The notes under the pieces are model-generated. The model was not told the origin of the DNA and did not search any database. It was given only the letters and a program-made list of their open reading frames with translations. The translations under genes and the position numbers were made by a program. Of a DNA stretch of 31,131 nucleotides, positions 1 to 31,131 are shown piece after piece; position 1 is the first letter of the stretch, and each line of letters opens with the position of its first letter. Source of the stretch: a virus; IMG/VR virus record IMGVR_UViG_3300006077_000020, positions 1 through 31,131 of that record; one strand, given 5' to 3'.

Positions 1-95
1 AAGTAATATTACGCTTTCCAAACTGATTGCGTATCATCCATACCTTTACCTCTTCAATGCTGTTAAAATCTCTTTTAACGGTATTAAATGGTATA
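1..95. repeat. Terminal direct repeat, left copy
   Basis: These 95 bases are identical to 31037-31131. The repeat lies inside one coding sequence, and joining the two copies restores a continuous 363-residue frame, so it marks closure of the contig rather than a biological end inside a gene. Unique length is 31,036 bp. It could be an assembly overlap or reflect circular permutation; the sequence alone cannot separate these. Confidence 0.95.
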
Positions 96-262
96 TTATA
101 CTTCTCGCATATCTTGTATCTGTTATGCCCGTCTATAAGTATATCATTCCATAATACAAGCGGGTCTCTACAACCTTCATTTAAAATGCTTTCTTCTAAC
201 AGCATAAACTCTTCACTTGTTAAAGGCGGTATAAGCCCTTTTAATTCTTCTGATATTTTCAT
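1..262 (-). CDS. ParB-HTH-MT-A70 fusion DNA methyltransferase, N-terminal part
   Basis: This is the 5' end of a gene that crosses the contig junction and continues at 31036-30207. The ATG at 262 overlaps the TGA of the upstream gene (ATGA) and has an AAGGGG ribosome site. The first ~90 residues are a ParB/sulfiredoxin-like domain, with the segment LIPPLTSEEF followed by CRDPLVLWND and DGHNRY. This arrangement is typical of phage ParB-type domains, where it binds nucleotide or DNA. The complete protein has 363 residues: 75 encoded here upstream of Met37 in contig numbering, then 288 more. GATC is absent from this stretch, unlike the genes just downstream of the window start. Confidence 0.88.
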   Translation of the reverse strand, partial: MKISEELKGLIPPLTSEEFMLLEESILNEGCRDPLVLWNDILIDGHNRYKICEKYNIPFNTVKRDFNSIEEVKVWMIRNQFGKRNIT

Positions 263-531
263 TTCTTACCCCTTAAATATTTTCTTTGCACTTCCAGAAT
301 ATCGGAAGCCTCAAGCAAAACACCGTTCACTTCGTATAGATATCTTCCAGCAGATACCTTCTTAATGAGTTTGGTGTGTACTCTCATTCCATCTGGGATC
401 TTGGTATCTATAGTTTCCTGATATACTTTTTCGATCAGCGTAGCACCCTCTTCGCCAGAGAAGTCGACTACGGGATCTTTAAATTTTTCCTTCTTTTTTT
501 TGAATACTTTTTTGATCCTATGCCACGCCAT
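259..531 (-). CDS. Hypothetical protein, 90 residues
   Basis: I do not recognise this protein. It is lysine-rich at the N terminus (residues 5-20, KKVFKKKKEK), suggesting nucleic-acid contact or a basic tail, followed by a mixed alpha/beta segment with VHTKLIKKVSAGRYLYEVNG, which looks like a small beta-rich fold. It overlaps the end of the upstream gene by 14 bases and ends in an ATGA overlap with the ParB-methyltransferase. It is therefore expressed in early block A. GATC occurs several times, as in the core genome, so it is probably native and not part of the methyltransferase cassette. Confidence 0.75.
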   Translation of the reverse strand: MAWHRIKKVFKKKKEKFKDPVVDFSGEEGATLIEKVYQETIDTKIPDGMRVHTKLIKKVSAGRYLYEVNGVLLEASDILEVQRKYLRGKK

Positions 532-703
532 AATTCACGTCCTTGATATATTTCAGAGCTTCACTTTCAGAGTAAAACACCTTGATAATATTGTGATCCT
601 TGCCGATATATCCTCTCGACAGTTTTCTTACGGCAAAAAACATATCTCCCCTATGACCCTTCTCCAAAGTAAGAATTTTTCTGTATCTTTTTTTACTTTC
701 CAT
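518..703 (-). CDS. Hypothetical protein, 61 residues
   Basis: Small protein beginning MESKKRYRKI. The ATG at 703 is chosen because a perfect GGAGG lies 7-8 bases upstream; the frame is open further upstream but without a comparable ribosome site, and that part overlaps the neighbouring gene in another frame. The body (FFAVRKLSRGYIGKDHNI, then KVFYSESEALKYIKDV) has the look of a small beta-hairpin plus helix domain. It has no recognised family. It sits in early block A between two other unknown small genes. Confidence 0.7.
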   Translation of the reverse strand: MESKKRYRKILTLEKGHRGDMFFAVRKLSRGYIGKDHNIIKVFYSESEALKYIKDVNYGVA

Positions 704-716
704 ATTACGCCTCCTA

Positions 717-1103
717 TTAAAACGGAATAGCTGTATAACCGTTTTCCAGATCATACAGCACCTCTTCCAGACTTTTTTCTTCTTTCGGGTAGCTATCCCC
801 GATAGAATTAAAGATCTGAACAATATCATCAAACGGCATCCGTGCTATCTTGGCTATTTTATTTTTATAGTAATCAGCATTGATCTTGTCGAAGATATCC
901 TCATAGTCGCCACAGTACACCTCGATATTCAATCCATTATATTCGATCTCCACGCTACCGCTTTCCTTATCGTACTCGTTCTCTATCAGGATATCCGTGA
1001 TCTCTTCACGCTCTATTCTTGTATCCTCAAGTTCATACATAAGCGTATCTATTCCACGATTCCCGTCAGCATCTGCACCGTATTTTTCCGTCCATACTTT
1101 CAT
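717..1103 (-). CDS. Hypothetical acidic protein, 128 residues
   Basis: Unrecognised, strongly acidic protein (clusters such as YELEDTRIEREEITDILIE and GDYEDIFDKINADY). It has no signal peptide or membrane segment. Its start overlaps the end of the exonuclease gene (ATGA-type overlap at 1100-1103), which implies translational coupling with the RecE-like nuclease. An acidic partner next to a phage exonuclease could be a DNA mimic or a nuclease inhibitor, but that is only inference from charge and position. Confidence 0.75.
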   Translation of the reverse strand: MKVWTEKYGADADGNRGIDTLMYELEDTRIEREEITDILIENEYDKESGSVEIEYNGLNIEVYCGDYEDIFDKINADYYKNKIAKIARMPFDDIVQIFNSIGDSYPKEEKSLEEVLYDLENGYTAIPF

Positions 1104-1909
1104 ACTTCACCCCCTTCGATAAATCCTCTCGATTTCAGATACCAGTTTGGCAACTTGACGTACTTCTCTTCTCCAAGATCCCCACGATCTCTGAACGCAA
1201 CATACTTTTCGAGCATTTCTGCGTAGATAGATCTTCCGTCCTCGATCATATCACTTCCAGCAGTCACAACATCAACTCTATACGGTGATGCCTTCTCTAC
1301 CAGAACAAAAGCAAATTTATATCTCTTGCCAGTAATAGCTGTGAAGATATCAGAGTAAAAAGCACTCTGCGAGATATAGTTATAATCCACCGCAGACTGC
1401 CCGAACTTCTCTATACTGGCTGTAGTCTTAACGTCTATGATATAGCCCAACTTGTGGTTAATATAATCCGCCTTTCCAGATACCAGAACATCGTTGATAT
1501 TTGCAAACATCGCCACCTCTGGATCACCGTCCTTCAAAAGATCCCCGTACATCGTCATTACGTTTTCAGTCATTCTTGAGAGCTTCTCGTAATCATCTTT
1601 AGAGATAATCTTCTTTCCTTCAGACTTCTCGAGCCACTCTAATTTTGCTTCCTTATATGCCTTGCTGTTCTTATTCAGGTCGCACCCTTCAAAGTTTTCT
1701 ACAGCGAACTGATCCTCAAAAAGATCTGGCTCGAGCACCATACAATGCAAAGCAGATCCGAAATCGAGTACTGGACTTTCATACTTGAACAGATCTTTAT
1801 TTTTGTGGTGTAAAGCACTCATTCCCAAAAGCTTAAAATCAGAATTTGTAACCTCTGCCTTGCCAAAATACTCTATATCTGGCATACTAGGATATAATCC
1901 AACCTTCAT
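1100..1909 (-). CDS. RecE/PDDEXK-type phage exonuclease
   Basis: The 269-residue protein has the layout of the RecE C-terminal / DUF3799 exonuclease family. An N-terminal FGSALHCMVLEPDLF segment (about 50-64) is the usual GxALHxxxLEP signature. The nuclease core follows, with SGKADYI (144-150), then IIDVKTTAS (157-165), where Asp148, Asp159 and Lys161 are the likely metal and catalytic residues, and a downstream Gln181 in SQSAFYSDIF. Such enzymes degrade one strand of a double-stranded end and hand the single strand to a RecT/Bet annealase. That partner is encoded at 28565-27657 in early block B rather than adjacent. Start and stop overlap neighbours by a few bases, so it is in a tight operon driven from 2285. 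Confidence 0.85.
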   Translation of the reverse strand: MKVGLYPSMPDIEYFGKAEVTNSDFKLLGMSALHHKNKDLFKYESPVLDFGSALHCMVLEPDLFEDQFAVENFEGCDLNKNSKAYKEAKLEWLEKSEGKKIISKDDYEKLSRMTENVMTMYGDLLKDGDPEVAMFANINDVLVSGKADYINHKLGYIIDVKTTASIEKFGQSAVDYNYISQSAFYSDIFTAITGKRYKFAFVLVEKASPYRVDVVTAGSDMIEDGRSIYAEMLEKYVAFRDRGDLGEEKYVKLPNWYLKSRGFIEGGEV

Positions 1910-2226
1910 TATCGTACCCTCCTATATTCAACTCTTATCACTCTATTATCGTCCTTATACCTCTCCGACTTATACAATCTAATGCGATCCTCGATATCCT
2001 CGATATCTTCATAGACGTACTCTTTATCCTTTCCAGACAGAAAACAGCTGTCACGCTTCAACCTTAGTGCAGAAAGTGCCTTCTTTGCATAATCTATCTT
2101 CAATGAGTAGTTACTCGCAGAAAGTGATCTGCTGTTATATCTATCATAATCCCTCTTGGCGTAGTCGCACTGACTTCCAGAGAAAGCCAGAGTAGTTACT
2201 GTCGCCAGTATCATTATTTTTTTCAT
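1909..2226 (-). CDS. Small exported protein, first gene of early block A
   Basis: The 105-residue product starts MKKIMILATVTTLAFSGS, a good Sec signal peptide, followed by Cys20. The residues before Cys20 (SGSQ) do not make a proper lipobox, so it is more likely a soluble periplasmic protein than a lipoprotein. The mature part is rich in Tyr, Arg, Asp and Lys, predicted mostly helical, with a second Cys (RDSCFLSG). It is the first gene after a near-consensus promoter and has an AAAGG ribosome site. A promoter-proximal periplasmic protein could act in superinfection exclusion or envelope remodelling; this is inference. No family recognised. Confidence 0.75.
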   Translation of the reverse strand: MKKIMILATVTTLAFSGSQCDYAKRDYDRYNSRSLSASNYSLKIDYAKKALSALRLKRDSCFLSGKDKEYVYEDIEDIEDRIRLYKSERYKDDNRVIRVEYRRVR

Positions 2227-2227
2227 T

Positions 2228-2285
2228 TTATCAACCTTTCATATTTGATAAGGTGAGTATATAAAAAATATATATCGACTGTCAA
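2228..2285 (-). promoter_or_regulatory. Early promoter A with +1 inverted repeat
   Basis: The minus strand reads TTGACA at 2285-2280, an 18-base spacer, and TATACT at 2261-2256, a near-consensus sigma-70 promoter. Transcription would start near 2249. An inverted repeat TTATCAA/TTGATAA (2251-2245 and 2234-2228) spans the start site with a 10-base loop that contains the Shine-Dalgarno GAAAGG. It could be a repressor operator or an RNA hairpin masking the ribosome site. A close copy of the whole unit lies at 28910-28856. Confidence 0.8.
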
Positions 2286-2300
2286 GTGTTTTTTCGATAT

Positions 2301-2702
2301 TTATGAAAAATGTTTCAAATTGTCATACTTTTTCATATTTTCCTCGATAAACGCTTTCGCTTCGTCAAAACCATAAGCAACAGTAGCAACCACAGCAGAA
2401 CTTCTGTTCGCCTTCTCTATAAATTCAAGCTGTTCGTCTGAAGGTTTCGAGTGTGCATTCGAGAACTTTCCTGACTTTAATTTCTTCTTTCTTCTCTTCA
2501 TTTCAATAAAAAGCACAGAATGGGGCAAAATAACGCAGTAATCACTCACGCCCACAGTAACCCCCTCCTTCTTTAAATTAACGGCTTCTAGCTTATGCCT
2601 AGTGCCTCCATTCGGTATTGCAAATGAGTTCAACTTCTTAATTCTGCACCAATAGTGTAATTTGATCTGTTCGGATCTTTCACTCGGGATCTCTTTAGTC
2701 AT
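2301..2702 (-). CDS. VRR-NUC domain nuclease
   Basis: The 133-residue protein is a stand-alone VRR-NUC (PD-(D/E)XK) nuclease. The signature order is visible: NGGTRHKLEAVNLKKEGVTV (31-50), then GVSDYCV with Asp54, then LFIEMKRRKK with Glu67 and Lys69 as the E-x-K pair, then a basic loop and DEQLEFIEKA helix. Family members cut structured or Holliday-type DNA and are common beside phage helicases. It follows the helicase ATPase with a gap of only four bases and is the last gene of the replication block, just upstream of promoter A. Confidence 0.88.
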   Translation of the reverse strand: MTKEIPSERSEQIKLHYWCRIKKLNSFAIPNGGTRHKLEAVNLKKEGVTVGVSDYCVILPHSVLFIEMKRRKKKLKSGKFSNAHSKPSDEQLEFIEKANRSSAVVATVAYGFDEAKAFIEENMKKYDNLKHFS

Positions 2703-2706
2703 ATTA

Positions 2707-3666
2707 CTACTCCATTTCGTAAACGATCTCTTCTGGATCAGATCCGTAAATATCGTACTTCATAATATTTACAGTAAATAACCGATCATCCTGCCTATTC
2801 TTCGTACACTTCAAAACCCTTACGTTTTCATCGTACACGATACCGCCTACTTCGTCCTTGACGTTCCTTCCATCTTCCATTAACGGCAACTTGAGCAAAT
2901 AGAAGATGTAGTCAGCATCGTACTCGGCATCGTTACCGTGCTTAATCGCAAGCACTCCGTCTTTCTCGCTTCCCTGCGACAGCTGGTTAATCAAGTAGAT
3001 GTTTATACCAAGATTGCTTGTAAGCTCTGCCAGTCGTGAACTTATCGTGCTGAACTTCTCATATCTATCAACCCCTGGCACTTCTATCTTCATAGCACTA
3101 TCTATCACGAAATGTTTTATCCCACCAGCATTAAGGAACTTTATTTCGTCAACGATCTCCGAAAGATCTCTGCTACTGGCATAGTGCATAATATTACTCT
3201 CGTTAGATCTAAACTCATTAAGCTTCTGGATCACTCTATCTTCGCCCATTTCAAAATCGAACCAAGATACCTCTTCGTAAAAACTGAAACCGCTTATTAA
3301 CTTCATTAGCAACGCACTTTTTCCAGATCCTCGAGATCCTACCAACTGAATAAAGTTCCCGATACTAAATCCGCCCTTCTGGTTTCTTACATACATTTCT
3401 TCGGTTACTAGTTGGTAATCCAGAGGGGTAATGCCAGTTTCTATCCGTGAAGGTTTCTTCTTCGCTTCTACACGCTTCCTGACAATATCAATCGGGATCG
3501 ACTTTTTAACTCTTATCTCTTCATCAATAAGATTGAGAAGTTCCCTTCTCGCTTCCAGATATTCGATCTCCTTCGCCTTTCCTTCTGCCATCTTACTGCT
3601 AGCATACAAATTGCTATATTCATTTCTTAATCTGTCAGCGAGCTTCTTTAATTCTAATTTATCCAA
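2707..3666 (-). CDS. RecA-fold (DnaB-like) replicative helicase ATPase
   Basis: The 319-residue protein carries Walker A GSRGSGKS at 110-117, a Walker B-like HFVIDS near 185-190, and a later INQLSQGS segment resembling the sensor region of DnaB/RecA ATPases. The N-terminal ~90 residues are helical and charged, unlike the globular DnaB N domain, which may instead be the separate protein at 4692-4366. The start is TTG at 3666: an AGAGGTGG ribosome site lies six bases upstream, there is no ATG nearby, and it overlaps the initiator gene's stop. It would unwind DNA at the phage fork together with SSB and the initiator. A RepA-like or RadA-like ATPase is the main alternative. Confidence 0.8.
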   Translation of the reverse strand: MDKLELKKLADRLRNEYSNLYASSKMAEGKAKEIEYLEARRELLNLIDEEIRVKKSIPIDIVRKRVEAKKKPSRIETGITPLDYQLVTEEMYVRNQKGGFSIGNFIQLVGSRGSGKSALLMKLISGFSFYEEVSWFDFEMGEDRVIQKLNEFRSNESNIMHYASSRDLSEIVDEIKFLNAGGIKHFVIDSAMKIEVPGVDRYEKFSTISSRLAELTSNLGINIYLINQLSQGSEKDGVLAIKHGNDAEYDADYIFYLLKLPLMEDGRNVKDEVGGIVYDENVRVLKCTKNRQDDRLFTVNIMKYDIYGSDPEEIVYEME

Positions 3667-4357
3667 AATATACCACCTCTTCTTTTTTCTCTTCTTTTAT
3701 GGCTGTATAGTCTAACACGAAATTTAAAAATGTCCTAGAATATTTCCCCTCCTCCTTTTGATGCAATAAATAATCATCCAGAAGAGATCTCTTGTCAGAT
3801 AAAGCACTATACGCCTCGTATAACTCTTGATCGTCCTTCACTTTTGATTTGTAAATGGCTTTCTCTCTTAGCTTAGTAAGTAATAGCCTATAATCAAGAT
3901 CAGATAACCGAGATCCTGCTTTTTTAGTAGCCTCCTCTTGGTTACTTTCTTTATTGCTTATAGGTTTAGTATTACTATGTCCCCCCTTTTTGGTATATAT
4001 ACCATTTTGGTAGCCTCCCTTTTTGGTATATATACCATTTTGGTAGGTTTGAAGATTTACGTCCTGGGCTTCACCATAGATCACATAAGTATAAGTGCCA
4101 GTTTTATTATCGGAACTCACATTATTTTTAGTTCTTGTGATCCAACCAGCTTCGATTAATTCCTTCCAGTACTTGGCCAGAGTATTCTCTTTTTTTATTC
4201 CAAGTGCCTTCATAATATCAGCATTGAAAACATTCCATCCAGAAGGCTTGGAGGCAATATAGCAATATACGACCTTCGCCCCGTTGCTTAGTTCCAGATC
4301 AGTAATTAAAGCATTTGGGATCTTCGTGTAATTATTTTTAAGTTTATTTATCAGCAT
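3659..4357 (-). CDS. Replication initiator / helicase-loader-like HTH protein
   Basis: The N-terminal ~90 residues form a winged-helix-like domain (YTKIPNALITDLELSNGAKV, then ADIMKALGIKKENTLAKYW and AGWITRTKN), the pattern of phage replisome organisers. A low-complexity linker carries two copies of YQNGIYTKKGG plus SNTKPISNKES, followed by a helical C-terminal domain of about 90 residues, possibly the helicase-loading part as in DnaD or lambda O/P-type proteins. The start at 4357 has an AAGGA site. Position between a DnaB-N-like gene and the helicase ATPase supports a role in origin recognition. The linker DNA contains palindromic tandem repeats that could be the origin itself. Confidence 0.75.
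   Translation of the reverse strand: MLINKLKNNYTKIPNALITDLELSNGAKVVYCYIASKPSGWNVFNADIMKALGIKKENTLAKYWKELIEAGWITRTKNNVSSDNKTGTYTYVIYGEAQDVNLQTYQNGIYTKKGGYQNGIYTKKGGHSNTKPISNKESNQEEATKKAGSRLSDLDYRLLLTKLREKAIYKSKVKDDQELYEAYSALSDKRSLLDDYLLHQKEEGKYSRTFLNFVLDYTAIKEEKKEEVVYFG
3984..4046. repeat. Two tandem 30-bp repeats with a 12-bp palindrome, candidate iterons
   Basis: Two near-identical 30-base units start at 3984 and 4017, a period of 33 bases (11 codons). Each contains the perfect palindrome GGTATATATACC (3992-4003 and 4025-4036) flanked by TTTTT and ATTTTGGTAG. They lie inside the initiator gene and encode the doubled YQNGIYTKKGG linker. The arrangement recalls lambda, where the O-protein binding iterons are inside gene O. 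Origin function is inferred. Confidence 0.65.
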
Positions 4358-4365
4358 ATTTTTCC

Positions 4366-4692
4366 TTAGTAGATTAAAGTGTTATTGAAAGCTGAAACGA
4401 TATCAGAGTGATATCTTTTAGCAAGTGAGAAGGGTAGCGGGGTCTGTGCAAGTATGTTCACCCAGTCCATTTCGTACACCGTTCCTTCTATAGCGTTTTC
4501 GAGTTCATAACTCAAATACGCATAAGCCCTATCTACAGCAGTAGTCGCATTGATCTTTACCGCAACCCTTCGCCTAAAGTCGCTAGTGAAAGCGTCCTCC
4601 GCAAGTTGAAAGGCATCCTTAGTGTCTAGTCCTATATCATTAGAATACAGAAATGACGCCAGTACAGCGTTCTCTCGATCCTCATTCGTCAT
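4366..4692 (-). CDS. Replication-block protein resembling a DnaB N-terminal domain
   Basis: The 108-residue protein begins TNEDRENAVLASFLYSND and continues LAEDAFTSDFRRRVAVKI. This matches the spacing of DnaB N-domain helices (E-x-x-VL-x-x-x-L, then DF-x-x-x-x-x-x-I), although I cannot confirm it without a profile search. If right, the helicase is split: N domain here, ATPase at 3666-2707, initiator between. It could equally be an unrelated loader or organiser. It is the first gene after the structured leader at 4733-4810 and has a poor Shine-Dalgarno sequence, so its translation may depend on that leader. Confidence 0.65.
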   Translation of the reverse strand: MTNEDRENAVLASFLYSNDIGLDTKDAFQLAEDAFTSDFRRRVAVKINATTAVDRAYAYLSYELENAIEGTVYEMDWVNILAQTPLPFSLAKRYHSDIVSAFNNTLIY

Positions 4693-4732
4693 AGTGTCTT
4701 TCGGAACAATAAAATTTAAGGTGTGTGATACA

Positions 4733-4810
4733 GAGCGTCCAAAACTGTTTCACCGTTATAACCTTATCGAAACGCCCTATCAGGTGATAGAGCTTCAGAG
4801 TTGGACGCTC
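4733..4810 (-). ncRNA. Structured 5' leader RNA, three-way junction
   Basis: A perfect 10-bp stem (GAGCGTCCAA at 4733-4742 with TTGGACGCTC at 4801-4810) closes two inner hairpins. In the minus-strand RNA these are CUCUAUC/GAUAGGG (4792-4786 and 4781-4775, loop ACCU) and GUUUC/GAAAC (4773-4769 and 4751-4747, 17-base loop). The first inner stem is complete only as RNA of the minus strand, where it has a G-U pair; the plus strand would have a C-A mismatch. The ACCU loop can pair with AGGU (4764-4761) in the other loop. A TATAAT at 4823-4818 places transcription start about one base before the stem. I match it to no known riboswitch or ribozyme. Confidence 0.65.
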
Positions 4811-4817
4811 CGATAAA

Positions 4818-4823
4818 ATTATA
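4818..4823 (-). promoter_or_regulatory. -10 box of the replication transcript
   Basis: The minus strand reads TATAAT at 4823-4818, about seven bases before the closing stem of the leader RNA, so the predicted first nucleotides are GGAGCG near 4811. I see no good -35 box at 16-19 bases upstream, where the sequence overlaps the hairpin at 4827-4857. The promoter may need an activator or may be weak. Confidence 0.45.
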
Positions 4824-4826
4824 ACA

Positions 4827-4857
4827 GAACTCCCAGAAAGTGGGGGTCTGGAAGTTC
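4827..4857 (-). terminator. Hairpin downstream of ssb, terminator-like
   Basis: In the minus-strand transcript GAACUUCCAG (4857-4848) pairs with CUGGGAGUUC (4836-4827), ten pairs including one G-U that would be a C-A mismatch on the other strand. It is followed by UGUUAUAAUUUUAU, T-rich but broken by A and G. It lies 27 bases after the ssb stop. It probably reduces read-through from ssb into the replication leader. Confidence 0.5.
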
Positions 4858-4883
4858 GTAAAAGTATTATACCAAAGTATATA

Positions 4884-5336
4884 TTAAAACGGTATATCGC
4901 CTTCATCAATATCTATTTCTGGAAGTGCTGTTCCAGCTTCTGCCTTCATTCCTTCAGTAGGTCTGTTTATAGCCCCTGCTACATTGTGACGATCTGGACG
5001 ATCTACATTATCGTTATAGGTATCAGATCTCTTGTCGACAAACTGGAAACGATCTATAGTCAAAGCAGTTTTTGTTTTTTTAGTTCCGTCCTGAGCCGTC
5101 CATTCATCAGTACTTATTTTTCCGACAATGAAGATCTGTGATCCTTTCGGCATAGTAGATATCAGTTCGGCAGTCTTTCCGAAAGCTGTTCCGTTCAACC
5201 ATAAAGTGGTTTCTTTTTCCTTATATTTTTCAGAACAAACCAATCCGACATTTCCGAAAGCAGTTCCGTTTTTTGAGTATTTTAATTCCTCCATAGGTCT
5301 GGATATCCTGAACAAATGAGTGATCGTAGGTAGCAT
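4884..5336 (-). CDS. ssb: Single-stranded DNA-binding protein (SSB)
   Basis: The 150-residue protein has an OB-fold with the usual order: MLPTITHLFRISRPMEELKY, TAFGNVGLVCSEKY, TLWLNGTAFGKTAELI, KGSQIFIVGKISTDEW and ALTIDRFQF. A flexible Asp/Asn/Arg-rich linker follows, and the protein ends in the acidic tip IDIDEGDIPF, the canonical SSB tail that recruits partner proteins. It coats single strands during replication and RecE/RecT recombination. It has its own promoter and is separated from the rest of the replication block by a hairpin, so it can be expressed independently and in excess. Confidence 0.93.
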   Translation of the reverse strand: MLPTITHLFRISRPMEELKYSKNGTAFGNVGLVCSEKYKEKETTLWLNGTAFGKTAELISTMPKGSQIFIVGKISTDEWTAQDGTKKTKTALTIDRFQFVDKRSDTYNDNVDRPDRHNVAGAINRPTEGMKAEAGTALPEIDIDEGDIPF

Positions 5337-5371
5337 AATTAAGTTCCTTTTTTTAATTTTAAGTGCGTTAT

Positions 5372-5400
5372 ATTATACCGTTTTACGCCTAAAATGTATA
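5372..5400 (-). promoter_or_regulatory. ssb promoter
   Basis: The minus strand has TATACA (5400-5395), a 17-base spacer and a perfect TATAAT at 5377-5372. The -35 box matches consensus at four of six bases. Start would fall near 5365, about 29 bases before the ssb ATG at 5336, whose ribosome site is AAGGAA. Confidence 0.65.
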
Positions 5401-5430
5401 TAATAAATATATACGATAACAGTATCGTAA

Positions 5431-5529
5431 TCACCGAAATTCACGTTTCATCACTCTTTGCAAGCAACCACAAGACCATATATACGTTTGACTGTTCTCA
5501 GCGATGTTCTCGCTACAGATACCGCACAG
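5431..5529 (-). pseudogene. Short cysteine-rich frame, possible zinc-ribbon remnant
   Basis: From 5529 the minus strand reads L-C-G-I-C-S-E-N-I-A-E-N-S, then TYIWSCGCLQRVMKREFR and a TGA stop at 5433-5431. The CxxC ... CGC spacing resembles a small zinc ribbon. No ATG, GTG or TTG start exists between the upstream in-frame stop and the first Cys; only CTG, ATA or ATT codons are available, and no clear ribosome site is present. It is either a decayed gene, a gene with a rare start, or chance. Confidence 0.3.
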
Positions 5530-5672
5530 CTTCGTTATAATTTTTTGGAATAATTAGTGGTATTTTTTATATTTAAAAATATATATTTACTAAAAAAGTA
5601 CGATATTTCTTGCTTTTTAAGAAATAAAACTGTAGAATTTTACTGCGACTATTAACGCAAATTTTTCTCTTT

Positions 5673-5713
5673 CCTCTGGTATTCCCAACCTTTCAGCCAG
5701 AGGATTTTTTTTT
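5673..5713 (+). terminator. Plus-strand intrinsic terminator
   Basis: CCTCTGG (5673-5679) and CCAGAGG (5697-5703) form a seven-pair stem with a 17-base loop, followed on the plus strand by A and nine T residues (5705-5713). On the minus strand no T-run follows the stem, so it works only for plus-strand RNA. All recognised genes are on the minus strand, so the transcript it ends is unknown. A plus-strand TATAAT lies at 5536-5541. Confidence 0.6.
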
Positions 5714-5960
5714 ATACGTCTTCTAGATCTTCATATTTTAAACGATCTATTTTCCCATTAAATGTTGACCAAATATATTGTAATGCTGATCCAAGATCAA
5801 CAGCGTGTATTTGAGTTTTCCAGACTAGATCTTTTTTCACCATTACGGGAACTTGAGCGATCACATATCCGTTCTCACGAAATAAAAACCGCCACTTCTG
5901 ACCGTGAACTGATTTTATTTCGGTTTTCCTGATATCATTTGCACTTTCTATTTTTCCCAT
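5712..5960 (-). CDS. Hypothetical protein, 82 residues
   Basis: Unrecognised small soluble protein (MGKIESANDIRKTEIKSV, GQKWRFLFRENGYVIAQVPV, ending KIDRLKYEDLEDV). The pattern suggests a compact beta-rich domain. Its ATG shares a base with the stop of the HNH gene (TAATG), so it may be translated by coupling. It contains six GATC sites in 249 bases, like the core genome and unlike the adjacent HNH and lipoprotein genes; the composition boundary falls almost exactly at its start codon, which suggests it predates the HNH insertion. Confidence 0.7.
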   Translation of the reverse strand: MGKIESANDIRKTEIKSVHGQKWRFLFRENGYVIAQVPVMVKKDLVWKTQIHAVDLGSALQYIWSTFNGKIDRLKYEDLEDV

Positions 5961-6505
5961 TAATTACAACTCCCGCCACTTGCTGGTATGTTCAAGCACT
6001 TCTGCTCAATACTGCCATGTTCTTCATGGAATATGCCAAACTCTTTTTCTGCTCGTTCTCTTACTGAAATAGCTTCTGTGAGGTTTTTGTATCTTCCAAG
6101 AGATATGCGTTTACCATCAACATTTATGTTAACAACCCATTTTTGTCTGTCTTTACTCCAAGTAACTCCGTGCTTACCACTCTTGTTTTTCTTGTAGATT
6201 GACATATTCTTATGGTTTTCCGCATTAGTAACATCCCTTAAATTAGATATCCTATTGTCTGACCTATTGTGATTTATGTGGTCTATCTGCTCTGGGTCTT
6301 CACCATACACATATAGCCATGCAAGCCTATGTAGATAATGTTGTTTACCGTTAAGATATACCTTCAGATATCCATGATTTGTTAATGTTCCTGCGATTTC
6401 ACCAACTTTTACCCTATTGCTTGTAGATACCTTCCTAATAAATACACCAGTAGATTGGTTATACTCAAAAAGCTCCTTAAGCATTGACTGTGTTATCTTC
6501 GACAT
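5960..6505 (-). CDS. HNH homing endonuclease with AP2-type DNA-binding domain
   Basis: The 181-residue protein has an HNH core (HRLAWLYVYGEDPEQIDHIN then HNRSDNRISNLRDVTNAENH, about 75-120), with the paired His and Asn residues of HNH_3 enzymes. An AP2-like domain follows (KHGVTWSKDRQKWVVNINV, then GKRISLGRYKNLTEA). The ATG at 6505 is preceded by GGGG and overlaps the lipoprotein stop by 13 bases; an earlier ATG at 6541 lacks a ribosome site. The last 17 residues (SIEQKCLNIPASGGSCN) depart from the family and resemble the C terminus of the upstream lipoprotein. It is a selfish free-standing nuclease that spreads by cutting unoccupied alleles. The gene contains no GATC. Confidence 0.88.
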   Translation of the reverse strand: MSKITQSMLKELFEYNQSTGVFIRKVSTSNRVKVGEIAGTLTNHGYLKVYLNGKQHYLHRLAWLYVYGEDPEQIDHINHNRSDNRISNLRDVTNAENHKNMSIYKKNKSGKHGVTWSKDRQKWVVNINVDGKRISLGRYKNLTEAISVRERAEKEFGIFHEEHGSIEQKCLNIPASGGSCN

Positions 6506-6840
6506 GATGACCCCACATCGCTTGCAGGTGTTGGCATACATTTGTTCTCAATGGAACACCATGCGTAACCATTGGCGTTGCACTCAGAAATCGTATAATC
6601 CTCGCTATACTCACCGCTTGGCTCGTCAGCTACATCGTCTACAGTACCATCGCTCTGCGTATAAGTGCTGTAGTCAGGTGAATAACATTGGGTATCGTTA
6701 TTGTCAGTACACACAACTTTATCACCGCTTATAATATCACCATTTACATAATCGCCTTCGTATACATCCGTATCGCCAGTATAGTTCGCACAACCTATCA
6801 TAGCAACTGAAAGTGCTACTCCTAAAATTAACTTTTTCAT
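6493..6840 (-). CDS. Lipoprotein with cysteine-rich C terminus
   Basis: The 115-residue precursor starts MKKLILGVALSVAMIGC, a clear type II signal with lipobox AMIGC, so the mature protein is anchored by lipid at Cys17. The middle is acidic and rich in Tyr, Gly, Asp and Thr. The end, GYAWCSIENKCMPTPA then SSCRR, has paired cysteines like the GYTWCESKQKC motif found in some secreted proteins. It is coupled to the lipoprotein upstream (ATGA overlap). Role unknown: outer spanin, superinfection exclusion or receptor masking are possible. The HNH gene starts inside its 3' end, and a diverged second copy of that end lies at 6010-5960. Confidence 0.8.
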   Translation of the reverse strand: MKKLILGVALSVAMIGCANYTGDTDVYEGDYVNGDIISGDKVVCTDNNDTQCYSPDYSTYTQSDGTVDDVADEPSGEYSEDYTISECNANGYAWCSIENKCMPTPASDVGSSCRR

Positions 6841-7034
6841 AGACTCACCTTTCCGTCACCTTTTGATGTGACTGTTATTGTGTTTGTATTCATTTCGATT
6901 TTGAATAGATACATCCCTTTTACAGAGTTATTCGAGAGTGTTTCCTCTTTTGAATGCGTCATTGGTGATACTCCACCGTCTGATGCACAACCAGTAATTG
7001 CAAGTGCTATGGCTATCAATGCCAAATATTTCAT
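6837..7034 (-). CDS. Small lipoprotein, 65 residues
   Basis: The product starts MKYLALIAIALAITGCASDG, a lipoprotein signal with lipobox AITGC at Cys16. The mature part is about 50 residues with a predicted beta-strand stretch (GMYLFKIEMNTNTITVTSKG). The ATG at 7034 follows a strong AAGGAG; upstream in-frame alternatives lack one. It comes after lysozyme and before a second lipoprotein, so it is a candidate outer-membrane spanin or a lysogenic-conversion-like envelope protein. No family is recognised. Confidence 0.75.
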   Translation of the reverse strand: MKYLALIAIALAITGCASDGGVSPMTHSKEETLSNNSVKGMYLFKIEMNTNTITVTSKGDGKVSL

Positions 7035-7079
7035 GCGTTCTCCTTTACCGAACATAAATTTTGTGAATTAACACAACGA

Positions 7080-7100
7080 GAGGTAGGTAAAGGCTACCTC
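7080..7100. terminator. Seven-pair hairpin between lysis and lipoprotein genes
   Basis: GAGGTAG (7080-7086) and CTACCTC (7094-7100) form a perfect stem with a seven-base loop. The bases after it on the minus strand (TCGTTGTGTTAATTC) are only moderately T-rich, so it is a weak or factor-assisted terminator at best. It separates the lysozyme end from the lipoprotein pair. Confidence 0.4.
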
Positions 7101-7108
7101 CCATTCTA

Positions 7109-7201
7109 TCAATCCCAATTATTGAAACGTATCGAGCGGAACTTGTTGATGATGTACTTAAATGAGTCAATGATAGCCTTCAATCTAAGCAATAAGTTCA
7201 T
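7109..7201 (-). CDS. Possible 30-residue peptide overlapping lysozyme end
   Basis: An ATG at 7201 with AGAAGG four bases upstream opens MNLLLRLKAIIDSFKYIINK, ending in FRSIRFNNWD at 7109. The sequence is hydrophobic and basic, an amphipathic helix of the kind seen in small lysis or membrane-active peptides. It overlaps the last 17 bases of the lysozyme gene in another frame. The only evidence is the ribosome site and the helix pattern, so this may be chance. Confidence 0.3.
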   Translation of the reverse strand: MNLLLRLKAIIDSFKYIINKFRSIRFNNWD

Positions 7202-7640
7202 AAAGCCTTCTCTCTTCATCTCTCCTGCGTACAAGTCCTGAAACGACCTGTCCACCTGCTTTATCCCATTTATGGAACTCCTGTGCCGCCAACCCATAGT
7301 TACGCTCAAGATGCCGTTTAAGCAGTGTACTCTTACTGAAAGCTCCTGTACCTATGTTATAGGCAAGACTTACCATAGCATCGAACTGCTCCTGTGAAGT
7401 AGGTATTCCCTCAACATACTCATTGACCTTAGCACCATACAGCCTGTCTATCATTGTACGCATGATATCTGATGCTATGCTCTCACTGATAGGCTCATCA
7501 TCACACTGCACTCTTCTTCCGTCAGGATATACAGTAGTTCCGTAACCTATGGTGCATACACCCGCTATGTCCTTGTAAGGGTGCGACCTGAAGCCCTCGA
7601 ACTCCTTGATGATGTTCAGTCCTTTATCACTTATTTTCAT
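7185..7640 (-). CDS. GH24 phage lysozyme (endolysin)
   Basis: The 151-residue enzyme starts MKISDKGLNIIKEFEGFRSH and contains the T4-lysozyme/P22 gp19-type triad: the catalytic Glu of the EFEGF segment, Asp in YKDIAG and Thr in IGYGTT. The downstream QFDAMVSLAYNIG and SGLVRRRDEERRLY segments are family hallmarks. It cleaves the glycan strands of peptidoglycan. It has no signal peptide or SAR helix, so it needs a holin to leave the cytoplasm. The ATG at 7640 is favoured over longer frames because AAGGA lies seven bases upstream; it overlaps the preceding gene by 14 bases. No GATC occurs in the gene. Confidence 0.92.
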   Translation of the reverse strand: MKISDKGLNIIKEFEGFRSHPYKDIAGVCTIGYGTTVYPDGRRVQCDDEPISESIASDIMRTMIDRLYGAKVNEYVEGIPTSQEQFDAMVSLAYNIGTGAFSKSTLLKRHLERNYGLAAQEFHKWDKAGGQVVSGLVRRRDEERRLYELIA

Positions 7641-7938
7641 CATGCAGTCCTTTAAGGCGGTCAATATCCTTCTCCATGCGTTCAAGCCTGTTGTTGAGGT
7701 CGTTACGAGGTATATACTCATCCTCAAGGTGTTGCATACGCTTTTGTAATTCTTTCTCTATCTTATAGACAGTATCTTTGTCAAGGAACATAATTTTTTG
7801 AACTGATGCCTCCTCCCTAAGCTCTGCAATCTTATAAGTCTGCCATTGTTGAAGGATCAGCACCACCATAGCACCAAACCCTGCAAAGATTGCAGCCCAG
7901 TTTGTCGAGCCGTCGCTATTCTTCAAGATCTCTGGCAC
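7627..7938 (-). CDS. Single-pass membrane coiled-coil protein, i-spanin or holin candidate
   Basis: A GTG start at 7938 with AAAGGG five bases upstream gives 103 residues; longer frames run back into the fibre gene. One hydrophobic segment lies at about 14-30 (AAIFAGFGAMVVLIL), followed by a long charged coiled coil (KIEKELQKRMQHLEDEY, NNRLERMEKDIDRLKGL). One N-terminal membrane helix plus periplasmic coiled coil is the plan of Rz-like inner-membrane spanins; several small holin families share it. It overlaps lysozyme by 14 bases, so it belongs to the lysis cassette. No other holin candidate is visible, so it may be the holin. Confidence 0.65.
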   Translation of the reverse strand: MPEILKNSDGSTNWAAIFAGFGAMVVLILQQWQTYKIAELREEASVQKIMFLDKDTVYKIEKELQKRMQHLEDEYIPRNDLNNRLERMEKDIDRLKGLHDENK

Positions 7939-7939
7939 G

Positions 7940-9238
7940 CTATCCCTTTCTCTCTGCCACGATACTTGCATAGTCGATAGTGAGCGTGTCAGATGCCCCC
8001 TCACATTTACCCTGAAGGATCAGATCAATCGTTCCATTCTGATCTCTGGTAATAGGGAACTTATACGTCCTTGGCATCTTGTTCGTAACGTCCTTCACTT
8101 CCAGACTGAACTGTTCCCAGCTGTTCCCTCCATCCAAAGACCATTGAAACATTGCAGATCTGCTTGTCGCACTATACCCGAAAGTAATAGAAAACGAATA
8201 TTCGTAAACACCGCTATATCTCGGCAACGTAGTAAGCCTTACGATATCCTCATACGATGTTGAAGAGATCACAACTGGATTTCCGCCTTCAGAGATCCCC
8301 GCCTTTTTAAAGTCGTAAGTTCTGTCAAAAATTGGAGTATAAAACCAACGATCACCGAACTTGGTATAGTCCTCGTCTATACCACTCAAAACGTCCGTAT
8401 TCAGCTTAAACGTAGTCGAAGCCACAACTATCCCCTGCACTACACTATCGTATCCAGAGGTGTACGTAGCGACCACAGAAAGCTGTGTATCGGTAACGAT
8501 AGTGAGAGGTATCACGCTTCCGTCTATTTCAAGCGAGTAATTGTTTGAGTGTTCAGATGCTATAGCCCAGTCAAGATACACAGTTCTGTCACTCGGCTTC
8601 AGGCTTATGCTCATAATTCCAGAAGCGGGATTACTGTTAAAGAAAATATCAAAGAGCTTCGGGTCGTAACTCTCCTCACAGATCCCGCCCTGCAATATAG
8701 TCGGCACGGAAGTTGAGTATCTGTGATACTGGTCGCCTGACTTTCCTATGGCGTTATCGGGTACAGTAGTTCCGGCATAAGTGTTTATCATAGCACCGTC
8801 TACATATTCCTTGCTTGCCTTAGCGTTAACCTGATCCACCATATCAAGATTGAACGCAGTCTGTGCCGTATTAGTCCAGATAGACCAGTTCGCACCATTA
8901 TCGGCTGAGATCCTTCTCATTACAGTCGGGGTATTAAGATCCTTAAACTCTTGAATAATCTTATTCTTGTTGGACGTATCGTACCCCACTCTCAGTTCTG
9001 CCACAGTAGCACCACTCGGAAGATTGGTATCAACCTCGTAATATCCTGACTTTACCAAAAGATCTATATTAACACCGAATTTCGGTGTCATATTATTTGA
9101 GAAAGATCCTATCTCCTCAATCTTGTCAGCGTGCTGTTCGTAGTCCACGAGATCGAAAGCTTGTCTCATTTTAGCTGGTGTGATCTCTTTATTGTTGTTA
9201 TCTGGTAAAAGTAGTTCCAGATCAGTTTTATTGCTCAT
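7940..9238 (-). CDS. Tail fibre / receptor-binding protein, 432 residues
   Basis: The N terminus (LELLLPDNNNKEITPAKMRQ) is an adaptor of the type that begins many phage fibre or baseplate-wedge proteins. A Trp-containing segment (RRISADNGANWSIWTNTA) resembles repeats in fibre shafts. The remainder is a beta-rich, Ser/Thr/Tyr-rich region with two jelly-roll-like stretches, ending in DLILQGKCEGASDTLTIDYA. It is the last structural gene before lysis. GATC density is high, so it looks native, in contrast to the two fibre-like genes just upstream. The true ligand cannot be inferred. Confidence 0.7.
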   Translation of the reverse strand: MSNKTDLELLLPDNNNKEITPAKMRQAFDLVDYEQHADKIEEIGSFSNNMTPKFGVNIDLLVKSGYYEVDTNLPSGATVAELRVGYDTSNKNKIIQEFKDLNTPTVMRRISADNGANWSIWTNTAQTAFNLDMVDQVNAKASKEYVDGAMINTYAGTTVPDNAIGKSGDQYHRYSTSVPTILQGGICEESYDPKLFDIFFNSNPASGIMSISLKPSDRTVYLDWAIASEHSNNYSLEIDGSVIPLTIVTDTQLSVVATYTSGYDSVVQGIVVASTTFKLNTDVLSGIDEDYTKFGDRWFYTPIFDRTYDFKKAGISEGGNPVVISSTSYEDIVRLTTLPRYSGVYEYSFSITFGYSATSRSAMFQWSLDGGNSWEQFSLEVKDVTNKMPRTYKFPITRDQNGTIDLILQGKCEGASDTLTIDYASIVAERKG

Positions 9239-9255
9239 AATATGCCCTTCTAGTA

Positions 9256-9978
9256 TTATTTATCGTACCGTTCATCACTTCTAACGAAGCCTTCTCTTGT
9301 ATCATCTGCCCCATTATATACTTCAAGGTCTGAAATAGGTGCAGATCCAAGCAACCATTTAAAATAAACGTCTTCTGGAACAGCATCAGCCTGACCCGCA
9401 GGGCATTCTGTGTACCAGCCACCATCAGAATGTGCTATTAACGCACCAGTGGTATAGAGATAATTCCCGTCTTTATCATATATCGCTAAAGCAAGAGCAT
9501 TGACACTCTCTCTGTGTAGCCTCAGATACCATCTGTATCCCCATTGGTCTTTATAACGGGTGAAAGTATATCTATCCCTATTTTCGCCCTCTATTGGCAG
9601 TTTCTGTCTGTTTGACGGTGGTGGCTTCGGTGTCGACATTTCATCTGCATAAACTGTCTGCACCCAACTGTCGTGAGCAGGTTTGTCCTTTATCTGCGGT
9701 TCTACCCCTACATCAAGTGCGACTATGTTAGCTTGTGTAAGCTCGTTACCCGCTCTAAGCATATTTCTATTAAGTTCAATGGTCTTGTTGGTGGCATACT
9801 CGTCAAGTTCATCTTGTGTGTATGCAGGTTCTATAGTATTGCCCCCTGCTACCCACTCCTGCACCTCTTTGTAATGTCTGTTACAGTCAGCCATAGGCAC
9901 GTTAATTGTACCATCAACAAGATACCCCGTATACTCTGTTGGTGTTTCTATGTCTGCTATATATTTTACTGTATTCAT
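9256..9978 (-). CDS. Tail fibre-associated protein, 240 residues
   Basis: The first ~90 residues match the N-terminal style of tail-fibre accessory proteins (YTGYLVDGTINVPMADCNRH, then YKEVQEWVAGGNTIEPAYTQ and a helical DELDEYATNKTIELNRNML). A linker with TPKPPPSNRQ leads to a C-terminal beta-rich domain with many Trp and Tyr residues (KDQWGYRWYLRLHRES, GGWYTECPAG, VYFKWLLG), plausibly for binding sugars or capping the fibre. It starts after AAAGGA at 9978. The gene is within a GATC-free stretch and was probably exchanged with the adjacent 398-residue fibre. Confidence 0.65.
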   Translation of the reverse strand: MNTVKYIADIETPTEYTGYLVDGTINVPMADCNRHYKEVQEWVAGGNTIEPAYTQDELDEYATNKTIELNRNMLRAGNELTQANIVALDVGVEPQIKDKPAHDSWVQTVYADEMSTPKPPPSNRQKLPIEGENRDRYTFTRYKDQWGYRWYLRLHRESVNALALAIYDKDGNYLYTTGALIAHSDGGWYTECPAGQADAVPEDVYFKWLLGSAPISDLEVYNGADDTREGFVRSDERYDK

Positions 9979-9987
9979 ATCAATCCT

Positions 9988-11184
9988 TTAAAGTTCTGCA
10001 TCAGCATCAAAGTTGCCAAGATACCAAGTTGTATCCTCAGGTAATTCCGATGTATTGATAAACGTTCCAAGTTTATGTTTTGACGTACCAGTTACACTTG
10101 ATACTGTCAAGGTAACAGCATTATTATTGTACCTAACTACTTTTCCTGCACCATTAGAATATGACCCAACACGAACTGCTGGTGTGTCTCGCATTGTAAC
10201 TGGGAATTCACCACCATAAATCGCAAGTCGTTTTGCAGTTGTTACTGAAACTATAGGTGCAAACATTAATGTGTTTACTGACGATAAATTTATATCTGAT
10301 GTTGTGTTATAGTAGTACCGCTGGCACAAACTCAACTCTAATCCATAAGGTCTTTGTTCAAACGGTGTAGCTACTGAGCCTATTTCAAGTTGTACATTTC
10401 TAATACGGATTTTATTAGTACCAACTGCAGTAGCTGACTCACCATTAAAAAACAAACCAACTCGATAACAGTCAGTATTATCTGTGGGATTGGCTGTAAG
10501 CTGTGGGATTGTAAAAGTATATTCTACTTTAGTCCACCCACCACCTTGAACATTTACTCTTGGTGCTGATTCAATTACTGTTTCTGTACCTGACTGAATT
10601 TTATATAGTGTTGGGTATGTACGACAATTCGAGTTTGGATTAACCTCATAGCTGAGCGTTACTGTTTCCCCTGCAAGATAAAGCCCTTCTATTTTTTGAT
10701 TGATATAACCATAGGTAGTTGCGTTAGTGTATGTAAGTGAGATGTACTTACCGCTCCCTGCTGTGTTATTGATAGACCAGCTACAACCGCTTCCAGCACC
10801 AAACACAGTCCATCTGTCAGCCGTGAAACCTGAAGAGGTTGTGCCAACTGTACCGACGTCACCTCTCTGCCAAATATTGAAACCACCGTTGATTATGTGG
10901 TTCTTAAAGCCCTGCACCATTGATATTATCTTGTTGGAAGAGAATGTGTTAGTATCTGAAGGTACAGCATCGTTTATCGCTCCATCAGGCAGATTGGATG
11001 AGATATTATTGATCTCGTCCCTTACCGCATTTGCCTCTATCGCCCATTGGTTAACCTCCCCTACATAAGTACCGCTCTGATGACCAACGAAAGCATTTGC
11101 TTTTTGGTTGAACTCCTGAGGCGTATCATTCACAGAGTCCGGTGCTGGAGGGAACTGTGTTATGGTTTGCGTAATATTTGCCAT
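9988..11184 (-). CDS. Tail fibre protein with carbohydrate-binding-like module, 398 residues
   Basis: The N terminus (TQFPPAPDSVNDTPQEFNQK, then ANAFVGHQ) is a widely shared phage fibre attachment segment. After a coiled region comes the module NGGFNIWQRGD ... GFTADRW, a well-known start of phage fibre beta-sandwich domains with carbohydrate-binding-module-like folds, running to NVQLEIGSVATPFEQRPYGL. The last ~100 residues form a separate beta-rich tip. It probably recognises surface polysaccharide. It has almost no GATC, in contrast to flanking tail genes, consistent with replacement by recombination to switch host range. Confidence 0.78.
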   Translation of the reverse strand: MANITQTITQFPPAPDSVNDTPQEFNQKANAFVGHQSGTYVGEVNQWAIEANAVRDEINNISSNLPDGAINDAVPSDTNTFSSNKIISMVQGFKNHIINGGFNIWQRGDVGTVGTTSSGFTADRWTVFGAGSGCSWSINNTAGSGKYISLTYTNATTYGYINQKIEGLYLAGETVTLSYEVNPNSNCRTYPTLYKIQSGTETVIESAPRVNVQGGGWTKVEYTFTIPQLTANPTDNTDCYRVGLFFNGESATAVGTNKIRIRNVQLEIGSVATPFEQRPYGLELSLCQRYYYNTTSDINLSSVNTLMFAPIVSVTTAKRLAIYGGEFPVTMRDTPAVRVGSYSNGAGKVVRYNNNAVTLTVSSVTGTSKHKLGTFINTSELPEDTTWYLGNFDADAEL

Positions 11185-11194
11185 TTATTTTCCT

Positions 11195-11416
11195 TTATGT
11201 TATTTTATATAATGTTATCAATGTATTCTTCTCGAATACATAAGTAGCATTCGTGTCTATCTTGAACACTTCATTTTTAAATGTCACATCCATTGGAGTC
11301 TTGTTTATCCCAACTTTTGTGCCGTCATTTATCCTCATCCCGTCCGCACTGTTCGGGAACGTAGTATACTCAGTTCCAACAGATACATTCATTGAACCAA
11401 CTCTTGTGTATGCCAT
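11195..11416 (-). CDS. Small tail protein, 73 residues
   Basis: Unrecognised beta-rich protein (MAYTRVGSMNVSVGTEYTTF, INDGTKVGINKTPMDVTFKN) ending in FEKNTLITLYKIT. It has no signal peptide. It lies between a tail-tip protein and a fibre, with its start overlapping the preceding stop, so it is probably a minor tail or fibre-linking component. Low confidence in function but good confidence in being coding, given tight spacing and a clean frame. Confidence 0.65.
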   Translation of the reverse strand: MAYTRVGSMNVSVGTEYTTFPNSADGMRINDGTKVGINKTPMDVTFKNEVFKIDTNATYVFEKNTLITLYKIT

Positions 11417-12336
11417 TAGATTATCTCCTTTATGCTGAATGAAGCTTTTGTCATTACAGGATTTGAAATTATCGGAGTGAAGCTGTCTATCTTTCCAAGT
11501 ATCATAAAGTGATCGTAATTAGAGTCACTTCTCTCATCCCCTATGAATAACACGATCTCACCTACGACATCTCTTACGGACAGCTTTATCTCATTTGTCT
11601 TGATAGAAGGATATTGAACGTCTATATCAAGCATCTCGCTGGCATCCCTCTCGTAAACAGAAGTGATACCGAAGTCATCTGTCTGCCATATTGAATTGTC
11701 TTCTATCGGAGTCGTTACACCGAACAGACTGTCCCCTGCATAAAACCCCCTTCCCCCAACCATCAGACCAACTTTGGCAGATCCATCTTCACCTTTTTCA
11801 ACCTCTATCGTTATAGTTCCACCGACCAAAGATGGGATATTAAATATGAATGACTCGCTCAGTGAAGATTCTATAAAATCGTCGAAGAAGTATCCGTACC
11901 AGTTATTCGAGTTTTTTCTTGGGTATGATGTTCTTGTCTCAGTAGTGACTACTGTTCCTGAACTGTCTCTTATCGTTACTTTTATGTCGCCACCATATAC
12001 CCTTCCAAGTGTAAGTGTGTTGATATTGTCTGTATTTATCACGGTGATAAGCATATTATCTGATGGTGTAGTAGCTGTTGTAGCATTCCATACTGTACGT
12101 GTAGAAGCCCTCTGATCTATCTGTGCATATCTGTTTGAAATACTCCATAGAAGCCACTCTGCCGTATTATCTTCAGGTGTCTTGCCTACATTCGCATCCA
12201 CAACCGATTTATAGTAATAATGCCCGTAAAATACAACATCGCCAAAAGCATACGTTGTCGAAGCATTCCAGTCGGGATGAGTCTGATTTATATTTATACT
12301 AACATAATCTTTTATTTTCTGTTTAACGATAGTCAT
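11416..12336 (-). CDS. Tail tip protein with chitin-binding-type module, 306 residues
   Basis: Residues 20-65 contain W-N-A-S-T-T-Y-A-F-G-D-V-V-F-Y-G, then YYYKSVVDANVGKTPEDN and AEWLLW, the aromatic and Gly-Asp pattern of ChtBD3/CBM5-12 carbohydrate-binding modules often found in phage tails. The rest is beta-rich (GGDIKVTIRDSSGTVVTTET, SFIFNIPSLVGGTITIEVEK). It directly follows the tape-measure gene with no gap, the place of distal-tail or tip-hub proteins. The binding module suggests contact with a surface glycan. The enzyme-free nature is judged only from the lack of recognisable catalytic motifs. Confidence 0.65.
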   Translation of the reverse strand: MTIVKQKIKDYVSININQTHPDWNASTTYAFGDVVFYGHYYYKSVVDANVGKTPEDNTAEWLLWSISNRYAQIDQRASTRTVWNATTATTPSDNMLITVINTDNINTLTLGRVYGGDIKVTIRDSSGTVVTTETRTSYPRKNSNNWYGYFFDDFIESSLSESFIFNIPSLVGGTITIEVEKGEDGSAKVGLMVGGRGFYAGDSLFGVTTPIEDNSIWQTDDFGITSVYERDASEMLDIDVQYPSIKTNEIKLSVRDVVGEIVLFIGDERSDSNYDHFMILGKIDSFTPIISNPVMTKASFSIKEII

Positions 12337-15300
12337 TTATGCCACCTCGATTGCATTTTTAAGCATCTGTCTTTCAATTGACTGTATTTTCTTGCTTGTT
12401 TTTACCTGTTCATACATAAGATCCCTGATCTCTTTCATTACACCACCGTTATTCTCATTCAATCCCAAGTCTTTTGTGGTCTGTGCATTGAGTACATATT
12501 CTCTGCCGTGAACGACACCTGCAATACTGCTTGCACTCATATTGCCGGTATATCCACCTGAGTCGTATGAGTTCATAGTTACACCACCGCTTGGAGGTCT
12601 TGGGGTAACTACCGGCATCGTACTCCCGGAAGTCGTTGACTTGGTGGCTTCGGCAGTTACATATTGATTATCAGCGATATTCTTTGACAGCTCTCTGATC
12701 TCTTTTTCGTATGCCTCAATCCTATTATTCGAGTTTGCTATTTGCTGAGAAAGTGTTTTATTAGTGTACTGAACAGACTTTATCTGCTCGCTGAGATCAT
12801 TCGCTCTTTTACTTAAAGTGGCGATCTCTTCAGTTGCGTCCCTATTCTCTTTTTCTATAGCTTCGCTTCGTCTCTGTATCGCCTCAAGTCTGGCATTCTG
12901 AGCGGTCTGATATTCGCTTTCCTTCTTGATATCTTCAAGACGTTTTGTCTCATCGTAAGTGTTCTGTGTAGCTTCCGTGATCTTCTTTAGTTCTTCAAGC
13001 TGTTTGTCAACCTCTTCTTTTGTGTCGAGCTGGGCATCTTGCATCGCATCAATATCACGTTGAGCTTGGATTTTGGCGAACTCCTGCTCGGCACTAGAAT
13101 TATATTTAGTCCAGTCGCTGAAGTCGTCAAGCGTACCGATCAACTCATTCATTCTCTTATTGTATGCTGACAGCAAATCACCATTGGAAGTGTCAGCACT
13201 AAACGCTTTCCAAGCCTCTTCCGCATTGGCTTTTGCTTCTTCGTACCCAAGAGATCTATCAGTTCCACCGAATAACGCTTCTCTGGCACTTGCTGACCAA
13301 TCAGTTGCCAACCCTGAACTGATATTATTTAGCGTTAATATCGTTTCATTCAAGCTTGATATAAGGTCAAGTCGTGCTTGTTGTTCCTTCTCAAGTGCTT
13401 TTATACGCTGTCCTTCAAGAATACTTGCCCTCTCTTGTAGAAGGTTCTCTCGTTCTAGGTTGCGATCTTCCATACCCTTATTGAGGTCTGCTATTGAGGA
13501 TGTGACTGACTGCAGTTCTTCTGAGTATTTTCTGTACAAAAGTTTATCACGATTGTATATCTCGGCATCTCTCTTTGCGATAAGATCGTCACTCTCCACC
13601 TTCATAGCTGTGATCTCTTCCATATTGTAAAGGCTTTTTGTAACATTATTAACGGCTTGACCGAATAGCCCTATATTCATAGTTAATGACTTACCTACTC
13701 TTGATAGATCTCTTCCGCTTGAAGTCTGCAAAGTTCCCTCAAAGTGGCTCGGTGATGAGCTCATAGCAGGTGAGCCACCGCCTCCAGTTCCATAGTATGC
13801 ACCACCAGCAGTTGCACCGCTAAAACCAGTTGAGTGCAATCCCTCGGCAGATCCAGCACCATAACCACCGCTAGCACCGCCAGTCGGTCTGGATGAACTT
13901 AGTAGCTTTCTCGTTTCTTCAGCATTTTGGTTATTGTCTCTTCTCAAATTGTCGACCTCTTCGCCAACATCCTCTGTCGCCTTACGGTGCTTCTCCATTT
14001 CAGCTTCGTAAAGTCTTGCCAGTTCCTCCTGAGAAGTTCCATTATTGCCCATTCTAGCCAAACGGTTTCCGAGATCTCGCATAAAGTCCTCTTCGGAAGT
14101 GGTATCCTTTGCAGAATACATAGCATCGTCATACGCCTGATAAGCCGACACTTTATCTCTCAACGCTCTAGCACTTTCCCTATCAGCTTTTGCCTTCTCC
14201 TTGGCTATCCTAGTAGCCTCCTCTTCGGCTTCTGTAGCTAATCTGGTCAAAAGTGTAGTATTCTCTTTAGTTTCATTCAGGATACTTTCGGCTTCGTTCT
14301 GATCAATAGTGGCTTCCGTCTTTCCTCTGGAAGCTTCAATACTGTCAACGATAGTGCCTACCAGATCATTCGTGATCGTATCTATATTTTCCAGAGTTTC
14401 CCCGAAAGCCATATAACTTTCTCGGTTTGCCTCGACTTGCTTCTGGAGTTCTTCAGTCCACGAAAACAGATTTGAAGCCTGAAGGTATGCGTTCTCCAAA
14501 AGCACGACAATGCCCTGCAAAAAATGAGCAGTAGATCCAAGAGCCTGCACTATTGCCCCAGCACCCTTCACCATTAAAATCGACATATCCGTAAAAGCGT
14601 TCTTCATATCTTCAATATCTCTGTCGCTCATATTTTGCATCTGTCCTGACAGTTCTTTAAATGTTATCTTCAGTCCTGCAAAAATATCGGTTGTAAGTTT
14701 TCCTGCCAGCTTCGTCCACTCATTACCAAGATTAGAAAGTGCGGTTTCGTAGGTATCTATCGCAGAGAAGTCGCCTAGTTTCTCATTCAATAGCCCTATA
14801 ACGTCTTTACTATTCTTCAATTCGTCGTTAGTCAATCCAAGAGAAGATAGAAAGCGACCCAGATCAGAGTTCGCCAAAACCGTTCCTGAAGCTAAACCAT
14901 CAACACCAGCCAAAAGAGATTGGAATTCAATTCCCGCAGCACCCGCAGCTATTGAGATCTTTTCAGTAAGATTGATTATCTGGCCAGTACTCGCCCCTAC
15001 ATTCTTCATAGAAACATACATCGCCTTGTAGATCTCATTAGTCTGTGATAAATTGTGAGGGGTGTTAGCGTTTATCTTCTGGAGTTCAGAAAGAGCGAGT
15101 GTAGCTTCTTTTTGTGCCTTGGTGAAGCGTTCAGTAATAGGGATATTTTTATCTTGTATGGCTATAGATAAAGCACGCAGTCCAGAGATGGTGTTCTCGG
15201 TCTGTTTATTGAAGTCGATACCAGACTTAACAAAGGTAGTGGCCATATCTCTAACAGATGCCGTGATCGATCCCATCACGTCTGCATATATATTACCAAG

Positions 15301-15417
15301 AGCAACAGTTGAAGCCTTAAACGTATTCGTAGCCTTGTCAGCTTTACCAAGATCAGCAGTTATTGAGCGTAACTGCCCCTCTCCATTCACCTCTATATCA
15401 AATTTTACTTTTGCCAT
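12337..15417 (-). CDS. Tape measure protein, 1026 residues
   Basis: The largest gene of the genome and the expected tail-length ruler. The N-terminal ~350 residues match the TP901-type tape measure region (GQLRSITADLGKADKATNTF, GASTGQIINLTEKISIAAGA, LGNEWTKLAGKL). Long alpha-helical coiled coils follow (ATEAEEEATRIAKEKAKADR; EIATLSKRANDLSEQIKSVQ), and a Gly/Ser-rich patch lies near the centre (about 510-560). The C terminus holds GREYVLNAQTTKDLGLNEN, common in tape measures. At about 0.15 nm per residue it predicts a tail near 150 nm. It follows the frameshifted chaperone pair in the usual order, with an AAGGGTG ribosome site at the 15417 start. Confidence 0.92.
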   Translation of the reverse strand: MAKVKFDIEVNGEGQLRSITADLGKADKATNTFKASTVALGNIYADVMGSITASVRDMATTFVKSGIDFNKQTENTISGLRALSIAIQDKNIPITERFTKAQKEATLALSELQKINANTPHNLSQTNEIYKAMYVSMKNVGASTGQIINLTEKISIAAGAAGIEFQSLLAGVDGLASGTVLANSDLGRFLSSLGLTNDELKNSKDVIGLLNEKLGDFSAIDTYETALSNLGNEWTKLAGKLTTDIFAGLKITFKELSGQMQNMSDRDIEDMKNAFTDMSILMVKGAGAIVQALGSTAHFLQGIVVLLENAYLQASNLFSWTEELQKQVEANRESYMAFGETLENIDTITNDLVGTIVDSIEASRGKTEATIDQNEAESILNETKENTTLLTRLATEAEEEATRIAKEKAKADRESARALRDKVSAYQAYDDAMYSAKDTTSEEDFMRDLGNRLARMGNNGTSQEELARLYEAEMEKHRKATEDVGEEVDNLRRDNNQNAEETRKLLSSSRPTGGASGGYGAGSAEGLHSTGFSGATAGGAYYGTGGGGSPAMSSSPSHFEGTLQTSSGRDLSRVGKSLTMNIGLFGQAVNNVTKSLYNMEEITAMKVESDDLIAKRDAEIYNRDKLLYRKYSEELQSVTSSIADLNKGMEDRNLERENLLQERASILEGQRIKALEKEQQARLDLISSLNETILTLNNISSGLATDWSASAREALFGGTDRSLGYEEAKANAEEAWKAFSADTSNGDLLSAYNKRMNELIGTLDDFSDWTKYNSSAEQEFAKIQAQRDIDAMQDAQLDTKEEVDKQLEELKKITEATQNTYDETKRLEDIKKESEYQTAQNARLEAIQRRSEAIEKENRDATEEIATLSKRANDLSEQIKSVQYTNKTLSQQIANSNNRIEAYEKEIRELSKNIADNQYVTAEATKSTTSGSTMPVVTPRPPSGGVTMNSYDSGGYTGNMSASSIAGVVHGREYVLNAQTTKDLGLNENNGGVMKEIRDLMYEQVKTSKKIQSIERQMLKNAIEVA

Positions 15418-15431
15418 CTAGCACCCTTTGT

Positions 15432-15749
15432 TTAACCTCTCATTGACAAACCTCGAGAGTAATAATTGAAACACGTATGCAGTATGTTAACATATTTTTT
15501 CGGTTTCAGTCCTGACCACCTTATCTGATCCTTCAGGGCATCGTAGGATAAACCTGCCACCCCGTTCCTTCCAAACGTGAACGGAGTATTATTAAAAATA
15601 AGCAAAATAACTTGCATTTCGTGATCTCTTGGAAACGGTACAATTTTAGAGTGAGGATTTTTCAGAGTTGCTTCGATATCCCTCTCTTCGATACTTTCTA
15701 TGCCCGTACCTGATCCTCTCTGCTCAAAGAAACGGTAAAGGCTTTTTAG
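15432..15749 (-). CDS. Tail assembly chaperone, frameshift extension (gpGT-like T domain)
   Basis: This frame has no stop from the slippery site at 15755-15749 down to TAA at 15432. After a -1 shift it adds 105 residues (LKSLYRFFEQRGSGTGIESI ... FTFGRNGVAGLSYDALKDQI ... YSRGLSMRG) to the 127-residue upstream protein, for a 232-residue fusion. An internal ATG at 15617 exists but lacks a good ribosome site. The position immediately before the tape measure is exactly that of lambda T, whose domain contacts the tape measure and tail tube during assembly. Confidence 0.82.
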   Translation of the reverse strand, partial: LKSLYRFFEQRGSGTGIESIEERDIEATLKNPHSKIVPFPRDHEMQVILLIFNNTPFTFGRNGVAGLSYDALKDQIRWSGLKPKKYVNILHTCFNYYSRGLSMRG

Positions 15750-16129
15750 TTTTTTTCTCTTCTCTCCGCTATATCCTGACGAATAGCCTCGTAGATCATC
15801 TTATAGTTGTATTCATCTCCAAACCGCATAATGTCTTTTTTATCATCACCAAATATTGAGAGTTCAAGTCGCTTTTTATAAAAGTTATCGGTATCTTTTT
15901 TAGCAAGTGCTTCCTGCACCTTCTCGATATCCTCTTCAAGTTTCACCTTGTCCTCTTCAGTTTGAGCGATACGCAGTTTTCTGTTCAGCTTATTAAGCTT
16001 CCGCACTTCAGCATCAGGTAAAAGGTCGTCTATTTCTTTTTGCTGTTTTCTGGTCAGATCTTTAAAGATACCAGTATAGATCTTGTCGAATATTTCAAGC
16101 TCGAACTCTTGCTGTAATTGTAATTTCAT
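15746..16129 (-). CDS. Tail assembly chaperone (gpG-like)
   Basis: The 127-residue helical protein starts MKLQLQQEFELEIFDKIYTG; the ATG at 16129 has GGGGAAC just upstream, whereas a longer frame to 16183 would run through the intergenic hairpin. It lies between the tail tube and tape measure genes, as lambda gpG does. The gene ends GAA AAA AAC TAA, in which A AAA AAC (15755-15749) is a classic slippery heptamer in the correct frame. The short form coats the tape measure; the extended form recruits tube subunits. Family identity is inferred from position and the frameshift. Confidence 0.85.
   Translation of the reverse strand: MKLQLQQEFELEIFDKIYTGIFKDLTRKQQKEIDDLLPDAEVRKLNKLNRKLRIAQTEEDKVKLEEDIEKVQEALAKKDTDNFYKKRLELSIFGDDKKDIMRFGDEYNYKMIYEAIRQDIAERREKN
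15749..15755 (-). promoter_or_regulatory. Programmed -1 frameshift site, A AAA AAC
   Basis: In the zero frame the codons are GAA AAA AAC TAA, so the heptamer A AAA AAC is in the X XXY YYZ register one codon before the stop. Slipping back by one base opens a frame of 106 codons to 15432. I do not see an obvious stimulatory pseudoknot, but the adjacent stop codon itself can favour slippage. Confidence 0.82.
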
Positions 16130-16162
16130 TTGTTCCCCTTTTTCGTTACCTAAATTTTCAGA

Positions 16163-16190
16163 GGGGCGGAGGGGTAACGGCAACCGCCCC
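16163..16190. terminator. GC-rich hairpin after the tail tube gene
   Basis: GGGGCGG (16163-16169) and CCGCCCC (16184-16190) form a strong seven-pair stem, the most GC-rich hairpin seen in the window, nine bases after the tail tube stop. On the minus strand it is followed by TCTGAAAATTT, without a clean T-run, so it may be a partial terminator or an RNA 3'-end stabiliser. Either would raise tail tube expression above the following genes. Confidence 0.55.
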
Positions 16191-16198
16191 GATTATCA

Positions 16199-17164
16199 TT
16201 AAGCGAAAGTACCGTACTCAAATACGATATTTTCCCCACTCGCTGTAGAAGGTCTTGCCAACCAAGTTTGAGAACGCTTGACAGTACTGTCCTCTGTATC
16301 ATCATTATAATCGGCAACCTTACAAGCACCCATAGTGATCTTTAGACTTTTACCGTCCTGCAACGCACCTGAAGCATCGGTATTTAAACTGATTACGATA
16401 CTTTCAACAGCCTGATTGATAAGCTTGGTTTGAGCATCTGCATAGTTTACACTATCTACAAAGAAATCGGCAGTCACCTTAATAACATAATCTGTCATCT
16501 GGTTTGTCTTCACTCCCAAAGCATACTTCTCTGAGATCTCCGCACCCATAGCAATAGTGATCTTGTCACATTGTAACGCTGTACCATCTTCCAGAAAGAT
16601 ATCCGTACACGTCATCATTAACAGATCTTCGACATTCAGAGGAACGGAAGGCGGTGTAACATCTGTCGGGATACCTTCGTTTTCTAAAAAGCCTTGAAGA
16701 TTGGCAGATACCTTCGCAGGCTTCCCGATCTCAAACTCGAAAGTAGCATCACCGACCACAGATCCCTTGCTTTCAAACTGCTTTCCGTCAATATTGAATA
16801 CAGCAGATCCAACTTGAGGTGATTGAGAGTTAATATACTTAACGCCAGTTCCAGCAGATACTGTTTCATCCAGTCCACAAACCTTGAACAGTTCGGAGGC
16901 TTCTGGAACAGCATCCAGAGCAGTGCCGGCCTTATCATTAGTTCGCATCAAGTGTGTAAAACTCTGTGAGAAAGTAACGTGACAAGTATCAGCATAAACG
17001 TCAGTACCACCAAGCAGAGATGATATTCTATTGAACTCCTCTACCGTAGGATTTGGATTGATTACGAACTCGTTATTTACTTCCAGAAAGTCTGACGGAG
17101 GAACTGGTAGTGTTGCCCCTGCCTTCAGAAATAAAGCGGATCTTTTTGTGTTTAAATAAGCCAT
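16199..17164 (-). CDS. Major tail tube protein, 321 residues
   Basis: The size, position between tail terminator and chaperone genes, and beta-rich sequence fit a siphovirus tail tube subunit. Visible features are an N terminus FLKAGATLPVPPSDFLEVNN, a central FNIDGKQFESKGSVVGDATF then EFEIGKPAKVSANLQG, and a C-terminal GALQDGKSLKITMGACKVAD. It would polymerise around the tape measure to form the DNA conduit. A strong hairpin follows the gene, as is common after highly expressed structural genes. GATC is frequent. Length is somewhat above the common 150-250 residues, so an extra surface domain is likely. Confidence 0.82.
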   Translation of the reverse strand: MAYLNTKRSALFLKAGATLPVPPSDFLEVNNEFVINPNPTVEEFNRISSLLGGTDVYADTCHVTFSQSFTHLMRTNDKAGTALDAVPEASELFKVCGLDETVSAGTGVKYINSQSPQVGSAVFNIDGKQFESKGSVVGDATFEFEIGKPAKVSANLQGFLENEGIPTDVTPPSVPLNVEDLLMMTCTDIFLEDGTALQCDKITIAMGAEISEKYALGVKTNQMTDYVIKVTADFFVDSVNYADAQTKLINQAVESIVISLNTDASGALQDGKSLKITMGACKVADYNDDTEDSTVKRSQTWLARPSTASGENIVFEYGTFA

Positions 17165-17175
17165 AGTGTTTTTCC

Positions 17176-17574
17176 TTAATTATATTTTTTAACGATAAAA
17201 TTAATCATCGTTTCATAGATACCATTGTCGAGAGGAACCGCACCGTTTCCGTCTGGTTTCCCCTCTTCAACATAGATCGGCTGTCCAGAGGGTGTAGGCA
17301 GTTCTGCACACTCAAGAAAGTCGACAACCTTCTTCGCTAATTTATAAGCCATTGTAGCACTATCGGAATAGCACAGCACCTTAATGATACCGTGATCTAA
17401 CTTTCTACCGTGCTGAGGTGCAGTTCCTATCAGTTCTCTATCATAAGGCAATAGCTGAATATTAATCCACTCCTTGCCTTCGATATCAGACAGCATCCCA
17501 TCATAAACTATTTGGGTGTCAGTCCATCCAGATTGAAAGTGCTTGTCGATAACTGGCTTATCGTCTAATAGCAT
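17176..17574 (-). CDS. Tail terminator protein
   Basis: The 132-residue protein has the pattern of tail terminators that cap the tail tube (lambda gpU / DUF4128-like): GKEWINIQLLPYDRELIGTA, PQHGRKLDHGIIKVLCYSDS, ATMAYKLAKKVVDFLECAEL, then a final GIYETMINFIVKKYN. It overlaps the preceding gp10-like gene by 17 bases and precedes the tail tube gene, the conserved order of siphovirus neck modules. Confidence 0.75.
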   Translation of the reverse strand: MLLDDKPVIDKHFQSGWTDTQIVYDGMLSDIEGKEWINIQLLPYDRELIGTAPQHGRKLDHGIIKVLCYSDSATMAYKLAKKVVDFLECAELPTPSGQPIYVEEGKPDGNGAVPLDNGIYETMINFIVKKYN

Positions 17575-17911
17575 TCGTTTTCCTTATTACTTCGTTTTCC
17601 ATAAAAGCGATCATAGGATCTATTCCGCCAGCCCACTTCTCCGAGCCGTACCACCTACCGTTAACCATTCTGCGACCACGAAACAGAACACTCGCATAAT
17701 CGGTATCGTTCTCTATTCTCCAATGAGTACTAGAAAGCTTCTGTATAGGTGAAAAAGAGTTCTTAAAAAGTCCAGTAAGCCAAACGGCTTGCCCCGCATC
17801 AATCATCTTGTTATGAAGCGTAACCACTTCATCTTCGATAATCTCTAAAACTTCATCGCTGGCATCCTGAAATGCCACCGTAAACTGCTTTTCTGCAACA
17901 CCTATACCCAT
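17558..17911 (-). CDS. HK97 gp10-like neck / tail completion protein
   Basis: The 117-residue protein shows the gp10 pattern: an N-terminal helix (FQDASDEVLEIIEDEVVTLH) then a TGLFKNSFSP segment, WRIENDTDYASVLFRGRR, then a C-terminal region with IDPMIAFMENEV. Such proteins join the head connector to the tail. It begins directly after the stop of the head closure gene and overlaps the tail terminator, as in other siphoviruses. Confidence 0.78.
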   Translation of the reverse strand: MGIGVAEKQFTVAFQDASDEVLEIIEDEVVTLHNKMIDAGQAVWLTGLFKNSFSPIQKLSSTHWRIENDTDYASVLFRGRRMVNGRWYGSEKWAGGIDPMIAFMENEVIRKTNAIRR

Positions 17912-18319
17912 CTATCCAAACCCGTCTGAGAAACCGTCTGAGAAGCCACTATGCAAAACTGGCTTCTTTCCTAATTTCCTAAGCACCATCACGGTACGCA
18001 CATTCTCTCCAGATCTTCGTAAAGTCTGGTAATCCATAAGTGTATAACGAAGATCCCCAACATCTATGAAGTCGCCTTTCTCCAGATCGGCAGATCCAGC
18101 AATGACTGCTTTCATATCGTCAATATTCACAACGCCCTTGGCGATCTCTTCTCTGGAAAAATTAGTGAGTATAGCATCCAGTTTTGTTCTGGTTTCACTT
18201 TCTATATTCCTTCCAGTATCAAGATCTACGCCAGTAGTCGTGAGGCGTACAGTTTCTATTTCTTCACCGTATCTATCAATACTCCTATTGACTGAAGCCT
18301 TCATAGTATTGACACTCAT
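17912..18319 (-). CDS. Head closure / head-tail adaptor protein
   Basis: The 135-residue protein resembles SPP1 gp16 or HK97 head-closure proteins: a beta-rich core with RLTTTGVDLDTGRNIESETR, a middle helix, GDFIDVGDLRYTLMDYQTLR and VRTVMVLRKLG. It ends in the repeated peptide GFSDGFSDGFG, encoded by a short tandem repeat near 17925-17945; Gly-Phe-Ser repeats of this kind recur in phage proteins. Its start shares a base with the upstream stop (TAATG). Confidence 0.72.
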   Translation of the reverse strand: MSVNTMKASVNRSIDRYGEEIETVRLTTTGVDLDTGRNIESETRTKLDAILTNFSREEIAKGVVNIDDMKAVIAGSADLEKGDFIDVGDLRYTLMDYQTLRRSGENVRTVMVLRKLGKKPVLHSGFSDGFSDGFG

Positions 18320-18846
18320 TACACGCCCTTCGGAAACTGGTCGGGATCAGCAAGTAAATAAGCCTCTCTGCCCATCCCGTAAGTCTTCCGTATGTACCTA
18401 CTCAATAGGATTGAAGCATCTTTACTCAGTAGCCCGAGTGTATAAGCCAAACTGTCGTCACCTAAGCCGATAGTCTTTGACGTACCACCTTCCGAATAAG
18501 TCGTAGATACGTCAGCCAACTTCTCCGACAGCACTTTACCAGATCCTGCATCGTTGGTGTTCACTCCTCCAGAAACGGGATAATTAATCGGATACGGGTT
18601 TGAGAGGATTATACTTTCCGCTTCAAAACATACAGCACGCTTGACGTGTTCATTCCTTACGGTTTCCTCGCCCACTTCATATTCTCGGAACTCACCAAAA
18701 ACTGGCTCGACCTTCAAAAACGCTACCTTCACGGCATCCGTTATATCTCCATCAATAGCAGTAGAACGAGGAAAAAGATCCCTATAGTAAGTTATCTCTT
18801 TCCCGACACCGCCAAAAAGATCTTCGATAGTTGGCATCTGTACCAT
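18319..18846 (-). CDS. Head-tail connector / adaptor, 175 residues
   Basis: The protein lies two genes after the coat protein, where gp6/gp15-type adaptors occur. It has a helical N terminus with FLKVEPVFGEFREYEVGEE, a central AVCFEAESIILSNPYPINYP and a flexible Gly/Thr loop, then helices LAYTLGLLSKDASILLSRYI. The ribosome cassette AAGGTTGATAAAATG is the same as that used by the early genes at 2226, 28853 and 28565. Function is inferred from order and length; sequence similarity is not strong enough for me to name the exact family. Confidence 0.65.
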   Translation of the reverse strand: MVQMPTIEDLFGGVGKEITYYRDLFPRSTAIDGDITDAVKVAFLKVEPVFGEFREYEVGEETVRNEHVKRAVCFEAESIILSNPYPINYPVSGGVNTNDAGSGKVLSEKLADVSTTYSEGGTSKTIGLGDDSLAYTLGLLSKDASILLSRYIRKTYGMGREAYLLADPDQFPKGV

Positions 18847-18859
18847 TTTATCAACCTTC

Positions 18860-19012
18860 TTACCCGAGAGTAATTTCGTATCCCGTTCCCTTAGAGATCA
18901 GAGGGGCACCGTTTTTACCCTTCTTTCCCTTCACTACTAGATCTTTGTACTTGTCTTCAGTAGTTACGACCTTGACTTCTGCTTCTTTATTTTCTTTAGC
19001 TTCGTTTCCCAT
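18860..19012 (-). CDS. Small basic protein, 50 residues
   Basis: An ATG at 19012 opens MGNEAKENKEAEVKVVTTED, then KYKDLVVKGKKGKNGAPLIS and KGTGYEITLG, ending TAA at 18860. A ribosome site is given by AAGGGG upstream. It has a charged, probably disordered N terminus and a basic C-terminal strand region. It lies between the coat and connector genes, where capsid decoration or head-completion (FI-like) proteins occur; that is inference only. Spacing on both sides is tight, which supports a real gene. Confidence 0.6.
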   Translation of the reverse strand: MGNEAKENKEAEVKVVTTEDKYKDLVVKGKKGKNGAPLISKGTGYEITLG

Positions 19013-19023
19013 ATCATTACCCC

Positions 19024-19839
19024 TTATGCTTCATCGATATCGAAGTTAACGATACGATCAGATTTCCCAGTTTCAGTTTCGACAACATCTACACCATAAA
19101 CCAAAAGCCCACGCAGAGCAGATCCAAAGAAATCGACACCCGTAACCTGATCTACATTATCGTATGACTTCGCCAAAACAATAGCAGTCATATCAACACC
19201 GATACAGTTTGCAACGGTTGTAGTTTTCCCGATCTGGTTTGATTTAAATACCTCAATTCCCATATATTTACCGATATATCCGTTATAGACAATATCGGAA
19301 GACTTCTCGCCCTGAAGCTTCTCACCCTGCTGTGCAATCAGCGTATTCGCTACTGAAGGTGAAAGCACCACAGCACGATCATTCATCCCAACATTCGCCA
19401 AGTCGAAAGCAGTTGCCAGACCAGTAAACGCACCCGCTACATCTGCAATCGCACCCGTTACCGTTACTTTAGCTTTTGATCTAAGAGCAACCAGAGATTT
19501 GTCGATATCAAGTGCAAGCCCTTTTGAAGCTTTACCAGTAAGGAATGAGATCTCATTCGTAGGAACTTGAGACAGATCATCGTATCCGAGTTTGATAGAG
19601 AAGTAAGGCTTGTGACTGATCGCCACGTCCTGCTCTGTTCCATCAATAGTCTGGTGAGTGATAGTTCCATTATACTGACCGATAGTAACGTCCTCAGACC
19701 CTAAAATCGCAACAGTTCCGCCACGTACTACCTGACCTCTGTAAACACCGCGTGCAATAGATGGAACGATAGATGCCTCTACTATCTTCGTATCCATAAC
19801 CTCTGTAAAAATCGTTAATTTATTATTTGCTAAACCCAT
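19024..19839 (-). CDS. Major capsid protein
   Basis: The 271-residue protein follows the scaffold gene and has the sequence character of HK97-fold coat proteins: N-terminal EVMDTKIVEASIVPSIARGV, an SQVPTNEISFLTGKASKGLA helix for the spine, a DRAVVLSPSVANTLIAQQGE P-domain/A-domain segment, and YIGKYMGIEVFKSNQI with the final VTGVDFFGSALRGLLVYGVD strand. It forms the icosahedral shell. There is no long N-terminal delta domain, in keeping with a separate scaffold protein. The name rests on position and pattern. Confidence 0.85.
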   Translation of the reverse strand: MGLANNKLTIFTEVMDTKIVEASIVPSIARGVYRGQVVRGGTVAILGSEDVTIGQYNGTITHQTIDGTEQDVAISHKPYFSIKLGYDDLSQVPTNEISFLTGKASKGLALDIDKSLVALRSKAKVTVTGAIADVAGAFTGLATAFDLANVGMNDRAVVLSPSVANTLIAQQGEKLQGEKSSDIVYNGYIGKYMGIEVFKSNQIGKTTTVANCIGVDMTAIVLAKSYDNVDQVTGVDFFGSALRGLLVYGVDVVETETGKSDRIVNFDIDEA

Positions 19840-19854
19840 AATAAGTGTCCTTCT

Positions 19855-20406
19855 TTATTCTTCTTTCAAGAGTGCGAGTTTTTCTTCTGGTGAAAGTTTA
19901 CTCTTCTCGCTCTCTGGTAATTTGTCGTAGTTTTTTGCCGTGATCTTATTATCAGGTACTCTGTTATCTCTGGTTCTTGGAGGCGGAGGGGTGTTACTCC
20001 CCTTATCCCCGAATACCAGTACTTCTGAGTACTTCTCTTTGATCGCATCGGCATTAAACGTATCCGTTCCGAAATCTTCAAGATCTTCATCGGCAATCAC
20101 TTTCAGAGCCATATCAGGATTTTTTGACCCCATTTTCAATAGTGTCGTCTTGATCTCATAAGTACGTTGCAGTTCTCTTTCTTTCTTCTCTACTTCCTCT
20201 TTCGGAACGTAGTTCTTCAAAGTTTCCTCAAACTGTTTTTTACCTCGATCATAACCCTGATTATCAAACTTCTGTTGCATCTTTTTGATATCTTCATCAG
20301 ATAATACGTTCCCAGCGTTCTTCTCGAACTCTGCGATCTCCTTCTCTTTTTCAGATAATTCTGCTTCCAGATCTTTAATTCTACTTTCTGCTTCTTCTAG
20401 TGTCAT
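19855..20406 (-). CDS. Scaffolding protein
   Basis: The 183-residue protein begins with a coiled coil (TLEEAESRIKDLEAELSEKE), then a conserved-type middle segment (FDNQGYDRGKKQFEETLKNY), a helical region and a disordered, charged C terminus (TPPPPRTRDNRVPDNKITAK, ending SPEEKLALLKEE). This is the DUF4355/gp-scaffold plan, located directly upstream of the coat gene. It would guide procapsid assembly and then leave. The AAGGTAGCAC segment gives the ribosome site. Confidence 0.85.
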   Translation of the reverse strand: MTLEEAESRIKDLEAELSEKEKEIAEFEKNAGNVLSDEDIKKMQQKFDNQGYDRGKKQFEETLKNYVPKEEVEKKERELQRTYEIKTTLLKMGSKNPDMALKVIADEDLEDFGTDTFNADAIKEKYSEVLVFGDKGSNTPPPPRTRDNRVPDNKITAKNYDKLPESEKSKLSPEEKLALLKEE

Positions 20407-20459
20407 ACCGTGCTACCTTGTTTAAAATTTCCCCCCGAACTTATCAGAGCGATTTATGA

Positions 20460-20488
20460 ATGATAACATAATTTTTTAAATATTAAAA
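20460..20488 (-). promoter_or_regulatory. Possible capsid-operon promoter (extended -10)
   Basis: The minus strand has TGTTATCAT, an extended -10 with TATCAT at 20465-20460, and a poor -35 (TTTTAA) 17 bases upstream at 20488-20483. It lies in the 76-base gap before the scaffold gene, one of few gaps in the structural block. The composition is AT-rich, so chance matches are possible. Confidence 0.35.
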
Positions 20489-20680
20489 AGTAAGATTGCC
20501 TGCCTCGTATTCCTTACGGCTTTCTTCGGACAGCTGATCCACTTCATCATACGGAACGCCCTTCTCTATACTCTCATATATAAGATCTGCCATATCACCG
20601 TTATTAAGTCGCCAGTTAATCCCTATAATATTAGGCAACACGCCAAAAACCTCTAAATGTAGCTTGGTTATTTCTTCCAT
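20483..20680 (-). CDS. Hypothetical protein, 65 residues
   Basis: Small acidic helical protein (MEEITKLHLEVFGVLPNIIG, INWRLNNGDMADLIYESIEK, ending EESRKEYEAGNLTF). Its ATG overlaps the stop of the MuF gene (TAATG). Sitting directly after a MuF protein fused to a metallopeptidase-like domain, it is in the position where an immunity or inhibitor protein for the effector domain would be expected. No such family is recognised, so this is a positional hypothesis only. Confidence 0.65.
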   Translation of the reverse strand: MEEITKLHLEVFGVLPNIIGINWRLNNGDMADLIYESIEKGVPYDEVDQLSEESRKEYEAGNLTF

Positions 20681-22359
20681 TATTTTCCCTTTCTTTTACC
20701 AGATATAACATCGTCCATAATTTTCTCGAAATCAGCAGTAAGGTCTGGGAACATCTCTACGGTGTCCTTCCAGATCTTGCCCCCTTCAGTATATAGCTGA
20801 AACAAGTTCGCAAAGTTCTCCGCATTCTTAGCGTGAGATCTAGCATTGTAGTACCTACTTCCGTGACCGTGTATAAAGTTCTTATGAAACGCTCCTGAAG
20901 TCAAGCTGTCCATAATATCAGACCACGCAGGGATTTCTGGACTGTTCTCAATATACTTTGTTCCTTTACGTTTCCCCTTATATCTTCCCCTAGTGAAAAA
21001 CGTTTCTTCTTTCTTGTAATATTTATCCCTAAATTCTTCAGCAAGCACTTGCTTGTTCTTTCCCTTAACGTGCCTTGCATATTCTTTCTCATGCGCTTTA
21101 GCTAATAGCTTCTGTGAAGAGTAGATACCCTCTTCAGCCAGTATGCTATCTATAAAATGCCCGTATTCGTGCCAGAATGTTTCTCGGTCTTTTGGTCTTG
21201 CCTCGATCCTTCTAAAGAGCGGTGAATAAGATCCCTTCCCGCTTGCTATTTTATCGGGCAACGGAAGCGTTGATACTACTTCCAGAGCTTTCTCGTAGAC
21301 ATCTTTCAAGAGCAAATCGTACTTCTCATTAAAACCAAAGCCCTCTATTGGCTTCACTCCAGAAGGCTTCACTTTTTTAGGTTTCTTCTTTCTTGGAACT
21401 ATCGGAACGGAAGGCTCGTTCTTAGGTTCTGGTTTCGGAGGTGGATAGTTACCACCTTGACCAGTACGATCATCGATAAAATATGCCTTCGTGCTTGACC
21501 TGCAGTTAACGTGAGTTGGTGGGGCGTTTACTCCTATCTTCATTTTATCAACTCTAAATACTTTCAGATCAAGCCCCACGCAAATATCCGTTGTCCTATC
21601 ATCCATTACAGATATGTACTGGTAATATTTAACACCCGCTTTCTTATATCCAGAAAGCTTCGCTTCGGAATTAATCCTCGCACTTTCAGTAATTAGGATC
21701 CTCTTCGCCCTATAATCTCCATTACTGAAAAAGTATTTTGTTATCTGTGCTATGCCCTTCACCCCTGCCCCTGCATCCAGAGCAGATTTAACCATCCGAT
21801 AATACGCTTCGGCACTTTCAAAAGCTTGATGGTGCAACCTCGAAAGCAGATCCCCGCCCTGCCACTTCTTGACTATATTCTTGAATATAAAATCATCCCC
21901 TGCCATAGTAAAAGCTGAGTTCGTAAGCCTTGCCACAGATCTCTCGCCATCCAACCAAGTTTGATACAGAGATCCAAGTATCTTGCCCTTTTGCTGTAAC
22001 TTAATTCTACTCGTAACCTCATTCAGAGATAATTCGATATACTCCTGCCTACGAATAGTTTTTTTATTAAAGATCCTCTCAAGCCTTCTAGTGAAAACAG
22101 CATCCTCGCTAAATTCCCCTGACTTCAGTAGCCTTCTCGCTTTCCTTTCCAGATCTCTTCTTTGTAGCTTGGTGAGAGGTTTTGCCAGATCTTCGGTATT
22201 GATCTTTCCAGATTTCCCCCAGCGACTAAAAATATCCTTATTGACTTTATCGAAATCCTTTTTATACTTATACGCTATAGCATCAAGCACCTTACCATCG
22301 GTATCAATTCGGTTATGAGTTCTGTCGTGATCCAACTCCCATCCGTACCACTCGCCCAT
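20680..22359 (-). CDS. MuF minor head protein fused to a HExxH metallopeptidase-like domain
   Basis: The first ~300 residues are a phage minor head protein of the SPP1 gp7/MuF type; its C-terminal MuF part is at about 205-295 (RILITESARINSEAKLSGYK, VMDDRTTDICVGLD, PTHVNCRSSTKAYF). A proline- and lysine-rich linker (about 305-335) leads to a C-terminal domain of about 220 residues. This contains ETFWHEYGHFID with the zinc motif HEYGH at 397-401 and a later AENFANLF (513-520), where Glu514 could be the third zinc ligand. MuF proteins travel in the head and can carry injected effectors. The next gene's start overlaps the stop. The catalytic function is inferred from the motif. Confidence 0.85.
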   Translation of the reverse strand: MGEWYGWELDHDRTHNRIDTDGKVLDAIAYKYKKDFDKVNKDIFSRWGKSGKINTEDLAKPLTKLQRRDLERKARRLLKSGEFSEDAVFTRRLERIFNKKTIRRQEYIELSLNEVTSRIKLQQKGKILGSLYQTWLDGERSVARLTNSAFTMAGDDFIFKNIVKKWQGGDLLSRLHHQAFESAEAYYRMVKSALDAGAGVKGIAQITKYFFSNGDYRAKRILITESARINSEAKLSGYKKAGVKYYQYISVMDDRTTDICVGLDLKVFRVDKMKIGVNAPPTHVNCRSSTKAYFIDDRTGQGGNYPPPKPEPKNEPSVPIVPRKKKPKKVKPSGVKPIEGFGFNEKYDLLLKDVYEKALEVVSTLPLPDKIASGKGSYSPLFRRIEARPKDRETFWHEYGHFIDSILAEEGIYSSQKLLAKAHEKEYARHVKGKNKQVLAEEFRDKYYKKEETFFTRGRYKGKRKGTKYIENSPEIPAWSDIMDSLTSGAFHKNFIHGHGSRYYNARSHAKNAENFANLFQLYTEGGKIWKDTVEMFPDLTADFEKIMDDVISGKRKGK

Positions 22360-22362
22360 AGA

Positions 22363-23688
22363 TTAGACCCCGAAGCCCTGATAGTCACTCACCTTATTTG
22401 CACTTTCGCTCTTCACCTTCTCCCAGTCGTCAGCACCACTCACTATCGTTGTTCCCTTCTCTTGTGACATAACCCCTGCACTAACGGCTTTTTCAACGCC
22501 AGTCACTTGCTCATCGAATGAAGGCATAACCACTTCAGGGAACGTGATCTCGATACCGAGCAGATAATCAAAAGCGTTGGCAACCTCTCCTCGCTTCTCC
22601 TCTACTCTGGATATAGTAGCACTCATCATTCTACGCAGAGCTTCTCCAGAAAGTTGAGATACGTCAGTCAATCCAAGTGCCGTCTTGTTTACGGCCAGAG
22701 AAGAGAAGATATTGTTTTCGATATTTTCCTTGTGTATTTGAGATTGATCTATTCTACTTTCAAGAGAGATCTGCTCTGGCTTGTTCCCTCCATCCCTTAC
22801 GATAATCACTCTATCCTGCAAGTTTACTTTTGCATTTCCGTTTAGATCGTATTCCAGAGCCTCCTCTGGAAGAGATAAAAGCGGATTTGAGATCTTATCA
22901 AAAGTTTGAGAGTTGATAGTATTCGTAACGACAAGTTCCTTCAAGAGATCAACGTTATCGTCTGTATAATCGGCATCACCACCAAAAGAAATATTTAAAA
23001 CTTCAGCCACTATCGGCTCGGATACGGTTTCATAACTGTATACGATATTATCTTCACCAACTCCGTTACGAAGCCCCTCGATATAGGTATCAACATATCT
23101 TGCAGAATTGCTTTCCTTATCCAGCTTCACATATCGGTACGAAATCAGATTATCGGTATGTGTTTCGATCAGGTAGATCTCTTCATCTTCGTTATCGCCA
23201 ACCTTGTTGAATATATTATAGCTACTGATCTTGTCTTGTATGAATTCATCATACTCGGTAAAATAAGATAGCGGGGTGTACAGATTAATAAGCGTTTCGC
23301 CATTATGCTCAACCTTTCGCAGTAGAACAGATCCACCAATCGACTGGATCTTAATAATTTCCTTGACTTTTTTCTTCAGGTAACTATTCTCTTCATCATC
23401 GAACAACACAGTACCATTGACAGCATAAGAGATATACGCAGAGGTAATAGAAGATAGAAGGGTGGAGGGAACGACCAGAGAAGATACTGGGGCATAAGAC
23501 GGCTTGTTTCCAGAAAACCCAGTTAATACATTGTTACCAGATACCACAGCACCCGAGCCCATCAATTCAAGCTTTACACGGCTTATAACATCGGTATAAA
23601 ATACACCTCTCGACTTCTCTTTAAAAATCAGTTCGTTTCTGTGATATTGCAGATATTTATCAGTCTGCATATATTTAAAAATATTCAT
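22363..23688 (-). CDS. Portal protein, 441 residues
   Basis: The protein follows the large terminase and precedes the MuF protein, the standard place of the portal. It shows portal-like features: an N-terminal IFKYMQTDKYLQYHRNELIF, a VLTGFSGNKPSYAP segment, then GGSVLLRKVEHNGETLINLY (wing), and the helical stem region with LLKELVVTNTINSQTFDKIS and LSGEALRRMMSATISRVEEK. It forms the dodecameric ring through which DNA enters and leaves the head. The frame is complete at a typical length. Family naming beyond portal (SPP1 gp6-like or DUF1073-like) is uncertain. Confidence 0.85.
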   Translation of the reverse strand: MNIFKYMQTDKYLQYHRNELIFKEKSRGVFYTDVISRVKLELMGSGAVVSGNNVLTGFSGNKPSYAPVSSLVVPSTLLSSITSAYISYAVNGTVLFDDEENSYLKKKVKEIIKIQSIGGSVLLRKVEHNGETLINLYTPLSYFTEYDEFIQDKISSYNIFNKVGDNEDEEIYLIETHTDNLISYRYVKLDKESNSARYVDTYIEGLRNGVGEDNIVYSYETVSEPIVAEVLNISFGGDADYTDDNVDLLKELVVTNTINSQTFDKISNPLLSLPEEALEYDLNGNAKVNLQDRVIIVRDGGNKPEQISLESRIDQSQIHKENIENNIFSSLAVNKTALGLTDVSQLSGEALRRMMSATISRVEEKRGEVANAFDYLLGIEITFPEVVMPSFDEQVTGVEKAVSAGVMSQEKGTTIVSGADDWEKVKSESANKVSDYQGFGV

Positions 23689-23733
23689 CGCTACAATTCC
23701 TTTCTGGTTATTATAGCGTATTGTTATTTTATA

Positions 23734-24933
23734 TTATATTCCCTTCGGCTTCACCACTCCTATCGGTTTCCCTCTTCTCTTGTATAAGTGTGAAACAGCA
23801 TACCGCAGGCTATCAATAAAGTGGTTGTACTCGTCTATCGGCTTATTCGTAGGTTTCCCAGTCATTCGGTCAAGTTCCCACGTGTAGTTTTCCAACTCCT
23901 CTACGAATTCTTTTAGGTGTGCATTGACAATAATATCGTATTCCTTCAGGAACTCGATCCCTGCTATGATACTGTCCTTTCCCTTCTCTGCACCAACAGC
24001 ACGCACCCCCTTGGAGTTCAGGGATGCTATTGTTTTCGGCTCGGCACTATCGCATCTGGTTAGGTGTCGGTGTGCCTTCAGTTCCTTAATCCGATACGCT
24101 ATATCACTATTCATTAATCCTCTCTGGTAAAAGCCGTCATACACATAAATGATCTTCTTGGTGTAATCCATATATATCTGACAGAAAGCAGTCGGGTCGT
24201 TACTGAAACCGAAGTCCATCCCCTGCAGACACTCAAGCCTCTGTATCTCCTCGCTACGAACTGCCCTCTGCATAAAGTTGTCGAATATAAGTCCTTCAGC
24301 TACACCAAAACCACCTAAGTAAATGTGATTATACTTCTGCGGTCGCCTCGCCTTCATTATAGAAGCTTCCTCTATAATAGACTTTGGGCAAAAAGGATTA
24401 TCGTGGTAATTAGCGAATATTACCACCTTGCTATCGACCTCCTGCTCAAGCAGGAATACTGGATCTTCTTTTCGTTTAGGATTGTATGTAAAGATAATCT
24501 CTGCACCATCTTTCCTGATCGTAGGGGTCAGCAGTTCCAGAGAGTACGCAGTAATGGTTTGTGCCTCCTCTACCCAACACAGATCAAAACCCTCGAGAGA
24601 TTTGATACTGTCTACCGTATGAGATTGAAGACCATTAAAGATAATAACGCCACCACCTCTACGGCATTTGATTTGAGTGTCCTGGACTTCAAAATAAGAT
24701 CCTAGACCGTGATACTCTATTCTATCCGAAAGCAGTTTCTTTGAAGAGTGCTTAATGGATCTCTGCACCTCTCGCAGGCAAACAAGATTTAAGTTCTGAT
24801 CCTGCACCATTTTAGCAAGCAGATAATCGGCAACGACCCACGACTTTCCAGAGGATCTTCCGCCCTTCAAAAAATAATAGCGTTCTTGCTCTTCGTACAG
24901 AGGTAAAAACACCTCTGCTATATTAATATCCAT
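23734..24933 (-). CDS. terL: Terminase large subunit
   Basis: The 399-residue packaging motor has Walker A GGRSSGKS at 24-31, an FDLCWVEEAQTI Walker B and catalytic Glu near 116-126, a IIFTYNPKRKEDP coupling segment, and the RNase H-like nuclease domain beginning QGMDFGFSNDPTAF with Asp240. DSKGVRAVGAEKG-like features follow (SLNSKGVRAVGAEKGKDSII) and the end includes DEYNHFIDSLRYA, the family's final acidic motif. It translocates and cuts genome DNA together with TerS and portal. The start at 24933 follows a GAGGGG ribosome site partly adjacent to a small palindrome (TCGCT/AGCGA). Confidence 0.96.
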   Translation of the reverse strand: MDINIAEVFLPLYEEQERYYFLKGGRSSGKSWVVADYLLAKMVQDQNLNLVCLREVQRSIKHSSKKLLSDRIEYHGLGSYFEVQDTQIKCRRGGGVIIFNGLQSHTVDSIKSLEGFDLCWVEEAQTITAYSLELLTPTIRKDGAEIIFTYNPKRKEDPVFLLEQEVDSKVVIFANYHDNPFCPKSIIEEASIMKARRPQKYNHIYLGGFGVAEGLIFDNFMQRAVRSEEIQRLECLQGMDFGFSNDPTAFCQIYMDYTKKIIYVYDGFYQRGLMNSDIAYRIKELKAHRHLTRCDSAEPKTIASLNSKGVRAVGAEKGKDSIIAGIEFLKEYDIIVNAHLKEFVEELENYTWELDRMTGKPTNKPIDEYNHFIDSLRYAVSHLYKRRGKPIGVVKPKGI

Positions 24934-25001
24934 ATTTTAAGACCCCTCGCTGTAGCGATACATAAATGAGGTTGTACCCCCTAGTGAAATACAAATTGAA
25001 A

Positions 25002-25358
25002 TCAGTCAGGCTTTACGACATTGATTTTAATCTCATTTACTGGCAGATCTCCAAAGTGTTCAACCTCTTGTCGCTCTTTAAAGTCACGGTCACGCCCCTT
25101 CGTTTTCATAAGGTGCAATATACATTGAGTATCGCCCTCACGGATCTTCTTGATAAAAGCACTTATACCATAATCCACAACAGCCTCTTCGGCATCCTTC
25201 ACCTTTTTAGCAAAAACGTCAGATTTGTTAACCCAGTCATAAAACGTAGTTCTCGATATATTCGCCTTCTTGCAGGCATTGGTGATATTATAAGGTGACA
25301 ACTCGTACACAGCTAAAAACACCTTCTGCTTCGGTGTAAGTCGTTTTTTTGACATCAT
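25002..25358 (-). CDS. Terminase small subunit (HTH)
   Basis: The 118-residue protein has an N-terminal helix-turn-helix (LTPKQKVFLAVYELSPYNIT, NACKKANISRTTFYDWVNKS) followed by helices DVFAKKVKDAEEAVVDYGIS and a C terminus with GDTQCILHLMKTKGRDRDFK. This matches phage terminase small subunits of the phBC6A51 HTH type, which select the genome for packaging. The ATG at 25358 overlaps the stop of the glycosyltransferase (ATGA) with GGGAGG upstream. Confidence 0.85.
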   Translation of the reverse strand: MMSKKRLTPKQKVFLAVYELSPYNITNACKKANISRTTFYDWVNKSDVFAKKVKDAEEAVVDYGISAFIKKIREGDTQCILHLMKTKGRDRDFKERQEVEHFGDLPVNEIKINVVKPD

Positions 25359-26197
25359 TTTACCTCCCTAAGTAATTTTGGCGTACAATTATTCCACTTT
25401 ACTTTGTGGTGTATCCTCATATTTTTAGAGTTCATTACTGAAACCCTGACACAGCTCGGAGCATATAGCACGCTGTAAAAGCTCTTTACATACGTTCCAC
25501 CGTCCTTGTACAGATCAGTCATACCACCATCACCCTTTTGAGTGGTGACCTGGTTTATAGATATCTGGTTAGTGGTCAGCAGTAGCAAGCCAGATCTCGC
25601 CTTGCAAGTATATGTGTTCACGTCCTCATTGATCTTACCAATAAAACCTATCGGTTTATCTACATCACATATAAACGTATTCATACACTTTCGCTTTGTC
25701 CTTACCTTCTTTGAGAACTCCGAAAGAGATCCCCCAATAAAGTCGCCACCTTGAGCCATAGCAACAGAGGTGATCGCTGTACCTCTCATAAATTCTACCA
25801 TAAGTTCGAAAGTCCTATCAAGATCAGGATTTCGCAGGAACTTGTAATCGAACTCCTTATTGAAACGAAAACTAAACTCCGTATAATCATCATCCAGCTG
25901 AATAAAGTATTTTAAGCCCAGATCTTTGGATATCTCGAAAGAGGCGTTTCTGGCGTAAAATACAGATCCTCTTTTTCTGAAATTGTCGCCTTCATCGTAT
26001 CTGGTACTAATATCCTCTTTACTGAATATCTTTACCTTGTCACCATACGCCTTTTGGTACTTATCAATACTGGGATCATCGTCACTTATTACGAAATAGA
26101 TCTCTCCTGAATATCCACTCTTCTTGAGTGACTTCAGAGTGTGTATGTTATCGGGTCGATCATAGGTCAGGATCATTACTGCGAAATCATTAATCAT
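25355..26197 (-). CDS. GT-A glycosyltransferase, resembling TET-associated glycosyltransferases
   Basis: The 280-residue protein starts with a GT-A Rossmann-like strand (FAVMILTYDRPDNIHTLKSL) and IYFVISDDDPSIDKYQ. The sugar-donor region contains RGSVFYARNASFEISKDLGL then YFIQLDDDYTEFSFRF, where LDDDY is the metal-binding DxD-type motif. The C-terminal half has GGSLSEFSKKVRTKRKCMNT and MRIHHKVKWNN. The LDDDY-x-x-F pattern and its phage setting recall the TAGT family linked to DNA base hypermodification, but no TET/JBP oxygenase, hydroxymethylase or base kinase is visible here. Its substrate may be DNA, a virion protein or the cell surface. It lies between a ParB-like gene and TerS. Confidence 0.75.
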   Translation of the reverse strand: MINDFAVMILTYDRPDNIHTLKSLKKSGYSGEIYFVISDDDPSIDKYQKAYGDKVKIFSKEDISTRYDEGDNFRKRGSVFYARNASFEISKDLGLKYFIQLDDDYTEFSFRFNKEFDYKFLRNPDLDRTFELMVEFMRGTAITSVAMAQGGDFIGGSLSEFSKKVRTKRKCMNTFICDVDKPIGFIGKINEDVNTYTCKARSGLLLLTTNQISINQVTTQKGDGGMTDLYKDGGTYVKSFYSVLYAPSCVRVSVMNSKNMRIHHKVKWNNCTPKLLREVK

Positions 26198-26222
26198 CTG
26201 ATAAAATATCCGCTAAATTCTT

Positions 26223-26912
26223 TTACAGTTCAACATATCCGTTCTCTATTGCCTTCTCGTAATCTATTATCACCAAAGCACTCTGCTCGAACAGATCTTT
26301 TATATCGGTATCCAAGTGAGAGTAATATTCGGCAATCATAGCGAAATCAAAAACATCGTGACGGTATGCAGCACTTTTTAAAAACTCTTTCAGATCTTTC
26401 GGGATCTTCGCCTTGTTTATCTTCTTGATCAGATCTTCACGCTTACTGGTATCAACCAACTGTGACACCTCTGGCTTGATCCCCTTCGGCTCGTAGATCG
26501 GGATCTCTATTTTATCAGTATAGATCTGCTCTGGCTCGGAAGGGTCGTTCAACTCAAACCCGAAATCTTCTATCGTGAAAAATTCCAGAAGTGTCTCGAG
26601 TTCCTTCTCCAAAAGTTCTTTATCCCAGTCACTTTCAGCCACTCTGTTATCTGCCAGTCGTAGCATCTTAATTTGGCTTTCATCCAGAGTGTCGGCAATC
26701 ACGGCTGGGATCTCTGTCAGACCCAACTCGATAGATGCCAGAACTCTTCCGTGACCTTGAACTATACACATTTCTTTATCTACGACAATGGGTGTCATAA
26801 AGCCGAACTCACGGATAGAATTAGCGATCAATTCTATCTGCTCTGGAGGGTGCTTCTTGGCGTTCTTGTCATACGGGAAAACATCCAGAGGTGATACGGT
26901 GGTTATATTCAT
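26223..26912 (-). CDS. ParB-like protein, 229 residues
   Basis: The N-terminal ~100 residues are a ParB/Srx-type domain: VSPLDVFPYDKNAKKHPPEQ, IANSIREFGFMTPIVVDKEM, VQGHGRVLASIELGLTEIPA, then LRLADNRVAESD. The C-terminal extension (LKEFLKSAAYRHDVFDFAMI, LFEQSALVIIDYEKAIENGY) is a helical module often seen in phage ParB-like proteins near terminases. It probably binds DNA or nucleotides; whether it cuts DNA or only guides modification is unknown. Its ATG overlaps the preceding stop. It is a second, separate ParB domain besides the one fused to the methyltransferase. Confidence 0.85.
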   Translation of the reverse strand: MNITTVSPLDVFPYDKNAKKHPPEQIELIANSIREFGFMTPIVVDKEMCIVQGHGRVLASIELGLTEIPAVIADTLDESQIKMLRLADNRVAESDWDKELLEKELETLLEFFTIEDFGFELNDPSEPEQIYTDKIEIPIYEPKGIKPEVSQLVDTSKREDLIKKINKAKIPKDLKEFLKSAAYRHDVFDFAMIAEYYSHLDTDIKDLFEQSALVIIDYEKAIENGYVEL

Positions 26913-27121
26913 TCAGTAGCCTTTGGAACAAGTTCGTACTCGATCTCTTCAGTTTCTTCTACACCGTCCACGATCTTATTTATTATAAGTGTCGGGATCT
27001 CTCCTGCCTTCAGTATAATATGCACCTCTGTAATCATAGGGATATCGTCTATCTTAAAGATCCTGAGGATATCTCTATTCACGTCCAATGTGCTTATATT
27101 GAGATCTTCACTATGTGCCAT
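26909..27121 (-). CDS. Hypothetical protein, 70 residues
   Basis: Small acidic protein beginning MAHSEDLNISTLDVNRDILR and containing IPMITEVHIILKAGEIPTLI, likely a compact beta-alpha domain. The ATG at 27121 shares a base with the stop of the RHH gene (TAATG) and has AAGGGG upstream, so the longer open frame upstream is rejected. The stop overlaps the ParB-like start. The tight three-gene series RHH, this gene and ParB suggests co-expression. No family recognised. Confidence 0.65.
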   Translation of the reverse strand: MAHSEDLNISTLDVNRDILRIFKIDDIPMITEVHIILKAGEIPTLIINKIVDGVEETEEIEYELVPKATE

Positions 27122-27261
27122 TAAAGCCCCTTCTTTTTCAGACCGATCTCGCATAGCTCTTTCACGCATCCAGTAAACGTAAGCCCCCTATCATTCGCAC
27201 AACTCTTTATCCGATTATATAGTTTAATCGGGAACATAATCAACACTCTTTTAGTTTCCAT
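27121..27261 (-). CDS. Arc-like ribbon-helix-helix DNA-binding protein, 46 residues
   Basis: An ATG at 27261 with GGAG upstream opens METKRVLIMFPIKLYNRIKS, then CANDRGLTFTGCVKELCEIG and LKKKGL. A short strand (RVLIMFP) followed by two helices separated by a turn is the ribbon-helix-helix plan; residues of the strand (Lys4, Arg5) would read DNA as a dimer. It is the only clear transcription-factor-like protein in the genome, so it is a candidate for binding the inverted repeats at the two early promoters. That pairing is inference. Confidence 0.72.
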   Translation of the reverse strand: METKRVLIMFPIKLYNRIKSCANDRGLTFTGCVKELCEIGLKKKGL

Positions 27262-27267
27262 TTCTTT

Positions 27268-27654
27268 TTACTCCTTTGTTAGTCTTGCCAGTATTTTATC
27301 AACGGCTTTATTTACATCTCTTCTGGTTACTTCCAGATCTTTTTTTAATTTCTCGATACTGTTGTCCTTATATTTCAGTTTCAGGCTCGCAGTCCTCTTC
27401 TCTTTTATATCCTTGAGTATATCCCTCTCTGATACCTTCTCGTTCTTTAGAAGCTTTCTGAGATCCTGAACAGATACAAAATTGTCCTCAAGCCAGCGAA
27501 TATCACGAACTGCCTTCTCAGATTTATGCACTTTTGTTCTCAAGTGATCTATATACGAAAGACGCCCAGCTATATTTTCTTCACACTCTTTTTTAACCTC
27601 GTACAAAAGCTTTTCATACTTTTGACGTTCAAGATCTTTTTCAGTATCGCCCAT
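27268..27654 (-). CDS. Coiled-coil protein, 128 residues
   Basis: Highly charged, almost wholly helical protein (DLERQKYEKLLYEVKKECEE, DHLRTKVHKSEKAVRDIRWL, IEKLKKDLEVTRRDVNKAVD). The ATG at 27654 is seven bases after GGAGG; a GTG one codon earlier is also possible. It follows the Bet annealase almost without gap, a place where recombination accessory or host nuclease-inhibiting proteins (Gam-like) can occur. Gam proteins are also coiled-coil, but I cannot confirm similarity. Confidence 0.65.
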   Translation of the reverse strand: MGDTEKDLERQKYEKLLYEVKKECEENIAGRLSYIDHLRTKVHKSEKAVRDIRWLEDNFVSVQDLRKLLKNEKVSERDILKDIKEKRTASLKLKYKDNSIEKLKKDLEVTRRDVNKAVDKILARLTKE

Positions 27655-27656
27655 CA

Positions 27657-28565
27657 CTACACCTCCTCGCCTTCGTCAGTATAATCAATCTCGAAAACTT
27701 CATCGTTCTTCAGATCCTCGTCGTGCATCTCTACGGCTTGTTCCTCTTCGGCTTTGGCAGTAGCGATCTTTTTCCTCAAAGTATTTGCAGTAATATCTGA
27801 TCTGAACTTCAATCCCATTTCCAGAGCTTCACTTTTTAGCATCCCGAGTTCTGAATCTGCAACCTCGACAGTAATATCGCTCAAAAGATCCCCAGAGTGT
27901 TCCGTATTGCCACCTTCTGCAGCTAAACTGTTCTCTGGTGTGCAATCACCTACCAAAGCCTGATTAATCCCTCCAGAGGTCGCAGTACTGGTTTCGGCTG
28001 TCACCTCTTGAATATCATCGTTCCCGATTTCTTCTCTGGTATAAACACCACTCACATTGAAAGCCCTTCTTAACGCCTGACTTTCGGCAACCTTCTTGAG
28101 CATCGTAGTCGGTTTCTCTTTCCAGAACTTCGTGACCTCTCCATTGAACTTTCTCTGGACGTACTCGGAATAAGATACCTTAGCTTCAAACGGCATCTTA
28201 ATATCTATTCTATAAACTTTGCAAGTAGCGACAAGATCATTCTTCATAGCCCATTCACCATTAACGATCTCTGGAACTTCTTCGATATCAACAGTTGTTT
28301 CGATCCCCTTAAAAACTCCGCTTGTATGTGCCAATTTTAAGAAAGCATCACGCCCAACCAGAGGTTCGATCTTTCTGACCCATTGACCATTAACCTGAGC
28401 TTTCCTCTCAACGAAATAGATCTCTTTCAAAATAGGATTTAGACCCAGATTTGAAGCAACCGCCATACAGAACTGCATTTCCTGAACGGAAGTTCCTACG
28501 GGAAAATACGTATCTTTTATCACTCTTTTTTCGTCTTCTGAAAACTCTATTAATTTATTACTCAT
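27657..28565 (-). CDS. Phage recombination protein Bet / RecT-family annealase
   Basis: The 302-residue protein has the Bet signature: EMQFCMAVASNLGLNPILKE, IYFVERKAQVNGQWVRKIEP then LVGRDAFLKLAHTSGVFKGI and TTMLKKVAESQALRRAFN. The last ~110 residues are an acidic, low-complexity tail (ending DEDLKNDEVFEIDYTDEGEE), probably for partner contacts such as SSB. It anneals complementary single strands produced by the RecE-like exonuclease encoded in early block A. It uses the recurrent ribosome cassette GAAAGGTTGATAAAATG, which also contains the stop of the small gene upstream. Confidence 0.92.
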   Translation of the reverse strand: MSNKLIEFSEDEKRVIKDTYFPVGTSVQEMQFCMAVASNLGLNPILKEIYFVERKAQVNGQWVRKIEPLVGRDAFLKLAHTSGVFKGIETTVDIEEVPEIVNGEWAMKNDLVATCKVYRIDIKMPFEAKVSYSEYVQRKFNGEVTKFWKEKPTTMLKKVAESQALRRAFNVSGVYTREEIGNDDIQEVTAETSTATSGGINQALVGDCTPENSLAAEGGNTEHSGDLLSDITVEVADSELGMLKSEALEMGLKFRSDITANTLRKKIATAKAEEEQAVEMHDEDLKNDEVFEIDYTDEGEEV

Positions 28566-28569
28566 TTTA

Positions 28570-28668
28570 TCAACCTTTCAAATTGTTTACATAGTTGGCG
28601 AACTCACTCGCACTCATTCTCTTTACGACATCCAGTTTTAACCAGATCTTCAGATCAGAATACAACAT
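28570..28668 (-). CDS. Small protein, 32 residues
   Basis: An ATG at 28668, seven bases after GGAGG, opens MLYSDLKIWLKLDVVKRMSA then SEFANYVNNLKG and ends TGA at 28570. It shares the TGATG overlap with the stop of the upstream gene, and its own stop lies in the ribosome cassette of the Bet gene. These junctions strongly suggest translational coupling of three genes. It appears helical. No known family. Confidence 0.6.
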   Translation of the reverse strand: MLYSDLKIWLKLDVVKRMSASEFANYVNNLKG

Positions 28669-28853
28669 CACGCCACCTCCTTCTCAATAAGTGCCAGAGC
28701 ATTTTCGCATAGCGTGATCCATTCATCGTGCAACTTGTCGTTGCCTTCAAGAATGGCAATATCAATATCCTTCGGCATAACATTGTAATGCCCTGCCAAA
28801 ACTCTTCTTGCCTCTTTAGCGATCTCTTTTTTGATCTCTTCTGTAATTTTCAT
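28668..28853 (-). CDS. Small helical protein, first gene of early block B
   Basis: The 61-residue protein starts MKITEEIKKEIAKEARRVLA and ends EWITLCENALALIEKEVA, almost entirely helical and acidic-basic amphipathic. It is the first gene after the early promoter at 28910 and is coupled to the 32-residue gene and then Bet. Unrecognised family. Small promoter-proximal phage proteins often act on host machinery, but nothing in the sequence shows the target. Confidence 0.7.
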   Translation of the reverse strand: MKITEEIKKEIAKEARRVLAGHYNVMPKDIDIAILEGNDKLHDEWITLCENALALIEKEVA

Positions 28854-28855
28854 TT

Positions 28856-28910
28856 TATCAACCTTTCAATTTTGATACCACAGTATATAGAAAATATATA
28901 TATAAGTCAA
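28856..28910 (-). promoter_or_regulatory. Early promoter B with +1 inverted repeat
   Basis: The minus strand reads TTGACT (28910-28905), a 17-base spacer and TATACT (28887-28882). Transcription would start near 28875. As at promoter A, an inverted repeat TATCAA/TTGATA (28877-28872, 28861-28856) spans the start site, with a 10-base loop containing GAAAGG, the ribosome site of the gene at 28853. Both units share the same order and the same spacing of promoter, repeat and start codon. Confidence 0.8.
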
Positions 28911-28935
28911 GCATTTTTGGAAAATAATTGAAAAT

Positions 28936-29052
28936 TTATCCGAAAATAGATCTTATAACGATCATTCCAAGATTGAAGCCAATACCGATTACTACGGTAG
29001 CGTGAAACACGACAGCGATAAAGAAAGCAGTAAGATATACTATTTCCCGCAT
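28936..29052 (-). CDS. Small single-pass membrane protein, 38 residues
   Basis: An ATG at 29052, preceded by GGAGGAGAT, opens MREIVYLTAFFIAVVFHATV then VIGIGFNLGMIVIRSIFG, stopping TAA at 28936. One or two closely spaced hydrophobic stretches fill nearly all of it. It overlaps the last bases of the upstream gene. It is the last gene of early block A before promoter B. It could be a membrane toxin, an exclusion factor or a small holin; lytic genes are elsewhere, so exclusion is more plausible. Function is inferred only. Confidence 0.6.
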   Translation of the reverse strand: MREIVYLTAFFIAVVFHATVVIGIGFNLGMIVIRSIFG

Positions 29053-29510
29053 ATCTCCTCCTCGCAGTAGTTAAAAAACATCTTCGCATTGATACGGGTA
29101 TCTTCTACGATCTGCTTCACTCTCTGGTGTTCCTCTGGCTTGTTCATTCTCATTTTTAGCATATCCATTACAAACTCGCTCTTTAGGTTTAAGATCTTTT
29201 TATCTGATATATTGAGTGTAGCCCTCTCCGCCTTGTCAATAAGCATTATATACAATGTGAGTAGTTCTATAGCGTAGATCGTTCTATCCACCTGACGTTC
29301 TACGAGCTTATTCATAAAATCAGATCCAGAAAGCTTATTGACGATTAAAAACTCTTCTCTGGAAAACCTATGCCCCTGGATAAACATTCGTATCGCTGTT
29401 CGTATTCTCAATAGAAAGGCATAGTTGTAAGTTACTTTCGGATCTATATCCGCTAAATATCCCTCCACGGTAAATAGGATCAGTCGGGTGAAAATAGATC
29501 TCTTATTCAT
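29040..29510 (-). CDS. Hypothetical helical protein, 156 residues
   Basis: Unrecognised, mostly helical protein starting MNKRSIFTRLILFTVEGYLA, with TYNYAFLLRIRTAIRMFIQG, RTIYAIELLTLYIMLIDKAE and DMLKMRMNKPEEHQRVKQIV. The hydrophobic faces look amphipathic rather than membrane-spanning. The ATG at 29510 is chosen since AGGA lies eight bases upstream; 29519 is an alternative. It overlaps both neighbours slightly, so it is in the early A operon. Confidence 0.65.
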   Translation of the reverse strand: MNKRSIFTRLILFTVEGYLADIDPKVTYNYAFLLRIRTAIRMFIQGHRFSREEFLIVNKLSGSDFMNKLVERQVDRTIYAIELLTLYIMLIDKAERATLNISDKKILNLKSEFVMDMLKMRMNKPEEHQRVKQIVEDTRINAKMFFNYCEEEICGK

Positions 29511-29685
29511 TCTCGGCATCCTGATACATATACAAAACAGAACTCAACGGGATCAATATTGTTTTATCCCCCTTCAGCACGACCACTCTCGTAGGTGAAA
29601 TATCTTCAAGCACTCCATCGAGTGTCTTACTCTTAGATCCGTAGCTTGGTATCCATACTATCGTTATTCTTTTTCCAGACTTCAT
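29503..29685 (-). CDS. Small beta-rich protein, 60 residues
   Basis: Starts MKSGKRITIVWIPSYGSKSK and continues LDGVLEDISPTRVVVLKGDK then TILIPLSSVLYMYQD. The alternation of strands with a central turn (GVLEDISPTRVVV, then KTILIPLSSV) resembles small SH3-like or Sm-like barrels that bind nucleic acid. The AAGGGGC ribosome site supports the start at 29685. It lies between the nuclease-like gene and a helical unknown. No known family can be named with confidence. Confidence 0.65.
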   Translation of the reverse strand: MKSGKRITIVWIPSYGSKSKTLDGVLEDISPTRVVVLKGDKTILIPLSSVLYMYQDAENE

Positions 29686-29706
29686 TTTTTGCCCCTTAAA
29701 TATTTT

Positions 29707-30210
29707 TTATAACTTAATCACTAATGCGTTGTTCATCTTCTCAAGAAGAACAGTAATAGGGACAGGAACACTCAATGTGTTGTACCCTTTATTTTTAGCA
29801 ACCCTTAACCCATATTTTTCTTTCCATTGTTTCCCATTATCTAACCAAACTCTCCTAAGTGTCTGCCAATCAAACAGATATACTTCTCTAGTAGGCATAA
29901 AAGCATAAGACAGATAATCTATATGTAATTGCTTAAACATCCATCCCGCAGTATTCTTCTTATCGTTTGAACGATACTCTAATAGAATATCGTTATATTT
30001 AGTCCTTCTTTTCTTTTCATCGATATAAAGTGTTTTCCCACTTTTTAAATGAATAATTCTATCAATCCCCAAGTTTTGTGATTGGCTTTTTCCTGCTGTG
30101 CTTAAAACAGAAAAAGCCATGTCTGGAAAAGCTATTTTATATATATCCTCCCAGAATGTTTCATGACTTGCCAACTCACCATATTTAAGATCAGCGTTAA
30201 AATCATTCAT
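29707..30210 (-). CDS. PD-(D/E)XK nuclease-like protein coupled to the methyltransferase
   Basis: The 167-residue protein (start MNDFNADLKYGELASHETFW at 30210) has a putative nuclease core: an early helix with Glu residues (ETFWEDIYKIAF), NLGIDRIIHL with a candidate catalytic Asp, then GKTLYIDEKKRRTKYND with the D-x-K motif, and EYRSNDKK. This is the order of PD-(D/E)XK restriction or repair nucleases. Its ATG overlaps the stop of the ParB-MT-A70 gene (ATGA). A longer start at 30234 lacks the GGGGGA ribosome site, so 30210 is favoured. Adjacent methyltransferase and nuclease make a restriction-modification-like pair possible. GATC is rare through both genes. Confidence 0.68.
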   Translation of the reverse strand: MNDFNADLKYGELASHETFWEDIYKIAFPDMAFSVLSTAGKSQSQNLGIDRIIHLKSGKTLYIDEKKRRTKYNDILLEYRSNDKKNTAGWMFKQLHIDYLSYAFMPTREVYLFDWQTLRRVWLDNGKQWKEKYGLRVAKNKGYNTLSVPVPITVLLEKMNNALVIKL

Positions 30211-31131
30211 GATTGATTCCCCCAACTGTCCCAACCGTCCCTTTTATTTCTTGCAAAAAGTTCCACTTTTGTTAAGTGCGGGAAAGCTTTCTCGATTATC
30301 TCATATACTTCGTGCGGTTTTGCACTATGCTTACCTCTTGGATAGCTTATCACACTTGATACTCTGTCTTTTGGTTCAGGCGGTGACATTTTACCTTTAG
30401 TCGCTACCATTAGAAGTTCATGCTGCCCCCTGAACCAATAACCCATACCTATCTTCTGTTTATCCCATACAGCGTGTGTTTTATAGGTGAAGCCCCATAA
30501 GGAAATAAGCTCTATTGCTTCGATAAGTTTTGGTGCTGTAGCCCACATATAAAGGATACAGTCATCTTCTGCTATATCTTTAACCCCAAGCTCTCCCATC
30601 TCCTCAACTGTCATTGTTGGATAATGGTTCTCTATTTCTCTATTACTTGTTTCTGCAAAATCATATTTCCAAGCGGGATCAGCGTAGATAATAGAATACT
30701 TTTCGTTAGTTGATATGTGTTCATTATTTTCTATTATCTCCTCAATTCTGGCTTCGCGTTCTGCCTTCTTCTCTTCCTTAACGATCTCTTTGTGCGCAGC
30801 GTTAATGCTCACCTCTCCACTTCTAACAAGCTCCTTCACGTCTTCAGGTGCTTTTTCAAGTATCTTTTTTACTTTAGAAATATTCCCCGCAGATACTTTC
30901 GCTTCTTTTGCGATCTCTTCTCGGGTATTAATCTTGTCAATATTGACAACACTAACACCCTGCCCAAGTTTGTTCTCCCTCGCCTTCTCCTTCAACATAG
31001 GTTCAAGCATAAGTGCCAGTTCTGCTCTTACGAAGGAAGTAATATTACGCTTTCCAAACTGATTGCGTATCATCCATACCTTTACCTCTTCAATGCTGTT
31101 AAAATCTCTTTTAACGGTATTAAATGGTATA
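30207..31131 (-). CDS. ParB-HTH-MT-A70 fusion DNA methyltransferase, C-terminal part
   Basis: Continuation of the gene that begins at 262. In full-length numbering, a KorB/ParB-like helix-turn-helix follows the ParB domain at about 125-145 (TREEIAKEAKVSAGNISKVK). A charged linker leads to an MT-A70 adenine methyltransferase domain at about 200-363. The family's DPPW catalytic motif appears as DPAW at 207-210 (IIYADPAWKYDF), followed by ENHYPTM and a C-terminal RGKHSAKPHEVYEIIE segment typical of the family. Known members transfer a methyl group from S-adenosylmethionine to adenine N6 in DNA or RNA. A DNA target is inferred here from the ParB and HTH parts. The stop overlaps the next gene's start (ATGA), so the downstream nuclease-like gene is coupled. 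The Pro-to-Ala change may alter activity. Confidence 0.88.
   Translation of the reverse strand, partial: IPFNTVKRDFNSIEEVKVWMIRNQFGKRNITSFVRAELALMLEPMLKEKARENKLGQGVSVVNIDKINTREEIAKEAKVSAGNISKVKKILEKAPEDVKELVRSGEVSINAAHKEIVKEEKKAEREARIEEIIENNEHISTNEKYSIIYADPAWKYDFAETSNREIENHYPTMTVEEMGELGVKDIAEDDCILYMWATAPKLIEAIELISLWGFTYKTHAVWDKQKIGMGYWFRGQHELLMVATKGKMSPPEPKDRVSSVISYPRGKHSAKPHEVYEIIEKAFPHLTKVELFARNKRDGWDSWGNQS
31037..31131. repeat. Terminal direct repeat, right copy
   Basis: Exact copy of positions 1-95. See the left copy. The reading frame of the ParB-methyltransferase gene runs through it without interruption in either copy. Confidence 0.95.

Follow-up and report, generated by a model that had tools for sequence, protein, structure and literature searches.

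Two tandem extended −10 promoter boxes were found on the minus strand, between the gene of a single-strand DNA-binding protein (SSB) and the replication genes of this phage, and the transcripts predicted from both of them would begin locked in RNA stems, whose likeliest role, proposed here tentatively and on the basis of modelled folds, is the protection of the replication-operon mRNA. The window, which is the whole stretch of 31,131 nucleotides analysed, carries a 95-bp direct terminal repeat (positions 1–95 and 31037–31131), so that the genome can be considered complete (circular or terminally redundant), with a length of about 31,036 bp. The gene order on the minus strand is SSB, leader, o108, replication initiator, DnaB-C-type helicase and nuclease, with the following features:

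4884–5336, minus strand: SSB gene, upstream of the leader (Pfam SSB, E = 9e-15)
4693–4883, minus strand: leader of 191 nt, between the SSB gene and o108
4866–4874, minus strand: promoter box P_A, extended −10 TGGTATAAT (TATAAT at 4871–4866), predicted +1 at 4859
4827–4857, minus strand: predicted hairpin 1, 11-bp stem (4857–4847/4837–4827) with one G-U pair and a 9-nt loop
4818–4826, minus strand: promoter box P_B, extended −10 TGTTATAAT (TATAAT at 4823–4818), predicted +1 at 4811 or 4812
4754–4826, minus strand: predicted hairpin 2, 24-bp stem (4826–4803/4777–4754), in P_A transcripts only; excludes the junction
4731–4812, minus strand: predicted three-way junction, beginning at the +1 of the P_B transcript
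4366–4692, minus strand: o108, small protein resembling a stand-alone DnaB N-terminal domain, first gene 3′ of the leader
3659–4357, minus strand: replication initiator gene of the same operon (phrog_4221/270 replication initiation protein, E about 1e-11)
2707–3666, minus strand: DnaB-C/RecA-type helicase gene of the same operon (Pfam DnaB_C, E = 1.3e-8)

The o108 protein has no Pfam match of its own, and its profile (A2) weakly matches the N-terminal part of the host DnaB. Relatives of the phage helicase and of o108 were found in Campylobacterota genomes, which makes a host from this group likely on sequence grounds.

The two promoter boxes are the only occurrences of TGNTATAAT in the 31-kb genome; about two are expected by chance genome-wide, and the two observed lie no more than 57 bp apart, on the sense strand and in the intergenic region, the P_A box being 48 bp upstream of the P_B box, which itself sits in the 5′ arm of hairpin 2. 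The main promoter type recognised by sigma70 in C. jejuni is TGxTATAAT without a −35 box (PMC3656092), and the P_A box fits this consensus (PMC3656092), in a phage whose host is judged from its relatives. The TATAAT that the first-pass annotation had noted seven bases upstream of the fold is indeed there, at 4818–4823; the upstream box P_A (4866–4874) had been overlooked. We assumed that each transcript starts seven bases after its −10 box: one predicted start, 4859, falls two nucleotides before hairpin 1, and the other, 4811, right where the closing stem of the junction begins. In the mechanism that we propose, both promoters would start transcripts. No intrinsic terminator was detected 3′ of the SSB gene, and on the minus strand between 4731 and 4857 there is no terminator-like site (a stem rich in G+C with a run of U after it), so that this part of the leader does not qualify as a terminator or attenuator.

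When the full 191-nt minus strand was folded, the minimum free energy (MFE) structure consisted of hairpin 1 followed by hairpin 2 and not of the junction, whose 5′ strand is consumed by hairpin 2. The junction had been described earlier as a 78-nt fold (4733–4810), and its parts, namely a 10-bp closing stem (4801–4810/4733–4742), a hairpin with an ACCU loop (4774–4793) and another with AGGU in its loop (4747–4773), are all present, and the fold as a whole and its closing stem exceed chance expectation; however, this fold is not the MFE of the full leader and needs a start near 4810–4816. As minus-strand RNA the closing stem P1 extends to 12 bp including one G-U pair (4812–4801/4742–4731), and encloses P2 (4793–4786/4781–4774, loop ACCU) and P3 (4773–4768/4752–4747, AGGU within its loop). 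The minus-strand RNA of 4730–4815 has a z-score of −5.27, a value that none of 200 shuffles reached. The complementarity of P1 was matched by 4/3000 dinucleotide shuffles of the downstream sequence, and the inner hairpins are only mildly unusual given P1 (when the inner part was shuffled, 14 of 300 sequences folded equally well). The 5′-terminal domain of the P_B transcript has −32.6 kcal/mol, and only 2 of 2500 sites taken at random from this strand give one as stable.

Which of the two structures is predicted depends on the transcript start. The probability of P1 is 0.99 in P_B transcripts vs 0.006 in P_A transcripts, in which most of the stem of hairpin 2 pairs with a probability of 0.99. 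Imposing the junction on the complete intergenic RNA costs 3.2–3.5 kcal/mol, and in RNA starting at 4811 the junction beats the truncated long hairpin by about 10.7 kcal/mol, these energies referring to RNA alone, free of proteins and translation. The result was stable across starts 4810–4816 vs 4857–4861, at 15, 25 and 37 °C and with three energy parameter sets; at 55 °C the long (P_A) transcript gave a mixture of folds. In a series of MFE structures of the growing chain, hairpin 2 had fully formed at a length of about 110 nt, when the 3′ strand of the junction was still to be transcribed. Hairpin 1, which occupies +3 to +33 of the P_A transcript after two free nucleotides, is of ordinary strength as a 5′-terminal stem (408 of 2500 random sites).

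The first-pass annotation had argued for selection at the RNA level from the closing stem, and this argument is thin when taken by itself, because the stem has a single G-U pair and its 10-bp core forms on the plus strand too. The whole leader makes the case better: its z-score is −6.60 as minus strand vs −2.46 as plus strand, and the long stem of hairpin 2 contains 5 G-U and 0 A-C among 23 pairs. The earlier suggestion that a structure at the RNA level coincides exactly with the 5′ end predicted for the replication-operon RNA is supported, at the level of modelled starts and folds.

A similar plan was found in one relative. In the viral contig L014, whose o108 is 57% identical, both boxes recur at this position, together with an 11-bp hairpin and a long hairpin with bulges. 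An 11-nt word of P_A, TGGTATAATAC, is kept, as is the P_B box in the form TGTTATGAT (the L014 copy is also given as TGTTATGATTT). The 11-bp hairpin stands in the same place as hairpin 1 with an unrelated sequence, and at the predicted +1 of P_B there is a strong stem, belonging to a long hairpin of unrelated sequence; its 5′-terminal domain has −22.9 kcal/mol (19/2500 random sites on the same strand) and its outermost pair is at +1. The L014 leader has a z-score of −4.60 in the sense strand vs −2.58 in the complement, and each of the two leaders is one of the most structured parts of its genome. When the whole leaders were aligned locally, the score was not significant (it was reached by 80 of 300 shuffles), whereas their 3′ parts align better than 997 of 1000 shuffles; therefore, the two leaders are probably homologous, with unrelated stem sequences. 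The L014 leader has no counterpart of P1 (its best complementarity was matched by 360 of 1000 shuffles), hairpin 2 is predicted there from either start, and hairpin 1 may be shortened to 7 bp by the position of the P_A start. Since L014 keeps the boxes and the stem without the junction, what is common to both phages is the 5′-terminal stem and not the junction.

This comparison covers two leaders, that of the window and that of L014, the only other of this kind found. The relatives of o108 in L003, L015, L018, L021, L022, L032 and L033 have no leader and directly follow the preceding gene, as do those in Campylobacterota genomes. The lack of a leader before o108 in L003, L015, L018, L021 and L022 indicates that it is dispensable for this gene set. 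A pattern joining both promoter boxes matched 12 viral contigs, all by chance except L014 itself. No match was obtained in a phage DNA search with window positions 4300–5400 or in a search of o108 against phages, and no viral contig was matched by the SSB, o108 or Rep protein used as a single query.

The two phages share a stem at the first nucleotides of the P_B RNA, but neither its sequence nor the junction, and this suggests a role for which structure at the 5′ end is sufficient; unrelated stem sequences in a kept position fit a role of structure rather than sequence. In Campylobacterota, RNase J and not RNase E is believed to govern mRNA decay, and mRNAs with a stabilising stem-loop at the 5′ terminus, such as that of E. 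coli ompA, are already known. In the leader of H. pylori vacA, a stem-loop at +4 to +30 lengthens the life of the mRNA via its structure: the half-life drops when the stem is broken and recovers with a mirrored stem, and hindrance of RppH and RNase J was proposed by the authors as the mechanism (PMC4843948). H. pylori belongs to the same phylum as the hosts of the relatives of this phage, and the likeness to vacA and ompA lies in a stem a few nucleotides from the 5′ end, with its position kept and its sequence changing. At the predicted starts the base of the stem falls within about 0–4 nt of the 5′ end, namely at +1 for P_B and +3 for P_A in the window, and at +1 for P_B in L014. Unlike vacA and ompA, the present case concerns a phage replication operon with two promoters and two predicted folds, one of them an 80-nt junction instead of a simple hairpin.

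On the strength of the shared 5′ stem and of the vacA precedent, we take the protection of the 5′ end of the replication mRNA as the most likely function. The RNA from P_B (+1 about 4811) would fold into the junction, with the closing stem beginning at +1, while that from P_A (+1 about 4859) would present two free nucleotides, then hairpin 1 and then the 24-bp hairpin 2. If the RNAs fold in the cell in this way, their stem-buried 5′ ends should be poor substrates for the pyrophosphohydrolase RppH and for the 5′-end-dependent RNase J, and the mRNA may be stabilised. Of the two roles suggested in the first-pass annotation, mRNA protection is the better one, whereas a control of translation by masking of the ribosome site is not predicted, the start region of o108 being equally open in both folds. 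Although 5′-terminal protecting stems are not new, the leader would be, if this reading is true, a clear case of RNA structure encoded by the start site, with two conserved tandem promoters giving different terminal stems, and, for phages related to those of Campylobacterota, one of the rare leader elements on record.

The dependence of the fold on the start could also have a function of its own, in which the use of P_A or P_B picks between two exclusive folds and the resulting mRNAs behave differently, so that differing stability, cleavage or protein binding would couple promoter choice during infection to the output of replication proteins. A change of P1 probability from 0.6% to 99% by the start alone, robust to shifts of a few bases, to temperature and to the energy set, speaks for such a switch, together with the rarity of the P1 complementarity among shuffles and the completion of hairpin 2 before the 3′ strand of P1 is transcribed. 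On the other hand, L014 has no P1-like alternative and is predicted to form hairpin 2 from both starts, no downstream terminator or masked site was found that could serve as output, and the equally open o108 start leaves the fold change without an evident effect. We consider a promoter-selected switch rather unlikely, and propose with the same reserve that, between promoters 48 bp apart, a short 5′ extension redirects the leader from junction to long hairpin, altering the fate of the replication mRNA without a ligand.

Early leaders processed by RNase III occur in phage T7 or lambda, and the length and stability of hairpin 2, as well as the long bulged stem in L014, would suit cleavage of the 24-bp hairpin in P_A transcripts to give a new 5′ end. 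Bulges and G-U pairs lessen the fit, and the closing stem at the P_B start is left unexplained by this processing, which we hold to be unlikely. A control at the DNA level, with the inverted repeats acting as operators between and over the promoters, or as cruciforms, and the RNA folds as by-products, seems to us unlikely as well: hairpin 1 lies between the boxes and hairpin 2 spans the P_B box, both good places for operators, and the repeat sequence differs between the phages, as is often the case in operators; but the folding is strand-asymmetric in both leaders, the stems contain G-U and yet no A-C pairs, arms of 11 and 24 bp are long for operators, and the inverted repeat of P1 has a separation of 58 nt.

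Two adjacent stem-loops just 3′ of an early promoter, which the leader presents in its predicted structure as a matter of resemblance only, are also the plan of HK022 putL, which, like the leader, has a −10-like sequence shortly past its start (PMC9378689), and hairpin 1 and put stem I are similar in size. An RNA of the put kind would suppress termination within the operon by binding RNA polymerase. A covariance model built from six sequences, which detects HK022 putL and putR and HK639, gave no hit at E ≤ 10 in either the window or the L014 contig. Unlike putL and putR, the leader has longer stems, whose sequences are not conserved between the relatives; put bases contact the polymerase, and the unconserved stems thus argue against a polymerase-binding RNA, making this explanation improbable.

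Finally, a ligand-sensing riboswitch with touching loops, to which the junction had been likened, is very improbable and unsupported: the likeness to the purine riboswitch is one of topology (closing stem, two hairpins and short complementarity between the ACCU and AGGU loops), whereas the leader gave no match above gathering score with the Rfam covariance models (the only sub-threshold match being a microRNA-type hairpin, E = 0.71), has neither a conserved ligand-binding core, as judged against the sole homologous leader, L014, which lacks the junction, nor an expression platform, and adopts the fold from one transcript start only. The proposed loop-loop contact is not supported either; it amounts to a complementarity of four bases between loops of 4 and 15 nt, to be expected by chance in about 5% of cases by our estimate, and has no counterpart in L014. 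A microRNA-family match obtained with L014 (E = 0.0036, far below gathering score) was set aside as a generic long-hairpin match.

Two further candidates were dropped, in both cases for too few bases of comparison: a leader peptide on the minus strand (4682–4753, GTG at 4753–4751) and a pairing of AAGGU with a downstream ACCUU. The reading frame 4682–4753 has AAGG eight bases upstream of its GTG, inside hairpin 2, and overlaps the o108 start out of frame.

The leader was also considered as a replication origin and judged less likely, given that perfect 33-bp repeats sit within the Rep gene. This direct repeat (3984–4046, 1.9 copies, each with the palindrome GGTATATATACC) likely represents an origin of the iteron type that lies, as in lambda O, within the gene of the initiator. 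The initiator gene of L003 contains, at 1970–2150, repeated CCCCCTCCATGAAAACACGGAGG units that are iteron-like too. As for the neighbouring genes, the DnaB-N-like o108 and the DnaB-C-like gene two further on possibly form a split replicative helicase, an arrangement present also in L014, L015, L018, L021, L022, L032 and L033. Elsewhere in the genome, the most structured 120-nt stretch by z-score (−6.3) lies in an MT-A70 methyltransferase gene, at 30841–30960 on the minus strand.
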